From Pelagibacteraceae bacterium AG-426-E17 (GTDB taxonomy: Bacteria; Pseudomonadota; Alphaproteobacteria; Pelagibacterales; Pelagibacteraceae): DNA of 64,000 nt. This document shows positions 1 through 64,000 of this stretch, piece by piece. A program made the translations under genes and the position numbers. How positions within the stretch are numbered: position 1 is the first letter of the stretch; each line of letters begins with the position of its first letter. A model generated the notes under the pieces. It was not told where the DNA came from and did no database searches. It was given only the letters and a program-made list of their open reading frames with translations. The DNA lies in assembly GCA_003210095.1 (NCBI GenBank), contig QCNP01000001.1, forward strand, positions 790,001 to 854,000, read 5' to 3'.

Positions 1-585
1 GGGATAACTGCTCTCATAGTTACAATGCAACCAATACTAACAAACGCATTAGCTGGACCAATTTTAAATGAAAAAGTTGGTTGGAGACAGTGGGTTGGAG
101 TAATACTTGGATTTACTGGGGCAGCAATCGTTCTAGGTTTTGATTTTGGAGAAAGTTTACCCTCAGTAGGTATCATAGCATCGTTTATTGCCTTAACATC
201 TATTACATCTGCAACTTTGTTACAAAAGAAATTTGGGGGGAATGCTCCCTTACCAGTAAGCAACATGTATCAAGCTGCTGGAGGATGCATGTTTCATATT
301 TTAATTATTATTTTTTTTGCTGATGCATTTATTAATTTTAATAAAACTTTTTTAATAGCAATGAGCCATCAAATATTTCTAGTATCCTTTGGTGCTTTTA
401 CAATTTTAATGTATTTGATAAAAAATAATTCAGCGAGCAAAACTGTAACAATCTTTTTTCTAATTCCAGCAACAACCGCAATTATTGCTTGGATATTTTT
501 AAACGAACAACTATCTAATCTAGATATTTTTGGATTTGTGGTCGCATCTTTTGGTGTTTATTTGGCTACAAGAAAAACTAGTTAA
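1..585 (+). CDS. DMT/EamA-family transporter, C-terminal part (cut by window edge)
   Basis: The reading frame is open from base 1, so the gene starts upstream of the window and only its last 194 residues are visible. The protein is a string of hydrophobic helices. A conserved EamA stretch, with a polar residue run followed by GWRQWVGVILGFTGAAIVLG, is typical of the second EamA repeat. Drug/metabolite transporters of this family are inner-membrane exporters or importers of small metabolites; the substrate cannot be told from sequence. The next gene is 102 bp away on the same strand and looks unrelated. Confidence 0.8.
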   Translation, partial: GITALIVTMQPILTNALAGPILNEKVGWRQWVGVILGFTGAAIVLGFDFGESLPSVGIIASFIALTSITSATLLQKKFGGNAPLPVSNMYQAAGGCMFHILIIIFFADAFINFNKTFLIAMSHQIFLVSFGAFTILMYLIKNNSASKTVTIFFLIPATTAIIAWIFLNEQLSNLDIFGFVVASFGVYLATRKTS

Positions 586-687
586 AAACGTAGAAGTTAA
601 GCCTAATATTTCTACAACTCAAAATTGAAAATAAAATTGCTCGTTTACAGAGTGTCCAAAAAGAGTTTTAATTAGATTTATATAAAT

Positions 688-2391
688 ATGGCTAAGACTA
701 AGAGGAAGGCTATTAAAAGAGAGAGAAAGAAAACAAAAAAGTCGATTAAAAGAAAGAAAAAACTTAAAAGCGGAACGACAAGGAAACTTTCTAAATCATC
801 AAAAAAAGCTAAGTCGAAGTCAAAAAAGCGTAAAACAAATGGAGGAAAAATGAGTGCAGAAATGAAATTGTCTTCTGTTCTGGATACATCTCATTTGAAG
901 GTTAAATTTCCGTTTAAAGCTAAATACGGAAACTACATTAACGGTAAATTTGTAGAGCCTAAATCTGGAAAGTATTTTGACAATACTTCTCCGATTTCAA
1001 ATGAAAAAATCTGTGCAGTTGCAAGATCAAATGAAAAAGACGTGGATGCAGCATTAGATGCAGCCCACGCAGCTTTTCCGTCTTGGGGTAAAACTTCAAT
1101 TACGGAAAGATCTAACATGTTACTTAAAGTAGCTGATGCGATTGAGAAAAACTTAAACACATTAGCTGTAGCAGAGTGTTTAGATAATGGTAAGCCAATC
1201 AGAGAATGTATGGCTGCAGACTTACCTTTAGTGATTGACCACTGGAGATATTTTGCAGGTGTAATTAGAGCTGAAGAAGGTTCAATTGCTGAAATTAGCA
1301 GCGGTGAATATTCTTACCATATACCTGAGCCACTAGGTGTAGTTGGACAAATTATACCTTGGAACTTCCCTTTACTAATGGCAACTTGGAAACTTGCTCC
1401 AGCATTAGCAGCTGGTAACTGTGTGGTATTAAAACCTGCAGAGCAAACTCCAGCTTCGATCATGGTATTGATGGAACTTATTGGTGATATATTACCTCCA
1501 GGTGTAGTTAACATTGTAAGCGGTTTTGGTTTAGAAGCTGGTAAACCTTTAGCATCTTCTAAAAGAATAAGAAAAGTTGCTTTCACTGGTGAAACAACAA
1601 CTGGTAGATTGATAATGCAATACGCATCACAAAACTTAATTCCAATTACATTAGAATTAGGTGGTAAATCTCCTAACATTTATTTTGAAGACGTTATGGA
1701 TAAAGACGATGACTTCTTCGACAAATGTCTAGAAGGTTTTGCGATGTTTACATTAAACCAAGGAGAAGTTTGTACTTGTCCAAGTAGAGCTTTAGTACAA
1801 GAGTCTATCTATGATAAGTTTATGGAAAGAGCTGTTGCAAGAACTAAAGCAGTTAAACAAGACAATCCTTTAAAAATGGAAACAATGATTGGTGCGCAAG
1901 CTTCATTAGAACAAATGGAAAAAATCAAATCTTATCTAGATTTAGGTAAGAAAGAAGGTGCCAAAGTTCTATGTGGAGGAAATGTTGCTAAAATCAATAG
2001 TGGTTTAGAAAAAGGAAATTACATTGAGCCAACTATTTTCGAAGGTAAAAATGACATGAGAATATTCCAAGAAGAAATTTTTGGACCTGTTGTTTCTGTA
2101 ACTAAATTTAAAGACGAGAAAGAAGCATTAGAAATTGCTAATGACACTCTTTATGGTTTAGGTGCAGGAGTATGGACTAGAAATGGTAATCGTGCGTTTA
2201 GAATGGGTAGAGAAATCCAAGCTGGTAGAGTTTGGACAAACTGCTATCACGCATATCCAGCTCATGCTGCTTTCGGTGGATACAAACAATCTGGTATCGG
2301 AAGAGAAACACATAAAATGATGCTTAACCACTACAGACAAGTGAAGAACTTACACGTGTCTTACAGTGAAAAGAAATTAGGCTTCTTTTAA
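688..2391 (+). CDS. NAD(P)-dependent aldehyde dehydrogenase (AldB/ExaC-like) with Lys/Arg-rich N-terminal extension
   Basis: Oxidises an aldehyde to the acid using NAD(P)+, in the cytoplasm. ALDH hallmarks are present: PWNFP near residue 224, the cofactor motif TGETTTG (300-306), general base Glu323 in ELGGKSPN and catalytic Cys362 in [11 protein letters not shown]. The VCTCPSR form is typical of the acetaldehyde/AldB group. Residues 1-54 contain 29 Lys/Arg and are not part of the ALDH fold. An in-frame ATG at 850 is preceded by GGAGGA (841-846), so translation may begin there and give a normal 513-residue enzyme. A DUF779 gene follows, a pairing often seen with this ALDH type. The aldehyde substrate is unknown; acetaldehyde or another short aldehyde is an inference. 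Confidence 0.9.
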
Positions 2392-2408
2392 ACAATAATT
2401 AATATATA

Positions 2409-2434
2409 ATGGCCCGTGAGGAATCGCGGGCCAT
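2409..2434 (+). terminator. Hairpin after the aldehyde dehydrogenase gene
   Basis: ATGGCCCG (2409-2416) pairs perfectly with CGGGCCAT (2427-2434). A G-U and a G-C pair can extend the stem inward, leaving a loop of about 6 nt. It is followed by ATTTTAT. It lies 17 bp after the ALDH stop and 7 bp before the likely DUF779 start. It may terminate part of the transcripts or be an mRNA 3' stabiliser. Confidence 0.6.
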
Positions 2435-2441
2435 ATTTTAT

Positions 2442-2792
2442 ATGAAAGTAAAAGCAACAGAATCTGCATTAAAACTACTTGAAGATATTAAAGCTCAACA
2501 CGGTGATGAGCTTTTATTTCATCAATCAGGCGGATGTTGTGATGGAAGTGCTCCAATGTGCTATCCTAGAAAAGAATATTTAGTAGGTAATAGCGATGTT
2601 AAACTTGGAGAAATTGGTGGTGTTCCTTTTTATATGAATGATGATCAATATGAAAAATGGAAACACACTGATTTAACTATCGATGCTGTTCAAGGTATTG
2701 GTGGAATGTTTTCTCTTGATAATGGAACAGGTCGAAGATTCCTAACAAAATCAGAAATTTGTTTAGTCGTAGACAACGACAAAAAAAATTAA
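2442..2792 (+). CDS. DUF779 family protein, partner of aldehyde dehydrogenase
   Basis: The sequence matches the DUF779 family: LLFHQSGGCCDGSAPMCYP with three clustered cysteines (possible metal or redox site), then a hydrophobic C-terminal half ending in FLTKSEICLV. Family members usually sit next to acetaldehyde dehydrogenase genes, as here, but their biochemical role is not established. I chose ATG 2442. The upstream in-frame ATG at 2409 lies inside a strong GC hairpin and adds 11 residues with no resemblance to the family. No clear Shine-Dalgarno sequence is visible for 2442. Confidence 0.82.
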   Translation: MKVKATESALKLLEDIKAQHGDELLFHQSGGCCDGSAPMCYPRKEYLVGNSDVKLGEIGGVPFYMNDDQYEKWKHTDLTIDAVQGIGGMFSLDNGTGRRFLTKSEICLVVDNDKKN

Positions 2793-2828
2793 TCTAAAAT
2801 AAATATTCTAGTTAAGCTACTATAAAGC

Positions 2829-2883
2829 TTGACTTATTACCTTTTTGAAATATGTTATATTATAACACGTTATAATATAACAT
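2829..2883 (+). promoter_or_regulatory. Promoter with perfect 15-bp inverted repeat upstream of the DsrE-like gene
   Basis: A TTGACT box (2829-2834) is followed about 16-17 bp later by AT-rich -10-like sequence, and the -10 region is buried in a perfect palindrome. Arm ATGTTATATTATAAC (2852-2866), spacer AC, arm GTTATAATATAACAT (2869-2883). Arms overlapping a -10 box are the classic layout for a repressor operator. Long AT-rich dyads are used by ArsR/SmtB-type regulators, including sulfide/persulfide sensors. The regulator's identity is inferred, and no such regulator gene is in this window. Confidence 0.7.
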
Positions 2884-2905
2884 TAAACAATTAGGAGTTT
2901 ATTTT

Positions 2906-3283
2906 ATGAAAATCGCGTACGTTTTTAAAAGTAATATGGCAAGTACTTTTCAATTAGGCACCATGATATTACCTCAGCTAGAGGATAATTCTCATTTAGT
3001 TAATGTCGTTGGAATGTTTTTTTTCGACGACAATATTATGTGTCTTCAAAAAGGTAATCCAGTGGGAGAGCGTTTAGCTAAAATTGCAAAAGAGAAGAAA
3101 ATGCTTCTTATGGTCTGTGATCAATGTGCTGTTAGAAGAGAATTAGCAGAAGGTACTTTTGAGCAATGTGGTAGTGGAGAAGTTAAAGCAAAAGGTCTAG
3201 TTGATGGTGTTGTTGCTGGATGTTTTCCACAATTATATACAGCTCTTGGTCCAAATCCGCCAGATCAAGTAATCACACTTTAA
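2906..3283 (+). CDS. DsrE-family sulfur-relay-like protein (SaoD-like)
   Basis: A 125-residue single-domain protein with the DsrE/DsrF flavour: an N-terminal strand (KIAYVFKSN), an alternating alpha/beta pattern and cysteines at 71, 74 (CDQC), 88 and 106. DsrE-fold proteins carry sulfur as cysteine persulfide or act in sulfur transfer. The CDQCAVRR motif is reminiscent of the SaoD subgroup. ATG 2906 is preceded by TTAGGAG at good spacing. It is expressed from a promoter with a perfect palindrome and is followed closely by an outer-membrane protein gene. The sulfur donor and acceptor are unknown. Confidence 0.65.
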   Translation: MKIAYVFKSNMASTFQLGTMILPQLEDNSHLVNVVGMFFFDDNIMCLQKGNPVGERLAKIAKEKKMLLMVCDQCAVRRELAEGTFEQCGSGEVKAKGLVDGVVAGCFPQLYTALGPNPPDQVITL

Positions 3284-3315
3284 ATAAAAAAAACTTTAAA
3301 CAGGGAAATAAAAAA

Positions 3316-4458
3316 TTGAAAATTTTTTTTAATATAATTTTAGCTTTAATAATTTTTACAACATCTATGAATGCCGAAGAAGGTCATGAAGGTCATGATC
3401 ATGGAGCTCATGGAGGCGAGGGTTTTTACGGTCACTTAGAATTAAACATTTTTGCAGATAAAATTACCAGCGTATCATCAGACGGTAAATATGAGGAACT
3501 TTATTCACATTCACATGCTGAACTAGGATATGGTTTTGGAGAAGGTTGGTCAATAAATTCAAATACAAAGCTTGAAGGAGGACCAGATGGAGATGCGCAC
3601 GCTCATGGGGGATATGCAACACCAGCAGGTAAAGATCATGGAATTGATGACCATATGCTTGTATTAGAAACACTTCAGCTAAATTATGACAGTGATAACT
3701 TTTCAGGTTATATAGGAAAATTTAATCCAGTTGTTGGATTTAACTACCATAATTTTCCAGGTATGTATGGTTATCAAGTAATTGAAGCATACCAAATTAA
3801 AGAAAAAATTGGTTTTGGTGGTATTTTAAAAAATGATACAGGTTACTATGGTAATCATAAACTAAATTTAAGTACTTTTTTTGCTGACACAGGTCCATTT
3901 AGTGACTCTTTATTTTTCGAGAGAGGTCATAACAGCAAAGAGGATAGTGGAGTATCTAATACTGAGGATTTTTCCTCTTATGCAATATCTTATAGTGGTT
4001 CAAATTTATCAATGTTCAATAATTTTTTTATGGAAGGACTTTCTTACAGATTTGGTTTTGCTGAGCAAGCAGCAGGTATAAACGATGCAACAGATAACTC
4101 AAAATATTCAGCTTCGCTTATGCACAAACAAGATTTATCAAATGATTTAACTAGTAAGTTTATTTTTGAGAGAATGCACATAGATAATAAAGCCGGTGAG
4201 GCTGCTCATAACAGAAGTCATACCACAGGAGGTTTTGGTTTATATAATAAGGAATGGAGTTTCGGAACAACATACACATACACCGATAATGATGCCGACG
4301 AAGCAGATGAAGGTCATAACGGAAAAGTGTTCCAAGCATCTATAGGATATAATATTGCCCCAGGGATGGAGATGAATTTTGGTTATAAAAGTCAGGATCT
4401 TGACGATAAAGAAAATGAACGTCTAGGTATAAATTTTAAACTAAGCCAGGGTTTTTAA
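3316..4458 (+). CDS. Histidine-rich outer-membrane beta-barrel protein (porin-like)
   Basis: I chose the TTG start at 3316, since upstream in-frame residues overlap the previous gene. It gives a clean signal peptide (KIFFNIILALIIFTTSMNA) and a 380-residue precursor. The mature N-terminus is histidine-rich (EEGHEGHDHGAHGG), with more His clusters near SHSHAELGYG and GDAHAHGG, suggesting metal binding. The rest alternates polar/aromatic residues as beta strands and ends in LSQGF, the C-terminal Phe signature of outer-membrane barrels recognised by BamA. A role in metal or small-molecule passage is inferred. It lies 32 bp after the DsrE-like gene and may share its palindrome-controlled promoter. 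Confidence 0.7.
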   Translation: MKIFFNIILALIIFTTSMNAEEGHEGHDHGAHGGEGFYGHLELNIFADKITSVSSDGKYEELYSHSHAELGYGFGEGWSINSNTKLEGGPDGDAHAHGGYATPAGKDHGIDDHMLVLETLQLNYDSDNFSGYIGKFNPVVGFNYHNFPGMYGYQVIEAYQIKEKIGFGGILKNDTGYYGNHKLNLSTFFADTGPFSDSLFFERGHNSKEDSGVSNTEDFSSYAISYSGSNLSMFNNFFMEGLSYRFGFAEQAAGINDATDNSKYSASLMHKQDLSNDLTSKFIFERMHIDNKAGEAAHNRSHTTGGFGLYNKEWSFGTTYTYTDNDADEADEGHNGKVFQASIGYNIAPGMEMNFGYKSQDLDDKENERLGINFKLSQGF

Positions 4459-4486
4459 TCCTCTGTCCGCACAACAGAGGATTAAA
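4454..4486. terminator. Bidirectional intrinsic terminator between convergent genes
   Basis: TTTAATCCTCTGT (4454-4466) and ACAGAGGATTAAA (4474-4486) form a perfect 13-bp stem with a 7-nt loop. T/A tracts lie at the stem bases on both strands. The stop codon of the barrel gene (4456-4458) is inside the left arm, and the leftward GYD gene ends 8 bp beyond. The symmetry means it can stop transcription from both sides. Confidence 0.85.
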
Positions 4487-4493
4487 TAAAAGT

Positions 4494-4817
4494 TTAGCCT
4501 GCAGGTTTATAAACTGAAGCTACTTTTCCTGCCATCTCTGCAGCTGACTTAATGTCAATTGCCTCGCAAATAGTCATGTTGCTTATAGATCCACTAGCTT
4601 CTACAGCAAGTTTAATAGCTGCAACATTTGTGAAACTATCAGCCTCTACTACTGCTACGAAATCAACAGGACCTCTGACAATATCAAATGAGTGAACTTT
4701 TCCACCCATTGCTTGTGAAATTGCTTCAACTGCTTTTCCTCTATCTTGTCCCGGATCTTTAACAAATCCTTGGAAAGCTTGTGCTGAGTAATTTCCCATA
4801 ACGTAAAATTTAGCCAT
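4494..4817 (-). CDS. GYD domain protein
   Basis: A 107-residue protein matching the GYD family pattern: an opening strand (AKFYVMGNYSAQAFQGF), then SFDIVRGPVDFVAVVEA and a helix with TNVAAIKLAVEASG. GYD proteins are small ferredoxin-like alpha/beta proteins of unknown function. An excellent Shine-Dalgarno (AAAGGAGGAAT) precedes the ATG. Divergent from the following aldehyde dehydrogenase, with 86 bp between. Confidence 0.8.
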   Translation of the reverse strand: MAKFYVMGNYSAQAFQGFVKDPGQDRGKAVEAISQAMGGKVHSFDIVRGPVDFVAVVEADSFTNVAAIKLAVEASGSISNMTICEAIDIKSAAEMAGKVASVYKPAG

Positions 4818-4903
4818 ATTCCTCCTTTTTTTTAAACACTATAATACGAATACGGAATTCTTTTTCATATGATTTATTTGCACACTAGACACTTTAAAAG
4901 GTA

Positions 4904-6361
4904 ATGTTAGATTGCAATATGTACGAAAAATACGGACAATTTACTGATGGTAAATGGCATAAATCATCAAATGGCGAAACTTACGAAGTAATTAATCCAG
5001 CGAATGAAGAAGTTTTAGGCCAAGCCTCAAAAGCATCGCCCGAAGATGTAAACAAAGCATTATTGTCTGCTCAAAAAGGATTAGAAGTTTGGAGAAAAAC
5101 ACCACCATGGCAACGTGCTTATATTTTAAGAAGAATTGCTGACAAAATGAGAGAAAAGCAAGACATACTTGCTAAATGGATGACACTTGAAGTTGGAAAA
5201 CCTTTTGCAGAAGCAAAAGGCGAAGTTAATGGTGCTGCAGATATATATGAATGGAATGCAGAAGAGACAAAAAGAATTTATGGTCAAACAGTTGAAAGTA
5301 GATTTGAAGACACAAGAGTTCATGTTTATTATCAGCCAGTTGGCGTTGTTGCAGCTTTAGTTCCATGGAATTTCCCTTTAGTTCTCTCTGCTAGAAAAAT
5401 TTCTACAGCACTTGCAGCAGGATGTTCTGTGATTGTTAAACCTGATGTAATAACACCAGGTGTTGTAATGGAACAAGTTGAAATTTGTAGAGAGTGTGGA
5501 GTGCCTCCTGGAGTCGTTAATTTATTATCAGGAGACCCACCAAGCATTGCCCAACAATTAATCGCTTCGGATATTGTAAAAAAAATATCTATAACAGGTT
5601 CATCAAGAGTTGGTAAATTAATTCTAAAACAAGCTGCAGATAAAGTTCAAAGAGTAACAATGGAACTAAGCGGACATTCACCTTTTATAGTTTTCGATGA
5701 TGCTGATATAAAAAAAGCAACTGATATGGCAATTGCTGCAAAGTTTAGAAATAATGGGCAAGTTTGTATTTCTCCGAACAGATTTTATATACAAGAAAAG
5801 AAAAAAGATGAATTTGTAAATCTTTTTGTAGAAAAAACAAAAAAATTAAAAATTGGTGATGGTATGGATCCATCAGTTCAACTTGGTCCTTTAACAACTA
5901 AAAAAAGATTAAATGAAATTGAAGATTTAGTTGAAACTACAAAAAAAGAGGGTGCAAAAGTTTTATTAGGCGGCAAAAGACCAAAAGGATTTAATAAAGG
6001 ATTTTATTACGAGCCAACTATTTTTGACGATGTAAAAGATGATTTTACAATTATGAAGGTAGAACCATTTGGTCCTTTAGTACCAATGTTATCATTTAAA
6101 GAATTTGATGAAGTTATAGAAAGAGCAAACAATCACGAACTTGGATTATCAAGTTATATTTGTACAAATTCAATGGAGAGAGCACATAGGGCATCTGAGT
6201 TAATGGAAACAGGAACAGTTGCAGTTAATACACCTTTAGTCGCAATTGCTGAAGCACCATTTGGTGGTATAAAACAAGCAGGTTATGGAAGAGAAGGTGG
6301 GTCAATGGCTATTAAGGATTATTTAAATGTTAAATATACTCACTTAGGAATTAAAGGATAA
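4904..6361 (+). CDS. Aldehyde dehydrogenase, succinate-semialdehyde/betaine-aldehyde-like
   Basis: A full-length (485 aa) NAD(P)-dependent ALDH. PWNFP lies at about 154-158, TGSSRVG at 231-237, general base Glu254 in MELSGHSPF and catalytic Cys288 in NNGQVCISPNRF. The usual ELGG is ELSG here, and the cysteine context (NNGQVC) is like semialdehyde dehydrogenases. A second in-frame ATG at 4919 (MYEKYGQF) is an alternative start; AAAGG just before 4904 supports the longer form. It is divergent from a GYD gene and followed 2 bp later by a 41-residue membrane peptide. The substrate is not predictable beyond the family. Confidence 0.88.
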   Translation: MLDCNMYEKYGQFTDGKWHKSSNGETYEVINPANEEVLGQASKASPEDVNKALLSAQKGLEVWRKTPPWQRAYILRRIADKMREKQDILAKWMTLEVGKPFAEAKGEVNGAADIYEWNAEETKRIYGQTVESRFEDTRVHVYYQPVGVVAALVPWNFPLVLSARKISTALAAGCSVIVKPDVITPGVVMEQVEICRECGVPPGVVNLLSGDPPSIAQQLIASDIVKKISITGSSRVGKLILKQAADKVQRVTMELSGHSPFIVFDDADIKKATDMAIAAKFRNNGQVCISPNRFYIQEKKKDEFVNLFVEKTKKLKIGDGMDPSVQLGPLTTKKRLNEIEDLVETTKKEGAKVLLGGKRPKGFNKGFYYEPTIFDDVKDDFTIMKVEPFGPLVPMLSFKEFDEVIERANNHELGLSSYICTNSMERAHRASELMETGTVAVNTPLVAIAEAPFGGIKQAGYGREGGSMAIKDYLNVKYTHLGIKG

Positions 6362-6363
6362 AA

Positions 6364-6489
6364 ATGAAAACTAAAAAACAAATTAAAAAGGCTACTAATA
6401 TTTTATTTTCTTGGAGAAATATGATGCCACTCTATTACGGTGTCATATGGATTATCTTGCTATTAATTGTAATTTTTTCACCTTTCTAA
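6364..6489 (+). CDS. Small single-pass membrane protein (41 aa)
   Basis: Begins 2 bp after the ALDH stop. The N-terminus is basic (MKTKKQIKKATNILFSW), followed by one hydrophobic segment (YYGVIWIILLLIVIF) and the end SPF. The basic-then-hydrophobic layout predicts one inner-membrane helix with a cytoplasmic N-terminus. Too short for family assignment. Tight spacing to both neighbours (17 bp before ccdA) supports a real co-transcribed gene; function unknown. Confidence 0.5.
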   Translation: MKTKKQIKKATNILFSWRNMMPLYYGVIWIILLLIVIFSPF

Positions 6490-6506
6490 AATAAATTTTT
6501 TATATA

Positions 6507-7211
6507 ATGCAATTCTTTTTAGCTTTTTTTGCTGGCTTCATTAGTTTTCTTTCACCATGTGTATTACCCCTAATTCCAGGATATATTTCTTATGTTTCAG
6601 GAAGTACTTTAAATGAACTATTAGAAAGTAAGCGGGTAAACATTATTCCAACTGTGCTTTTTACTATTGGTTTTTCAATAGTGTTTATTGCTTTTGGAGC
6701 CACAAGCACTTTAATAGGAAATTTTATTCTATCAAACTCTATTGAACTAAGGATCGCATCTGGTGCAATAATAATTCTATTTTCATTACAACTTTTAGGT
6801 TTTTTTAATTTTAAATTTTTAAATATTGAAAAAAGATTTCAGACAGAAAAACGACCAAATAAGTTCTATCCAGTTTTAGTCGGAATGGCTTTTGGCTTTG
6901 GTTGGACACCTTGTATTGGTCCAATTCTTGGATCTATATTAGCTTTAGCTGCATTAGAAAGCACTTTAGTTAAAGGAATTCTACTCTTAACGTTTTATTC
7001 TTTAGGTTTAGCTATTCCTTTTATTTTGTCAGGTTTTTTAATTCAAAAATTTATGTCTGTTTCTAAAAATCTTAAAAATAATATGAATATTATCTCGAAA
7101 TCTGGAGGAGTTATTCTTCTAACCACAGGAATTTTAATAATTACAAATCAATTGCAGGCTGTTGGGTTTTATTTATTAGAAGCTCTACCTTTCTTACAAA
7201 AGCTTGGTTAA
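6507..7211 (+). CDS. ccdA: CcdA/DsbD-type membrane thiol reductase
   Basis: Carries reducing equivalents across the inner membrane to periplasmic thiols, for cytochrome c maturation or a DsbD-like role. 234 residues with six predicted helices. The paired redox cysteines of the family are present: Cys18 in FLSPCVLPLIPGY and Cys136 in FGWTPCIGPILG, each next to conserved prolines. It is the short CcdA form without the DsbD alpha and gamma domains. A separate secreted CxxC protein at 41.6 kb could be a client, by inference. Confidence 0.85.
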   Translation: MQFFLAFFAGFISFLSPCVLPLIPGYISYVSGSTLNELLESKRVNIIPTVLFTIGFSIVFIAFGATSTLIGNFILSNSIELRIASGAIIILFSLQLLGFFNFKFLNIEKRFQTEKRPNKFYPVLVGMAFGFGWTPCIGPILGSILALAALESTLVKGILLLTFYSLGLAIPFILSGFLIQKFMSVSKNLKNNMNIISKSGGVILLTTGILIITNQLQAVGFYLLEALPFLQKLG

Positions 7212-7238
7212 AATAATTTTTTAGTGTAAAATATAGTC

Positions 7239-8258
7239 ATGTCGATAGGTTACTTTTTTAATCAGTCAACAAAATTTCTTTGGTATTCTGCGCATTATAT
7301 AATTTCCTTTAAATATTCTACACCAATAAAAATAGACAAGACCAATCCTCCATCATTTTATGGAAAGATGCCATCAGGAAAACAAATGTTTTTTGAGATG
7401 ATGAAGTTATTAAACGAGGAAAGAAAATTAATTAATTCAAAATTCTATAAAATACCAAAAACACAAGTAAAGGATTTATTAAGTGCAGCAAAAGGTAGTT
7501 TTGATTTTTTTCTTGATCTTCCCAAGATAGATAAACGAAGAGCTTCAGGTAAATTTTCTGAGGTAGAAACAAAGAAAAAGGACTTACCTAAATATTATTT
7601 AAGAAACTTTCATTATCAAACTGATGGATATTTAAGCGAAAAATCAGCAAGATTATATGAATTTCAAGTTGAAACACTTTTTACCGGGTGCGCAGCAACC
7701 ATGAGAAGATTTTCCATGATACCACTCATTAATTATTTAAATTCTAATAAAAAAAATATTAAATTATTAGATATCGGAACAGGGACTGGAGAAATTATTG
7801 AAAGTTATAAATTAAATTTTAAAGATACAGAGATCACTTGCTCAGACTTGTCTGAAGAATACTTAAATGTTGCAAAACAAAAATTAAAAAAGTTTAAAGA
7901 TATTAAGTATGTTAATTGCAAAGGGGAAGAATTACCATTTGATAACAAGACTTTTGATGTTCTTACATCTACATATATGTTTCATGAAATACCAACTGAA
8001 ATTAGAAAGCAGGTATTTTCTGAAATCTCAAGAGTATTAAAAAAAGACGGTATATTTGTCTTAACAGACTCTTTACAAATTGACGATAATCCTAAGTTAA
8101 ATCCACTCTTAGAATTTTTTCCATATTCTACCCATGAACCGTTTTATCCAAAATACATAAGAGAGGATTTAAAAGAGGTAGCTAAAAATTATGGGTTAGA
8201 AATGTACTATAATAAAAATGCCTATCTAAGTAAGAGCATGGCATTTAGAAAATTATAA
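7239..8258 (+). CDS. Class I SAM-dependent methyltransferase with N-terminal extension
   Basis: Residues about 170-290 form a Methyltransf_11-type domain: motif I LLDIGTGTGEIIE, an acidic loop after the second strand (ITCSDLSEEYL) and post-I LPFDNKTFDVLTSTYMFHE. The first about 150 residues have no recognised domain. Family members methylate small molecules or lipids; the substrate is unknown. It converges on another methyltransferase gene 2 bp away. Confidence 0.75.
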   Translation: MSIGYFFNQSTKFLWYSAHYIISFKYSTPIKIDKTNPPSFYGKMPSGKQMFFEMMKLLNEERKLINSKFYKIPKTQVKDLLSAAKGSFDFFLDLPKIDKRRASGKFSEVETKKKDLPKYYLRNFHYQTDGYLSEKSARLYEFQVETLFTGCAATMRRFSMIPLINYLNSNKKNIKLLDIGTGTGEIIESYKLNFKDTEITCSDLSEEYLNVAKQKLKKFKDIKYVNCKGEELPFDNKTFDVLTSTYMFHEIPTEIRKQVFSEISRVLKKDGIFVLTDSLQIDDNPKLNPLLEFFPYSTHEPFYPKYIREDLKEVAKNYGLEMYYNKNAYLSKSMAFRKL

Positions 8259-8260
8259 AA

Positions 8261-8890
8261 TTATTTCATTACTTCATATAATCCAAGCCAAGCATTCACT
8301 TCTTTACTAGCAAGATATTGAGATTTAAAAAACTCTAATTTTTTAAATTTATTTGTGTCACATAATTCTTTTAATTTTTTATCAAAACCATATTCTTCAT
8401 GAATACCCTCATTAATCGTAAAACATATTAGACCTTTGTTTTTAGTAATTCTTACAAATTCATCTAGAGCAGGTGGCTTAACATGAGCATAAGTAAATGT
8501 ACCAACACACATCACTGCATCAAATTTATTATCTTCATGGTTTATTTTTTTGTTAAGATCAGCTTTCTCTAATAAATGATAAAGACCATTTGGAACTAAA
8601 TCTAAAAGATTTTGAGAAAGATCTGCGCCATAAAAGTTTTTAAAACCATATTTTTTTAATTCAACCCCAACTAATCCTGTGCCGCAACCAGCATCGTAAA
8701 TTTTAATTTCTTTATCATTTGCATATTTATTAAAAACCTTAGATGTCTCTTTTGGACCTGTGTAATTCCAGTCCGACATATCTTTGTCGTACTTATTTTC
8801 TTTACCCCAGTCATCATAGAACTTCATAACATCCTCTGTTTTCTTTAGAGTGTGTAACGGAACTTTATTTCCTATATCTTTTTGAGCCAT
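8261..8890 (-). CDS. Class I SAM-dependent methyltransferase
   Basis: A 209-residue single-domain enzyme. Motif I is IYDAGCGTGLVGVELKKYG, the SAM-ribose acidic loop is YGADLSQNLLDL, and the later strand is FDAVMCVGTFTYAHV. Small, cytoplasmic, with no membrane segment. Likely co-transcribed with the dioxygenase upstream of it (16 bp). Substrate unknown. Confidence 0.75.
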   Translation of the reverse strand: MAQKDIGNKVPLHTLKKTEDVMKFYDDWGKENKYDKDMSDWNYTGPKETSKVFNKYANDKEIKIYDAGCGTGLVGVELKKYGFKNFYGADLSQNLLDLVPNGLYHLLEKADLNKKINHEDNKFDAVMCVGTFTYAHVKPPALDEFVRITKNKGLICFTINEGIHEEYGFDKKLKELCDTNKFKKLEFFKSQYLASKEVNAWLGLYEVMK

Positions 8891-8906
8891 TGGATTGATA
8901 ATTTAA

Positions 8907-10007
8907 TTAAATAAATTTTCTAAGTAAATGTCTAAGTTTACCTTCCGAGGAGTCATAATCAATATAACAACCTTGTAAAAATCTATTTCCTTCATTTGGA
9001 TTAAATTCTGTTCTACCGTGTAAGAGCCTATAATTATCCATCATTAATAAATCACCTGGCATTAATTTAAATTTAATTAAAAACTTATCTGAGTTGTATA
9101 TTTCTGATATTTTATTTCTTGCTTGGTAGTATAAATCTAGTTTTTCTTTCTCTAAAGCGGGCACGAAATCTAATCTTGTACTAAATCTTACTTGTTTAAT
9201 TTTGTTATTTTCATCTAATTCAATAAGTTGTCCTAAATTTTCTAACACTACATCTTTATCAACAAATCTAAATTTTACCTTTATTTCTGTAAGAATTTTA
9301 AAAAAATTGGGATAATTTTTCTTTAAACTTTCTGCAACTGAAAACCCGTCTACTAAAGTTGAATATCCTCCACTTACTTCATTTTCAATACAATGTAATA
9401 ATTGAATGTTAGGAATAGGTTTCCTATATGGGTTATCTGTGTGAGGGGATAAAGGTAAAGGCGTATATGCTAAGTCATTTGGATTAGGTTTTGACTTTAC
9501 ATTAAAATATTCTCCAAAATTAGTCCTTCTAATACTTCCTATTGAATTTGCAAATTTAACTATGAAATTATCTTTTGTTGGAACTTTAGAAATTACTACA
9601 AAACCGTTTTTGTAAAATGATTTTAAAAGTTCTACCATCTCATCACTTTCAAAAAAATTATCTTTAAATTTAAAACTTTTTATATCTTTTAGGTTAGAAT
9701 CCCATAAAACTGGTTTTATTAGATCTTTTAAAAAGGCATCTGAGTTAAATTCTTTTTCTATTTTATCAATTTCAATCTTTGATTTTACGCCATCGCTAAA
9801 TTCAATATCCAAAAGCTTATCTATAATATTTACTTTGTTAATTTTTATATCTTTTAGAAACGATGGATCAAAAAGACGTTGCTCGGTATTTTTATCTAAG
9901 TGTTCTTTCTCACTTACTCTTTCTCTAAGCCAAATAGGATGTAACTCCCATTTATTTGAACCTTCAAAAACAAATACTTTGTTATTTTGTTCTAATTCAA
10001 TTTTCAT
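8907..10007 (-). CDS. TauD/TfdA dioxygenase with gamma-butyrobetaine-hydroxylase-like N-domain
   Basis: An Fe(II)/2-oxoglutarate hydroxylase, 366 aa. Fe ligands His189 and Asp191 (SPHTDNPYR) and distal His330 (RLLHGRTEF) are present, with Arg332 placed to bind 2-oxoglutarate. Residues 1-95 resemble the DUF971/GBBH N-domain (HPIWLRER), but the zinc cysteines usual in gamma-butyrobetaine hydroxylase are absent. Relatives hydroxylate trimethylammonium compounds such as gamma-butyrobetaine, trimethyllysine or trimethylaminoethylphosphonate. A quaternary amine substrate is plausible but not proven. Divergent from the phosphatase gene. Confidence 0.78.
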   Translation of the reverse strand: MKIELEQNNKVFVFEGSNKWELHPIWLRERVSEKEHLDKNTEQRLFDPSFLKDIKINKVNIIDKLLDIEFSDGVKSKIEIDKIEKEFNSDAFLKDLIKPVLWDSNLKDIKSFKFKDNFFESDEMVELLKSFYKNGFVVISKVPTKDNFIVKFANSIGSIRRTNFGEYFNVKSKPNPNDLAYTPLPLSPHTDNPYRKPIPNIQLLHCIENEVSGGYSTLVDGFSVAESLKKNYPNFFKILTEIKVKFRFVDKDVVLENLGQLIELDENNKIKQVRFSTRLDFVPALEKEKLDLYYQARNKISEIYNSDKFLIKFKLMPGDLLMMDNYRLLHGRTEFNPNEGNRFLQGCYIDYDSSEGKLRHLLRKFI

Positions 10008-10092
10008 ACCAATATTCCTAGATATCTCAAAAAATTTACTTTTATCAAGTAAAATTAAATAGTAATAAGCTCATCTATAAGTGCAAAAATAA

Positions 10093-10878
10093 ATGAAAAA
10101 CAAAGATATTTATAATTTTCTTATTTCTTTAGCAAGAGATCTAAACAAATTTTATAAGTTAAAATTAAACAAAAAATTTAAAGCTATGAATAAAGGTAGC
10201 GATTCTAATTATGACCCGGTTACTATTGCAGATAAAAAATTTGAAAAATTTATTAGAAGTAAAATAGGTAAAAAATTTCCCCAACACTCGATTATTGGTG
10301 AAGAATTTGGATTAAAAAATAAAAAAAGTGATTATTCTTGGGTTATAGATCCAATTGATGGAACAAGATCATTTGTAATTGGATATCCATCATGGAGTAA
10401 TTTAATTGCATTTTGTTATAAGGATAAACCAGTTATGGGTTTGGCAAATTTTCCTATCTTAAATAAATTTTATATCAACCAGGATAGTAAAAAAGCCTTT
10501 CTTTTTAATGGAAAGAAAAAAATAAAATTAAGATCTTCAAATTGTAAAAAATTCAAACATGCAAAAATTTCAGGAGATTTTCACGGCCAGTATAGCTTAG
10601 ATAAACTCAAAAAAGTTAAAAAACTATTACCACGAATGCAGTTTCCTTGTATGGATGCTTTAAGTTACTCACACTTTTGCGAAGGTAAAATTGATACAGT
10701 ATTTCAAAGCGGAAATAAAATTTGGGATATTTATCCTTTAATTCCAATTATAAAAGCTTCAGGTGGAACTGTCACTAATTGGGAAAATAAAGAAAATTTT
10801 AAAAGTGGAAATGTTTTAATATCTTCGAGTAAGCTAATTCACAAACAAATGCTTAAGATGTTAAAACCACTCAATTAA
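10093..10878 (+). CDS. Inositol-monophosphatase family phosphatase (HisN-like)
   Basis: A Mg2+-dependent sugar-phosphate phosphatase of 261 aa. Motifs are the metal Glu in IIGEEFG (70-71), DPIDGT (86-91) and WD in KIWDIYP. The lineage resembles HisN-type histidinol-phosphatases and inositol monophosphatases. Histidinol phosphate, inositol phosphate or 3'-phosphoadenosine-type substrates are all possible. Its 3' end overlaps the convergent epimerase gene by 4 bp. Confidence 0.82.
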   Translation: MKNKDIYNFLISLARDLNKFYKLKLNKKFKAMNKGSDSNYDPVTIADKKFEKFIRSKIGKKFPQHSIIGEEFGLKNKKSDYSWVIDPIDGTRSFVIGYPSWSNLIAFCYKDKPVMGLANFPILNKFYINQDSKKAFLFNGKKKIKLRSSNCKKFKHAKISGDFHGQYSLDKLKKVKKLLPRMQFPCMDALSYSHFCEGKIDTVFQSGNKIWDIYPLIPIIKASGGTVTNWENKENFKSGNVLISSSKLIHKQMLKMLKPLN

Positions 10879-11756
10879 TTATTTTTAATAAAATCTTTTA
10901 TATAATCTCTTAACTTGATTTTACCAAAGTGTTTATAAACTCTGTTAGAAAGATTCATATTAGTAAGAGCAGATGCATATCTTTCCCCAGCTCTTCTTGG
11001 CAAGTATTTGATTTTCCTTTTAAACATTTTTGCAACCTTGATGATTGAAAAACTTTCTCTGTGAGAAATACTATAGTGTCTACATAGATTTTTCTTCCAG
11101 GCCATAAAGCAAATTTTAACTGTATCATCAATATGAGTGAATCTTCTTGATTGAGTTCCAGGTCTTACAACAGGAAGTGGCCTCTTTCTTTTGTAAAAAT
11201 CCTCAAATATTCCAATAACGGTTGCCATACTTCCTTTACCAATTTGATTGGGCCCATATACATTGTAAAAATAAATTATTTCATATTTAAAATTAAACCA
11301 TTTCTTCATATTTTCTAAGAGTTCTAAATTTTTTGCTTTTGTAAAAGCATAAGGTGATAAATCTTTATCTTTACCTTTGTTTCCTAAAGATGCCGATGTA
11401 GCGCTATAAATTAATTTGATTTTATTTTTTAAACAAAAATTTATTACAGCATTAGTACCTATAGAATTTGAATCTATACATTTATCCATCTGTAAAAAAC
11501 TTTGGTAAATTCTAGCAAATTCTCCAAAATGGAAAACAGAGTGAATTTTTTTTGGGTTTATTACTGAACTAATATTTTTTGTATGTGCTTTTATATATCT
11601 TACTCTTGAACTTTTAATATGATTTTTCTTTGAGCTGGAGCTATAATTATCAATTGAAATTATATTCAATTTTGTTTTATCTAAAAAATATTTAATAAGA
11701 TTTGTTCCGACAAATCCTGCTCCACCAGTGATTACTATCTTTTTAGCGCTCATCAA
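10875..11756 (-). CDS. NAD-dependent nucleotide-sugar epimerase/dehydratase
   Basis: An extended short-chain dehydrogenase of 293 aa. The NAD-binding motif GGAGFVGTNL is at the N-terminus, the catalytic YxxxK is in SPYAFTKAK, and YNVYGPNQIG follows. This is the pattern of UDP-sugar 4-epimerases (GalE/WbpP-like). It probably makes an activated sugar for envelope glycans. Not in an operon with other sugar genes here. Confidence 0.8.
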   Translation of the reverse strand: MMSAKKIVITGGAGFVGTNLIKYFLDKTKLNIISIDNYSSSSKKNHIKSSRVRYIKAHTKNISSVINPKKIHSVFHFGEFARIYQSFLQMDKCIDSNSIGTNAVINFCLKNKIKLIYSATSASLGNKGKDKDLSPYAFTKAKNLELLENMKKWFNFKYEIIYFYNVYGPNQIGKGSMATVIGIFEDFYKRKRPLPVVRPGTQSRRFTHIDDTVKICFMAWKKNLCRHYSISHRESFSIIKVAKMFKRKIKYLPRRAGERYASALTNMNLSNRVYKHFGKIKLRDYIKDFIKNN

Positions 11757-11828
11757 ACAGTTATCTATTAATTTAAATATTTATTTATGTAAATAACTAA
11801 ATTAGAATAAGTATTTAATAGGAGGAAT

Positions 11829-12221
11829 ATGGAAATTTTTAAACCAATTAATGAAAAAAAAGCCAAAGGCAAAGTCAAAAAAATTTTTAGTGAAATTAAA
11901 AAAACGAGAAAAATATCAAAAATACCAAATTTTTGGAGATCAATTGCACATAATCCTGCACTGCTTGAAAGAACTTGGAATAGTCTTAAAGCAATTATGA
12001 AAGATGGAGCTTTGAATGCTGTTACAAAAGAGTTAATTTATGTAGCTGTTTCAATTACTAATAGCTGTGGATATTGTACAAGATCACATACATTTGCTGC
12101 TAAAAAGAAGGGTGCAACAGATCAAATGATAAAGGAAATGATTGACGTTGTTGGTATAGCAAATCAAAATAATAAATTAGTTGAGGCTTATCAAGTAGAA
12201 GTAGATAAAATTTATAAATAA
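11829..12221 (+). CDS. Carboxymuconolactone decarboxylase / AhpD-like protein
   Basis: A 130-residue all-helical CMD family member with the AhpD-type redox signature: Glu68, Cys80-x-x-Cys83 and His87 (SCGYCTRSH). The CxxC with His suggests alkylhydroperoxidase or disulfide-reductase activity rather than the decarboxylase. A strong AGGAGG precedes the ATG. The start of an SMR transporter gene lies 1 bp after its stop, so they are likely co-translated. Confidence 0.82.
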   Translation: MEIFKPINEKKAKGKVKKIFSEIKKTRKISKIPNFWRSIAHNPALLERTWNSLKAIMKDGALNAVTKELIYVAVSITNSCGYCTRSHTFAAKKKGATDQMIKEMIDVVGIANQNNKLVEAYQVEVDKIYK

Positions 12222-12222
12222 T

Positions 12223-12558
12223 ATGAGTAATTTAATTGGATATGTATATTTACTTTTAGCAGTTGTTCTTGGAATAACTTCTAACGGATTTCTTAAAACT
12301 ACAAATGGTTTTACTAACATTGGCCCAACAATTATGTGCATGGTAACTATACTTCTTTGTATATTTTTTCTGGCAAAAGCAATGATGATAATACCTGTTG
12401 GATTTACATACGCTACTTATGGAGGCTTAACAATCACTGCGGTGACTATTTTTGGAATACTTAAGTATAATCAAATTCCAAATAGCTATGGCATTATTGG
12501 AATAATTCTAATTATTATAGGAGTAGTACTTGTAAATTTTTTAGGAAAAACCTCTTAA
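12223..12558 (+). CDS. Small multidrug resistance (SMR) family membrane protein lacking the essential Glu
   Basis: 111 residues, four predicted helices, co-linear with EmrE: GFT after helix 1, YIPxG-like IPVGFTYATYGGLT, and a C-terminal GVVLVNFLG. The membrane-embedded Glu14 that couples proton and drug transport in EmrE aligns with Gly17 (AVVLGITSNGFLK), and Trp63 aligns with Tyr. Proton-coupled drug efflux by the EmrE mechanism is therefore doubtful. It may be a lipid flippase-like or heterodimeric SMR relative. It sits 1 bp after the AhpD-like gene. Confidence 0.75.
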   Translation: MSNLIGYVYLLLAVVLGITSNGFLKTTNGFTNIGPTIMCMVTILLCIFFLAKAMMIIPVGFTYATYGGLTITAVTIFGILKYNQIPNSYGIIGIILIIIGVVLVNFLGKTS

Positions 12559-12627
12559 AAATAACTAGGACAATTCTGTACATTTTTAAACATTGAAAAT
12601 TTGAAAAATTTTATTAATTTAACAAAT

Positions 12628-12771
12628 ATGAACGTTTGTTATGCAACATTATTAGGAATAGCTTTTTTAGCATCTATTGTATTTATTTTTAGAAAACCAT
12701 CAAAAAAAGAGTTAGAAAAATTCGAAAGCAAAGACCAAGACAAAATTAATTGGTCTAAAATGGGTTTTTAA
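12628..12771 (+). CDS. Small membrane protein (47 aa), unrecognised
   Basis: ATG 12628 opens a 47-residue frame. One hydrophobic helix (ATLLGIAFLASIVFIF) is followed by a charged tail (RKPSKKELEKFESK) ending NWSKMGF. It fills the 240-bp gap between the SMR and SRAP genes. The type I-like topology with a cytoplasmic acidic/basic tail is plausible. No family recognised. Confidence 0.45.
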   Translation: MNVCYATLLGIAFLASIVFIFRKPSKKELEKFESKDQDKINWSKMGF

Positions 12772-12798
12772 TTTTTTCAATTAAAGTATAATTAATCT

Positions 12799-13422
12799 AT
12801 GTGTGGCAGGTATGTAATTACCAAACCAGTTGAAAAAACTGTTAAAATTGTAAAATCATCGACAACAGTTAAAGATGATGAGAACTTTAACGCACATCCA
12901 AGTCAAGCATTACCAATTATAAAATCATATTCAAATGGCAAGACCTTAGAGTTAGCAAAGTGGGGAATTGTGCCATCGTGGGCAAAACAAAAAGATTTTA
13001 GACCTTTAATAAATGCAAGAATAGAAACAATAGATGAAAAAGTTTCTTTTAAAAAACTTATAAAAACAACAAGATGTGTTGCTGTAATGGATGGATTTTA
13101 TGAGTGGAAAAGATCTAAAGAAAGCAAAACTCCATTTTATTTTACAAGAGAAGATAAAAAACCTTTATACGTTGCAGGAATTTTTGAAAACAATGAATTT
13201 TGTTTAATTACTGAAGAGGCAAGTCAAAATGTCATGGATATTCATCATAGACAGCCAGTAATTTTAGATAATAACGAAATTAATAATTATTTAGATCTTA
13301 AAAAAGATGGCAGAAAATACTTGAGCCAGATTAAAAAAATCCCATTAAATTTTTATGAGATATCTAAAGAAGTTAATAAACCTACAAACAATTATCCATC
13401 ATTGATAAGTAAGTTAAATTAA
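12799..13422 (+). CDS. SRAP/HMCES (YedK) abasic-site-crosslinking protein
   Basis: Shields abasic sites in single-stranded DNA by forming a thiazolidine link through its N-terminal Cys2. Family signatures are visible: MCGRY at the start, WGIVPSWAK, NARIET, MDGFYEWK and MDIHHRQPVIL with the catalytic His. 207 aa, normal length. The start is fixed because Cys2 must be exposed after Met removal. No LexA box was seen upstream. Confidence 0.92.
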   Translation: MCGRYVITKPVEKTVKIVKSSTTVKDDENFNAHPSQALPIIKSYSNGKTLELAKWGIVPSWAKQKDFRPLINARIETIDEKVSFKKLIKTTRCVAVMDGFYEWKRSKESKTPFYFTREDKKPLYVAGIFENNEFCLITEEASQNVMDIHHRQPVILDNNEINNYLDLKKDGRKYLSQIKKIPLNFYEISKEVNKPTNNYPSLISKLN

Positions 13423-13424
13423 TA

Positions 13425-13952
13425 ATGGATTTAACTAAGTATAAAAACAAAAGTAGAATTCTATTAATTAAATCCCCAAATTATAAATTAAAAGATTACT
13501 TAAATATTAAGCACGTTTACCAAAAGCATATAAAAAAATTTCACAAAAGACATGTTAAGTTAATTACCAAAATAGATAAAAAAGGTTTTAAAATAAATTT
13601 TATTGACTTTGATGGCAAAACAAAAAAAGTTTTGAATAAAGTTAATACCAATACTTTATTTAGATATATTGATACTCTAAAAATTAGTAAGACTATAAAA
13701 CCAATAAATTTATCTCTATTCTCAGATTATAATCCTAAAACTACGACCCATGGATTAGGTTTTAAAAATAAGGAAAAAGCCTTGTATACCGTTGATACAA
13801 TTAAAAACAGACCTATAAAATATCAAGTTAATGTAATTGCAACTATGCTAGGACGCGCAAAAAAACACCCCCATAAAACAAAAGATATGAATGATGCGAT
13901 ACAAGTTTTTAGTAAATGGATGTCTAATTATAAAGAAAGTTCTAAGAAGTAA
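13425..13952 (+). CDS. Conserved hypothetical protein, two-part
   Basis: 175 residues, very basic. The first half (KNKSRILLIKSPNYKLKDY) weakly resembles DUF4174-type thioredoxin-like segments. The second half (LGFKNKEKALYTVDTIKNRP and the following MLGRAKKHPHKTKDM) looks like a separate small helical unit with conserved His residues. It starts 2 bp after the SRAP gene, so it is likely co-transcribed. It overlaps the convergent DUF2798 gene by 11 bp. Function unknown. Confidence 0.5.
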   Translation: MDLTKYKNKSRILLIKSPNYKLKDYLNIKHVYQKHIKKFHKRHVKLITKIDKKGFKINFIDFDGKTKKVLNKVNTNTLFRYIDTLKISKTIKPINLSLFSDYNPKTTTHGLGFKNKEKALYTVDTIKNRPIKYQVNVIATMLGRAKKHPHKTKDMNDAIQVFSKWMSNYKESSKK

Positions 13953-14163
13953 TTTTATCTACAAATTTTTTAACAACTGGGGCAAGACTTAATACAGTAA
14001 TAATTGCAATGGGTAAGCTTACAGACCAAGCTTTCAAAAATCGTTTTACATATAGTTCGTCTAGCCCAGTGTTAATATAAGTAATTAATAAAGTCATGAT
14101 AAGACTTGTAAAAAATCCCACAATCAATGTAAAAAGTAATTGAGAGTATTTTTTTGAGATCAC
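13942..14163 (-). CDS. DUF2798 small membrane protein
   Basis: A 73-residue protein with two hydrophobic helices separated by a short polar turn (YINTGLDELYVKRFLKAW), matching the DUF2798 pattern including the final VVKKFVDKI. Inner membrane, function unknown. Its start touches the stop of the DUF1330 gene (1-bp overlap), indicating translational coupling. Confidence 0.72.
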   Translation of the reverse strand: MISKKYSQLLFTLIVGFFTSLIMTLLITYINTGLDELYVKRFLKAWSVSLPIAIITVLSLAPVVKKFVDKITS

Positions 14164-14450
14164 TATACACCTTTAATTATAATTAAATTACCTTCAGAAT
14201 TTTTTCGACGCAGTTCTTTGACTGGCTTGTATAAATCTGAGTTATACCACTCTAATGCTTTTTCGTAAGTGGGAAACTCAATAATTACATTTCTAGTATA
14301 ATCCCATTTACCTTCCATAGATGTATATTCACCAGCTCTTACAACATACTTACCACCGAATTGTTTTATAGTTTCAGGAACTTGTTCTGCATAAACTTTA
14401 AAACCCTCTTTATTAGTCATATTAATCTGAGCTATTACATAACCAGGCAT
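14163..14450 (-). CDS. DUF1330 protein
   Basis: A 95-residue dimeric alpha/beta-barrel-type protein. GYVIAQINMTNKEGFKVYAE at the start, a central GGKYVVRAGEYTSMEG and IIEFPTYEKALEWYNSDLY are diagnostic of DUF1330. No catalytic role is established for the family. It belongs to a leftward trio of tiny genes (14749 to 13942). Confidence 0.85.
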   Translation of the reverse strand: MPGYVIAQINMTNKEGFKVYAEQVPETIKQFGGKYVVRAGEYTSMEGKWDYTRNVIIEFPTYEKALEWYNSDLYKPVKELRRKNSEGNLIIIKGV

Positions 14451-14467
14451 TTTAAATCCTTTGTTCC

Positions 14468-14749
14468 TTAGTTTCTGAAGTCCATGATGTTACCACACTC
14501 TTCTGGATCAGTGGTAAACATGCTGTTCATATCACCAAGTTGTTCTATAATTGCATCTTTACTTTCAGCTTCCCATCTACAGAAAACTTTCATAGAGTCA
14601 CCTGCACCTACCATAGTAACTAAGCATCTTGCTTTTGCACCTGTCACACCTTTTTTCAAATCTTCGTGTGGAGTTGAAGTAACAAAATCCATGAATTTTT
14701 TCTTCATCTCTTCAGATTTAAATATGTGTGTTGCTAAATAGTTTTTCAT
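14468..14749 (-). CDS. Small conserved hypothetical protein (93 aa)
   Basis: An alpha/beta protein with KNYLATHIFKSEEM at the start and a central ARCLVTMVGAGDSMKVFCRW. The size and pattern are like dimeric ferredoxin-fold proteins, but I do not recognise the family. I chose ATG 14749. AAAGG lies 6 bp upstream of it, whereas it abuts the alternative ATG at 14755. Confidence 0.6.
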   Translation of the reverse strand: MKNYLATHIFKSEEMKKKFMDFVTSTPHEDLKKGVTGAKARCLVTMVGAGDSMKVFCRWEAESKDAIIEQLGDMNSMFTTDPEECGNIMDFRN

Positions 14750-14829
14750 AATCATCCTTTCATTTATTTAATTTTATTTAAAATAATTGATTAAGGTAAA
14801 GGTTTTATTACAAATGAGGAATGCGTTTT

Positions 14830-15831
14830 TTAGATCCAACTAGGAACGGGAAGACCTTTTTCTTGTAAAAACTTTTTATTAAACAGCTTAGAGTTGTATT
14901 TATCAGATCGATCACAAAGTATTGTGACAATAGTTTTACCTGGTCCTAATTTTTTACCTAACTTAATAGCCCCTGTAACATTTATTGCACAACTAGTTCC
15001 TAAACTTAAACCTTCATTTTGGATCAAGTCATATAGAACTGGCAAAGCTTCTTTATCAGTTACTTTAAAAGCACCATCAATTTTAGCTTTTGCAAAATTA
15101 GCAGTTACTCTACTTGATCCTATTCCTTCTGTAATAGAGCTTCCAGAAGATTTTAATTCACCATTTTCAATATGATCAAAAAGAGAAGAGCCATCAGGAT
15201 CAGCTAAAAATATTTTTATATCTTTATTTTTTTCTTTTAGAAAACTACTTACTCCACCAATTGTTCCTCCAGTTCCAGATGAACATACAAATCCATCAAC
15301 TTTTCCATCTGTTTGCATCCAGATCTCTGGACCAGTTGTTTCATAATGACCTTTTGAATTTGCAGTATTATCAAATTGGTTAGCCCAAACTACTCCATGG
15401 TTATTAGAACTCTTTAAATCATCTGCTAATTTTGCTGCTACTTTTACAAAATTACCGTCATCTCTATAAGGTTTAGGTGGCACCAACCTTAAGTCAGCAC
15501 CCATATTTCTCAGCATATCTTTTTTCTCTTGAGTTTGATCTTCATTCATAACAATGATTGTTTTATATCCAATAGAATTTCCAATTAAGCATAAACCAAT
15601 GCCTGTATTACCAGCAGTCCCTTCAACTATCGTTCCACCTTTTGATATCAGTTTTTTTTCCTCAGCATCTTTAATCAATGCAAGTGCTGCCCTATCTTTA
15701 ACTGAGCCACCAGGATTTAAATATTCTGCTTTACCATAAATATTACATCCAGTTATCTCAGACGCGGCTCTTAGTTTTACAAGAGGCGTATTTCCAATAC
15801 CTTCTATAAAATTATTTTGAGGTCTATTCAT
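14830..15831 (-). CDS. cysK: Cysteine synthase / O-acetylserine sulfhydrylase
   Basis: A PLP enzyme making cysteine from O-acetylserine and sulfide. The PLP lysine is Lys45 in NPGGSVKDRAAL. The substrate loop is EGTAGNTGIGL, the phosphate-binding run is SGTGGTIGG, and the C-terminal SWI is present. 333 aa. It directly follows the serine acetyltransferase gene in the same operon, with start and stop abutting. The C-terminal Ile is also the CysE-type peptide-binding partner feature, but the acetyltransferase here ends in DKN. Confidence 0.9.
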   Translation of the reverse strand: MNRPQNNFIEGIGNTPLVKLRAASEITGCNIYGKAEYLNPGGSVKDRAALALIKDAEEKKLISKGGTIVEGTAGNTGIGLCLIGNSIGYKTIIVMNEDQTQEKKDMLRNMGADLRLVPPKPYRDDGNFVKVAAKLADDLKSSNNHGVVWANQFDNTANSKGHYETTGPEIWMQTDGKVDGFVCSSGTGGTIGGVSSFLKEKNKDIKIFLADPDGSSLFDHIENGELKSSGSSITEGIGSSRVTANFAKAKIDGAFKVTDKEALPVLYDLIQNEGLSLGTSCAINVTGAIKLGKKLGPGKTIVTILCDRSDKYNSKLFNKKFLQEKGLPVPSWI

Positions 15832-16413
15832 TTAATTTTTGTCACTATCTTGAGTAATTCCATATGGTTTAAAGTTTTCATCTAGTGTAGAATCTTCACC
15901 AACATTTTTAGCTGGTATACCAACCATTACAGAGTTTTCATCAACATCTTTTGTAACAACAGCATTTGCACCAATTTTTGCATTTTTTCCAACAACAACT
16001 GGTCCTAATATCTGAGCACCTGATCCTACAACAACATTATCCATTAATGTTGGATGTCTTTTTGTATTTCTTTGATCATCTGAATTAATACTTGGAGATA
16101 TTCCACCAAGGGTGACCATATGATAAATTGTTACATTATCTCCAATTTCAGAAGTTTCACCTATAACCACTCCCATACCATGATCTATAAATAAATTTTT
16201 TCCAATCTTTGCATTAGGATGAATTTCAATCCCTGTTAAAAATCTTGAAAACTGAGAAATTATTCTTGCAACTAAATTGAACTTTGCAATTGCAAAAAAA
16301 TTAGCAATTCGATGAAAGAAAACAGCTTTTGCTCCAGGATAAGTCAATATTACACTCAACTTTGATTTAGCAGCTGGATCTCTTTTAATTATAGAATCTA
16401 AAAATTCATTCAT
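15832..16413 (-). CDS. cysE: Serine O-acetyltransferase
   Basis: Acetylates serine with acetyl-CoA, the committed step of cysteine synthesis. The short (193 aa) form has a left-handed beta-helix of hexapeptide repeats: [20 protein letters not shown], then [20 protein letters not shown], with the catalytic DHG. The long N-terminal helical domain of enterobacterial CysE is reduced. The C-terminus does not end in the usual Ile that docks into CysK, so the two may not form the classical complex. Upstream of cysK and 14 bp downstream of the persulfide-dioxygenase-like gene. Confidence 0.9.
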
Positions 16414-16427
16414 GTTTATTACAATTT

Positions 16428-17126
16428 TTATGCTTTAACTTGATTTAAAGTTAAACCCTTTACATTAGCTGGAACAGCTACATCCATCATTTTAGGGTTT
16501 GCAAGTTTAAGGTTATTCATTATTTCTACGTATTGGTCAACAGAATTAACCTGTAACCTTGGATTATTATTTCTTTCCGATCCAATTGTAGAATGTTTTT
16601 TACCATTATAGTCATGCGCCGGAAATACTATCGTATTTTCCGGTAATTTTAATAATTTATTAAATATAGAGTCGTACTGTTGTCTAGCATTACCATTTTG
16701 AAAATCGGTTCTACCAGTTCCATTAATTAAAAGAGTATCACCAGTAAAAACTCTATCGTTCATTAAATAGCTGTAAGAACAATCTGTGTGACCAGGTGTG
16801 TACATCACTTTTAAATTAATATTATCAATTTTAACATTTTCATCTTCTTTAACTCTCAGGTCAACAACTTCAGATTTTGAATGTTCTCCCATAATTTTAG
16901 TGCAACTTGTTCTTTTACTTAATTCATTTAAACCGGTTATATGATCTGCGTGAATATGTGTATCAATTACTTTTACTAATTTTAATTCTAACTTATTTAA
17001 AAAATTTATGTATTGATCAGTATGTTCTAAAACTGGATCTATAATTAGAGCTTCTCTACCTTTTCCACTTGAAAGTATGTACGTGTAGGTTGAAGACTTA
17101 GTATCGAATAATTGCTCAAATATCAT
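16428..17126 (-). CDS. ETHE1-like persulfide dioxygenase (MBL fold)
   Basis: A metallo-beta-lactamase-fold, mononuclear iron enzyme expected to oxidise glutathione persulfide to sulfite. HIHADH (57-62), the later [27 protein letters not shown] and PAHDYNG match ETHE1/persulfide dioxygenase rather than glyoxalase II. I chose ATG 17126 ([16 protein letters not shown]), where family members start; an upstream ATG at 17165 would add 13 unconserved residues. It leads a leftward sulfur cluster with cysE and cysK. No rhodanese domain is fused. Confidence 0.83.
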
Positions 17127-17201
17127 ATTAATAATCACTGTATAAAAAATTGCATAGCAAATCAATCTTGCATATAATTTGTTTATAAAAAGGAGAGTAT
17201 A

Positions 17202-17864
17202 ATGACTTTAAAAATAAATAGCTTAGCACCTGACTTTAAGGCTAAAACAACTATTGGTGATATATCGTTTCACGAGTGGTTAGGAGACAGTTGGGGTGTT
17301 TTATTTTCACATCCAAAAGATTTTACTCCAGTTTGCACAACTGAATTAGGATCCTTAGCTAGAATGAAACCTGAGTTTGATAAAAGAAATGTCAAAGTTA
17401 TTGGCTTAAGTGTTGACCCAGTTGCAGATCACGTTAAATGGCTGGATGACATTAAAGATGTAACAGGAATGAAACCTGATTATCCAATAATTGCGGATGA
17501 GGATCTAAAAATTGCAAAACTTTATAATATGTTAGAGGGTGATGCAGGAACTACTTCAATGGGTAGAACTGCGGTTGATAACCAAACAGTTAGAACAGTT
17601 TTTATAATTAGACCCGATAAAAGAATTGGTTTGTTCTTAACTTATCCAATGGCAACTGGAAGAAATTTTATGGAATTATTAAGATCAATAGATTCAATGC
17701 AGTTGACTGCAAAACATAAAGTTGCAACACCAGCAGATTGGAAAAAAGGTGAAGAAGTTATAATTGTTCCAGCGGTTAAGGATGATGAAGCTAAGAAATT
17801 GTTTCCTGATGGTTGGAATGCAGTTAAACCTTATTTAAGAAAAGTACCAGATCCATCGAAGTAG
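17202..17864 (+). CDS. 1-Cys peroxiredoxin (Prx6 type)
   Basis: Reduces peroxides through a single peroxidatic Cys45 (KDFTPVCTTELG); no resolving cysteine occurs in the remaining sequence. 220 aa with the long C-terminal Prx6 extension (KGEEVIIVPAV, WNAVKPYLRKV). A strong AAAGGAGAG precedes ATG. Divergent from the sulfur cluster, which could point to joint redox control, by inference. An external thiol would be needed to recycle it. Confidence 0.92.
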   Translation: MTLKINSLAPDFKAKTTIGDISFHEWLGDSWGVLFSHPKDFTPVCTTELGSLARMKPEFDKRNVKVIGLSVDPVADHVKWLDDIKDVTGMKPDYPIIADEDLKIAKLYNMLEGDAGTTSMGRTAVDNQTVRTVFIIRPDKRIGLFLTYPMATGRNFMELLRSIDSMQLTAKHKVATPADWKKGEEVIIVPAVKDDEAKKLFPDGWNAVKPYLRKVPDPSK

Positions 17865-17865
17865 A

Positions 17866-18519
17866 TTGGACAATAAGATTTTAATCGAACAATCTCAGCA
17901 TTGGGAAAAAAGTTTCTCAAGTAAGCCTGAGATGTTTGGTTCTGAACCCAGTCATTCTGCAAAAATAGCTTTACAAAATTTTAAAAAAAATAATGTAAAA
18001 CACATCATCGAACTCGGCGCAGGATTAGGTCGAGACACAATTTTTTTTGCTAAAAATTCTGTTAAAGTAACCGCATTAGATTATAGCCCAACTGCAGTTG
18101 AAATAATTAAAAATAAGTCAAACAGTTTAGGTTTAACTGATTTGATTGATGTTCAAACACATGATTTAAGACATAGATTAAATTTTAAAGATAATAGTTT
18201 TGATGGTTGTTACTCACATATGCTTTATTGTATGGCTTTTACATATTCTGAACTTGAAAATTTAAACAACGAGATATTTAGAGTTTTAAATAAACTCTCA
18301 TTAAATATTTATACAGTTAGAAACCATTCAGATGCAGATTATAAAAAAGGCACACATCGGGGAGAAGATTTATACGAAATGAACGGATATATCGTTCATT
18401 ATTTTTCTAATGAAAAAATAAAAAAATTATTAAAAGGATTTAAAAATTTAAGTATTGATCATTTTGATGAAGGAAGTTTTCCTAGAAAATTATCATTAGT
18501 CATTAATCAAAAAATTTAA
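17866..18519 (+). CDS. Class I SAM-dependent methyltransferase (TehB/TPMT-like)
   Basis: 217 aa starting with TTG one base after the peroxiredoxin stop. Motif I is IELGAGLGRDTIFFAKNS, the acidic loop VTALDYSPTAVE, and post-I is FDGCYSHMLYCM. The layout resembles the TehB/thiopurine methyltransferase group that methylates tellurite, selenite or thiols. The peroxiredoxin link suggests oxidant or thiol detoxification. Exact substrate unknown. Confidence 0.72.
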   Translation: MDNKILIEQSQHWEKSFSSKPEMFGSEPSHSAKIALQNFKKNNVKHIIELGAGLGRDTIFFAKNSVKVTALDYSPTAVEIIKNKSNSLGLTDLIDVQTHDLRHRLNFKDNSFDGCYSHMLYCMAFTYSELENLNNEIFRVLNKLSLNIYTVRNHSDADYKKGTHRGEDLYEMNGYIVHYFSNEKIKKLLKGFKNLSIDHFDEGSFPRKLSLVINQKI

Positions 18520-18520
18520 T

Positions 18521-19135
18521 ATGGAATACTTATTAATTGGTTTTTTTGCTGGTTTAAGTTTAATTTTAGCACTTGGTGCTCAAAATGTGTTTGTAATAGA
18601 GCAGGGTTTAAAGAGACAGTATACCTTTTTAGTATGTTTAATCTGTTCAATCTCTGATTATATTTTAATCTTTTTAGGTATTTTCTTATTTGAATATTTT
18701 AAAAGTTACTTTAATCAAACGGTTGAACTTATATTAAATATTCTATTATTATTATTCTTATTACATTTTATTTATTCTAAAATAAAATTAAGTTTTTCAA
18801 ATGTTGATTTTTCAACAAACAAAACTGACGAAACTTTCAAAAGTATTTTCTTAAAGACCTTAGGCTTTACTTATTTAAATCCGCACGTTTATTCGGATAC
18901 AGTATTTTTTTTAGGAAATTTTTCTAAAAATTTTGCTTTGGTGAATAAAATATATTTTGGTTTAGGTGCTACGATATCTTCTTTTTTATTTTTTTTTACC
19001 ATTGGTTATTTAGCAAATTATTTGTCTAAATATTTAAATAATAAAAGAACTTGGTTTTATATAAACATATTAGTCATTCTTTTTATGACTGTTTTGTCTT
19101 TATATGTTTTAAATACTATTCTTGATTTCTATTGA
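18521..19135 (+). CDS. LysE/ArgO-family amino-acid exporter
   Basis: 204 aa, six predicted helices. The family opening (LALGAQNVFVIEQGLKRQ) is very close to ArgO/LysE basic amino-acid exporters, and FTYLNPHVYSDTVFF matches the second conserved block. It exports arginine, lysine or related cations by proton motive force. Starts 1 bp after the methyltransferase stop; probably one operon 17202-19135. Confidence 0.85.
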   Translation: MEYLLIGFFAGLSLILALGAQNVFVIEQGLKRQYTFLVCLICSISDYILIFLGIFLFEYFKSYFNQTVELILNILLLLFLLHFIYSKIKLSFSNVDFSTNKTDETFKSIFLKTLGFTYLNPHVYSDTVFFLGNFSKNFALVNKIYFGLGATISSFLFFFTIGYLANYLSKYLNNKRTWFYINILVILFMTVLSLYVLNTILDFY

Positions 19136-19201
19136 TATAGAACACTTTTAAACGTCAATTTAGACCATTGGTTTTTTTTAAAAAATAACTAAATAAGAAG
19201 T

Positions 19202-19864
19202 ATGAACAATTTAGAAAAACATTACGAACCTAATAACTTTAGCGATAAGGTTGCTTTAGGCTTTACTAAGTTTTTAAGATTTCTAGCTGATACTTTTTTT
19301 AAGAAAAGATACGGCCATAGAGCAGTTGTTTTAGAAACAGTTGCTGCAGTACCTGGAATGGTAGCTGGAATGCTAATTCACTTAAAATCTTTAAGAAAAA
19401 TGGAAGATGATAAAGGGTGGATTAAAATTCTTTTAGATGAAGCAGAAAATGAAAGAATGCATTTAATGACTTTTATTCATGTTGCAAAGCCTACATGGTT
19501 AGAAAGAGTTATTATTTTGATGGCTCAATTTATTTTTATTGTTACATACGCTATCATTTATTTGGTATCTCAAAGAACCGCTCATAGAATTGTTGGTTAT
19601 TTTGAGGAAGAGGCAGTTAGAAGTTACACAGAATATTTACACGAATTAGAAACTGGCAAAATAAAAGATGAGCCAGCTCCAGAAGTTGCAATAAATTATT
19701 GGAACCTACCTTTGCACGCCACACTAAAAGATGTAGTAAGGGTAATTCGTGATGATGAAGCTGGACACCGTGATGTAAATCACAGTTTTGCAAACATCAT
19801 TAACGAAAAAAAATATCCAAAAAAAGAGGAAAATATTAGCTCTGAAGATTTAAGTAGAGAATAA
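19202..19864 (+). CDS. aox: Cyanide-insensitive alternative oxidase (AOX)
   Basis: A membrane-bound diiron ubiquinol oxidase that reduces O2 to water without proton pumping. All six diiron ligands are present: Glu45 (LETVAAVPG), Glu84/His87 (NERMH), Glu136 (FEEEAV) and Glu186/His189 (DEAGH). Two hydrophobic patches allow monotopic membrane binding. 220 aa lacks the plant regulatory-cysteine N-terminus. Rare in bacteria but known in some proteobacteria. Monocistronic; 66 bp precede it. Confidence 0.93.
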
Positions 19865-19902
19865 GTATTTTTTTTATATATTAATCATTAAAAAATTTAT
19901 TT

Positions 19903-20556
19903 ATGGAAAATAATATAACTGTCCTTAGACCTTTTGGACCATCAATAGCAAAAGTCACTATACCGAGTGAGATTGTTGAAAAATTAAACAAATATGTTGA
20001 TGAGACAGTTGCAGATGAAAATAAGTCAAAAGAACTTGACTATGGAGCTCACTTAGCAGGAAACGTAAAACAGGAGTTTAGACTTGAGCAAAAATTTATG
20101 AATGATAGTGGTTGGGGAAATTTTTTAGCAAATTCTGCTGCTGCTTGGATACATCAATCTCTTGGGCGTAAAAAAAAAATTACAAAATTTACCATGCTTA
20201 GCTCATGGATAGTTAGACAATTTGATAATGAATATAATCCTTTACATGTTCACGGTGGTCACATTTCAGGAGTTGGTTATCTAAAAGTTCCTAAAACATT
20301 TGGAAAATTAAAACAAGATACTAAAACTTATAATAATAATGGAAATCTTAACCTAGTTCATGGGACAAGAATGTTTTTAAGCCAAGCTATATACAATATT
20401 GAACCAAAGGTCGGAGATTTTTACTTCTTTCCAAATTATTTATTACACACAGTTTACCCTTTTAATGGGACTAATGAGGAAAGAAGATCAATATCTTTTA
20501 ATGCATTAATCGATAACGAAATCTACGATGTGTATAATGCAAATATTAAAGGTTAA
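19903..20556 (+). CDS. Putative 2OG-Fe(II) oxygenase (TIGR02466-like)
   Basis: 217 aa. The double-stranded beta-helix core is suggested by PLHVHGGHISGVGYLKVP, then GDFYFFPNYLLHTVYPF, which gives the distal His, and RRSISFNALID. These fit the 2OG-Fe(II) oxygenase family found in marine bacteria and phages. The facial triad reads H-x-H/G rather than an obvious HxD, so catalytic competence is uncertain. 38 bp after aox, same strand. Confidence 0.65.
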   Translation: MENNITVLRPFGPSIAKVTIPSEIVEKLNKYVDETVADENKSKELDYGAHLAGNVKQEFRLEQKFMNDSGWGNFLANSAAAWIHQSLGRKKKITKFTMLSSWIVRQFDNEYNPLHVHGGHISGVGYLKVPKTFGKLKQDTKTYNNNGNLNLVHGTRMFLSQAIYNIEPKVGDFYFFPNYLLHTVYPFNGTNEERRSISFNALIDNEIYDVYNANIKG

Positions 20557-20583
20557 TTATTCTTTTGAACTTTACAAATTACA

Positions 20584-22746
20584 ATGAATAATACCTTAAG
20601 ATTATTTTATTTTACTTTAATCTTTATCACTTCATTTTATTTTAAAGCTATAGCGGAGCCAACTCTTGTGCGAAGTAAAGCAGTTGAACAAGTAACTATA
20701 GCTACTGACTACAATAATATGGCATTAACTTTTAATAACGATGGAACCAAAATGTATACATCATCTACGAAAGCAGTGGCCCCAAAGTCAACAGCAAAAG
20801 GAGATAAGGTTTACGAGTATGATTTAACAACAGCTTACAATATTTCTACTGCAACCTTACGTACCAGCTTAGATGTAGGTACATATACTGGTTCAGCAAC
20901 TGAAATGCATGGAGCTATGCAAGTTGTGTTCAATAACGATGGTACAAAAATGTTTATTGCTGATCATCATAAAACTATTATTGAATGGACATTAACTACA
21001 CCATATGACATTGATACTGCAAGCACTACTTATAATGTAGGTCAAGGTTATGATACAAACCTTCAAGAAAAAAGAGTGACCTCAGTTGCGTTTAATAATG
21101 ATGGAACTAAAATGTTTGTTACTGGAAACGGCAAAGATAATAGCAATGTTGGTGAAATAAATGAATACACACTTGATACCCCATTTGTCATTACATCAGG
21201 AGTTACTCATATTAATACAGAAGACCTAAGTTCTGATCACAGTTACATAGACGGAATTGTTTTTAATTACGACGGCACTAAAATGTATACTACTGACAGT
21301 GAAGATAATATAATTAATCAATATAAACTAACAACAGCTTTTGATGTCTCCACTCTATCACTTGAGGGAACTCTTGAATTATCTAACTACAGCGGCTTAG
21401 GAAATGCAAGAGAAACAGCATTTAATTCTGATGGAAGTAAAATGTTTGTAATTGATGCGGATGCAGAAGTTTATGAATTTGATTTAACTTGTAATTGGAG
21501 CATAATCGATGGTGCTTGTGATGATCCAATAACTACTTCTGATGAAGGTAAAGATATTTTAAGCTCAATCGAGTCTCAAACTGCAACAGCAAAACAAATT
21601 GCTATTCAAGCAAGCACTCCAGTTCTTAACCGTATGTATTGGTTAAGAAGACATAGAACAAGCGATCAATTAAGTAATCAAAACATTAAATTTAATTTCC
21701 CAAATAAAACAATAGCATCTTTAGCAAAAGTTATTCCAATATCAGAAAAATCAAATAATACTTTAAATAAATTGTCTGACAGCTGGTCATTTTGGAGTGA
21801 AGGTAGTGTGAGTTTTGGCAAAACAGGTGATACATCTTCTTCATCATCTAAAAAAATTAATACCAAGGGCATTACACTTGGAATGGATAAAAAGATAAGC
21901 AAAAATAAATTATATGGTTATGCCCTTAGATTTGGTAATGATGATGTTGATGTAGGTACATCTGGAACTAATTTAGATACTGAGTCATTTAGTTTATCTC
22001 TTTATGGAACTTTTTCTCATAATGATAAAAAATTTACTGAAGGTATTCTTGGAATAAGCACATTGAAGACTGATCATCTTAGAAAAGGAGGAGGAAGCAC
22101 TAGAACAGGAGAGAGAGATGGTGCACAAATATTTGGCTCACTAAATTACTTATCAACATATGAAAAAGAAAATTTTAATATTTCTCCTAATTTAAGAATT
22201 GATTTAAGCTATACAGAGTTGTCCAAATATAGAGAAAAAGGTCCTGCAGCTTTAGTTTACAAAGCTCAAACAATTGAAACCGGAATGATATCTACTGGTT
22301 TTACAATAAGTGATATTTTAGATTTTAATACTTTTACTTTTAAACCAAATGGTGGATTAGAGCTTGGGGTAGATTTTAGTCCATCTTCAGACGCTACTTA
22401 TCGTTACCTATCGGAAAATACGGAATATACAAAATCAATTGATCAAGATTCTAAAAATTTAATAGCAAATATTGGATTTGATTTAGTAACTGATAATGGT
22501 TTTTCAATAATGACTATCTATGAAAGAAATCAAAGTGACAATGCCCATAGCGATACTCTGTATATAGGATTTGGTTATATTCCATCAGATAACAATGAAT
22601 ACGCTATGAGCTTAGATAATGATAAAGCATCTCTAACTTATAACAAAAATTTAAATGGTTTTGATATCAGAGTGAATTCAAATTATAATTTGATGAGTTC
22701 AATTCCTGATTATGGTGCAACTATTGAGCTTATTAGTACTTTTTAA
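20584..22746 (+). CDS. Secreted repeat protein (propeller-like) with C-terminal autotransporter-like barrel
   Basis: 720 aa. A signal peptide (ending FKAIAEP) is followed by a passenger with five repeats, each FNxDGxKM starting at about 50, 116, 170, 227 and 280. Each repeat is completed by YxLTTPYDIS-like strands, consistent with beta-propeller blades. A CNWSIIDGAC pair (303, 312) ends the passenger. A linker leads to about 325 C-terminal residues of alternating beta pattern ending ELISTF, like an autotransporter translocator. Expected at the cell surface; ligand unknown. The fusion of such a passenger to this barrel is inferred from composition. Confidence 0.7.
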   Translation: MNNTLRLFYFTLIFITSFYFKAIAEPTLVRSKAVEQVTIATDYNNMALTFNNDGTKMYTSSTKAVAPKSTAKGDKVYEYDLTTAYNISTATLRTSLDVGTYTGSATEMHGAMQVVFNNDGTKMFIADHHKTIIEWTLTTPYDIDTASTTYNVGQGYDTNLQEKRVTSVAFNNDGTKMFVTGNGKDNSNVGEINEYTLDTPFVITSGVTHINTEDLSSDHSYIDGIVFNYDGTKMYTTDSEDNIINQYKLTTAFDVSTLSLEGTLELSNYSGLGNARETAFNSDGSKMFVIDADAEVYEFDLTCNWSIIDGACDDPITTSDEGKDILSSIESQTATAKQIAIQASTPVLNRMYWLRRHRTSDQLSNQNIKFNFPNKTIASLAKVIPISEKSNNTLNKLSDSWSFWSEGSVSFGKTGDTSSSSSKKINTKGITLGMDKKISKNKLYGYALRFGNDDVDVGTSGTNLDTESFSLSLYGTFSHNDKKFTEGILGISTLKTDHLRKGGGSTRTGERDGAQIFGSLNYLSTYEKENFNISPNLRIDLSYTELSKYREKGPAALVYKAQTIETGMISTGFTISDILDFNTFTFKPNGGLELGVDFSPSSDATYRYLSENTEYTKSIDQDSKNLIANIGFDLVTDNGFSIMTIYERNQSDNAHSDTLYIGFGYIPSDNNEYAMSLDNDKASLTYNKNLNGFDIRVNSNYNLMSSIPDYGATIELISTF
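20731..21480 (+). repeat. Five in-frame ~55-66-residue repeats in the surface protein
   Basis: The motif FN(N/Y/S)DG(T/S)KM(Y/F) recurs five times with spacings of 66, 54, 57 and 53 residues, each with a downstream aromatic-x-Leu-Thr-Thr strand. DNA copies are diverged, so the repeat is old and held by protein structure. Confidence 0.8.
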
Positions 22747-22748
22747 AA

Positions 22749-24038
22749 TTATTCGTTGGAATATCCGTATTTACGTAATCTTACATCACCAGTTCTTGCA
22801 TGAGCTTCCATGCCTTCGTATCTTGAAATCCTAGCAGCTGCTGAACCAACTTCTTTTGTAGACTCTTTTGTCATTCTTTGAAAACTTAATGTTTTTATAA
22901 ATTTACCAACGAACAACCCACCAGTATATTTACCAGCACCTTTAGTTGGTAATATATGATTAGTACCAGAACATTTATCACCATAAGCAACAGTTGTTTC
23001 TTCACCGATAAATAACGAACCGTAGTTTTTTAATCTCTTATGAAACCATTCAAGATTTTTAGTTTGTATCTCTAAATGTTCAGGTGCATAGTCATCACTC
23101 ACTTTCACCATTTCTTCATCTGTGTCACATAAAATAACTTCACCGTAATCTCTCCAAGCAGCCTCTGCACTTAACCTTGGAACTTCTGGAAGTTTCTCTA
23201 TTAATTCTGGAACTCGTTTCATTACTTCATCTGCAAGTTTTTGACTTGTTGTGTATAACCAACACGGAGAATTATACCCATGTTCAGCTTGACCAACTAA
23301 ATCAACAGCTACAATTTCTGGATCTGCAGTTTCATCTGCAATAATTCCTATTTCTGTTGGACCAGCGAATAAATCAATTCCTACTTTTCCAAATAAAATT
23401 CTTTTAGCTTCAGCAACAAATTGATTTCCCGGACCAACTAAAATATCAGCTGGAGCATTTCCAAACATACCATACGTCATTGCAGCGATGGCTGGAACTC
23501 CACCAAGATTTAGAATTACATCAGCGCCACATAAATTTGCTGTATAAATTATAGAAGGGTGAGCACCAATTCCTTCTTTAGGGGGACTACATGCAATAAT
23601 GTTTTTAACACCAGCAACTTTTGCAGTTGTAACACTCATTACCGCAGATGCTATGTGAGCGTATCTACCACCTGGGATATAACAACCCGCAGTGTTAACA
23701 GGCACTAGCTTTTGGCCAGCATATAATCCGTTTGATAATTCAACTTCAAAATCTTTTCCATAGTTTGCAAGTTGTGCTTCTGCAAATTTTCGAACTCTGT
23801 CATATGAAAATTTAATATCGTCTTTAGTTTTTTGATCTAGGTTTTTATTTATTTCCTCTATTTTTTCTTTTGATACAATTATTTCTCCATCATATTTGTC
23901 AAATTTTTTAGTTAATTCTTTACAACCTTCTTCTTTTGATTTTTCAAGTTCTTTTAAAAGATTTTGAACTATATCTTTTGTTTTAGTGTCATCTGTTGAT
24001 GCAGTTTTAGATGCTTTTTTTAAATATTTAATTGTCAT
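22749..24038 (-). CDS. HisD-like dehydrogenase, probably sulfopropanediol 3-dehydrogenase (HpsN-like)
   Basis: An NAD-dependent zinc dehydrogenase of the histidinol-dehydrogenase superfamily, 429 aa. Zn/catalytic motifs are VGQAEHGYNSP, PEHLEIQ and GDKCSGTNHILPT. GDKCSG replaces the GDYxxG usual in biosynthetic HisD, and the context is catabolic rather than a his operon. This points to HpsN, which oxidises R-2,3-dihydroxypropane-1-sulfonate to sulfolactate. It is last in a leftward operon with tauABC, Ldh-type and acyl-phosphate genes. The HpsN call is mostly contextual; another HisD paralogue role is possible. Confidence 0.68.
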   Translation of the reverse strand: MTIKYLKKASKTASTDDTKTKDIVQNLLKELEKSKEEGCKELTKKFDKYDGEIIVSKEKIEEINKNLDQKTKDDIKFSYDRVRKFAEAQLANYGKDFEVELSNGLYAGQKLVPVNTAGCYIPGGRYAHIASAVMSVTTAKVAGVKNIIACSPPKEGIGAHPSIIYTANLCGADVILNLGGVPAIAAMTYGMFGNAPADILVGPGNQFVAEAKRILFGKVGIDLFAGPTEIGIIADETADPEIVAVDLVGQAEHGYNSPCWLYTTSQKLADEVMKRVPELIEKLPEVPRLSAEAAWRDYGEVILCDTDEEMVKVSDDYAPEHLEIQTKNLEWFHKRLKNYGSLFIGEETTVAYGDKCSGTNHILPTKGAGKYTGGLFVGKFIKTLSFQRMTKESTKEVGSAAARISRYEGMEAHARTGDVRLRKYGYSNE

Positions 24039-24061
24039 TTTTACAAATTTATATTGTTTTA

Positions 24062-24973
24062 TTAATCTAATGCAACAACTGCAGCAGCAATAGAAGCTAA
24101 TCTGGCCGTTGCTTCATCTGATCTACTTGTAATGACCACTGGTACTTTTCCTCCAATTACAACACCAGCTGCACAAGCTCCCATAAAGTAAATCATCATT
24201 TTTACCAAAGCATTTCCACTTTCAACACTAGGAACTAAAAGAACATCAGCATCTCCTGCAACTACATTTTTAATTCCCTTAATTTCTGCAGATTTTTTAG
24301 AAATACAATTATCAAAAGCTAAAGGACCAAATACATCTGCATCTAATTTTTCTTTCTTTGCAAGCTCTGTAATTTCTTTTGCCTCCATTGAACTTTGTAT
24401 ACTATCTAAAACTTCTTCGGTCGCTGATAGTACAGCAATCTTTGGTCTGTTGTTTCCAATTCTTTTTGAAAAATCTATAACGTTTTTTAATATATGCATT
24501 TTTGTTTTTACATTCGGTAAAACATTTAAAGCACCATCAGTAATTATTAATGGCTTGTCATCTTTTTCTAAGGTCATATGCCAAACGTGACTTAACCTTG
24601 TTTTACCAAGAAGTTTATATTCTCTTTTTAAAACTTCTTTCATTAGTATATCTGTATGAATATGGCCCTTTACTATAATCTTAACTTTGCCCTGCATTGC
24701 AAGTTTAGCTGCAACTGCTGCTGTATTATTTTCTACTGGCTCATGAATTACTTGATAACTTGAAATATCAAATTGAATTTCATTAGCACATTTTTCGATT
24801 TCTGATTTATCTCCTATAAAAATTGGTTTGATTAAATCTTCTTTAACAGCATCCATTACAGATTGCATGGGAAGTGGTTTTCCAGCATTAACAATTGCAG
24901 CTGTTGCACCTTTCTTTTTTAAAGATGAATCCAATAAGTTTATAGGACAAATAATTTGTTTATTAGATAGCAT
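24062..24973 (-). CDS. Phosphate acetyl/butyryltransferase family (Pta/Ptb)
   Basis: 303 aa, the acyltransferase domain alone. HIHTDILMKEVLKR, then TDGALNVLPN, and a C-terminal GKVPVVITSRSDEATARLAS match Pta/Ptb. It would interconvert acetyl phosphate plus CoA with acetyl-CoA plus phosphate. In sulfonate catabolism it follows Xsc, which makes acetyl phosphate from sulfoacetaldehyde. It overlaps the preceding gene by 11 bp, implying tight coupling. Cytoplasmic. Confidence 0.8.
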   Translation of the reverse strand: MLSNKQIICPINLLDSSLKKKGATAAIVNAGKPLPMQSVMDAVKEDLIKPIFIGDKSEIEKCANEIQFDISSYQVIHEPVENNTAAVAAKLAMQGKVKIIVKGHIHTDILMKEVLKREYKLLGKTRLSHVWHMTLEKDDKPLIITDGALNVLPNVKTKMHILKNVIDFSKRIGNNRPKIAVLSATEEVLDSIQSSMEAKEITELAKKEKLDADVFGPLAFDNCISKKSAEIKGIKNVVAGDADVLLVPSVESGNALVKMMIYFMGACAAGVVIGGKVPVVITSRSDEATARLASIAAAVVALD

Positions 24974-25976
24974 TTAGTTTTTTTAAATCTTCCATTATAC
25001 TATTTGGTATTGGAATATTCTTTTTCATATTTTTTTTATATCTTTTTTTTGTGCCTTCACCAGGAAAATTTATTTCTTTAACACCTTTGATTTTTGGTAA
25101 TTTCTTTATAATTCTTATGTTCTCTTTAATTCTTTTTAGATAATTACTGCCAATAAAAATATTTGGTTTTACAGCCATAAATAAATGTCCAACATTTTGT
25201 GGTCCTTTAAAATCATCAAATGGATCTCTAACTTTGCCCCCATGATTTGCACCTGTCATAACTCCACTTAATATATCTACCATCCAGGCTAAACCTGATC
25301 CTCTAAATCCTGCGATAGGCAACTGTACACCTTTAAGAGCTTTAATTGGATCTGTAGTTGGTTTTCCATTTTTATCTAAAGCTACACCTAAAGGAATTTT
25401 ATGACCTAAATTAGCCGCTACTCTTATTTTACCTCTATTAATCATTGATACTGATGTGTCTAATATAAATGGAACCTTCCCACCTGACGGTGTTCCAAAA
25501 CAAATAGGATTTGTTCCAAATAAAGTTTTCTTTGATCCATAAGGTGCAATAGCTGGCGGTGCATTAGTAAAACACCATACTATTAAATTTTTTTTAACAG
25601 CTTGTTCGACAAAATAACTAGACAAACCATAGTGACCAGAATTTTTTACACCAACCATTCCAATTCCAGTTTTTTTTGTATTTTTTATTAATGATTTAAT
25701 GGCGATATCAGCTGCAACAAATCCAATTGAATTATCAGCATCTACATATGAAATCGAACTAGATATTTTTTTTATTTTAATTTTTGGTTTAGGATTAATA
25801 ACTTTTTTATCAATTCTATCACAATACATCTTAAGTCTCGATAACCCATGAGAATGAGCACCAACTAATTCTGCATTAATTAAAGCTTTAGCACTAATCA
25901 TGGCGTGCGTTGGACTTAAACCTCTGTCCTTTAGTACTTTAATAATTATGTTTGTTAATTTTTTTGCATTAGCCAT
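24963..25976 (-). CDS. Ldh/MDH2-family 2-hydroxyacid dehydrogenase (ComC/SlcC-like)
   Basis: 337 aa, NAD(P)-dependent malate/L-lactate dehydrogenase-2 fold. The opening HSHGLSRLKMYCDRI and GVKNSGHYGLSSYF are characteristic. Members oxidise malate, ureidoglycolate or (R)-sulfolactate. In this sulfonate operon a sulfolactate dehydrogenase (product sulfopyruvate) is the best guess. It overlaps the upstream gene by 22 bp and the downstream one by 11 bp. Confidence 0.72.
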   Translation of the reverse strand: MANAKKLTNIIIKVLKDRGLSPTHAMISAKALINAELVGAHSHGLSRLKMYCDRIDKKVINPKPKIKIKKISSSISYVDADNSIGFVAADIAIKSLIKNTKKTGIGMVGVKNSGHYGLSSYFVEQAVKKNLIVWCFTNAPPAIAPYGSKKTLFGTNPICFGTPSGGKVPFILDTSVSMINRGKIRVAANLGHKIPLGVALDKNGKPTTDPIKALKGVQLPIAGFRGSGLAWMVDILSGVMTGANHGGKVRDPFDDFKGPQNVGHLFMAVKPNIFIGSNYLKRIKENIRIIKKLPKIKGVKEINFPGEGTKKRYKKNMKKNIPIPNSIMEDLKKLNAI

Positions 25977-27016
25977 AAAGCATCCTGACTTAAAAAAAAG
26001 ATCTTACCACTAACTGGATGGACTTGTATGTCTCTAATTCTTCCGATTTCTCTTTTAAATATAACTTCTTCCTTAACATTTTCTAAGTTGGAAAAATCAA
26101 GTTTTCTAAGTGACATGTCCTTTAGAGATGTAATTAAAGCATGACCATTCCACTCTTTAAATTCTTTACCTTTATAAATTGTTATTGCACTTGTTGCAAT
26201 TGAAGGCACCCAGTATTTGATTGCTTTTGTGTACCCAGGTAACCACTTTGGTCCAATTTTTGTTCCACTGTAATTTGTTCCACCCCAACCAAGAACTTTC
26301 CAACCATAGTTTTCTCCTTTTTTAATTTCACCGAACCAATCACCACCCCGAGCACCATGATTACTTGCATAAATTTTTTGATCAAAAGGGGATAATGTTA
26401 AACCTTGAGGGTTACGAACACCTATTTGGTAAATCTCAGGTAGCCAATCTTTTTTATCAATAAATTTTGGATTATCTTTTGGAATACTTCCATCAGTATT
26501 AATCCTAATAATACTTCCAGGATGTTTTGTTGGATCCTGCGCTATCATCCCTTCACCTCTTTCACCTACCGATGCAAAAAGATAATTATCTTTAATAACT
26601 AATCTTGACCCAAAGTGATATCCAGAGTTTATTGGTGGAGACGCAACAAATATATTTTTAAAATTTATTTGATTTTTATTAAAATTTCCTCTTGCAACTG
26701 AAGTTGTTGTTTTTGATTTTCCATGATCTTCAGAATAACTTACCCAAACTACACCATCTTTATATAAAATATCAAGCAAACCTCCCTGACCATCCTCTAA
26801 CACTTTTAAGTTATGCTTAACCTCAGTTATAGAACCGCTTTCGATATTAATTAATTTTAAATTACCAGATACCTCAGTTAAAAGTATTTCATTATTTGAT
26901 ACAAATGTAGATCCCCAAGGACTTCTAAAATCAGCAATCTTTTTAAAATTTAATTCTGCTGCTTCAGATGAAACTGAGAATAAAAATATAAAAAATATTA
27001 TCCTTTTCCACGCCAT
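25955..27016 (-). CDS. PQQ-dependent sugar/aldose dehydrogenase (YliI-type)
   Basis: 353 aa with signal peptide (FFIFLFSVSSEAAE). A six-bladed propeller pattern as in soluble PQQ glucose dehydrogenases: SPWGSTFV, then HFGSRLVIKD, GVRNPQGLTLSP, NHGARGGDWFGE and YGWKVLGWGG. Periplasmic oxidation of an aldose or alcohol. The ATG lies inside the 3' end of tauC (19-bp overlap). Why a sugar dehydrogenase belongs in a taurine operon is not obvious. Electron acceptor and PQQ supply are unresolved. Confidence 0.8.
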   Translation of the reverse strand: MAWKRIIFFIFLFSVSSEAAELNFKKIADFRSPWGSTFVSNNEILLTEVSGNLKLINIESGSITEVKHNLKVLEDGQGGLLDILYKDGVVWVSYSEDHGKSKTTTSVARGNFNKNQINFKNIFVASPPINSGYHFGSRLVIKDNYLFASVGERGEGMIAQDPTKHPGSIIRINTDGSIPKDNPKFIDKKDWLPEIYQIGVRNPQGLTLSPFDQKIYASNHGARGGDWFGEIKKGENYGWKVLGWGGTNYSGTKIGPKWLPGYTKAIKYWVPSIATSAITIYKGKEFKEWNGHALITSLKDMSLRKLDFSNLENVKEEVIFKREIGRIRDIQVHPVSGKIFFLSQDALWLMQKN

Positions 27017-28923
27017 GGTATCGTTTTATCTATTATTTTTCTCAATGTAACGTCGAATAATAGTCCCAGCATACCCATAATAAATATGGTTATCCAAATA
27101 ACTTCGTATTGAAAATATTTTTTTGCAACGTTTTCTACAAATCCAATACCTGTAGTTCCTGCTAAGAACTCTGCTGCAACTAAAGTTCCCCAACACATTC
27201 CAACTGCAACTCTAATTCCTGTTAAAATTTCAGGTAAGGAGTTAGGAAATATTACATATCTTAATATTTGTTTCTTTGATGCTCCAAGGGAGTGTGCAGC
27301 ATGAATTTTTGATAATTGAGTTCCAGATGCACCAGCTCTTGCAGAAATAATCATAATAGATAGTGAAACCATAAATAATAAAAATACTTTTCCAGTATTA
27401 TCTATTCCAAGAACTGAAATAATAAGTGGAGCCCAAGCTAATGGTGGCACAGGTCTATAAAGCTCTATTAATGGATCAAAAAAACCTTTTGCAAAACGAT
27501 TTAATCCCATAAACAAACCTAATGGGACACCAATTAAAATTCCAAAGACTAAACCTAAAAATACTCTTAAAAAAGAATCCCAGATATGTCCATATGGCAC
27601 TGGAATTTTAAACAATTTAAAATCACCTGTAACAACTTTTAAAACTTTACCTTTAAAGTTTTGTTTAACTACACCATCAGATGAATGAACTGGGTACTCC
27701 CCTGGTAAAATATCTGCAATCCAGTCAGGTAAAATAAACCCGACTATTTTACTAACATCCATCATATCAATCCAAAGTAATGGAATATTTTTATAACCAA
27801 CACTTGGTTTTGACATCAAGATAAACTTATTTAACGTATCAGATGGTTTTGGTAACCATCTACCAGATCCTTGTTCAGAACAGCTTGTTCCGCTAGAGAC
27901 AATTGTTCCAGCAGGAAATAAAAATATATCAACAAATCTTAAACCACCTTGTTCTGCTTTTTGAAGATTATCAAATTCAACAATTGCATTTTGCATTTCA
28001 TTAAGAGCACTTGGTGGATAAATACTTGCAAACTCTATTCTTCTTGCGATTTTAACAATATCTTTCGCATAGTTAGATGCTATTTCTTCTGCATCACTTA
28101 AATCTTTTCTGTACGCTTTTATATCTTCTTTAAGTTGTTTAATTGAATTTTTAAATTGTGGATTATGATTTCTTAATTTAAAGAATTTATCATTAATAAT
28201 TGTAAGCTCTTCTGCAGCCGCTTGGAATTTCAAACCTCTATCGGTTGCAGCAATTAAAGGAACTTCAATAGTATTTTCTATAGATCCAGTTCCTGCTTGC
28301 ACCTTTATAATTCCCCAATCACCTTGTTCAGAAACTGCAATTTGTCTTGCACTTTTTTCATCAGGTGTTTCAAATGGATAATCTTTCTTTTTAAAATTTG
28401 AACTTAAAAGCCTTAACTCATCAGTCATTTCTTTAATTTTTATTTTAGTATCCATCTCCATTAAATTTTCATTTGTAAGTAATGGAATTAATTGAGATGT
28501 TTTATTTACAAAACCAACTAATATAGTTTTTTGCTGTGAGTTTAATTGTTGTGAACCTTGTATTTCGTTACTTATTTTACTTAAGTTTTTATTTTCGATT
28601 TTTATAATAGAAGTACTTTTGAATTCTCTTTCCTCTATTGGAAATTGATATTTTAGTCCAAGCAAAGATTCATTAACTTTAGCAACTTGACATAATTCAT
28701 TTGCAGATTTTGGATAAAATCCTTTGGCAATATCCCATGAATAATAAAGCCAAACAAGTAGGATCGCACTACTTCCAACAATAATCCAGTGAGTACCACC
28801 TTTAGCTCTTTCAGGATTGCCAAAAACAGCATCTACTTTTTCTGTTTTAATCAATCTTCTTCCATAAAGAATACATCCAACAATGGATACAAGAATTAAG
28901 ATTGTTATAAATTGAGTAAACAT
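26998..28923 (-). CDS. tauC: Taurine/sulfonate ABC permease with large N-terminal insertion domain
   Basis: 641 aa, over twice the usual TauC length. The C-terminal about 210 residues are a standard BPD_transp_1 permease with the EAA loop HSLGASKKQILRYVIFPNSLPEIL. Two N-terminal hydrophobic segments (about 3-20 and 46-64) precede about 330 residues likely in the periplasm, rich in Gln/Glu/Lys helices. It starts with TAATG overlap to tauB. The added domain may dock the binding protein or sense substrate; function unknown. The sulfonate substrate is inferred from neighbours. Confidence 0.82.
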   Translation of the reverse strand: MFTQFITILILVSIVGCILYGRRLIKTEKVDAVFGNPERAKGGTHWIIVGSSAILLVWLYYSWDIAKGFYPKSANELCQVAKVNESLLGLKYQFPIEEREFKSTSIIKIENKNLSKISNEIQGSQQLNSQQKTILVGFVNKTSQLIPLLTNENLMEMDTKIKIKEMTDELRLLSSNFKKKDYPFETPDEKSARQIAVSEQGDWGIIKVQAGTGSIENTIEVPLIAATDRGLKFQAAAEELTIINDKFFKLRNHNPQFKNSIKQLKEDIKAYRKDLSDAEEIASNYAKDIVKIARRIEFASIYPPSALNEMQNAIVEFDNLQKAEQGGLRFVDIFLFPAGTIVSSGTSCSEQGSGRWLPKPSDTLNKFILMSKPSVGYKNIPLLWIDMMDVSKIVGFILPDWIADILPGEYPVHSSDGVVKQNFKGKVLKVVTGDFKLFKIPVPYGHIWDSFLRVFLGLVFGILIGVPLGLFMGLNRFAKGFFDPLIELYRPVPPLAWAPLIISVLGIDNTGKVFLLFMVSLSIMIISARAGASGTQLSKIHAAHSLGASKKQILRYVIFPNSLPEILTGIRVAVGMCWGTLVAAEFLAGTTGIGFVENVAKKYFQYEVIWITIFIMGMLGLLFDVTLRKIIDKTIPWRGKG

Positions 28924-29720
28924 TAATTATCCTTACCCATTATTTCCTCTTCCATATTCCAAATCATAGATAGAATTTCCTCTCTTTTAGAAGAGAACTC
29001 TTTATTTTTTTTAATTTCTCTTAAATCATCTTTTAATCCCATTTCTGCAAATGGAAGTTTATACTCTTTATGTATTCGACCTGGTCTTGGTGCCATGACA
29101 TATAATCTTTCTCCAAGTAATAAGGCTTCTTCAACTGAGTGAGTAATTAGTATGATTGTCTTTCCAGTTTCTTTCCAAATTTTTAAAACTAATGACTGCA
29201 TTTTTTCTCTTGTTAATGCATCTAATGCGCCTAAAGGTTCATCCATTAAAATTAAATCTGGATCATTAATTAAACATCTTGCAAGGGCAACCCTTTGCTG
29301 CATACCGCCAGATAATTGATAAGTAGGTGTGTTGCCAAACCCTTTTAGACCAACTATTTCTAACCATTCATCAACTTTTTTTTGAGTTTCCCCTGGATCT
29401 TTCTTTTTCATTCTAAGACCAAAGTTTACATTTTCAGAAACTGTTAACCATTCAAACAGAGCACCTTGTTGAAAAACCATTCCTCTATCAACTCCAGGTC
29501 CATTAATTTCATTATTACCTAATGTAATTGTTCCAGAAGTTGGTCTAATAAAACCAGCTGCAATATTTAGTAACGTTGTTTTTCCACATCCCGAAGGACC
29601 TAATACAGTTAAAAGCTCACCTTTTTTAATTGTAAAATTTAAATCTTTTAATGCATGAACAGTCTCCCCTTTAGGAGATTTAAAAATCATGTTTAAATTT
29701 TGTGAAACTAAATCACTCAT
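28923..29720 (-). CDS. tauB: Taurine/sulfonate ABC transporter ATPase
   Basis: 265 aa ATP-binding subunit. Walker A is GPSGCGKTT, Q-loop region GMVFQQGALFEWLTV, signature LSGGMQQRVALA, Walker B LILMDEPLGALD, and the H-loop is ITHS. It resembles TauB/SsuB. Energises uptake through TauC. Starts 33 nt beyond a hairpin that separates it from tauA. Confidence 0.88.
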   Translation of the reverse strand: MSDLVSQNLNMIFKSPKGETVHALKDLNFTIKKGELLTVLGPSGCGKTTLLNIAAGFIRPTSGTITLGNNEINGPGVDRGMVFQQGALFEWLTVSENVNFGLRMKKKDPGETQKKVDEWLEIVGLKGFGNTPTYQLSGGMQQRVALARCLINDPDLILMDEPLGALDALTREKMQSLVLKIWKETGKTIILITHSVEEALLLGERLYVMAPRPGRIHKEYKLPFAEMGLKDDLREIKKNKEFSSKREEILSMIWNMEEEIMGKDN

Positions 29721-29752
29721 AAGACGACTTTATATTAAAATTCTCATAAAAA

Positions 29753-29786
29753 AAATAGGCACCAATTAGAAAATTGGCGCCTATTT
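29753..29786 (-). terminator. Hairpin between tauA and tauB (attenuator-type)
   Basis: On the minus-strand transcript, the 15-nt arms at 29772-29786 and 29753-29767 pair completely (one G-U) around a 4-nt loop. They are followed by a U-rich run (29754-29748). A textbook intrinsic terminator placed inside an operon, so some transcripts should end after tauA. Confidence 0.8.
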
Positions 29787-29806
29787 AATTTTAATAAACC
29801 TTTAGA

Positions 29807-30748
29807 TTATAAAGGTAAGAAACTAGTGTCTACGTTTCCTCTTGGTGTTCCCATTCCTTTTAAGAATGCATCAAGATTTCCTTTAGTCATAGACTGTTTA
29901 GTCTCTTCAGGTGTTAAAAATTTGAAACCACTTAAAGTTTCTTTCATATCAGCAACTTTCATTTCTGAAGCTTTTGACATAGCGTTCATGTCGCTTTTGC
30001 CATTTCTATATCTTTCGTTTGCTTCGTGAGTTACCTCAATAAAAGTTCTTAGCATACCTGGGTTTTCCTTCATAAACTTTGTAGTTACTGAGGTAATATC
30101 TATTCCAAGAATACCAGCATCTCTTGCTTCTTTAACTGTAAGTAATCTAGTACCAACTGCAGTTGCAGCTTTGATTGAATTACCACCAAATAAACATGCC
30201 ATTACAACATCACCGCTTACTAATGCAGCAGCTCCTTCTTCAGGATCCATTTGAATGATATCCATTTTTTTTCTATCAGCTCCAACAACTTTCATACTTT
30301 CATCAAAAACGTATTCAGCCATTGTTCCTAGTGGTACAGCAACTTTTTTACCTTCAAGTTCTGTAGCATTAGCTTTTGTAATACCAGATGCATTTGAAGT
30401 TACACAAGTTGTTCCTCCCATTCCATATTCCATAGCTATATCAACAAGCTTAATTGGCGCTTTTGATTTAACTGCGTTAATGAAAGGTACTAAACCTTGT
30501 GAATAAGAAATATCAATATCTCCAGCTAACATCGCATCTGTCATTGCTCCACCGTTTGTGAAGTTTGTCCACTTAACTGGTACACCTAATGCTTTTGCAA
30601 AGTTTTTTTTCATCATGTCCTCTAAATTTGGACTTGGCCATTCTAAAAAGTAAGCAACTCTAACTTCATTAGCAGCTGAATTTGCAACTGAAATAGTTAA
30701 GTTAAGAGCTAAAATACTTCCAAGAAGAAAACTTAATATTTTTTTCAT
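29807..30748 (-). CDS. tauA: Taurine/sulfonate ABC periplasmic binding protein
   Basis: 313 aa with signal peptide (FLLGSILALNLTISVANSAA). The SBP fold of the TauA/SsuA/NMT1 class is shown by VRVAYFLEWPSPN, DAMLAGDIDISYSQ and a hinge GLVPFINAVKSKA. Captures the sulfonate in the periplasm. First gene of the leftward operon, with a strong AAGGAGAGGAAT before ATG. Substrate: taurine is favoured by the adjoining aminotransferase and alanine dehydrogenase, but other sulfonates are possible. Confidence 0.82.
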   Translation of the reverse strand: MKKILSFLLGSILALNLTISVANSAANEVRVAYFLEWPSPNLEDMMKKNFAKALGVPVKWTNFTNGGAMTDAMLAGDIDISYSQGLVPFINAVKSKAPIKLVDIAMEYGMGGTTCVTSNASGITKANATELEGKKVAVPLGTMAEYVFDESMKVVGADRKKMDIIQMDPEEGAAALVSGDVVMACLFGGNSIKAATAVGTRLLTVKEARDAGILGIDITSVTTKFMKENPGMLRTFIEVTHEANERYRNGKSDMNAMSKASEMKVADMKETLSGFKFLTPEETKQSMTKGNLDAFLKGMGTPRGNVDTSFLPL

Positions 30749-30840
30749 TTATTCCTCTCCTTAATTAAATTTATAAATAGTATTTAAGTTGAAAAAGGGA
30801 CTAAAGTAAACGATCTTATTGTGTGGTTTGGGGCGACAGA

Positions 30841-30880
30841 ATTATCTATTCAATTTTTAGTTGTATCAAGCTAATATAAT
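30841..30880. promoter_or_regulatory. Divergent promoter region between tauA and the aminotransferase gene
   Basis: For tauA (minus strand), TTGATA (30869-30864) and GATAAT (30846-30841) are exactly 17 bp apart. For the rightward gene a perfect TATAAT is at 30875-30880, but no good -35 lies upstream, as in activator-dependent promoters. Between tauA and these boxes is an unusually G-rich run (GTGTGGTTTGGGGCGAC) that could be a regulator site; this is inference. Confidence 0.55.
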
Positions 30881-30929
30881 TTTATAGTTAAATTAAATGA
30901 TTTAGTCTAAAGATTAGAGATATATAAAA

Positions 30930-32270
30930 ATGAGTCAAAAACCATCAATACCAAATTCTTTAAATGAACATTGGATGCCATTTACATCTAATAAGGACTT
31001 TAAAGAAAGGCCAAGATTAATTACAGAAGCTAAAGGTGTTTATTTAAAAAATCACGAAGGTAACACTCAAATTGATGCAAGCTCTGGACTTTTTTGTAAT
31101 CCATTAGGTCATGGTAGAATGGAAATAATTGATGCAATTACAAATCAGTTAAAAACTTTAGATTACGCTCAACCGTTTCAACAAGGTTTTGGTGGATCAT
31201 TTGAATTAGCAACTAGAATTTCAAAACACACACCAGGAAATTTAAACAGAATTTTTTATACAATATGTGGATCTACTGCTGTTGAGACAGCAATTAAAAT
31301 TAGTATCGCTTATCATAAAGCAAGAGGAGAAGGACAAAGATTTAGATTTGTTGGAAGAGAAAGGGCTTACCATGGAATGAACATAGGTGCCACTTCAGTA
31401 GGTGGAATGATCAATAACGTTAAAGCATATGCAAGTGTTTTAATGCCAGGGGTTGTTCACATGAGACACACACATTTAGACGAACACAAATTTATATCTG
31501 GTCAACCTGAAACAGGTGCAGAAATTGCAAATGATCTTGAGAGAATTTGTACAAATTTTGGTGCCGAAAATATTGCAGCATGTATAGTAGAGCCAATTGC
31601 AGGATCTACTGGAACATTAGTTCCACCAGTTGGATATTTACAAAGACTTAGAGAGCTTTGTGATAAACATAATATACTTTTAATTTTTGATGAAGTTATT
31701 ACAGGATGGGGTAGAACAGGTTCGACTTTTGGCGCTCAAGAATTTGGTGTAACTCCTGATATAATGACAATGGCAAAAGCTACAACAAACGGAATTGTTC
31801 CTTTTGGTGTTGTTGCATGTAAAGAAGAAATTTATGATGCAGTAATGGATAATTCTCCTAAAGGAGTAATAGAACTTTTCCACGGTTATACTTATTCTGG
31901 TATTCCAATATCTGTTGCAGCAGCTTTAGCAGTTCAAGACATATTTGAAAAAGAAGATATTTTTAATAGAGCAAAAGAATTAGCTCCTTATTTCCAAGAA
32001 GGTTTATTCTCATTAAAAGATATTGATGTTGTTGAAAATATTAGAGGATATGGAATGATGGGTGGTATCGATATTAGAATGGATACAAAGCCAGGTAGAG
32101 CTGGACTTGCAACATTTAAACATTGTTACGATGCTGGAGTAAATTTCAAAGCTACTGGAGACTGTTTAATTATTGCACCAATGTTTATTTGTGAAAAAAA
32201 ACATATTGATGAAATAATCGACAAGCTAAGAACAGGAATTACGAACTATAGTAAAAGTAAAAAGAATTAA
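30930..32270 (+). CDS. tpa: Class III aminotransferase, probably taurine (omega-amino acid):pyruvate
   Basis: 446 aa PLP enzyme, close to omega-amino acid:pyruvate aminotransferases. HWMPFTSNKDFK opens the protein, GSTAVETAIK binds PLP phosphate, IFDEVITGWGRTG carries the PLP-Asp, and AKATTNGIVPFG holds the Schiff-base Lys. It moves the amino group of taurine (to sulfoacetaldehyde) or beta-alanine to pyruvate, making alanine. An alanine dehydrogenase follows 8 bp later and tauABC is divergent, which favours taurine. Specificity is not provable from sequence. Confidence 0.78.
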   Translation: MSQKPSIPNSLNEHWMPFTSNKDFKERPRLITEAKGVYLKNHEGNTQIDASSGLFCNPLGHGRMEIIDAITNQLKTLDYAQPFQQGFGGSFELATRISKHTPGNLNRIFYTICGSTAVETAIKISIAYHKARGEGQRFRFVGRERAYHGMNIGATSVGGMINNVKAYASVLMPGVVHMRHTHLDEHKFISGQPETGAEIANDLERICTNFGAENIAACIVEPIAGSTGTLVPPVGYLQRLRELCDKHNILLIFDEVITGWGRTGSTFGAQEFGVTPDIMTMAKATTNGIVPFGVVACKEEIYDAVMDNSPKGVIELFHGYTYSGIPISVAAALAVQDIFEKEDIFNRAKELAPYFQEGLFSLKDIDVVENIRGYGMMGGIDIRMDTKPGRAGLATFKHCYDAGVNFKATGDCLIIAPMFICEKKHIDEIIDKLRTGITNYSKSKKN

Positions 32271-32278
32271 TTTTCTTT

Positions 32279-33397
32279 ATGAAAATTGGCGTTCCAAAAG
32301 AGATAAAGCCTCAAGAAAACAGAATAGGACTAACACCAGAGAGTGTAAAAACTTTAGTAGGCGAAGGCCATGAAGTATTAGTTGAAAACAATGGAGGCTT
32401 TGAAGCTGGCTTTGATAATGATCAGTACACTAAAGCAGGTGCAAAAATTGTAAAAACTGCTGGTGATATTTTTAATGATGCAGACATTATAGTTAAAGTA
32501 AAAGAACCTCAAAAAGTTGAGGTTGATATGTTAAAAGAAAATCAAATACTTTATACTTATCTTCATTTAGCGGCTGCAAAAGAACTTACAGAAGGATTAA
32601 TCAAATCTAAAAGTGTTAATATAGCTTACGAAACTGTTACAGATGATAATGGTAGACTTCCATTACTTGCACCTATGAGTGCAGTTGCTGGCCGAATGTC
32701 AGTTCAAGCTGGAGCACATTGTTTAGAAAAAAATCAAAAAGGTAGAGGTATTTTATTAGGTGGAGCACCTGGTGGTGAACCAGCAAATGTATTAATTCTT
32801 GGAGGTGGAGTTGTGGGAGAGAACGCTGCAATTATTGCAACAGGTATGAGAGCTAAAGTTCATATAGTTGATAAGTCAGAAGAAAGATTAAAACAATTAG
32901 TTAAAATGTTTGGTGAAAAAATAATTCCAGAGCAAAGTGATAAAGTTGATTTAAATAAGTTAGTTTCTGAGGCTGATTTATTAGTTGGTGGAGTTTTAAT
33001 ACCTGGCGCAGAAGCTCCAAAATTAGTTACCAAAGATATGTTAAAATTAATGAAAAGAGGCTCTGTAATAGTCGATGTTGCAATAGATCAAGGTGGATGT
33101 GTTGAAACAAGCAAACCAACTACTCATGGAGATCCAACATATATAGTAAATGATGTTGTTCATTATTGTGTTGCTAATATGCCAGGTGGAGTACCTAGAA
33201 CTTCAACATTTGCATTAAATAAAGCAACCCTTCCTTATTTAGTAAAATTAGCAAATAAAGGTTATCAAAAAGCTTTAGGCGAAGATAAGAATTTCTTAGC
33301 AGGACTTAATGTACACAAAGGACATGTGACCTATAAAGCTGTTGCAGATGTTTTTGGTCACGAATATGTTAGTGCAGGAGACGCAATCAAAAATTAA
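32279..33397 (+). CDS. ald: Alanine dehydrogenase
   Basis: 372 aa. Regenerates pyruvate from L-alanine with NAD+, releasing ammonium. Signatures: KIGVPKEIKPQENRIGLTPE, catalytic His in YLHLAAAKEL, NAD motif ILGGGVVGENAA and the C-terminal MPGGVPRTSTFALNKATLPY. Placed after the aminotransferase, it closes the amino-group cycle so that taurine nitrogen is freed as NH4+. Confidence 0.95.
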   Translation: MKIGVPKEIKPQENRIGLTPESVKTLVGEGHEVLVENNGGFEAGFDNDQYTKAGAKIVKTAGDIFNDADIIVKVKEPQKVEVDMLKENQILYTYLHLAAAKELTEGLIKSKSVNIAYETVTDDNGRLPLLAPMSAVAGRMSVQAGAHCLEKNQKGRGILLGGAPGGEPANVLILGGGVVGENAAIIATGMRAKVHIVDKSEERLKQLVKMFGEKIIPEQSDKVDLNKLVSEADLLVGGVLIPGAEAPKLVTKDMLKLMKRGSVIVDVAIDQGGCVETSKPTTHGDPTYIVNDVVHYCVANMPGGVPRTSTFALNKATLPYLVKLANKGYQKALGEDKNFLAGLNVHKGHVTYKAVADVFGHEYVSAGDAIKN

Positions 33398-33401
33398 TTA
33401 A

Positions 33402-35846
33402 ATGAATAAAAAAATACCTAATAGCACAAAAGTTGTTGTTATTGGTGGTGGAGTTGTTGGATGCTCTTGTGCTTATCATTTAGCAAAATTTGGATGGAAA
33501 GATGTCATTCTTTTAGAAAGAGATAAACTTACATCGGGAACTACTTGGCATGCTGCTGGACTAGTAAGTCAACTAGGCCCATCTGCAACAATTACAAAAA
33601 TCAGAAAGTATTCTTTAGATCTCTATAAAGAACTTGAAAAAAAAGTAGATCATTCAGCTGGACTTAGATTAAACGGTGCAATGTCAATTGCCCAAGAAGA
33701 GGGTAGATGGCAGGAATTAAAAAGACAAGCAACTACTGCTCAACTTTATGATGTTAATGTTCAAATTTTAAATAAAGATGAAATTAAAGACAAAGTTCCT
33801 TTAATTAAAAATGATGACTTGTTGGGTGGTATTCTTATGCCAGGTGATGGCTCAGGAGATCCATCTGGGATCACTCAATTACTTGCAAAAGCTGCAAGAG
33901 CAGAAGGTGCAAAAATTTTTGAAGATTCTCCTGTTGAAGACATACTAGTTAAAAATAAAAGAATAGAAGGTGTTGTTGTTAATGGTCAAAAAATAGAATG
34001 TGAATATATTGTTTTAGCAACTGGGATGTGGTCAAGACAAATTGGTGAAAAATTAGGTGTAAGCATTCCATTATATCCAGCAGAACATTTTTATGTAATT
34101 ACAGAACCAATAAAAGAAGTTCCAAAAGATTTACCAGTAATAAGAGATTTTGATAGCAGAACTTACATCAAAGAAGATGCAGGTAAATTATTGTTAGGTA
34201 TTTTTGAGGGAAAATCTATTCCTGCATTTGATAAAACTAATAAAGTTCCAGAAGATTTTTCTTTTGGAGAATTTCCAGAAAATTTTGAACATTTTGAGCC
34301 ATATTTGACCGCATGTATGAAAAGGTTTCCGATATTAGAAAAAGTTGGAATTAGAAAATTCTTTGCTGGTCCAGAATCTTTTACTCCAGACACCAATACT
34401 TTGCTTGGTGAAGTTCCTGAGGTTAAAAACTTTTTTGTTTGTTGCGGATTAAACAGTATTGGAATAGCAAGCGCTGGTGGAGTTGGCAAAGTTACAGCTG
34501 AATGGTTAATGAATGGTCATATCAATGAAGATATCTTTAGTTATGACATTAAAAGATTTCAAAAATTTCATTCAGAAATAAATTTTATCAAAGAAAGAGT
34601 TACAGAAACGCTTGGAGATTTATATGGAATGCATTGGCCATACAAACAACACAAAACTTCAAGAAATGTTATAACGCTTCCTTATCATGATGAATTAAAA
34701 AAACATGGAGCGTGTTTTGGTGTATCGGGTGGATATGAGAGACCAATGTGGTTTTCAAAAGATGAAAATAATAAAGATTACAAATATAGTTATAACTATC
34801 AAAATTGGTATCCAAGTGCAGAATTTGAAACTAAAAATGCAAGAGCTAATGTTGGATTATTCGAACTTTCACCGTTTTCAAAATTCGATTTAAAAGGAGA
34901 AAAAGTTCACCAAGAATTACAAATGTTATGTACTGCTAATATAAAAGATGTACCTGGATCTATTAAATATACTCAAATGCTCAACAAAGATGGGGGAATT
35001 GAAGCAGATTTGACTGTGATATGCATTGAAAAAAATTATTTTAGAATAGTAAGCTCTGCAGCTAATCGCGAAAGAGATAAATTTCATATTTTAAAACATA
35101 TTTCAAATGAAATAGACTTTAAGGATGTAACTGAAGACTACTGTTGTTTAGGTTTATTTGGGCCTAAAAGTAGAGAAATGATATCTTCAATAAGTAATAG
35201 TGATTTTTCAAAAGATAACTTTAAATTTGCAACTGCAAAAGAAGTTGAAGTATCAAACATAAAAGTATGGGCTCAAAGAATATCTTATGTTGGAGAATTG
35301 GGTTATGAATTATACGTTAAAAAAGAAAATGCAAAAAAACTCTTTGAAATTTTAGTATCTGAGGGTAAAAAATTTAATTTATCTTTATGTGGTATGCACT
35401 CAATGGATATTATGAGAATGGAATCTGGTTATGTGCATTGGGGTCATGATATATCGCCTGAGGAAAACCAATTTGAGGCTGGTCTTCAGTTTGCTATCAG
35501 TTTTAAAAAAAATACAAATTTTATAGGTCGAGAAGCTGTAGAGAAATTAAAAGATAAAAATACAAATAAAAAACTTAAAATGATCACGTTAAAAAATTCT
35601 AAACCAGGAGAGCCGCTACTTTTACATGATGAGCCCATATTTTATAAAAATAAAATTGTTGGAAGGACTACATCAGGCTGTTTTTCATTTAATTATAATA
35701 AAAATTTAACATTTGGCTATATAAACTCGGGTATGTCTCATAAAGATATAGCAAGCTCAGAATTTGAAATAGAGGTAGAAAAGATAAAATATAAGGCATC
35801 CATTCTAGAAGTTCCTCTCAATAATAAGAACCTTTCTAAACTGTAA
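33402..35846 (+). CDS. FAD-dependent methylamine oxidase with GcvT domain (DMGDH/SarDH-like)
   Basis: 814 aa. The N-terminal DAO domain has the dinucleotide motif VVVIGGGVVGCSCAYHLA and TSGTTWHAAGLVSQ, whose His is the covalent flavin attachment in dimethylglycine/sarcosine dehydrogenases. The C-terminal half (from about 430) is a GcvT/folate-binding aminomethyl domain (WAQRISYVGELGYELYV, GMHSMDIMRMESGY). It demethylates a secondary or tertiary N-methyl amine to a folate C1 unit. 4 bp after ald. An N-methyltaurine or dimethylglycine substrate would suit the locus, by inference. Confidence 0.85.
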   Translation: MNKKIPNSTKVVVIGGGVVGCSCAYHLAKFGWKDVILLERDKLTSGTTWHAAGLVSQLGPSATITKIRKYSLDLYKELEKKVDHSAGLRLNGAMSIAQEEGRWQELKRQATTAQLYDVNVQILNKDEIKDKVPLIKNDDLLGGILMPGDGSGDPSGITQLLAKAARAEGAKIFEDSPVEDILVKNKRIEGVVVNGQKIECEYIVLATGMWSRQIGEKLGVSIPLYPAEHFYVITEPIKEVPKDLPVIRDFDSRTYIKEDAGKLLLGIFEGKSIPAFDKTNKVPEDFSFGEFPENFEHFEPYLTACMKRFPILEKVGIRKFFAGPESFTPDTNTLLGEVPEVKNFFVCCGLNSIGIASAGGVGKVTAEWLMNGHINEDIFSYDIKRFQKFHSEINFIKERVTETLGDLYGMHWPYKQHKTSRNVITLPYHDELKKHGACFGVSGGYERPMWFSKDENNKDYKYSYNYQNWYPSAEFETKNARANVGLFELSPFSKFDLKGEKVHQELQMLCTANIKDVPGSIKYTQMLNKDGGIEADLTVICIEKNYFRIVSSAANRERDKFHILKHISNEIDFKDVTEDYCCLGLFGPKSREMISSISNSDFSKDNFKFATAKEVEVSNIKVWAQRISYVGELGYELYVKKENAKKLFEILVSEGKKFNLSLCGMHSMDIMRMESGYVHWGHDISPEENQFEAGLQFAISFKKNTNFIGREAVEKLKDKNTNKKLKMITLKNSKPGEPLLLHDEPIFYKNKIVGRTTSGCFSFNYNKNLTFGYINSGMSHKDIASSEFEIEVEKIKYKASILEVPLNNKNLSKL

Positions 35847-35925
35847 ACTATTTTAAACAATTTCTCGTTCCCAGAACCCATTTTGAACCATAAATTATTT
35901 GAACATTTTTATTATTTAATGTTTA

Positions 35926-36141
35926 ATGGGTTTTATGAGTGGAGAAACACAAAGTCTTAATAATAAAAATCATTTAGAAAACCATTTTGAAAATAAACAA
36001 AATTCAAAACCTAAAGTAGATATTAATCAACTTTTAAACCGAGTAAGAGACGAGAAAAAAAAAGAGAGAAAAGAAAATTTATTACTCTTAAGCTTGGTGG
36101 GTTCGGTAATTGTTATAACTGGAATTATAGCATCGCTATAA
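35926..36141 (+). CDS. Small tail-anchored membrane protein (71 aa)
   Basis: A polar, Asn/Lys-rich first 50 residues with a charged helix (QLLNRVRDEKKKERKENL) and a single C-terminal hydrophobic segment (LLLSLVGSVIVITGIIASL). The shape suggests a tail-anchored inner-membrane protein facing the cytoplasm. No family recognised. An alternative ATG at 35935 would drop three residues. Overlaps the convergent regulator gene by 6 bp. Confidence 0.55.
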   Translation: MGFMSGETQSLNNKNHLENHFENKQNSKPKVDINQLLNRVRDEKKKERKENLLLLSLVGSVIVITGIIASL

Positions 36142-37137
36142 TATAACTACGTTTAATAATTTAGTCATCATATGCACTAAATTAATTGAATTATCTTTTC
36201 TTATTAAATCAACTTCTTTATAAATTTTTTCATATTCCGATTTTTTTGAAGATGTTTTAGAACCTCCAAAAATTAAGTACAAATTTTTTTCGTCTTTAAT
36301 CAAAAATTTATTTTTTACAAGTATATTAAGCTTTCTTAAGACAGTTGGTCTAGGGATCCCTGTTAATTCTGAAATGGTCATTGCATTTAAACCTTGAGTA
36401 CCAAAATTATTTAATCTATCAATAAATGTGTCATTTAGAGTTTCAGGCGCCAAATTTTCTTTAAAAGTTTTATTCATCACTAAATTTTGGTTATAAACAC
36501 AATTTCCCCATATTACCCAAGATTCTAAATCATTAAATAATTTCTTCCACCTTATGAGTAAGGGTAATTGCCAATCAAAAAAATACTGCCAACATTGAGT
36601 AAAATTTGCTTTAATTTTTTTTTCAATATCACTATTAGGTATTCTACTTTTTAACACCTTTTCATAACTTAGACCTTCACTAAAATAAGATATTAATCTT
36701 GATAAATTAGTAATAGAGATAGTTGGCTTTTGAAACTCTTGTCCCTTTCTATTTATCAGAATATTCTTTTTATTCTTTTTTAATACACCTTCTTTTTCTA
36801 ATTCTATTAGTTTACGTCTAGCTGTTTCTTTGGAAATTAATAAATCTTTGGATAAACTTATAATATTTATTTTTTGGATTTCAAAACTTTCATAAGAGTA
36901 AAATTCATCAAAATTATAGACTTTTAAGTGTTCGTTATATGCTTTGAAAACTTTATTTAACAAGTAGCATAAAATTAAATATTTATCGAAATCTTTAAAT
37001 CTTTCATAAGCATTTACTAACCACCTTTGTTGAAAATAAAATTGTTCTGTAATGAGTTTGTCATGATTTTTTATAAATACTTCGTATGCTTGCTTTTCTT
37101 GAATTTGTGTAGAAAATTTAAAATCTCTTGATGCCAT
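36136..37137 (-). CDS. Putative regulator with two winged-helix domains
   Basis: 333 aa, cytoplasmic. Two helix-turn-helix units: ISLSKDLLISKETARRKLIE (about 95-114), followed by a wing, and MTISELTGIPRPTVLRKLNI (about 254-273). A MarR/Crp-like tandem in one chain is unusual, and no ligand domain is recognised between them; the middle has an aromatic/Trp-rich segment. Divergent from the BASS transporter (106 bp apart), so it likely controls that gene. It might also act on the sulfonate genes to its left. Confidence 0.6.
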   Translation of the reverse strand: MASRDFKFSTQIQEKQAYEVFIKNHDKLITEQFYFQQRWLVNAYERFKDFDKYLILCYLLNKVFKAYNEHLKVYNFDEFYSYESFEIQKINIISLSKDLLISKETARRKLIELEKEGVLKKNKKNILINRKGQEFQKPTISITNLSRLISYFSEGLSYEKVLKSRIPNSDIEKKIKANFTQCWQYFFDWQLPLLIRWKKLFNDLESWVIWGNCVYNQNLVMNKTFKENLAPETLNDTFIDRLNNFGTQGLNAMTISELTGIPRPTVLRKLNILVKNKFLIKDEKNLYLIFGGSKTSSKKSEYEKIYKEVDLIRKDNSINLVHMMTKLLNVVIL

Positions 37138-37243
37138 TTTTAAAATATAAAAAGTAATCTCAATATTCTGCTAATTACAAGCTCAAAATGAACAAACTTT
37201 TGATGAAATTTATGATAGATTGTATATAAAAATATTAAGGGAA

Positions 37244-38098
37244 ATGGAATTTGTAAAAAATGTAGGTCCACTTGGCATGATATTTATCATGTTCTCTCTA
37301 GGACTAAACCTAACAGTTAAAGATTTTTTAGAGGTGGTTAAAAAACCAAGAAACTTGGTAATAGCATTAATATGTCAAATGATGATTTTACCAATCATTG
37401 GAATAATTATTATATCCTTTTTCCCTATGCAGGCAGAATTTCAGCTAGGTGTTTTTTTATTACTTATATTACCTTCTGCAGTTATGTCTAATTACGCTAC
37501 TAAATTAGTAAAAGGAAATGTAGCTTTATCAATAACAATTACTTCCTTTTGTGCTTTAGTATCTTTTATATCAATTCCTATATTTCTTAAAATTTATTCA
37601 TCTTTTTTTTCAGATGTTGAATTTGACTTAAATTTACTAAAATTTTCTGTAAGAATGTTTCTGTTTATAGCTTTGCCCACATTCGTTGGTATTTTGGTTA
37701 GAGGTAATTTCAAAAAATTTTCTGAGCAAAATAATCTAAAATTTGATAAAGCAGCCTTTTTTCTGTTCATACTAATTGTGTTTATAGCTATCTTAACTGA
37801 AAGAGATAACTTAGGTGGTTACTTTGTTGATGTTGGGGCTATATCTTTTACTGTTATAGTAAGTGTTTTAACAATAGTTTATCTTATAACCAGATTTACT
37901 TTAAAAGAAGTTAAGATTCAGAGAACTATAATGATTGAGGCTATGCTTCAAAATGGTGCAATGGGATTGATTGTTGGAGCTCAACTATTTCACGAATTAG
38001 AGTATATGACACCAATAGCTGTATATGCTCTTATACAGTACGTTGCATTGATGTTTTATATAGGCAATATCAATATTAGTAAATTATCAAAAAATTAA
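37244..38098 (+). CDS. Bile acid:sodium symporter (BASS) family transporter
   Basis: About 284 aa with nine to ten predicted helices. Family blocks are GMIFIMFSLGLNLTVKDF, then LLILPSAVMSNYATKLVKG (substrate/Na+ crossover) and MIEAMLQNGAMGLIVG. Imports organic anions with Na+; the substrate is unknown. ATG 37244 is preceded by AAGGGA. The upstream TTG at 37220 is a weaker alternative. Confidence 0.8.
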   Translation: MEFVKNVGPLGMIFIMFSLGLNLTVKDFLEVVKKPRNLVIALICQMMILPIIGIIIISFFPMQAEFQLGVFLLLILPSAVMSNYATKLVKGNVALSITITSFCALVSFISIPIFLKIYSSFFSDVEFDLNLLKFSVRMFLFIALPTFVGILVRGNFKKFSEQNNLKFDKAAFFLFILIVFIAILTERDNLGGYFVDVGAISFTVIVSVLTIVYLITRFTLKEVKIQRTIMIEAMLQNGAMGLIVGAQLFHELEYMTPIAVYALIQYVALMFYIGNINISKLSKN

Positions 38099-38140
38099 TT
38101 AAGTTTTTACTATTATTATCTGTTATAAATTATCTCCTTC

Positions 38141-38470
38141 ATGAAATTAAATTTAAAAAAATTCTTAATAATTTTAATTACCTTTTTAATTTACACAAAT
38201 GTTTTTGGAGAAGAAAAAAGTTATAATTGTGAAAATTTAGAAACGTATGAAAAAGCTCATATAGTCTATCATAAAAACTATGCTAAAGAAGAAATGCATA
38301 AGAATATTTGGTTATTTTTTCAAACCAAAACTATTGCAAATGACAACCTCAATCTAGTCAGTTTTGCTGATGGAAAGCCAATTAGAGAGTGGAAAATCAA
38401 TTTATTATCAGGTGAAGCAACTTTAACACCAATGTTTGACCCAATTTCAAAATGGATTTGTAAAAATTAA
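38141..38470 (+). CDS. Small secreted hypothetical protein
   Basis: 109 aa with a signal peptide (KFLIILITFLIYTNVFGEE). The mature domain is about 85 residues with two cysteines (CENLETYEK and the C-terminal WICKN) that could form a disulfide. No family recognised. 42 bp after the BASS transporter on the same strand. A periplasmic role is inferred. Confidence 0.55.
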   Translation: MKLNLKKFLIILITFLIYTNVFGEEKSYNCENLETYEKAHIVYHKNYAKEEMHKNIWLFFQTKTIANDNLNLVSFADGKPIREWKINLLSGEATLTPMFDPISKWICKN

Positions 38471-38498
38471 TTTTTTTTAATATAAAGTTCATAAATAT

Positions 38499-38575
38499 GG
38501 CGGGATAGCTCAGTTGGTTAGAGCGCGGGACTCATAAGCCCGAGGTCAGTGGTTCGATCCCACTTCCCGCTACCA
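38499..38575 (+). tRNA. tRNA with CAT anticodon (Met elongator, or Ile2)
   Basis: A 77-nt cloverleaf with encoded CCA: acceptor GGCGGGA/TCCCGCT, D-arm GCTC..GAGC, anticodon loop CTCATAA, T-arm AGTGG TTCGATC CCACT. Most pairs are canonical; the base of the anticodon stem shows A31 against G39. CAT can mean elongator Met or lysidine-modified Ile2; not initiator, since the initiator features are absent. This copy is taken as functional, in contrast to 40528. Confidence 0.9.
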
Positions 38576-38964
38576 AAAAAGTAAATCAATTCAATCCTTT
38601 TCGAAGTAACTTAAACGTAAAGGAGTTAGAATAAGCGATTTTGCCTAACCTCAAAAAGTATAGGAAAATAATAACATTTAGGAATTTTAATTTTACGGTA
38701 CGTACCATATGCGTACCGTCTTTTTTTGTTTCTAAAGTTTATTCTCTGATGAGTTATATATTTAGAGCCTTGTACACTTGATTAATAAGGTGAGTTATTT
38801 ATTCAATCATTATGATAATCAATTATTATAAATTTGGCTATATTCATGATTTGTTAAAAAGTTACAGTTTTAATATGATTAAAAAAACTAAAATGACGTT
38901 TAGAAAATCATTTGAGTACATGTATGAAAATAAAAGATTAAATAATTAAGATTAAGCAAATTAA
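38576..38964. other. 389-bp gene-poor spacer after the tRNA
   Basis: No supported gene. It holds one strong terminator (38695-38719) with unexplained sequence before it. A 24-codon frame near 38875-38949 has no ribosome site and looks spurious. No intact integrase is seen. The stretch lies between two copies of the same tRNA gene, so it may be what is left of an inserted segment. Confidence 0.5.
38695..38719 (+). terminator. Intrinsic terminator downstream of the tRNA
   Basis: ACGGTACG (38695-38702) pairs perfectly with CGTACCGT (38712-38719), with a 9-nt loop, followed by CTTTTTTTG. It lies 120 bp after the tRNA, so it ends the tRNA read-through or an unrecognised small RNA. Confidence 0.75.
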
Positions 38965-40389
38965 TTATTTTTTTAATCTAAGTTTATAATAAGATGAAAT
39001 TACTATATAAAACATTCTAATTGCGTTAGACATAAGAGAAGTCATTTTAGTACCTTCTTCTTTTCTTTCGTAATAAGTAACAGGTACTTCAGTAATTTTT
39101 AAATTATTTTTATAAGCTCCTATTAAAAGATCAAAGTCACCCCATAAGTCTTTAGTTCCCCATTTCGATATATCTTTTTTGATTTTTGCCCAATCTTTCT
39201 TGTAAAATATTTTTGTACCACACAATGTATCTGTGATTTTTTTTTTAAACAGCAGGCTGAATAAACTTGCAAAAATGCTATTACCAATAAAATTAACAAA
39301 CTTCATAGCACCTTCTTTTTGAGGATAAATCATTCTTGTACAGTTAATAAAATCTGCATTAGTACTGTTTAAAATATTCAATGAAAATTTAATATCTTCA
39401 AAACTCACTGTTAAATCTGCATCATATATTACAATTATTTCTCCACTTGAATACTCAATGCCTTTATAAACATTTTCTGATTTACAGATGCCTGGACCTT
39501 TATATTTGACTATGTTGTTATTCGGAAGTTTTTTAGATAACTTTTCAATTTCTTCATAAGTATTATCTGTAGAATTATCATCACCAAACAAATATTCATA
39601 AGATTGATTATTATTTATAATTTCATTTTCAAATAATTTGATATTATTTTCTTCATTTTTACATGGAATAATGAATGAAACTTTTTTATTTATATTTTTT
39701 TCAAAATTTTGATTAATTTTTTTTAAAATTGTTACGTTATTCAGGCAAAAAATATTAAGTATTGGTAATCTAAAAATTCTATTTACAATCGTTGTAATAA
39801 AAGGAATATAAATAGGGATTACTATCAGCCTTTCAGTTCTTACAATTTCTAAATTACAACTTGAATAAAGATTATTTAAATACGATGAAGGAAGAAAATT
39901 ATTTTTTACAGGTGAAAAATCAAAAAAAATTTTTAAAAATTTAATAAAAACCATCCAAGTTAAATTTTTCGACAATATTACTATTTTCGCATTATCTTTA
40001 ATAAGTCTCGAAAGATTTAATAAATTTGATGTTGGGTTCGATTGATGTTCGATATCAGCTATTAAAACAGTGTCACATTCTGAAATATGTTCACTTCGTA
40101 TTTTATTGTCATAATAAATATTTTCACCGTAATTAATTTCATAATTATTATCTATTTCCTTAATGTATACCTTTTTCGCATTAATATTTTTTCCAATTGA
40201 AGAATTTCCAGCACAAAAAATAAATATATTTTTTGTTTCATCTATACAATTATTTATAAAGTTTGAAATTTCATTAAATAAAAAATTTTTTTTTTTTAAA
40301 AATTTGAGCCTTTTTTCATATTTTAATTTAAAAAAAGATAAACTCGATTGTAGGTAATATTCATCTTTTACAATCTTTGACATATTCAC
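38965..40389 (-). CDS. Methyltransferase-like / glycosyltransferase family 2 fusion
   Basis: 474 aa from GTG 40389 (ATG 40383 is possible; AAAGGAAC precedes). The first about 225 residues have a degraded class I methyltransferase-like layout (FIFCAGNSSIGKNI; ECDTVLIADIEHQSN), then a GT2 domain: VSFIIPCKNEENNIKLFENE, DDNSTDNTYEEI, YDADLTVSFED and GTKDLWGDFDLL. A polyprenyl-phosphate sugar or surface glycan transferase is likely, with modification by the N-domain. Bracketed by the two tRNA copies, it is the only gene in that interval. Confidence 0.75.
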   Translation of the reverse strand: MNMSKIVKDEYYLQSSLSFFKLKYEKRLKFLKKKNFLFNEISNFINNCIDETKNIFIFCAGNSSIGKNINAKKVYIKEIDNNYEINYGENIYYDNKIRSEHISECDTVLIADIEHQSNPTSNLLNLSRLIKDNAKIVILSKNLTWMVFIKFLKIFFDFSPVKNNFLPSSYLNNLYSSCNLEIVRTERLIVIPIYIPFITTIVNRIFRLPILNIFCLNNVTILKKINQNFEKNINKKVSFIIPCKNEENNIKLFENEIINNNQSYEYLFGDDNSTDNTYEEIEKLSKKLPNNNIVKYKGPGICKSENVYKGIEYSSGEIIVIYDADLTVSFEDIKFSLNILNSTNADFINCTRMIYPQKEGAMKFVNFIGNSIFASLFSLLFKKKITDTLCGTKIFYKKDWAKIKKDISKWGTKDLWGDFDLLIGAYKNNLKITEVPVTYYERKEEGTKMTSLMSNAIRMFYIVISSYYKLRLKK

Positions 40390-40527
40390 GTTCCTTTTTA
40401 ATCAGTTTTTAAATTTTTAAAATTATTAGTTAATATTAATAATATTATAATTTATTTAATTTAAAATAAGAAAAATCTTCTTGAAATAAATTAAGAATTA
40501 AGGTTAATACATTCTTCATTATATTAT

Positions 40528-40604
40528 GGCGGGGTAGCTCAGTTGGTTAGAGTGCGGGACTCATAAGCCCGAGGTCAGTGGTTCGATCACACTTCCCACT
40601 ACCA
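40528..40604 (+). pseudogene. Second, degraded copy of the CAT-anticodon tRNA
   Basis: Differs from 38499-38575 at only 4 of 77 positions, and every change weakens pairing. Acceptor A7 becomes G (G-U), D-stem C25 becomes T (G-U), T-stem C61 becomes A (G-A mismatch) and acceptor G70 becomes A (C-A mismatch). Anticodon and CCA are intact. Either a decaying duplicate or a marginally functional tRNA. Confidence 0.7.
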
Positions 40605-40606
40605 AA

Positions 40607-41053
40607 TTAATGGCAGGCAATATTATATTTTTTTAATCTCCAATAGTTATATGGCCAAGGTGTTAAAAAACCAACTAGCAACATTATTGGTACTACCCAC
40701 CAAGTTAGCGTTGCACCACCTGTAAGATAATAGTCAGTTACATTCATTGCAGTTTCCATACTAATCATTGAAATAAAACTCATACCAATTGCTGTATTAA
40801 ACGCCTTAGAAAAACTTAATTTTTGCTTCATCAATATTATTGTTTCAAGAATGATACTAGTAATCAATCCATTAATTATTGCTAAAGTCATAATTCCTAG
40901 AACAGGAAATGGAATTTTTGTTAGTTGAAAAAATAAAATTGTTCCAAAATCTCCTATTGAACAACCAAGCAAACACCATGCAGTGTTTTTGGCACTTCTA
41001 TTCCATGTGTGCCTACAAGCCCAATGGAAACTCGATATTGAAGATTTTTGCAT
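40607..41053 (-). CDS. DUF4396 membrane protein
   Basis: 148 aa, four hydrophobic segments. Family sequence is visible: AWCLLGCSIGDFGTILFFQ, then METAMNVTDYYLTGGA and FLTPWPYNYWRLKKY, with a terminal Cys-His. Cys/His/Met residues in membrane segments suggest metal handling. Its start overlaps the cupredoxin stop by 1 bp, and the pair probably act together on copper. Its stop lies 2 bp from the tRNA remnant. Confidence 0.8.
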   Translation of the reverse strand: MQKSSISSFHWACRHTWNRSAKNTAWCLLGCSIGDFGTILFFQLTKIPFPVLGIMTLAIINGLITSIILETIILMKQKLSFSKAFNTAIGMSFISMISMETAMNVTDYYLTGGATLTWWVVPIMLLVGFLTPWPYNYWRLKKYNIACH

Positions 41054-41559
41054 TAATTATTTATATCAACTTTAGCAATCATGCCAACTTGATAGTGTCC
41101 CGGAACATTGCATGCAATTTCAATGTTCATTGCATTTTCAAACTTCCAAACAATGTTACCTTTCTCATTTGGTTCTAGTAAAACACTATTACTGTGAGAA
41201 TGACCCATTGACTTATCGATTTTTGCCATTTTTTTCATTTTATCTTTGTCAATTGAATCAGCCAATAAAATTTCATTTTCTACCATTTTTTCCATTTCTG
41301 GCTGATGCTTTTTGTGCATCATTGCATTAGCTATATTAAATTCATGCACTAACTCACCGGCATTAACAACTTCAAATTTAATTGTTTCTCCTGCTTTTAT
41401 ACTAAAACTACTTGGCTCATAATAATTATCATACATTATAACTTTAATTATACGATTAACCTCTTCAGGTTCGCCTAAAGAACCAATCATCATATTCTTA
41501 TCAGCATACGATTTAGAAGAAATTAATAAGAATGTAATTATTAAAAATTTTTTAATCAT
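41053..41559 (-). CDS. Periplasmic cupredoxin-domain protein
   Basis: 168 aa. Signal peptide LIITFLLISSKSYA, then a blue-copper fold with ligands His72 (GELVHEFN), Cys150, His155 and Met160 (ACNVPGHYQVGM). A Met/His-rich insertion (about 79-122, MMHKKHQPEMEKMVE and MGHSHSN) may bind Cu(I). Likely a periplasmic copper chaperone or carrier. First gene of the pair with DUF4396. Confidence 0.85.
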   Translation of the reverse strand: MIKKFLIITFLLISSKSYADKNMMIGSLGEPEEVNRIIKVIMYDNYYEPSSFSIKAGETIKFEVVNAGELVHEFNIANAMMHKKHQPEMEKMVENEILLADSIDKDKMKKMAKIDKSMGHSHSNSVLLEPNEKGNIVWKFENAMNIEIACNVPGHYQVGMIAKVDINN

Positions 41560-41648
41560 AAAAATTATACATTAATTTCTTGTTTAGTGATTTGAAAGCA
41601 GTTTTTTTGACACATTGTAATTTTTTACAATTTAGATATGGTCTATAT

Positions 41649-42047
41649 ATGTTAAAAAAGTTCTTAATATTATTTGTTATCCAATTTTTTATTATAAACC
41701 AATCAATTTCTATGGAAAAAGAGACTACTTTTAATAAAAAGTTGTTTGATAAAGCTCAATCAGAGGGAAAAGTTGTTGTAGTAAGTTCTTGGATAAAATA
41801 TTGCTCTTCATGTGCTAGTCAAATGAATGTCCTTAATAAAGCAAAAAATGAAGGTAAACTATTAGACATTAAATTTGATAATATTGAATATTTCTCATTT
41901 GATGTAACAAACAAAGAAATCTCAAATTTATTTAATGTTAAATTTCAAACAACTTTGTTAATTTTTAAAAATAATCAAGAAATTTATAGGAGTCTTGGCG
42001 AAACAACCGAAGATTTAATATACGAAGCTTTAAAAAAAGTAATCTAA
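41649..42047 (+). CDS. Secreted thioredoxin-like protein (DsbD gamma-like)
   Basis: 132 aa starting at ATG 41649, the more plausible start; a TTG at 41580 adds 23 non-signal residues. Signal-like hydrophobic segment, then FNKKLFDKAQSEGKVVVVSSWIKYCSSC with CxxC at 52-55, FDVTNKEISNLFNVKFQTTL (cis-Pro region replaced by Thr) and a C-terminal helix. Resembles the C-terminal thioredoxin domain of DsbD. It may accept electrons from the CcdA protein at 6.5 kb. Confidence 0.7.
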   Translation: MLKKFLILFVIQFFIINQSISMEKETTFNKKLFDKAQSEGKVVVVSSWIKYCSSCASQMNVLNKAKNEGKLLDIKFDNIEYFSFDVTNKEISNLFNVKFQTTLLIFKNNQEIYRSLGETTEDLIYEALKKVI

Positions 42048-42050
42048 AAA

Positions 42051-42749
42051 TTAAATTATTTTCGAAAATTTTCTAATATTCATTGTTGAGTTAAGTGGTA
42101 ATAAACCTTTCTTTAATTTTGCTTTTTTAATCTTTTTATTAAACTTATTTGCAAATTTATAAACACTTTGTGACCTTCCGCCCACATTAATTATACCTTT
42201 TTTATTTATAAGTTTAAAAAATACTTTAGCTAAATCTTCGTGAAACATAAAATTTGTTTTTAAGTTTGTATAAGCAAGTTTGTGAACAAAAGGCTTTTCA
42301 GTCATGCAAATTCTTAAAATTAAAGAATTTTTATACATACTCACTGCAGCCTCACCTCCAAGTTTGGACCATGCATAGTTATTTATTGGTAGCACTGGAT
42401 TTTTTTCGTTGTAACTACCCGACTTTGATGGATAAACATAATTTGTCGAAAAATAAATCAATTTAATATTTCTTTCATAACAGGCCTTAACAACATTACA
42501 CGTTCCAATTATGTTAACATCTATACTATTATTTATATTTTTATCATGCGCATTCATCGGTCTAGAAATAGCTGCAGTGTGCACAAAATATTTAGGTTTA
42601 TGCTTTGATAAATATCTTTTGATACTTTGAAAATTTTTAATATTTAATTTTTTTGAAGTTGGATATAAAATATTTCTATTAATATGAATTTTTTTAAAAA
42701 CTTTTCCAAATCTTCCTGAACCACCAGTAAATATTATTTTTTTTTTCAT
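42051..42749 (-). CDS. rfbD: dTDP-4-dehydrorhamnose reductase-like (short RmlD)
   Basis: 232 aa, shorter than the usual about 290-aa RmlD. NAD(P) motif FTGGSGRFGKVF, Ser/Tyr/Lys site STNYVYPSKSG with YAWSKLGGE. Last step of dTDP-sugar synthesis, reducing the 4-keto group. Overlaps rfbC by 4 bp in the leftward rfbBACD operon. The shorter C-terminus lacks part of the substrate domain, so the product may be a different 6-deoxysugar. Confidence 0.68.
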   Translation of the reverse strand: MKKKIIFTGGSGRFGKVFKKIHINRNILYPTSKKLNIKNFQSIKRYLSKHKPKYFVHTAAISRPMNAHDKNINNSIDVNIIGTCNVVKACYERNIKLIYFSTNYVYPSKSGSYNEKNPVLPINNYAWSKLGGEAAVSMYKNSLILRICMTEKPFVHKLAYTNLKTNFMFHEDLAKVFFKLINKKGIINVGGRSQSVYKFANKFNKKIKKAKLKKGLLPLNSTMNIRKFSKII

Positions 42750-43270
42750 CCCTTTTTAACATAACTTTCAAATGAAAGAGCTTTTTTATCTTTTTCAGAT
42801 AATATAGGTTTTTTAATCCCCCAATTTATTTTAAGCTTTTCATCGTTCCATTTTATTGAAGTTTCACTATTTTTATGTCTATAATTACTACAAGCATACA
42901 AGACTATATTTTCTTTTTCCAATCCTAAAAAACCATGAGCAAAACCCTTGGGAATAAAAAAAGATTTACAATTACTGTCACTCAGTAATACTTTATGATG
43001 TTTACCAAAAGTTTTAGAATTTTTTCGTAAATCAACTGCAACATCCAAAATTTTACCCTTTAAAACTACTATAATTTTATCTTGTGCATTTTTAGATTGA
43101 AAGTGAAGACCTCTTAGAACATTCTTTTTAGATTTAGATGCTACACAAAAAACAATTTTTTTTTTAAAGATTTTAACTTTGAAACTTTCTCTTAACCAAC
43201 CTCTTTGATCAAAAAATTTTTTTCCGTTCAGGACAAAAAGATCTTTTATTTTTGTTTTAATTTTACGCAT
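42746..43270 (-). CDS. rfbC: dTDP-4-dehydrorhamnose 3,5-epimerase
   Basis: 174 aa cupin-fold epimerase: FDQRGWLRESF, catalytic His in VLRGLHFQ, LDVAVDLRKNSKTFG and FIPKGFAHGFLGLE (second His, Tyr context). Converts dTDP-4-keto-6-deoxyglucose to the rhamno form. Between rfbA and rfbD. Confidence 0.92.
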   Translation of the reverse strand: MRKIKTKIKDLFVLNGKKFFDQRGWLRESFKVKIFKKKIVFCVASKSKKNVLRGLHFQSKNAQDKIIVVLKGKILDVAVDLRKNSKTFGKHHKVLLSDSNCKSFFIPKGFAHGFLGLEKENIVLYACSNYRHKNSETSIKWNDEKLKINWGIKKPILSEKDKKALSFESYVKKG

Positions 43271-43273
43271 TAA

Positions 43274-44140
43274 TTAAATGAGTTTTTTTAAGTAGTCAGA
43301 ATATTCGCATTTTCCGTAAAATTTCATTGCGTTTTTAATATTTTTACTTGTAATCCAACGATTTTTTAACGCTATTTCCTCTAAACATGCAATTTTAAAA
43401 CCTTGTCTATTTTCGATAGCTGAAACAAAAGCACTTGTCTTATAAAAATGATCTATCGAACCTGTGTCTAACCACGCACCACCTCTACCCAAAAGTTCAG
43501 AGGATAGTTGTTTTTTTTTAAGATATATTTTTAAAAGATCTGTGATTTCCAATTCTTTTCTTCTTGAAGGTTTTAATTTTTTTGCATACCCGACAACATT
43601 TTTGTCAAAAAAATAAAGTCCAGTAATTGCTAAATCAGAAAAAAACTTTTTTGGTTTTTCCTTAATTTGATTTATTTTTCCATTATTATTAGTTTTTGCA
43701 ACACCAAACAATTCAGGTTTAACAACCTTATGTAAAATTACTTTCGCCCCCTTTTTTAATTTAGTTGATCTTAAGAGCATAGAGGTTAAATTTTGACCAT
43801 AAAAAAAGTTATCTCCTAATATTAAGGCAACTTCTTTATTATCTATAAATTTTTCACCAATTAAAAACGCATCAGGTAAACCTTTTGGATAACTTTGTTC
43901 TTTGTAAGATATTTTAATTCCTAAGTTTTTTCCATCAGGTAAAATTTTTTTATACTGTTTAACTTCACCTTTGTTAACTATGATAAGTATATCTTTTATC
44001 TTTGCTAACATTAAAATAGATAAAGGGTAAAAAATTAAAGGTTTATCGTAAATTGGTAAAAGTTGTTTGTTTATAGCTTTTGTCAATGGACTCATTCTGG
44101 TCCCTTTACCACCAGATAAAATTATTGCTTTTTTAATCAT
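43274..44140 (-). CDS. rfbA: Glucose-1-phosphate thymidylyltransferase
   Basis: 288 aa. The nucleotidyltransferase signature LSGGKGTRMSPLTKAINKQL, metal aspartate in LILGDNFFYG and GRGGAWLDTGS are RmlA. Makes dTDP-glucose from dTTP and glucose-1-phosphate. Overlaps rfbB by 8 bp. Confidence 0.94.
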   Translation of the reverse strand: MIKKAIILSGGKGTRMSPLTKAINKQLLPIYDKPLIFYPLSILMLAKIKDILIIVNKGEVKQYKKILPDGKNLGIKISYKEQSYPKGLPDAFLIGEKFIDNKEVALILGDNFFYGQNLTSMLLRSTKLKKGAKVILHKVVKPELFGVAKTNNNGKINQIKEKPKKFFSDLAITGLYFFDKNVVGYAKKLKPSRRKELEITDLLKIYLKKKQLSSELLGRGGAWLDTGSIDHFYKTSAFVSAIENRQGFKIACLEEIALKNRWITSKNIKNAMKFYGKCEYSDYLKKLI

Positions 44141-45158
44141 TTAATTTACCTAATCTTTTAGTGATATCTCTTTTTTTAATCGTAGTATAGTATCTCATAT
44201 TTTTTAAATACCATTCAAACGTATTTTCTAAACCTGTTTTAATATTTATTTTTGCTTTCCATTTTAGTTTATTATTTATTTTATTACTATTAAGAGCATA
44301 TCTAAAATCGTGACCAGGTCTATCTTTCACAAATTTTATTTTAACATTTTTTCCTAATTTCAATTTTTTTTTTCCAATTTTTATAATAAATTTAGCAATA
44401 TCTATGTTTCTTGAATTTAAATTTGATCCAATGTTATAAAATTCACCAATTTTACCTCCTTGAAATACTTTTATTAGTGCTTCACAATGATCTGTTACAT
44501 GAATCCATTCTCGTAAATTTTCTCCTTTTCCATATAAAGTTAAAGGTTTGTTATTAATTACATTATAGATTAATTTTGGAATTAATTTTTCTGGATGTTG
44601 TCTTGGACCGTAATTATTTGAGCAATTAGTAATTATTGCTTTTATTTTAAAAGTTTTTAAATAAGAATACACAAGATGATCAGATGAAGCTTTTGTAGCT
44701 GCATAAGGTGAGCTAGGTTTATAGGGATCATTTTCTTTACTTCTACCTTTAATTACATCTCCATAAACCTCATCAGTTGAGATATGTATTAATTTACAAT
44801 TTTTATATTTTTTAGAATATCCTCTGAAACATTCTAATAAATTGTACACACCCATAATGTTACTATTAATAAATTCGCCAGGATTATCAATTGATCTATC
44901 CACATGAGTTTCGGCCGCTAGATTAAAAATTCCGACAGGTCTAAAAACTTTTAATATTTTTTTCAAATTTTTACTATCATTAATATTTATTTTGTAAAAT
45001 TTATAATTTTTAGATTTAGCAAACTCCCTAGTATTATAAAAAGAGGAAGCATAATTTATTTTATCAATATTTATAACTTTATAATTTTTTTCAAGAAGCT
45101 TTTTAATTAAATTACTACCTATAAAACCAAGTCCACCAGTTACAATAACACTTTTCAT
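44133..45158 (-). CDS. rfbB: dTDP-glucose 4,6-dehydratase
   Basis: 341 aa SDR. NAD motif VTGGLGFIGSNL, THVDRSIDNP, STDEVYGDV with the catalytic Asp-Glu, and YAATKASSDHLV with YxxxK. Gives dTDP-4-keto-6-deoxyglucose. First gene of the leftward operon, divergent from a glycosyltransferase. Confidence 0.95.
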   Translation of the reverse strand: MKSVIVTGGLGFIGSNLIKKLLEKNYKVINIDKINYASSFYNTREFAKSKNYKFYKININDSKNLKKILKVFRPVGIFNLAAETHVDRSIDNPGEFINSNIMGVYNLLECFRGYSKKYKNCKLIHISTDEVYGDVIKGRSKENDPYKPSSPYAATKASSDHLVYSYLKTFKIKAIITNCSNNYGPRQHPEKLIPKLIYNVINNKPLTLYGKGENLREWIHVTDHCEALIKVFQGGKIGEFYNIGSNLNSRNIDIAKFIIKIGKKKLKLGKNVKIKFVKDRPGHDFRYALNSNKINNKLKWKAKINIKTGLENTFEWYLKNMRYYTTIKKRDITKRLGKLND

Positions 45159-45204
45159 TTTTTTTTTTACAATAATAGTATGTTTAAGTATAGTTCATTA
45201 TTAA

Positions 45205-46080
45205 ATGGAATTTACAAGCAATAATCTTACTTTTATAATTGTCACTTTTAAAAGTAGAAATGTCATTTTTGATTGTCTAAATTCTCTTCCCAAAAATTTT
45301 TCAAAATTAATAATTGAAAACTCATCTGACGAAGAATTAAAAAAAGAAATAGAGCAAAATTATGTTGATACACATGTGATTTTATCAACAAATATAGGGA
45401 TGGGAGCTGGTAATAATATTGGAATTTTAAAATCAAAAACAGATTTTGTTTATATACTGAACCCAGATGTAAAATTTAATGAAAATACATTTAAATTTTT
45501 AAATAACTCAATCACAAATTTAAAAGATTTTGCAATATTGTCTCCAATTTCTGATAACCTAAATTATCCAAATTACAAAGTGGAAACCAGAACCAACATT
45601 AGCAGTGATGAACTAAACAAAGATTTAATGCCAGTTTCTGAAATTGATGGTTATTCAATGATTATAAATAAAAAATATTTTTCAGATAAAAATTATTTTG
45701 ATGAAAATTTTTTTATGTATTTAGAAAACGTTGATTTATGTCTGAGAGCAAAAAAAAATAATGGAAAATTATTTATTGTCCAAAAATCAAAAATTAATCA
45801 CCTTGGAGCCAAAGCTGTTGATAAAAAATTTCATGAACAAATTGAATATTCAAGAAATTGGCATTGGATGTGGTCTAAATTTTATTTTAACAAAAAATAT
45901 AAAGGTATTTTAATATCTTTAATAATTGGATTAACAAGCTTATTAATTAATTCTTTTAAATATTTTATTTACATGTTGATATTAAACAAAATTAAAAAAA
46001 AAGCATATTTGATGAGAATATCTGGTCTTTGGAATTCAATGATAGGTAAAACATCATGGTATAGACCTAAAATAAATTAG
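45205..46080 (+). CDS. Glycosyltransferase family 2 (rhamnosyltransferase-like)
   Basis: 291 aa. GT2/WbbL layout: FIIVTFKSRNVIFDCLNSLP, IGMGAGNNIGILK, DFVYILNPDVKFN (DxD-like) and EIDGYSMIINKKYF, ending with two hydrophobic segments. Likely uses the dTDP-sugar made by the divergent rfb operon. Its end overlaps apt by 4 bp. Confidence 0.82.
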   Translation: MEFTSNNLTFIIVTFKSRNVIFDCLNSLPKNFSKLIIENSSDEELKKEIEQNYVDTHVILSTNIGMGAGNNIGILKSKTDFVYILNPDVKFNENTFKFLNNSITNLKDFAILSPISDNLNYPNYKVETRTNISSDELNKDLMPVSEIDGYSMIINKKYFSDKNYFDENFFMYLENVDLCLRAKKNNGKLFIVQKSKINHLGAKAVDKKFHEQIEYSRNWHWMWSKFYFNKKYKGILISLIIGLTSLLINSFKYFIYMLILNKIKKKAYLMRISGLWNSMIGKTSWYRPKIN

Positions 46081-46604
46081 TGACCTGGAAATTCGACTAG
46101 ATTTTCGACTTTGTAACCTTTTTTAATTAGTAAATCAGATCCACCTAAATCAAACAGATTAATTACAAAAATAAAAGCTGCTACTTTGCCTTTTGATATT
46201 TCTACTAATTTTGCTGAGGCCTCAGCTGTACCACCTGTCGCTATTAAATCATCTATTATAAGAACATGATCTTTTTCATTAAAAGAGTCTTTGTGAACTT
46301 CTATGGTTGCCGTCCCATATTCTAATTCAAAGTCTATTGAGTGAGTATCAGCTGGAAGTTTATTTTTTTTTCTTAACATTATAAAAGGTTTTTTTAAAAT
46401 ATAAGAAACCGCCGCAGCAAATACAAACCCACGTGATTCAACTGCTGCTATTTTATCAAATTTGTATTTTTTCGATTTTTCAACAATTTGATTAATAGTT
46501 TCCTCAAAAGCTTTTTCATTTTTAATCAATGTTGTAATGTCTCTAAATAAAATCCCTTTTTTTGGATAGTCAGGAATTGATCTTATAAATTTTTTAATAT
46601 CCAT
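46077..46604 (-). CDS. apt: Adenine phosphoribosyltransferase
   Basis: 175 aa from ATG 46604 (MDIKKFIRSIPDYPKKG), where family members start; an upstream ATG at 46652 would add 16 unrelated residues. The PRPP motif is VLIIDDLIATGGTAEAS. Converts adenine to AMP. Divergent from mtnP, which releases adenine from methylthioadenosine, so the pair recycles the purine. Confidence 0.92.
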   Translation of the reverse strand: MDIKKFIRSIPDYPKKGILFRDITTLIKNEKAFEETINQIVEKSKKYKFDKIAAVESRGFVFAAAVSYILKKPFIMLRKKNKLPADTHSIDFELEYGTATIEVHKDSFNEKDHVLIIDDLIATGGTAEASAKLVEISKGKVAAFIFVINLFDLGGSDLLIKKGYKVENLVEFPGH

Positions 46605-46645
46605 TAAAATTTGCGTTATAATATTAAATAAACTATCTTTTAAAT

Positions 46646-47518
46646 ATGGCAAACAATAAATTAGCTATTATAGGTGGAAGTGGTCTTTATGATGTTGAGG
46701 AATTTAAAGATAGAGAGTTATTAGATATATCAACACCGTGGGGAAAACCGTCAGATAAAATTTTAAAGACAAACTACAAAGGAAAGGAAGTGTATTTCTT
46801 GCCAAGACATGGAAGAGGACATTTTATAAATCCATCAAATATAAATTTTAGATCAAACATTGATGCCTTAAAACAACAGGGTGTAACAGATATTGTGTCA
46901 GTATCTGCTGTAGGTTCTTTAAAAGAAAACTTACCTCCAGGTAAGTTTGTTATTGTTGATCAGTTTATTGACAGAACTTTTGCTAGAAATAAAACTTTCT
47001 TTGATGATGAAATAGTAGCACATGTTTCAATGGCGCACCCAACATCAATTGGATTAATGAATGCTTGTGAAGAAGCTATTAAAAAAGAAAAAATTGAATA
47101 CCAGAGAGGTGGTACTTATGTGGTCATGGAAGGACCTCAGTTTTCTACTCTGGCAGAGTCAAATTTGTACAGGTCTTGGAAGGCAGATGTTATAGGAATG
47201 ACTAATATGCCAGAAGCTAAATTAGCAAGAGAGGCTGAGATAAGGTATGCTTCAGTTTCTATGGTTACAGATTATGATTGTTGGCACCCAGATCATGAAA
47301 ATGTTGATGTTCAACAAGTAATCAAAGTTCTTTTAGCTAATGCAGCTAAAGCTAAAAATATGATTAAAAATTTAATTGTAAATTTTGAAAGCCATCTTGA
47401 TCCAAATGATCCTACTAATAATTGTTTAGATGTTGCAATAATAACTTCGCCTGAAAAAAGGACACAAAAAACAAAGGATAAACTTAAAACAGTTGCTGGT
47501 AGAGTTTTAAATAAATGA
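46646..47518 (+). CDS. mtnP: S-methyl-5'-thioadenosine phosphorylase
   Basis: 290 aa PNP-family enzyme: AIIGGSGLYDVEEF, then FLPRHGRGHFINPS, VMEGPQFSTLAESN (phosphate site) and VIGMTNMPEAKLAREAEI. Splits MTA into adenine and methylthioribose-1-phosphate. First of mtnP-mtnA-aldolase-speDE. Confidence 0.94.
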   Translation: MANNKLAIIGGSGLYDVEEFKDRELLDISTPWGKPSDKILKTNYKGKEVYFLPRHGRGHFINPSNINFRSNIDALKQQGVTDIVSVSAVGSLKENLPPGKFVIVDQFIDRTFARNKTFFDDEIVAHVSMAHPTSIGLMNACEEAIKKEKIEYQRGGTYVVMEGPQFSTLAESNLYRSWKADVIGMTNMPEAKLAREAEIRYASVSMVTDYDCWHPDHENVDVQQVIKVLLANAAKAKNMIKNLIVNFESHLDPNDPTNNCLDVAIITSPEKRTQKTKDKLKTVAGRVLNK

Positions 47519-48585
47519 GAATTGAAGGTAAAGAATACCGTACTATTTGGTTTGAAAATAATGTCGTAAAAATTATAGATCAAACAAAACTTCCACATCA
47601 GTTTATCATTAAGGACTTAAAAAAGGTAAATGATGCTATAAATGCAATTAAAACAATGGAAGTACGAGGTGCACCTTTAATAGGTGCAACAGCCGCATAT
47701 GGTTTAGTGTTAGCAATACTGGAAAATAATGATCAATCATTTCTAAAAAAATCTGCAAATGATTTAATTAGTTCAAGACCAACAGCAATAAACCTTAAGT
47801 GGGCTGTTGATAGAATGATGAACAAATTATCAGGTGTTAATAGTGATAAAATTTTAGAAATAGCTATAAATGAGTCAAAAGAAATTTGTGAAGAAGATAT
47901 AAATTTTTGTGAAAATATAGGATTGAATGGTCTTAGGATAATTGAGGAAATTTATAATAAAAAAAAAGATACAGTAAATATTCTAACCCATTGCAACGCC
48001 GGATGGCTTGCAACAATTAATTGGGGAACAGCTACTTCACCAATTTATCATGCTCACAAAAAAGGTATTCCAGTTCATGTTTGGGCAGATGAAACAAGAC
48101 CCAGAAATCAAGGAGCTAACTTAACTTCATATGAGTTAAATGAGGAAGGAATTAATAATACAATTATTGCAGATAATACTGGAGGTATTTTAATGCAAAG
48201 AGGTGAAGTAGATATGTGTATTGTTGGAACAGATAGAACTTTATCTAATGGTGATGTATGTAATAAAGTTGGCACTTATTTAAAAGCGTTAGCCGCTCAC
48301 GATAATGAAATTCCTTTTTACGTAGCTCTTCCAAGCTCAACTATTGATTGGAATATAAAAGATCATAAAGAAATACCTATTGAGGAAAGAAATTCTGAGG
48401 AACTATCTCATGTAGAAGGATTTGATGATGAGGGAAAAATAAAAAAAATACAAATATATCCAAAGAAAAGTAAAGCAATGAACTTAGCGTTTGATGTTAC
48501 ACCTGCAAAATATGTGACTGGATTAATTACCGAAAAAGGTATTTGTGAAGCATCTACAGAGGGATTAAGAAAATTATTTAAATGA
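47515..48585 (+). CDS. mtnA: S-methyl-5-thioribose-1-phosphate isomerase
   Basis: 356 aa eIF2B-like isomerase: MEVRGAPLIGATAAYGL, catalytic Cys in LTHCNAGWLAT and Asp in VGTDRTLSNGDVCNK. Converts methylthioribose-1-phosphate to methylthioribulose-1-phosphate. ATGA overlap of 4 bp with mtnP. Confidence 0.94.
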   Translation: MRIEGKEYRTIWFENNVVKIIDQTKLPHQFIIKDLKKVNDAINAIKTMEVRGAPLIGATAAYGLVLAILENNDQSFLKKSANDLISSRPTAINLKWAVDRMMNKLSGVNSDKILEIAINESKEICEEDINFCENIGLNGLRIIEEIYNKKKDTVNILTHCNAGWLATINWGTATSPIYHAHKKGIPVHVWADETRPRNQGANLTSYELNEEGINNTIIADNTGGILMQRGEVDMCIVGTDRTLSNGDVCNKVGTYLKALAAHDNEIPFYVALPSSTIDWNIKDHKEIPIEERNSEELSHVEGFDDEGKIKKIQIYPKKSKAMNLAFDVTPAKYVTGLITEKGICEASTEGLRKLFK

Positions 48586-49229
48586 TAAATTTAGAAAAAA
48601 GAAAAGAAGTAATTAAATATTCAATTAAATTGAATACTACCAATTTATCCCCTCTAAGATCTGGAAATATTTCAGCAAGAAGTGATGAAAATGGTATTCA
48701 AGGTTTTTTAATTACACCTTCAGGAAAAAAGTACGACACACTTAAAGAGGATGATATTGTTTTTGTTTCTAATGATGGAAATCATGACACAAATTTAGTA
48801 CCATCATCTGAGTGGAGATTTCATAAAGATATTTATTTGAAAAAACCAGATGCAAAAGCAATAGTACATGCTCACTCCCCACACGCAACGGCTGTATCAG
48901 CTCATGGCAAAGATATTCCTGCCTTTCATTACATGGTGGCTTTAGCAGGTGGCGACAATATCAAATGTGCTAAATACGCAACTTTTGGTACACAAGAATT
49001 GTCTAACAACATTATTGATGCATTAGAAAATAGAAAGGCGTGTCTCATGTCAAATCATGGACAAGTTGCATTTGGAGATAATCTAGAAAGTGCTTTTGAG
49101 TTAGCTGAGGAACTAGAAAATATTTGTCATCAATACATAAATACAATAAAGTTAGGAGATCCTAATATTCTTTCATCGAGTGAGATGGATGTAATATTGG
49201 AAAAAGTAAAAAATTACAAAAAAGGATAA
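48582..49229 (+). CDS. Class II aldolase, DHAP-shunt type (Ald2-like)
   Basis: 215 aa class II aldolase/adducin fold. Zn histidines are in VHAHSPHATA, a third is in CHQYIN, and the catalytic Glu is in PSSEWRFHKDIY. LAGGD and YATFGTQELS fit the methylthioribulose-1-P/deoxyribulose-1-P aldolase (DHAP shunt) rather than MtnB. It would give dihydroxyacetone phosphate plus (methylthio)acetaldehyde. It overlaps mtnA by 4 bp. The rest of the universal salvage route (MtnC/D/E) is not here. Confidence 0.8.
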   Translation: MINLEKRKEVIKYSIKLNTTNLSPLRSGNISARSDENGIQGFLITPSGKKYDTLKEDDIVFVSNDGNHDTNLVPSSEWRFHKDIYLKKPDAKAIVHAHSPHATAVSAHGKDIPAFHYMVALAGGDNIKCAKYATFGTQELSNNIIDALENRKACLMSNHGQVAFGDNLESAFELAEELENICHQYINTIKLGDPNILSSSEMDVILEKVKNYKKG

Positions 49230-49234
49230 TTTTT

Positions 49235-50275
49235 ATGACGAAAGTAGGGGAGCACGTCACTTTTGATTTTATTGGAACTCAAAAAGAGTATGACCCAAAA
49301 TTTTACGAAAAATTAGTATATAAAATTGCAAAGAAAGCAAAAGTAGTTGTTCTAGAAATTTCAAAATATAAATTTGAACCTCAAGGTTTTACTTTAGTGG
49401 CATTATTAGCAGAGTCTCATATTAGTTTTCATACATTTCCTGAAAAAGGAATTATAAGTTTTGATTTTTTTACTTGTGGCAAGATATCTCCATCTGTTGC
49501 GTTAGAGGTTTTAAAGAAAGAAATTAAACATACAAGGATAGTAAAAAAAGAGTTTAACAGAGATACAGTTGATTATTACGACGATATTTATAGCTCACCA
49601 GGCCTAAAGAAATTTTATATGGTCAAAAATATTCTTGAGGACTTTACATCAAAAGTAGGACAACACATTCAAATTTTAGATTTAGAGCAATTTGGTAAAG
49701 CTTTGTTTATAGATAGTGAATTACAGGTAGCAGAGAAAGATGAACATCTTTACAGTTCTACTTTTGTAAATTCTGGATTGAATCTAAATCCAGAAAAAAA
49801 TAACTCAGCCATAATTGGAGGTGGGGATGGAGGAGTTGCAAGGGAATGCATTAATCAAGGTTTCAATTATATTGATTGGTACGAGCTTGATCCTCAAGTG
49901 GTTGATGTATGTGAAAAACATTTGAGCAAAGTTGGACAAAAAGCAACAAAGAAAAATTCTGTTAAGTGTGTATGGGGAGATGCTTTCGAAAGTATAAAAA
50001 AAGTTGAAGATAACAAATATGATAAAATTTTCGTAGATTTAAATGATGATCAGTATTGTATCGATTTAGCTGCTAAAAATATTAAATCTTTAAAAAGAAT
50101 TCTAAAACCTAATGGTACAATTACTGCTCAAGTTGGCAGCCAAGACAAAAAACCAAAACAAGTTGAAAAATGGTTAAATTTATTTAAAAAAAGTTTTGGT
50201 AATTCTTCCCTAGATAGAATTTACATACCAAGTTTTGATTGTTCTTGGAATTTTGCATCATCATTAAATAAATAA
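49235..50275 (+). CDS. Fused S-adenosylmethionine decarboxylase - aminopropyltransferase (SpeD/SpeH-SpeE)
   Basis: 346 aa. Residues 1 to about 112 are a prokaryotic AdoMetDC: Ser61 (AES, pyruvoyl cleavage site), His66 and Cys81. The remainder is spermidine synthase-like: IDSELQVAEKDEHLYSS, SAM-ribose loop IGGGDGGVARE and WYELDPQVVDV. The substrate loop reads FVDLNDDQY instead of the usual VDSTDP, so the amine acceptor may differ from putrescine. Makes dcAdoMet and transfers its aminopropyl group, releasing MTA that mtnP recycles. 5 bp after the aldolase. Confidence 0.87.
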   Translation: MTKVGEHVTFDFIGTQKEYDPKFYEKLVYKIAKKAKVVVLEISKYKFEPQGFTLVALLAESHISFHTFPEKGIISFDFFTCGKISPSVALEVLKKEIKHTRIVKKEFNRDTVDYYDDIYSSPGLKKFYMVKNILEDFTSKVGQHIQILDLEQFGKALFIDSELQVAEKDEHLYSSTFVNSGLNLNPEKNNSAIIGGGDGGVARECINQGFNYIDWYELDPQVVDVCEKHLSKVGQKATKKNSVKCVWGDAFESIKKVEDNKYDKIFVDLNDDQYCIDLAAKNIKSLKRILKPNGTITAQVGSQDKKPKQVEKWLNLFKKSFGNSSLDRIYIPSFDCSWNFASSLNK

Positions 50276-50331
50276 TCTCTTTTTTAATCAAAAAATTTGT
50301 GAAATACTATGTATATATATTTGGAGGAAAT

Positions 50332-51159
50332 ATGAATATGATTAAAAAATTCAGCTTAGGATTATTGATAACTTTATTTTTATCAGTATCTGCTAATGCT
50401 GACAAAATAAGAATTGGTACTGAGGGTGCTTATCCACCATGGAATTCTAAAGATGCTTCAGGTAAGTTAATTGGATTTGAAGTTGAGTTAGCATGGACAC
50501 TTTGTAGATACATTGGACAACAGTGTGAAATTGTTGAACAAGATTGGGATGGTATGATACCTGCATTAATAATGAGAAAATTTGATGCAATAATGGCTGG
50601 AATGTCAATTACTGATGAAAGAAAAAAAGCTATAAACTTTTCACAAGGTTATGCAGATGAAGTAGCTTCACTAGCAGTAATGAAAGGCTCAAATCTTGAA
50701 GGCATGCAAACTTCTGAAGGAATTAATCTTACTAAAAAGTCTGGTGCTGTTAAAAAAGATTTAAAAACTATAACTGGAGCTTTAGCTGGTAAAACTGTAT
50801 GCGTACAAACGGCTACTATTCACCAAAATTTTTTAGAATCTGGTGATGTGGGTAAAGTAAATGTAAGAACTTATAAAACTCAAGATGAAGTAAATTTAGA
50901 TTTAGCATCTGGTAGATGTGATGTTGCTCTTGCTGCTGCTGTAGCTTTTACTGATTATGCGGAAAAATCTAAAAAACCTGTAGTTCTTGTTGGGCCTACT
51001 TTTTCAGGGGGCGCTTTTGGAAATGGCGTTGGTGTTGGAATTAGAAAAGATGACACTGAACTTTTAAAAGCTTTTAATAGTGCGATTAATAAAGCTAGAA
51101 AAAATGGGGACATAAGCAGAATTGCAACCAAATGGTTTGGCTTCGACGCTTCAATGTAA
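50332..51159 (+). CDS. Polar amino-acid ABC transporter, periplasmic binding protein
   Basis: 275 aa from ATG 50332 (GGAGG 8 bp upstream). Signal peptide (FSLGLLITLFLSVSANA), then the SBP3 fold: TEGAYPPWNSKD, FEVELAWTLCRYIG and ITDERKKAINFSQGY. Resembles lysine/arginine/ornithine or octopine binders. Cationic amino acids or polyamines are possible, the latter suggested by the upstream polyamine genes. A hairpin follows directly. Confidence 0.85.
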   Translation: MNMIKKFSLGLLITLFLSVSANADKIRIGTEGAYPPWNSKDASGKLIGFEVELAWTLCRYIGQQCEIVEQDWDGMIPALIMRKFDAIMAGMSITDERKKAINFSQGYADEVASLAVMKGSNLEGMQTSEGINLTKKSGAVKKDLKTITGALAGKTVCVQTATIHQNFLESGDVGKVNVRTYKTQDEVNLDLASGRCDVALAAAVAFTDYAEKSKKPVVLVGPTFSGGAFGNGVGVGIRKDDTELLKAFNSAINKARKNGDISRIATKWFGFDASM

Positions 51160-51172
51160 ATATTTAATGATT

Positions 51173-51195
51173 GGCGACTATATAATATAGTCGCC
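51173..51195 (+). terminator. Perfect hairpin after the binding-protein gene
   Basis: GGCGACTATA (51173-51182) and TATAGTCGCC (51186-51195) form a perfect 10-bp stem with a 3-nt loop, followed by TTTC and the permease start 7 nt later. It looks like an internal attenuator or 3'-protecting stem, as at tauA and dctP. Confidence 0.75.
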
Positions 51196-51202
51196 TTTCA
51201 AA

Positions 51203-51895
51203 ATGGATCTTTTAGCATTTGGAAATACTGGTTGGGGTGATGAACTTTTCTTCGCAACATTAATGACAGTTGCTGTTTCAATAACAGCAATGATTTTAGG
51301 TTTTTGTTTTGCACTAATTTTTACTCCACTCAAATTATCCAAAAATAAATTTTTAAATTTTATTGGAAATTCTTACACAACAATAATTAGAGGAGTACCA
51401 GAATTATTAGTTATTTATTTATTTTTTTTTGGTGGAAGCGGGGCAGTTATGTTTGTTGCTTCAATTTTTGGATATGACAAATATATTGAAATAAATGCAT
51501 TTCTTACCGGTTCGTTTGCAATAGGAATTATTTCAGGAGCATACTCAACAGAAGTCTTTAGAGGCGCTATTCAATCAATCGATAAAGGTCAATTTGAAGC
51601 CTCAAAAGTTTTAGGTTTAAAAAAACCTGTTCATTTTTTTAAAGTAATAATGCCCCAAATGTTAAGGCTTGCTGTTCCTAATTTAAGTAATGTATGGCAA
51701 ATTACCTTAAAAGATACTTCACTTATATCAGTAACTGGTTTGGTTGAAATAATGAGACAGTCTTATATTGCTGCTGGATCTACAAGAGATCCATTATTCT
51801 TTTACTCTTTTGCAGCAGTTTTATATTTACTACTAACTTTTTTAAGTATGAAATTGATAAACAAATTAGAAACTAAATACAGGAGAGGTTACTAA
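51203..51895 (+). CDS. Polar amino-acid ABC permease (HisQ/HisM type)
   Basis: 230 aa, five helices. Family EAA region GQFEASKVLGLKKPVHFFKV and SLISVTGLVEIMRQS are visible. Overlaps the next permease by one base (TAATG). Forms the membrane channel with its neighbour. Confidence 0.85.
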   Translation: MDLLAFGNTGWGDELFFATLMTVAVSITAMILGFCFALIFTPLKLSKNKFLNFIGNSYTTIIRGVPELLVIYLFFFGGSGAVMFVASIFGYDKYIEINAFLTGSFAIGIISGAYSTEVFRGAIQSIDKGQFEASKVLGLKKPVHFFKVIMPQMLRLAVPNLSNVWQITLKDTSLISVTGLVEIMRQSYIAAGSTRDPLFFYSFAAVLYLLLTFLSMKLINKLETKYRRGY

Positions 51896-52566
51896 TGGAT
51901 TTAGATTTGATGATAAGCAGTTTTCCAAAACTTTTAAATGCAACTTTAGTAACTTTAAAATTGTTATCTTTATCACTTATATTTGGACTTATACTCGGAC
52001 TCTTTTTTTCAATTCTTAGATTAAATAAAAGTATTTTTTTAAATAAGTTTTCTTACTGTTATTCATATATATTTAGAGGAACCCCTCTTTTAGTTCAAAT
52101 ATTTATTATATATTTTGGACTAGGGCAGTTAGAATTTTTGAGATCTTCTTTTTTATGGATTATTTTAAAAGAACCTTACTGGTGTGCAATAATTGCTTTT
52201 TCTCTAAATACAGGTGCTTATACATCTGAAATTTTAAGATCAGCATTTGAAACAATAAACAAAGGTTTCATAGAAGCTGGTGATAGTCTTGGTATTTCTA
52301 AAAAAATTATATTTTATAAAATTCAAATACCTATTGCCATAAGACAATCATTACCTGCTTATGGAAATGAAATTATATTAATGCTTAAAGGAACATCATT
52401 AGCTAGCACGGTTACCCTTATGGACTTAACTGGAGTAGCAAAATATATAATTTCTACAACCTTTAAACCAATAGAAGTTTTTATAGTAGCAGGCGGAATT
52501 TATTTATTTATGACCTTTATTATTCATAATTTCATTAGATACCTTGAGAAGAAGTATAATTATTAA
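51895..52566 (+). CDS. Polar amino-acid ABC permease (second subunit)
   Basis: 223 aa, five helices, with EAA-type INKGFIEAGDSLGISKKIIF and ASTVTLMDLTGVAKYI. Completes a heterodimeric permease. No ATPase gene follows: the next gene is leftward, so the ATP-binding subunit must be elsewhere. Overlaps the convergent DUF6165 gene by 4 bp. Confidence 0.85.
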   Translation: MDLDLMISSFPKLLNATLVTLKLLSLSLIFGLILGLFFSILRLNKSIFLNKFSYCYSYIFRGTPLLVQIFIIYFGLGQLEFLRSSFLWIILKEPYWCAIIAFSLNTGAYTSEILRSAFETINKGFIEAGDSLGISKKIIFYKIQIPIAIRQSLPAYGNEIILMLKGTSLASTVTLMDLTGVAKYIISTTFKPIEVFIVAGGIYLFMTFIIHNFIRYLEKKYNY

Positions 52567-52952
52567 TAACTAGTGTATTCCTTAATTTCTTTAATTTTAG
52601 AACCAGTTTCTTCGTTTATTTCAAGTTTTATTGAAGCTCTTTTGTCATTTAAAAAATGAATATCTCTAGATAACTTTATAAATTTTTCACCAAAATCTGA
52701 ATTTTTTTCGCATAATCTCTTATCATCTTCTTTTACCCACAAATTAGAATTTATATCTTTTAAAGATGTAAATAATTGATCTAATTTTTCGTTTGATTTT
52801 ACATTATTTATCATTTGATCTTTTAGTATATTATATTCATCAATTATAAATTTAAGTTTTTCTTTATTTTTTATTTTATCCTTTTTAATTTCTAAAATTG
52901 AAATTTTATCAAAAAGCTCACCTATAGAAATTTCCACTAGAATTTTATTCAT
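52563..52952 (-). CDS. DUF6165 protein
   Basis: 129 aa, entirely helical and charged. ILVEISIGELFDKISILEIK near the N-terminus is typical of DUF6165, often found near glycosyltransferases. A coiled-coil tendency is apparent. Here it is divergent from a glycosyltransferase gene, matching this linkage. Function unknown. Confidence 0.7.
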   Translation of the reverse strand: MNKILVEISIGELFDKISILEIKKDKIKNKEKLKFIIDEYNILKDQMINNVKSNEKLDQLFTSLKDINSNLWVKEDDKRLCEKNSDFGEKFIKLSRDIHFLNDKRASIKLEINEETGSKIKEIKEYTSY

Positions 52953-52984
52953 AAAATTTTTTAATATGATACCTTGTTAAAAAT

Positions 52985-53917
52985 ATGTCCAATATATTAA
53001 TCATAAAACATGGATCTTTAGGAGATATAGCTCAAGCGAGCGGTGCAATTCAAGACATTTGTGAAAATCATTCCACTGATAATATTTTTCTTTTGACTAC
53101 TAGTCCTTATATAGATCTTTTTCAGAAAAACAATTCTTTAAAAGAAATCATTTTAGATAAAAGGCTTTCAAGATTTAATTTAATCTATCTTTATAATTTA
53201 ATGAAACAATTAAAAAAAAATAAATTTATTAAAGTTTATGACTTGCAAAATTCATCCAGAACCTCTTTTTATAAAAAAATATTATTTCCAAATGCAAATT
53301 TAAATATTTGGTGTTCCTCAGAGACAACTTTACCAAATAACAAAACAAAAGAGGAGTTTGATAAAAACCCTGTTCTTGATAGGTTTAACCATCAATTAAA
53401 ATCTTCTGGTATCGAAACAAAACATACAATGTCTCCTGATTTTTCATGGAGTTGTGTAAAAATTGATAAAATTATTAATGAATATGAATTATCCAATTAT
53501 ATTTTATTATTTCCGTTTTGTTCACCTCATTTAACACTAAAGAAATGGCCACACTTTAATAATTTAATAAATTTAATTAAAAGAAAATATAAGGATCAAT
53601 TTAAAATTATTACAGCCCCTGGTCCTAATGAGATCGCAGAGGCAGATCAATATGATGCAATAAAAATTTTAGACAATGGTAAAGCTTTAAGTATTTCACA
53701 ATTATCTTCATTAATAAAAAAAAGTAGTTTTATAGTTGCAAATGATACTGGTCCAGCACATATGGCAGCTCATCTTAATTCAAAAGGTTTAACATTATTC
53801 GGATCTCATATATCTGCAAAAAAAGTAAGTATAGAAAGAGAAAATTTTAAGGCAATTCAGGTAAGTGATTTAAATAAATTAAGTGCTGAAAAAGTTTTTG
53901 AAAAAATAATTTTATAA
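52985..53917 (+). CDS. Glycosyltransferase family 9 (heptosyltransferase-like)
   Basis: 310 aa. ILIIKHGSLGDIAQASGAI at the start and VANDTGPAHMAAHLNSKGLT near the end (nucleotide-sugar site) are GT9. Adds sugars such as heptose to the LPS core. Overlaps the convergent GT4 gene by 6 bp. Confidence 0.87.
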   Translation: MSNILIIKHGSLGDIAQASGAIQDICENHSTDNIFLLTTSPYIDLFQKNNSLKEIILDKRLSRFNLIYLYNLMKQLKKNKFIKVYDLQNSSRTSFYKKILFPNANLNIWCSSETTLPNNKTKEEFDKNPVLDRFNHQLKSSGIETKHTMSPDFSWSCVKIDKIINEYELSNYILLFPFCSPHLTLKKWPHFNNLINLIKRKYKDQFKIITAPGPNEIAEADQYDAIKILDNGKALSISQLSSLIKKSSFIVANDTGPAHMAAHLNSKGLTLFGSHISAKKVSIERENFKAIQVSDLNKLSAEKVFEKIIL

Positions 53918-54994
53918 TATTTCCAAATATTTTTTTATAATTTCAGACCAATAAAATTTTTTTGATGCTTCTTCTGCTTTTCTTCCAAAAACTTTATATT
54001 TATTGTTTTCCAAAATTTTAGAAATTGATTGGTAAATATCATCTAAACTATTCCCATCACAAATATAACCTGTCTGGTCGTGATCTATTGCATCTGAAGC
54101 TCCACCATCTTTTCCACCTATTGATGGAACTCCAAATTGTGCTGCCTCTACATAAACTATCCCAAAACCTTCAACAGACTTTTTATATGTTATAGAAGGC
54201 ATTACAAACACATCAGAACATTTTAAATAGGAATTTTTTTCATCTTTAGTTAAATTATTTGGAAACATAACATGATTTTGTAATTTAAGTTCTGTAATTA
54301 ATTTTTTAAGACTATCAATATTTTCACCTTGTCCAATACAAATATAAATAATATTTGGATATATTTCTTTTAAATTTCTAAGAGCCATAATAATTTTTTC
54401 ATGGTTTTTTCTCTTATCAAATCTAGCAATTGTAATTAATTTTGGGGTCTTACCCTCTAATTTCTTTTTTATATTTTTGTAAATTTTTTCATCAATTTTT
54501 TTTATTGGAAAAACACCTGGATTAATTACTTTAATCTTATTTTCATCTACCCCGACACTTATTGCTAAATTTTTAGTAAACTTAGAATTTGCAACTACTG
54601 TATGACAATTATTTAAAATTTTGACCAGTCTTTTATTAATAAAAGAATTTTTTTTATGATTAATTTCTTTAGAGTGAATTAAGCAAATTTTTTTAACGTT
54701 AGTTTTTATATTTTCAAGACTTTTCCAATGATCTGAAATTACAGCTTTAACTTTTCTATTATTCTCTAAATAAGTGTTTACTAAATTAGCTTTTCTGTAT
54801 TTCTTGAATATTTTTGGCCCACCAACTCTTTCAATTGAAAAAGATAATTCTTTGTCAAAATTATATTGGTTTGGATATTGGTCTGCAAAAACTTTAATCA
54901 TTACATTTTCAGCTAGCGATTTAGCTAAACCATACATGAGGTTTTGCATACCACCTACCTCTGGGGGAAAAGTTCTAGTAACAATTAAATGCAT
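53912..54994 (-). CDS. Glycosyltransferase family 4
   Basis: 360 aa GT-B enzyme. FPPEVGGMQNLMYGLAKSL is the N-terminal Gly-rich loop, and IARFDKRKNHEKIIMAL and EGFGIVYVEAAQFGVPSIGG carry the UDP/GDP-sugar EX7E motif. Likely lipopolysaccharide or glycolipid synthesis. Its start touches the stop of the redoxin gene (1-bp overlap). Confidence 0.87.
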   Translation of the reverse strand: MHLIVTRTFPPEVGGMQNLMYGLAKSLAENVMIKVFADQYPNQYNFDKELSFSIERVGGPKIFKKYRKANLVNTYLENNRKVKAVISDHWKSLENIKTNVKKICLIHSKEINHKKNSFINKRLVKILNNCHTVVANSKFTKNLAISVGVDENKIKVINPGVFPIKKIDEKIYKNIKKKLEGKTPKLITIARFDKRKNHEKIIMALRNLKEIYPNIIYICIGQGENIDSLKKLITELKLQNHVMFPNNLTKDEKNSYLKCSDVFVMPSITYKKSVEGFGIVYVEAAQFGVPSIGGKDGGASDAIDHDQTGYICDGNSLDDIYQSISKILENNKYKVFGRKAEEASKKFYWSEIIKKYLEIL

Positions 54995-55551
54995 TATTTT
55001 TTAAACCACTTTATACTACAACCAAGACTTGGCTTTTGTATATTAGGCCCCTTTTGTGTTTGAGATATCAATTTCATGGCTTCGAATAATTCACTTGATC
55101 CATTTCTGACAGGTTTTAAATCCCTAAGTTCTCTAATTCTACCTCGGTAATTAAGTTTAAGATCCCTATTGTATCCAAAAAAATCTGGAGTACATACAGC
55201 ATCATATCTTTTTGCTATTTCTTGAGTTTCATCAATTAAGTAAGGAAAACTAAACTTATGTTTTGCAGAAAATTTAATCATATTTTCATAGGAATCATCT
55301 GGATAATTGATTGTATCATTTGACATGATTGCTGCTGAATTTACCCCAAAGTCTTTAAGTTTTTCACAATCTTCAACTAAGTCTTTAATGATTGCTTTTA
55401 CATATGGACAGTGATTGCAAATAAACATTATTAACGTTCCATTTTCACCCTTAATATCATTAAGTGATAAAACAGTATTTTCAATGGATTTTAATTTAAA
55501 ATCAAATGCAGCAAGATTAAAATCACATATTGGAGTTTTTGTTAATGCCAT
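54994..55551 (-). CDS. Thioredoxin/redoxin family protein with CxxC
   Basis: 185 aa. AhpC/TSA-type fold with the motif FICNHCPYVKAII (CxxC), GRIRELRDLKP and a C-terminal Gly-Cys-Ser-Ile-Lys-Trp tail. A thiol-disulfide or peroxide reductase in the cytoplasm; no signal peptide. Coupled to the GT4 gene by 1 bp. Confidence 0.82.
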   Translation of the reverse strand: MALTKTPICDFNLAAFDFKLKSIENTVLSLNDIKGENGTLIMFICNHCPYVKAIIKDLVEDCEKLKDFGVNSAAIMSNDTINYPDDSYENMIKFSAKHKFSFPYLIDETQEIAKRYDAVCTPDFFGYNRDLKLNYRGRIRELRDLKPVRNGSSELFEAMKLISQTQKGPNIQKPSLGCSIKWFKK

Positions 55552-55571
55552 GTTAAAATAATTTATAAATT

Positions 55572-56084
55572 ATGTTTTATGATTTAAAAGATAAAAAACC
55601 AAAAAACTCTGGCGAAAATTGGGTGGCTCCTAATGCTGTGATAATTGGCGATGTAACTTTAGAAAAAAATTCTAGTGTTTGGTTTAATGCTACTTTAAGG
55701 GGAGATATAGAAAACATTTATATTGGAGAAGGCTCCAATGTACAAGATGGATGTGTTTTACATACAGATCCGGGATGTCCCTTAAAAATTGGAAAAAATG
55801 TAACTGTGGGACACTTAGTTATGCTGCATGGATGCACAATAGGAGATAATAGTTTGATTGGTATAGGCGCAGTAATTTTAAATAAAGCTAAAATAGGAAA
55901 AAATTGTATAATAGGCGCAAAAGCCTTAATAACTGAAAATAAAGTCATACCAGATAATTCACTGGTAATAGGATCGCCAGGAAAAATAATTAGACAGGTA
56001 ACAGAAGAGGAAAAAAAAGCTGTTGATGAAAATACTAAACACTATCAAGATAATTGGAAGAGATATTCACAATCTATATTTTAA
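55572..56084 (+). CDS. Gamma-carbonic-anhydrase-like hexapeptide protein
   Basis: 170 aa left-handed beta helix: AVIIGDVTLEKNSSVWFNAT, then RGDIENIYIGEGSNVQDGC, HTDPGCP and a Zn His pair in TVGHLVMLHGC. Matches YrdA/CaiE-type gamma-CA proteins. CO2 hydration or a related activity. 3 bp before a tautomerase gene. Confidence 0.88.
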   Translation: MFYDLKDKKPKNSGENWVAPNAVIIGDVTLEKNSSVWFNATLRGDIENIYIGEGSNVQDGCVLHTDPGCPLKIGKNVTVGHLVMLHGCTIGDNSLIGIGAVILNKAKIGKNCIIGAKALITENKVIPDNSLVIGSPGKIIRQVTEEEKKAVDENTKHYQDNWKRYSQSIF

Positions 56085-56087
56085 ATA

Positions 56088-56528
56088 ATGCCAACTTATA
56101 CATTAACATCATCAAATATTAATCTTAATCCTAAAAAACAAAAAGAAATAGCTAAAGGAATTACAAAAATTCATAATGTTGTAACTGGTGCAAATACTTA
56201 TTTTGCACAAGTTATATTTAATAACACAAAAAAGAATAATCATTTTATGGGGGGTAAAATTGTAAAAGAGCCCTCAATTTTTTTACTTGGTCAAATTAGG
56301 GCAGGTCGTCCAAAGAAAACAAAAGATAGACTAATTTCTGATTTAAAAAATATCATAGTCAAAAAATCAAAATTAGATGAAACGCAAGTATGGGTATACA
56401 TCATAGATTTACCTCCATCTCAAATGATAGAATATGGCGCAGTGCTACCAGAATCTGGAAAAGAGAAACAATGGTTTATGAGTTTATCTAGTAAACTCAA
56501 AAAGAAATTATCTGCATTAGAAAAATAA
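56088..56528 (+). CDS. cis-CaaD/Cg10062-type tautomerase family protein
   Basis: 146 aa; Met removal exposes catalytic Pro1. All six residues used by cis-3-chloroacrylic acid dehalogenase appear at the same numbers (Pro as 1): His28 (ITKIHNVVTG), Arg70 and Arg73 (IRAGRP), Tyr103 (WVYIID), Glu114 (QMIEYG). Cg10062-like homologues share them yet are poor dehalogenases, hydrating related acids. The family is highly probable; the true substrate is unknown. Coupled to the gamma-CA gene. Confidence 0.85.
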   Translation: MPTYTLTSSNINLNPKKQKEIAKGITKIHNVVTGANTYFAQVIFNNTKKNNHFMGGKIVKEPSIFLLGQIRAGRPKKTKDRLISDLKNIIVKKSKLDETQVWVYIIDLPPSQMIEYGAVLPESGKEKQWFMSLSSKLKKKLSALEK

Positions 56529-56530
56529 TA

Positions 56531-57130
56531 TTAAGGTACAAGCCATATATCTTTATTATTTTCTAAATCAAACCTAGCTCTTCGGTGACCTTTGGCTGCT
56601 AAATAAAGCCATTCAATAGATTTTATTTTACATTGAATGACTGTAAAGTTTTTGTAGCCTATTTCACTTTGCTCTTTAGTGTAGTCAAAGTTATCTAATT
56701 CAGGTTTTAATCCTGAAGTTGGCACATTAGATTCTGTTCCAGGTCCTTTTTCAACTAAATAACATTTTCTACTTATATGTTGGGTTTTTTCCCAAGATGT
56801 TTTAGTAATTTCATTGTTATGATTAATTATACATTTTACTTTTAATCTTACTTGGATTTTTTCTTCCTTATCGTAAAACAATAAAGCTGCACTTGAATTT
56901 TTTTTTAAGATTTCTATTTTATCTGATCTAATATCACTATGGAATTGAACAAAATTGTTTTTTTCATCTGACTTTCTTAACACTACTATTCTTCCATCAA
57001 TATTACTTCCATCTCCACAGATAAAAGTTGGAATTCTAAATTGTGAGTTTCTATTTTTTACAGCATCATTTAACATTAACCATATTTTCTTTTTAATTTG
57101 ATTAATATCTTCATAGTATGCTGGTTGCAT
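56531..57130 (-). CDS. Pyridoxamine 5'-phosphate oxidase-like flavoprotein
   Basis: 199 aa split-barrel FMN protein. DGRIVVLRKSDEKN, FVQFHSDIRSDKIEILKKN and LYLAAKGHRRARF match the Alr4036/PNPOx group. It may oxidise pyridoxine 5'-phosphate or another substrate. The next gene on this strand begins 6 bp upstream. Converges on the tautomerase. Confidence 0.78.
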   Translation of the reverse strand: MQPAYYEDINQIKKKIWLMLNDAVKNRNSQFRIPTFICGDGSNIDGRIVVLRKSDEKNNFVQFHSDIRSDKIEILKKNSSAALLFYDKEEKIQVRLKVKCIINHNNEITKTSWEKTQHISRKCYLVEKGPGTESNVPTSGLKPELDNFDYTKEQSEIGYKNFTVIQCKIKSIEWLYLAAKGHRRARFDLENNKDIWLVP

Positions 57131-57136
57131 ACAATA

Positions 57137-58006
57137 CTACTTTCTAAATCTTTTGATTAAACTTGAGGTATCCCAACGGTTTCCACCCATGCTTTGAACT
57201 TCGCCATAAAATTTATCAACCAATTCAGTCACTGGTAACAATGATCCATTGTTTTTTGCCTCGTCCATTGCAATTTTTAAGTCTTTCCTCATCCAATCTA
57301 CTGCAAATCCAAAATCAAATTTATCATCGATCATAGTTTTATATCTATTTTCCATTTGCCAAGATTGGGCTGCACCTTTTGATATAACTTCGATTACATC
57401 TTCCATTTTTAATCCTGCTTTAATCCCAAAATTAATTCCTTCGGATAAACCTTGAACTAAACCTGCTATGCAGATTTGATTAACCATTTTAGCTAACTGA
57501 CCACATCCAGCTTTTCCAAGTAATTTCATTTTCTTGCTATAACAATCTATTTTATCTTTAGCTTTATCAAAGTCAGCTTGATCACCACCTATCATAACTG
57601 TAAGAGCTCCATTTTCTGCTCCAGCTTGACCACCAGATACTGGAGCATCTAAAGATCCAAATCCATTTTTTTTTGCATAGTCATAAATTTCTCGGGCAAC
57701 TGTTGCAGATGCTGTTGTGTTATCAATATAAGTGGCACCTTTTTTAATTGTTTTAAAAACTCCTTTTTCACCAAATGTAACCTCTCTTAAGTCATTATCG
57801 TTTCCAACACATGTAAAAATATAATCAGCATCTTTTGCTGCCTCTGCAGGCGTTTCTGCTATTTTTCCTTTATGTTCACTAATCCATTTCTCTGCTTTAG
57901 TTTTAGTTCGATTAAAAACAGTTACATTATGACCGCCTTTTGATATATATCCTGCCATCGGATATCCCATGACACCAAGACCTATAAAAGCTACATTACA
58001 ACTCAT
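57137..58006 (-). CDS. NAD(P)-dependent beta-hydroxyacid dehydrogenase (HIBADH/GarR family)
   Basis: 289 aa. Dinucleotide motif FIGLGVMGYPMAG, DAPVSGGQAGAENGALTVM and a catalytic Lys in GQLAKMVNQI. Family substrates include 3-hydroxyisobutyrate, tartronate semialdehyde and succinic semialdehyde. 6 bp upstream of the PNPOx-like gene in the leftward pair. Confidence 0.88.
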   Translation of the reverse strand: MSCNVAFIGLGVMGYPMAGYISKGGHNVTVFNRTKTKAEKWISEHKGKIAETPAEAAKDADYIFTCVGNDNDLREVTFGEKGVFKTIKKGATYIDNTTASATVAREIYDYAKKNGFGSLDAPVSGGQAGAENGALTVMIGGDQADFDKAKDKIDCYSKKMKLLGKAGCGQLAKMVNQICIAGLVQGLSEGINFGIKAGLKMEDVIEVISKGAAQSWQMENRYKTMIDDKFDFGFAVDWMRKDLKIAMDEAKNNGSLLPVTELVDKFYGEVQSMGGNRWDTSSLIKRFRK

Positions 58007-58014
58007 AATTTTTT

Positions 58015-59220
58015 ATGTTTAATAGTTTAAGTTTAAAAGTAATTCTATTTGGATTCATATTTACATTTTTTTCTAGCTTTGGACAGAGTTTTTTTTTAGG
58101 ATTATTCAATTCTAGTATTCGTGATGCATTATCAATTACTCACGGACAATTTGGCACAATTTATGCATCCGCAACATTGTTAAGCAGCTTAATTATTATT
58201 TGGGTGGGAAAAAAAATTGATGATATTGACGTCTTTAAATTTGGATCATTTGTAACTTTGCTTCTATCCTTTTCATGTTATTTTTTTTCTAAAGTCTCAT
58301 CGGTAACCTTTTTATTTATCGCTATTTTTTTAATGAGATTTTCAGGTCAAGGTTTAATGTCTCATACTGCTACTACAACAATTTCAAGGTACTTTACTAA
58401 ATCTAGAGGAAGAGCATTAAGCATAGGATGGTTTGGATTATCCACAGCTGAATTTATTTTACCAGTATTTGTTATTTATCTGTTAACTTTTATGGAATGG
58501 AGGAATATTTGGATCAGTATTTCGTTTGTAATTCTATTTTTACCAATAATTTCATATTTCCTAATTAAAAAAATTAAGCTCGACTCTAGAGAAATTGATA
58601 GCGATAAAAACAAAAAAAAATCAATGATTAAAAATTGGAAAAGAATTGAGGTTATAAAAGACTATAGATTTTATATAGTTTGTGCAAATATGCTTGCGAT
58701 GCCTTGGATAGCAACTGGAATATTTGTTTATCAATCATTTATACTTTCCTCAAAAAATTGGGGCCCTTATGTTATAGCGCAATCTTTTATGGCTTACTCT
58801 GTTTTATCGGTTATAACTTTATTTATTGCTGGTTTTTTGATTGATAAGTTTTCTAGTAGAAAGCTTTTAATTTATATGAATTTACCATTTCTACTCTCTT
58901 TATTTTTAATTATTGTTTTCGACAATCCTATAATTTCTTTTTTATTTTTGGGATTAATAGGAATTTCAAATGGTTTAGCTAACGTGCTAGGATCTGCAAC
59001 CTGGGCAGAAGTTTATGGTGTAAAACATATTGGTTCAATAAAAGCTTTAACTACAGCCCTAATGGTATTTTCAACTGCTTTTGGAACTGCAGTATTTGGT
59101 TTATTAATAGACAATGGTTTTTCGATAGAGGAGATTTCTATAATTTCAGGAACCTATATTTTGCTAGCTCTAATCGCCCTATTTTTTGTTAGAAATAAAT
59201 TAAATCCAATTAAAATCTAA
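58015..59220 (+). CDS. MFS transporter
   Basis: 401 aa, twelve hydrophobic segments. The N-half carries the loop WVGKKIDDIDVFKFG between helices 2 and 3 (MFS motif region), and the C-half repeats it with FLIDKFSSRKLLIYM. Resembles nitrate/oxalate-type or monocarboxylate MFS. Substrate unknown. The upstream gene is leftward 8 bp away, so a shared promoter region is very short. Confidence 0.82.
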   Translation: MFNSLSLKVILFGFIFTFFSSFGQSFFLGLFNSSIRDALSITHGQFGTIYASATLLSSLIIIWVGKKIDDIDVFKFGSFVTLLLSFSCYFFSKVSSVTFLFIAIFLMRFSGQGLMSHTATTTISRYFTKSRGRALSIGWFGLSTAEFILPVFVIYLLTFMEWRNIWISISFVILFLPIISYFLIKKIKLDSREIDSDKNKKKSMIKNWKRIEVIKDYRFYIVCANMLAMPWIATGIFVYQSFILSSKNWGPYVIAQSFMAYSVLSVITLFIAGFLIDKFSSRKLLIYMNLPFLLSLFLIIVFDNPIISFLFLGLIGISNGLANVLGSATWAEVYGVKHIGSIKALTTALMVFSTAFGTAVFGLLIDNGFSIEEISIISGTYILLALIALFFVRNKLNPIKI

Positions 59221-59262
59221 AAAAAACTTGATTTTGCAAATATGTGCGTATAAATACTGCGC

Positions 59263-59790
59263 ATGGCAAGAGTAACTGTAGAAGATTGTATAGATAAAGT
59301 AGACAGCCCCTATGAACTCGTTTTAGTCGCAAAAGAGAGAGCAACTCAACTTAACTCAGGAATTGAACCGTCAGTTGATAGAGATAACGATAAAAACACA
59401 GTAATCGCTCTAAGAGAAATTGCTATCGAAAACGTTAAAGTAAATGAGTTAACTGATAGTGCTGTTTATAAGTTAAGAAAACATATCGAACAAGTAGACG
59501 ATTTAAGTGAAGATGATGAAGAAATTGGAGATGAGTTTGAAAGTTTGTACAAAGGAGAAATTTCTAAAAGTGGTGCACCAATTTTACCTTCGAAAAGAGC
59601 AAGAAAAGTTCCAGAAAAAATACAAGTGTCAAAAGAGGACTTAGCAGAATTACAAAATTCAGATGCACCCACACAATCTGAAAATATTTCATCAGAACCC
59701 CAAGAGAATGAAACTGGTGAGGTATCATTAGATGAAATTGCTGAAAACGATAGCAAGACTGAAGAAAATTCTGACACTTCAGAACAATAA
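59263..59790 (+). CDS. rpoZ: RNA polymerase omega subunit with acidic C-terminal tail
   Basis: 175 aa; the N-terminal about 65 residues are omega: [20 protein letters not shown] with [12 protein letters not shown] and [10 protein letters not shown]. Omega is normally 90-130 aa. The tail from about 75 is rich in Glu/Asp/Ser and looks disordered. It assists RNA polymerase assembly. A TATAAA box (59249-59254) lies just 8 bp before ATG and no Shine-Dalgarno is seen, so a leaderless transcript is possible. Followed 39 bp later by cmk. Confidence 0.92.
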
Positions 59791-59829
59791 TATTTAATTA
59801 GTATTTAAAATAAGATATTTATAAAATTA

Positions 59830-60459
59830 ATGAGCAAATCACTTATTATTGCGTGTGATGGCGAGGCAGCTAGTGGTAAAAGCACCGGTGCAAAGCTTTT
59901 ATCAAAAAAGTATAAATTATTATTATTAAATTCTGGTCTATTGTATCGTTATGCAAGTAAAATATTGTTAACTAAAAGACCAAAAAAACCTATTCCATAT
60001 TTAAAAAAAAAATTTAAAAAAGTCTCTTATAATTTAATAAAAAAACAATCTCTTCACTCTCAAGAAATAAGCAATCATGTTGGTTATTTGGCTAAAAATA
60101 AACAAATTAGAGAAATAATGAGAGTTTATCAAAAGAATATAATTAAAAAGAATAAAAAAATTTGTGTGGAAGGTAGAGACATTGCTACAAAAATTCTAAA
60201 TAAAAACCCGAAATATAATTTAGCATTTTATTTTACTTGTAAAATTAATGTCGCCGCTAAAAGAAGGTGGAAAGAATTAAAAAAAAAGGTTCCTTTAAAA
60301 GAAGTTCAAAAAAGTTTAGCTAAACGAACAAAAATGGATAAAAACAGAAAACACTCGCCATTAAAAAAAGTGAAAGATGCTATATTAATACGTACAGATA
60401 AAATAAATAAAAAAGAAGTTCTAAATAGAATGTCTAGAGAAGTTAATAAAATTATTTAA
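59830..60459 (+). CDS. cmk: Cytidylate kinase
   Basis: 209 aa P-loop kinase: ACDGEAASGKSTGAKLLSKK (Walker A), NSGLLYRYASKIL (CMP site), CVEGRDIATKI (Asp-Ile) and KRRWKELKKKV. Phosphorylates CMP/dCMP. Lys-rich and short of the common 220-230 aa. Its 3' end overlaps the convergent CoA-transferase by 4 bp. Confidence 0.88.
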   Translation: MSKSLIIACDGEAASGKSTGAKLLSKKYKLLLLNSGLLYRYASKILLTKRPKKPIPYLKKKFKKVSYNLIKKQSLHSQEISNHVGYLAKNKQIREIMRVYQKNIIKKNKKICVEGRDIATKILNKNPKYNLAFYFTCKINVAAKRRWKELKKKVPLKEVQKSLAKRTKMDKNRKHSPLKKVKDAILIRTDKINKKEVLNRMSREVNKII

Positions 60460-61601
60460 TTGCAAAATTCTTCAATAATTTTTTTTCTATGTTCATCTAA
60501 ATCAGGTATTTCACCCCTGGTTTCACTATCTTTGTAGTTTGACATTTTAATGGGATTTCCTGCCGTTTTAAATTCTCCTATTTTTTTATGAAAAGAATTT
60601 ACAATCATATTTCTAGATTCTATTTGTGGATTTTCTACTGCTTGTTTTATATTAAATATTGGTCCACAAGGTATTTTTTCTTTCTCCATAAGACTTATCC
60701 AGTCCGAAGTTGAATTGGATGAAAGTTTTTTTTCGAGAATAATCTTTAACTCATCCATATTTTTGCTTCTTGAGGAATTAGTATTAAATTTTTCATCTTT
60801 TGAAATTTCAGAAATATTTAGTAATCCACAAAGTTTTTCAAAAAGTTTATCATTTCCAGCTGCTATAATAATATAACTATCTTTTGTTTTAAATGCCTCG
60901 AAAGGTGCAATTGATGGATGTCTAGACCCCATTGGTTTTGGTATTTCTTTTTTTGATAGATATCTTGCAATTGCATTTTCTAAAATTGCAATTTGACAAT
61001 CTAACATAGAAACATCTATGTAAGTTCCTTTTCCTGTTTTCTTTCTGTCATATAAAGCTGCATTAATTCCTATAGCTGTAAATAAACCTGCCGTAATATC
61101 ACCAATAGATGTACCAACTCTTGTAGGTTCAGAATTTGGTTGACCAGTAACACTCATTAATCCACCCATACCTTGAACAACCATATCATAAGCTGGAAGT
61201 TCTCTGAGTGGACCAGTTTGACCAAAACCTGATGCCGATGCGTAAATTAATTTTGGATATTTTTTACAAACATCTTTCCAACCATATCCCCACTTTTCTA
61301 ATGTGCCAGGTTTAAAATTTTCAACAAGAACATCAGCTTTTTCTAAAATTTTATCAAAGATTTTTTTATCCTCTTTGTCTTTTAAATTTAGAGCAATACT
61401 CTCTTTACCTCTATTTAAAGACATAAAATATGCAGAGTGTTCCTCTATAAAAGGACCAAATTTTCTAGAGTCATCACCTGTGCCAGGTGCCTCAACTTTG
61501 ATTACTCTAGCTCCTAAGTCTGATAAAACCATTGTACAATAAGGTCCAACAAGAACTCTCGTTAAATCAAGAACTATCAAATTTTTTAAAGGTCCATCCA
61601 T
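60456..61601 (-). CDS. Family III CoA-transferase (CaiB/BaiF)
   Basis: 381 aa. LKNLIVLDLTRVLVGPYCTM, then IKVEAPGTGDDSRKFGPF, SLNRGKESIALNLK and SMLDCQIAILENAIA with the catalytic Asp. Transfers CoA between carboxylic acids (carnitine, oxalate/formate or itaconate types). Divergent from the TRAP operon, which suggests the acid imported there may be activated by this enzyme. Substrate unknown. Confidence 0.87.
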   Translation of the reverse strand: MDGPLKNLIVLDLTRVLVGPYCTMVLSDLGARVIKVEAPGTGDDSRKFGPFIEEHSAYFMSLNRGKESIALNLKDKEDKKIFDKILEKADVLVENFKPGTLEKWGYGWKDVCKKYPKLIYASASGFGQTGPLRELPAYDMVVQGMGGLMSVTGQPNSEPTRVGTSIGDITAGLFTAIGINAALYDRKKTGKGTYIDVSMLDCQIAILENAIARYLSKKEIPKPMGSRHPSIAPFEAFKTKDSYIIIAAGNDKLFEKLCGLLNISEISKDEKFNTNSSRSKNMDELKIILEKKLSSNSTSDWISLMEKEKIPCGPIFNIKQAVENPQIESRNMIVNSFHKKIGEFKTAGNPIKMSNYKDSETRGEIPDLDEHRKKIIEEFCN

Positions 61602-61632
61602 AAAATAATATTATACAGTACTTTTATACATA

Positions 61633-61661
61633 TTGACTCTTATTAATAAGTTACATTTAAT
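61633..61661 (+). promoter_or_regulatory. Sigma-70 promoter with palindrome for the TRAP operon
   Basis: TTGACT (61633-61638) and TTTAAT (61656-61661) are 17 bp apart. The spacer holds a perfect 12-bp palindrome CTTATTAATAAG (61639-61650), a candidate operator. It precedes dctP by about 33 bp, with AGAGAGGGAA as ribosome site. Confidence 0.6.
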
Positions 61662-61694
61662 ATAGCATTAAATAATTAAAGAGAGGGAATAAAT

Positions 61695-62705
61695 ATGTTT
61701 AAAAAAATATCATTATATTTTATTTCATTAATCTTTGTATCGACGACTATTGGTTCAGCTTTTGCTGTTACATTAAAAGCTAGTCACCAGTGGCCAGGTA
61801 CACCAAGAGCAGATGGATCATTCGATGTTAGACACGAAATGGTTCAAATAATTGCCGATGAAATGAAAAAAGCAAATGTTGGGGTCGATATCAGAATCTA
61901 TCCTGCAAAATCATTATATAAACCAAAAGAACAATGGAAGCCAATGACAACAGGTCAATTGGATATTTCAGCATTTCCTTTAGCTTATGCTGCTAAGTTC
62001 CATCCTGAGTTTGATATTACTTTAATGCCTGGAATGGTTAAAAACCACAAACATGCATTAAGAGTTAATGCATCTCCAATGATGAAAGAAATTAAAAAAA
62101 TCATCAATGATGCAGGTGTTGTAGTATTATCTGATGCTTGGTTAGCTGGTGGATTTGTTTCAAAGAAAAATTGTATTTCAAATCCAGCTTCAGTAAAAGG
62201 TCAAACTTTTAGAGCAGCAGGTAAAGCATTTAACCAAATGTTAGAAGCAGCAGGTGCAGGTATACAGTCTATGCCATCTTCTGAAATCTACAATGGTTTA
62301 CAAACAGGAGTTCTTGATGGAGCAAACACAAGTTCAGGAAGTTTTGTATCATACAGAATTTATGAGCAAGTTAAGTGTGCTACACCTCCAGGAGACTACG
62401 GTTTATGGTTTATGTATGAACCAATTTTAATGTCAAAAAAATCATTTGATGCATTAGATAGTAAACAACAAAAAGCGTTAATGAAAGCTGGTAAGGTCGC
62501 AGAGAAATATATGACTAAGGAAGCTGCTGGTTTAGATACGACAATGGAAAAAGCATACAAAGAAGCTGGTGTTAAATTGTCTTATATGAAAAAATCAGAT
62601 TTTGATGCTTGGTTAGCTATTGCTAAACAATCTTCATACAAAAATTTTGCAGAAAAAGTACCAAACGGTCAAAAATTGATCGATATGGCTTTAGCTGTAA
62701 AATAA
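61695..62705 (+). CDS. TRAP transporter substrate-binding protein (DctP family)
   Basis: 336 aa. Signal peptide (IFVSTTIGSAFAV), then the DctP fold: LKASHQWPGTPRADG, YPAKSLYKPKEQWKPMTTGQ and LQTGVLDGANTSSGSF with the carboxylate-binding Arg expected near TFRAAGKAF. Binds an organic acid in the periplasm. First gene of the operon, followed by a hairpin, then the membrane subunits. Confidence 0.9.
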   Translation: MFKKISLYFISLIFVSTTIGSAFAVTLKASHQWPGTPRADGSFDVRHEMVQIIADEMKKANVGVDIRIYPAKSLYKPKEQWKPMTTGQLDISAFPLAYAAKFHPEFDITLMPGMVKNHKHALRVNASPMMKEIKKIINDAGVVVLSDAWLAGGFVSKKNCISNPASVKGQTFRAAGKAFNQMLEAAGAGIQSMPSSEIYNGLQTGVLDGANTSSGSFVSYRIYEQVKCATPPGDYGLWFMYEPILMSKKSFDALDSKQQKALMKAGKVAEKYMTKEAAGLDTTMEKAYKEAGVKLSYMKKSDFDAWLAIAKQSSYKNFAEKVPNGQKLIDMALAVK

Positions 62706-62718
62706 TTCAAATAAAATT

Positions 62719-62748
62719 ATACCCCCACAAATATATACGTGGGGGTAT
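62719..62748 (+). terminator. Perfect hairpin after dctP
   Basis: ATACCCCCAC (62719-62728) and GTGGGGGTAT (62739-62748) form a 10-bp perfect stem with a 10-nt loop and TTTTTC after it. It sits 14 bp after the dctP stop and only 5 bp before the small-permease ATG. The G/C content is far above the surroundings. Confidence 0.85.
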
Positions 62749-62753
62749 TTTTC

Positions 62754-63251
62754 ATGACTGATAAATTTATTAAATTAACTAATTGGTTAGCAAAAGCTTG
62801 TGGCATATTCGCTGCAGGTTGTCTTTTTTTATCTATAGTTATTATCACCGAATTAGTATTTGAAAGATATTTATTCAAAAATGCAATTACATGGCAGACT
62901 GAGCTAGTTACAATGTTACTAGTTGCATCGACTTTCATCGGAAGTGCATATGTTCTAAGTGAAAAAGGTCATGTAAACATGGAATACCTTTATACATTTT
63001 TAAGTGAAAAAAATGTTACAAAATTAAAAATTTTTACAGATAGCCTTTGTTTAATTTTCTTCTTAATTTTATTTTATGTAAGTTACGAAATAACTTATGA
63101 AGCTTTTATAAAAAATTATAACACAGGTACAGTCTGGGGCCCTCCATTATGGATACCTTATTCATCAATGCTTATTGGGGCAACTCTAATGACAATGTCA
63201 TACATTTCTGAATTAATTTTACACGTAAGAAAACTTAAGGAGTTTAAATAG
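62754..63251 (+). CDS. TRAP transporter small permease (DctQ)
   Basis: 165 aa, four helices: ACGIFAAGCLFLSIVIITEL, ITWQTELVTMLLVASTFIGS and VLSEKGHVNMEYLYTF. I chose ATG 62754; the GTG at 62739 falls inside the hairpin. Stop overlaps the GTG of the large permease by one base. Confidence 0.88.
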   Translation: MTDKFIKLTNWLAKACGIFAAGCLFLSIVIITELVFERYLFKNAITWQTELVTMLLVASTFIGSAYVLSEKGHVNMEYLYTFLSEKNVTKLKIFTDSLCLIFFLILFYVSYEITYEAFIKNYNTGTVWGPPLWIPYSSMLIGATLMTMSYISELILHVRKLKEFK

Positions 63252-64000
63252 TGGACCCATTGTTATTAGGATTAATTGTTGGAGTTTCAACAGTTGTAAT
63301 GTTATTTTCAGGTATACCGATTGCATTTGGTCTATGTTTTATCTCAGTAATTTTTTTAGTAATTGCAGAAGGATTTTCAATTTTAAATGTATTTGCAGAA
63401 ACATTTTATGCTGGTTTAAATTCATTCGTTTTGTTGTCTATCCCAATGTTTATTTTGATGGGAATGGCTGTTGCAAACTCACCAGCTGGTAAAGATTTAT
63501 ACACAGGTTTGGATAGATGGCTTTGGAGATTACCAGGCGGACTTGTGGTATCCAACATTGGAGCCTGCTCAATATTTGCAGCTTTAAGTGGATCTAGCCC
63601 AGCAACTTGTGCTGCTATTGGCACTATGGGAATTCCTGAAATGAGAAAAAGAGGTTACTCTGCAAGATTAGCCACAGGATGTATAGCTGCTGGAGGAACT
63701 CTTGGAGTATTAATTCCTCCCAGTATAGTGCTAATAGTTTACGGTTTAGCTACAGGAACATCTATTGGAAGATTATTTTTATGTGGTGTTATACCTGGAT
63801 TGCTTCTTGCAGGCTTATTTATGTTATGGGCTTATATATATTCATATTTTATTGACAAAAAGTCTGCAGAAATTCTCAGAAATAGAAAACCTCCAACTTT
63901 AAGAGAAAAGTTAGAAGTCATTCCTAGAGTACTTCCTTTCTTATTAATTGTAGTTGGTGTTTTATATGTTTTATATGGTGGTGTAGCAACACCTTCTGAA
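63251..64000 (+). CDS. TRAP transporter large permease (DctM), cut at window edge
   Basis: Starts with GTG 63251, overlapping the DctQ TAG. 250 codons are open to the window end. DctM sequence: SIPMFILMGMAVANSPAGKD, then SGSSPATCAAIGTMGIPEM and ATGCIAAGGTLGVLIPPSIV. About half the usual about 430-aa protein is visible. Moves the substrate delivered by DctP with Na+. Confidence 0.9.
   Translation, partial: MDPLLLGLIVGVSTVVMLFSGIPIAFGLCFISVIFLVIAEGFSILNVFAETFYAGLNSFVLLSIPMFILMGMAVANSPAGKDLYTGLDRWLWRLPGGLVVSNIGACSIFAALSGSSPATCAAIGTMGIPEMRKRGYSARLATGCIAAGGTLGVLIPPSIVLIVYGLATGTSIGRLFLCGVIPGLLLAGLFMLWAYIYSYFIDKKSAEILRNRKPPTLREKLEVIPRVLPFLLIVVGVLYVLYGGVATPSE

Follow-up and report, generated by a model that had tools for sequence, protein, structure and literature searches.

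The pair of tRNA genes and its surroundings

The window, by which we mean the whole stretch of 64,000 nucleotides analysed here, comes from a Pelagibacter (SAR11) genome assembled in 5 contigs totalling 1.15 Mb, with 99% completeness and 0.02% contamination. ARAGORN found exactly two tRNA genes in it, both CAT and both on the + strand, at the places where the original prediction had put them (Table 1). An Rfam scan of positions 38400-40700 returned only the tRNAs above threshold; weak matches to SraC and the L20 leader in this interval were below the gathering score and were discarded. The tRNA set of the host genome, taken from an Rfam search, comprises 33 genes, and the elongator tRNA-Met (tRNA-eMet) is the only duplicated one, so that the duplicate is indeed as unusual for this genome as had been supposed. 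The other CAT tRNAs lie elsewhere, and we take them, from general knowledge of the initiator, Ile2 and elongator types, to be one initiator-like (cgcggggtggagcag...) and one Ile2-like (gggcctgtagc...) tRNA. Chance is ruled out as the origin of two full-length copies 2 kb apart in a genome of 1.15 Mb.

The pair sits in a sugar island between a GcvT-like/DMGDH gene and apt-mtnP. The island around the tRNA is hypervariable, with gene sets that differ across the genus, which agrees with the variable island first suspected from the surface-sugar genes on both sides. The core of the tRNA is also present in Pelagibacteraceae (SAR11) single-cell genomes. To the left of the pair, the product of the small exported-protein gene is ~54% identical to those of genes of 138-139 aa that occupy this position in relatives, and is devoid of the C-terminal 'LYKSGALSGYEFEKAKKKLL' segment found in their versions. 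Further left, a regulator-like gene (36136-37137) is only ~60% identical to its counterparts in relatives, the neighbouring genes being 90-95% identical; a separate allele exchange is possible there.

Table 1. Features in and around the segment delimited by the two tRNA copies (window positions)
Feature	Position	Strand	Remarks
SBF-family transporter, native left neighbour	37220..38098	+	90-93% identity to its counterparts in the five nearest genomes
Small exported-protein gene, 109 aa	38141..38470	+	Left edge of the rearranged stretch
Probable promoter of copy 1	38458..38486	+	TTGTAA (38458-38463), 17 nt, TATAAA (38481-38486); by eye and by alignment to relatives' tRNA promoters
tRNA copy 1, elongator tRNA-Met (CAT)	38499..38575	+	One derived change, G7A; 65.9 bits
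236-bp segment	38576..38811		Without a good match among 270 genomes from the genus
Terminator-like hairpin, 10-bp stem, T7 tail	38695..38729	+	~120 bp downstream of copy 1
Remnant of FkbM-type methyltransferase gene, last 43 codons	38812..38949	+	63-65% identity to genes adjoining the glycosyltransferase homologue
GT2 glycosyltransferase, 474 aa (PF00535)	38965..40389	-	Homologues 66-80% identical in a pntA-adjacent sugar island
Upstream region of the glycosyltransferase gene	40390..40517		DNA homology to the glycosyltransferase homologues ends at 40500-40517
tRNA copy 2, elongator tRNA-Met (CAT), decaying duplicate	40528..40604	+	C26T, C62A, G70A; 44.9 bits
DUF4396 gene, native right neighbour	40607..41053	-	Directly after the single tRNA in G420, G277, G093 and G032

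Copy 1 is presumably functional and copy 2 is decaying

Of the 77 positions of the tRNA, four (7, 26, 62 and 70) distinguish the two copies, and their identity stops at the tRNA ends, both as originally described. All four changes had been assigned to copy 2 and read as weakening it, and this proved true of three. The elongator tRNA-Met is nearly invariant across the genus, and its consensus carries G at position 7. The derived state there, G7A, is therefore that of copy 1, in which it converts a G-U pair into A-U, strengthens the pair and lifts the score to 65.9 bits, against 62.6 bits for the consensus of the relatives. The three changes derived in copy 2 each weaken a stem: C26T in the D stem, where G10-C25 is now G-U, C62A in the T stem, where a pair is broken, and G70A in the acceptor stem, which leaves a C3-A70 mismatch. 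The covariance-model score of copy 2 is 21 bits lower than that of copy 1, and the cloverleaf is no longer its most favourable predicted structure (-19.4 against -28.3 kcal/mol). Copy 1, with a predicted fold of the cloverleaf type, has both the score and the fold of a canonical elongator tRNA-Met gene and is presumed to be the working one. To judge from its sequence, copy 2, whose acceptor, D and T stems are no longer intact, is decaying through these three changes, in line with the decay that had been predicted.

The tRNA of the relatives is preceded by a conserved stretch of the form TTGTTTGAATGAAAAAAAATAAGTAGTATAAA, and alignment with it brought out the probable promoter of copy 1, which was missed by a consensus scan because that scan requires T as the last base of the -10 box. 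Upstream of copy 2, neither this stretch nor its -10 box is conserved; the DNA there matches, up to 40500-40517, the upstream region of the glycosyltransferase homologues. A weak promoter may lie ahead of copy 2.

The insert derives from another sugar island

The 1.95 kb between the copies (38576-40527) consist of the 236-bp segment, the methyltransferase remnant and the GT2 gene with its upstream region, the right junction lying 10-27 bp ahead of copy 2. The original prediction had seen a single glycosyltransferase gene in this interval. The GT2 gene is the only intact gene there; the description left out the methyltransferase remnant and the 236 bp with their strong terminator. This last segment could hold a hidden small RNA or could be the end of the donor DNA.

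Homologues of the glycosyltransferase were found in 22 of 399 genomes, the host genome included. In the seven genomes that we examined, they belong to a different sugar island, and at the loci mapped among these the homologue adjoins an FkbM-type methyltransferase or epimerase gene, together with the pntA genes. The DNA common to the insert and these loci runs from 38749/38811 to 40500/40517, that is, it begins inside the methyltransferase gene. The host genome keeps a pntA island of its own, with a different methyltransferase allele and other neighbour genes. The match to a foreign island, the truncated methyltransferase gene and the different resident pntA island together indicate, at the level of sequence comparison, that the insert was broken off from an alternative pntA-adjacent sugar island of the kind present in other Pelagibacter.

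We also considered that the glycosyltransferase might be a tRNA-borne cassette elsewhere, and rejected this since all seven homologue loci examined were devoid of this tRNA nearby; no genome was found in which the gene was already joined to it. No integrase gene was found between copies 1 and 2, and the whole host genome has one PF00589 gene, of Xer size.

The nearest relatives carry one tRNA at the same site

The nearest genomes (G420, G277, G093, G276 and G032) were reached via the right-hand junction, that is, the tRNA plus the DUF4396 gene. All five show the same order: the SBF transporter gene, the homologue of the 38141 gene, a gene for a 328-aa glycosyltransferase and one perfect full-length tRNA, followed directly by the DUF4396 gene in four of the five, a small methyltransferase gene intervening in G276. 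G277 additionally carries, upstream, a tRNA fragment 1-63 and a 2.6-kb cassette, of class B as defined below. The window differs from all five in that the 328-aa glycosyltransferase gene is gone, the 38141 gene is truncated and tRNA, insert and tRNA follow one another where a single tRNA stands. The outer neighbours are native on both sides, so that the relatives present the empty site of the insert, and the 328-aa glycosyltransferase in the five relatives against the 474-aa one in the window is the pattern of a replacement-type sugar island. Because the 328-aa gene and the end of the 38141 gene are missing, a separate deletion or replacement also happened. The arrangement is thus not one fixed in all relatives.

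Gain of a segment at a tRNA locus and gene duplication followed by decay had been proposed as alternatives. The single tRNA in five relatives, the foreign-island insert and the decayed copy 2 support both of them together, and we consider it likely that a foreign piece of ~1.95 kb was inserted at a single ancestral tRNA gene with duplication of that gene, copy 2 decaying afterwards. Duplication and insertion would have been one event, probably by recombination, homologous or Campbell-like, between the resident tRNA gene and a second tRNA copy on the incoming DNA. The insert would have brought in the fragment of the pntA-type island, namely the broken methyltransferase end, the whole GT2 gene and the region upstream of it. 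Copy 1 would have retained the native left side with the promoter and would do the work. Copy 2 would have kept the native right side, its conserved promoter having been replaced by the DNA upstream of the glycosyltransferase gene, and is probably not expressed; with its promoter replaced, it would no longer be selected and would be decaying.

That two haplotypes were wrongly joined in the assembly at a 77-bp repeat seems to us hardly credible. Such an artefact would fit with the tRNA being repeated in the population and with the contigs of several relatives ending at it or just upstream of it. Yet the copies are not identical, with four differing positions, two distinct junctions bound the insert, and the pair sits on a contig of 966 kb in a genome of the completeness and purity given above.

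Repeated insertion at the elongator tRNA-Met gene across the genus

Across the genus, the tRNA was present in 222 of 300 genomes, 37 of which had two or more matches to it; among genomes at least 90% complete, 9 of 40 carry extra copies. The window genome is alone among the 37 in having two full-length tRNAs. The extra copies in the other genomes are partial and their ends are stereotyped. In class A, the full tRNA comes first and a 3' fragment, which starts at 24/25, 27/28, 31 or 33, lies downstream of it; in class B, the order is reversed, with a 5' fragment that ends between 44 and 63 (most often at 63) upstream of a full tRNA with its own promoter. Taken together, the second copies extend from 1-44 to 1-63, or from 24-46 to 77. 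The elements between the copies are cassettes of ~0.5-5 kb in two polarities, with a cargo of mostly one to four genes without an integrase, and they are stacked in G133, G125, G199 and G271. Loci with such cassettes include L302, L303, L304, L306, L311-L328, L132 and L134, and further ones are L147-L149, L158, L179, L187 and others.

A GC-containing 6-mer repeated at 11-bp spacing, within at most 100 nt to the right of the left copy, was seen in 32 of 43 events, which are partly non-independent as related elements recur, against 0 of 99 single-tRNA loci and 0.34% of random windows. These repeats look like integrase arm sites. Phage-type integrases lie at the same tRNA in three genomes, G308 (L308:5163-6107), G211 (L314:1537-6564) and G246 (L315:7935-12010). 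In G211, the element resembles phage satellites in that it also carries a small terminase gene and one that is AAA-domain/primase-like; the G246 element has a primase-like gene. The GATCACA arms of the G211 satellite recur in the integrase-less cassettes of G101, L138 and G011, which suggests that the integrase-less cassettes moved in trans. The phage side was searched as well. In IMG/VR viral contigs, the tRNA core, the right end of the class-A cassettes and the GGTCCACT arms all lacked an exact match, and the G211 integrase had no relative; in phage records, the class-A end matched in tRNA genes only, and the same integrase had only distant relatives, at 31% in the best matches.

The elongator tRNA-Met gene is thus a recurrent insertion site in the genus. 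We would put at about even the chance of a more specific reading: a large pool of cassettes of one to a few genes, most of them without an integrase, would share this gene as their attachment site, and satellite or phage integrases would move them in trans. The cassettes would insert in two polarities, restoring either the 3' or the 5' part of the tRNA, and would sometimes be stacked in tandem; the window pair would be one outcome of recombination there.

Three further observations were made in the course of this survey. A cassette with a protease gene and tRNA-eMet fragments at both ends (L068:8735-10266 in G011, L069:9374-10900 in G027) lies away from the tRNA, between hisE and a TRAP transporter gene, and probably reflects integration at a secondary site. 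At L291:4782-4856, a tRNA fragment 1-63 plus cassette DNA scores 34.4 bits, above the Rfam tRNA gathering score, so that automatic annotation would count the fragment as a tRNA gene. The single-contig genome G106 has two 33-77 fragments, one of them inverted (L301:9012-9056 and 12165-12209), ~9-12 kb past the contig start, and a full tRNA at the contig end (L310:9846-9922).

We then asked how far the window pair resembles these cassettes. It could be a degraded product of the same site-specific system, inserted by a tyrosine integrase and later deprived of its repeats and ends. It has the locus and the orientation of the sister events, an insert whose 1.95 kb falls within their typical range of 0.5-5 kb and, as in these, a functional copy on one side and a dead copy on the other. 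We nevertheless judge this unlikely. The sister events leave a partial second copy, never 1-77, and the arm repeats that accompany most of them are absent within 100 nt of either junction in the window. The sole 6-mer repeat of the right spacing (CGTACC, 11-bp spacing, at 38701) was rejected as an arm site, being 126 nt from the tRNA and part of the palindromic terminator. Moreover, the insert begins inside a broken gene. The window pair therefore shares a locus with the cassette system, but not demonstrably its mechanism.

One other locus (L205:3678-4748) has two full-length tRNA-eMet copies, ~0.9 kb apart and without arm repeats; they enclose a single sulfotransferase-like gene, and each is preceded by a promoter-like stretch. 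This layout is what one would expect if a local tandem duplication of the tRNA had come first and the sugar-island fragment had been inserted between the copies later. Such an order of events is, however, improbable in the window: adjacent full copies without an insert were not found in any genome seen, and a tandem duplication usually includes flanking DNA, while the identity here ends exactly at the tRNA ends. The window pair and L205 may instead share another route, for example, homologous recombination between a resident and an incoming tRNA gene, which is the type of recombination that we favour above for the window.

Significance and comparison with known systems

The pair is a real, non-ordinary but local event, and the hot spot is of greater interest than the pair itself. 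In SAR11, for all its small and streamlined genomes, surface-sugar genes differ widely among close relatives, and little is understood of the way in which pieces are acquired. In the present case, DNA enters repeatedly at one essential tRNA gene, and pieces of one sugar island can be transferred into another. If it is true that integrase-less cassettes move in trans, this would be a simple, testable route for the exchange of single genes in the most abundant ocean bacteria. As a practical matter, dead copies and attachment-site fragments inflate the tRNA counts of such genomes.

In the literature searched, mostly outside subscription journals, we found no paper on tRNA-Met cassettes in SAR11. 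PICI-like phage satellites carry an integrase, a primase and a small terminase; such elements lie at the same tRNA in G211 and G246, but none of their genes is in the window. In SAR11 phages, an attachment site has been described in tRNA-Leu for a pelagiphage (PMC3861242). The tRNA-integrated genomic islands defined by Islander (PMC4383910) resemble the window in their insertion at a tRNA, an intact and a dead copy that mark the ends, and variable genes. They differ in that their dead copy is a displaced fragment, both copies in the window being full length, and in the integrase and arm repeats, which are absent from the window. Tycheposons, known from Prochlorococcus and bordered by tRNA-Met in Methylophilaceae (PMC10872708), share with the window a streamlined marine bacterium as host, a tRNA border, also of Met type, and a variable cargo. 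In the descriptions cited in PMC10872708, however, they measure 4-200 kb and carry a tyrosine recombinase, as against an insert of 1.95 kb devoid of recombinase in the window. Finally, the cell-wall glycosylation islands of SAR11 are of the replacement type and split the rRNA operon (PMC7318151). The window is like them in the exchange of a glycosyltransferase gene between otherwise syntenic genomes, and unlike them in that the exchange lies around tRNA-eMet instead of splitting the rRNA operon and left a duplicated tRNA behind.
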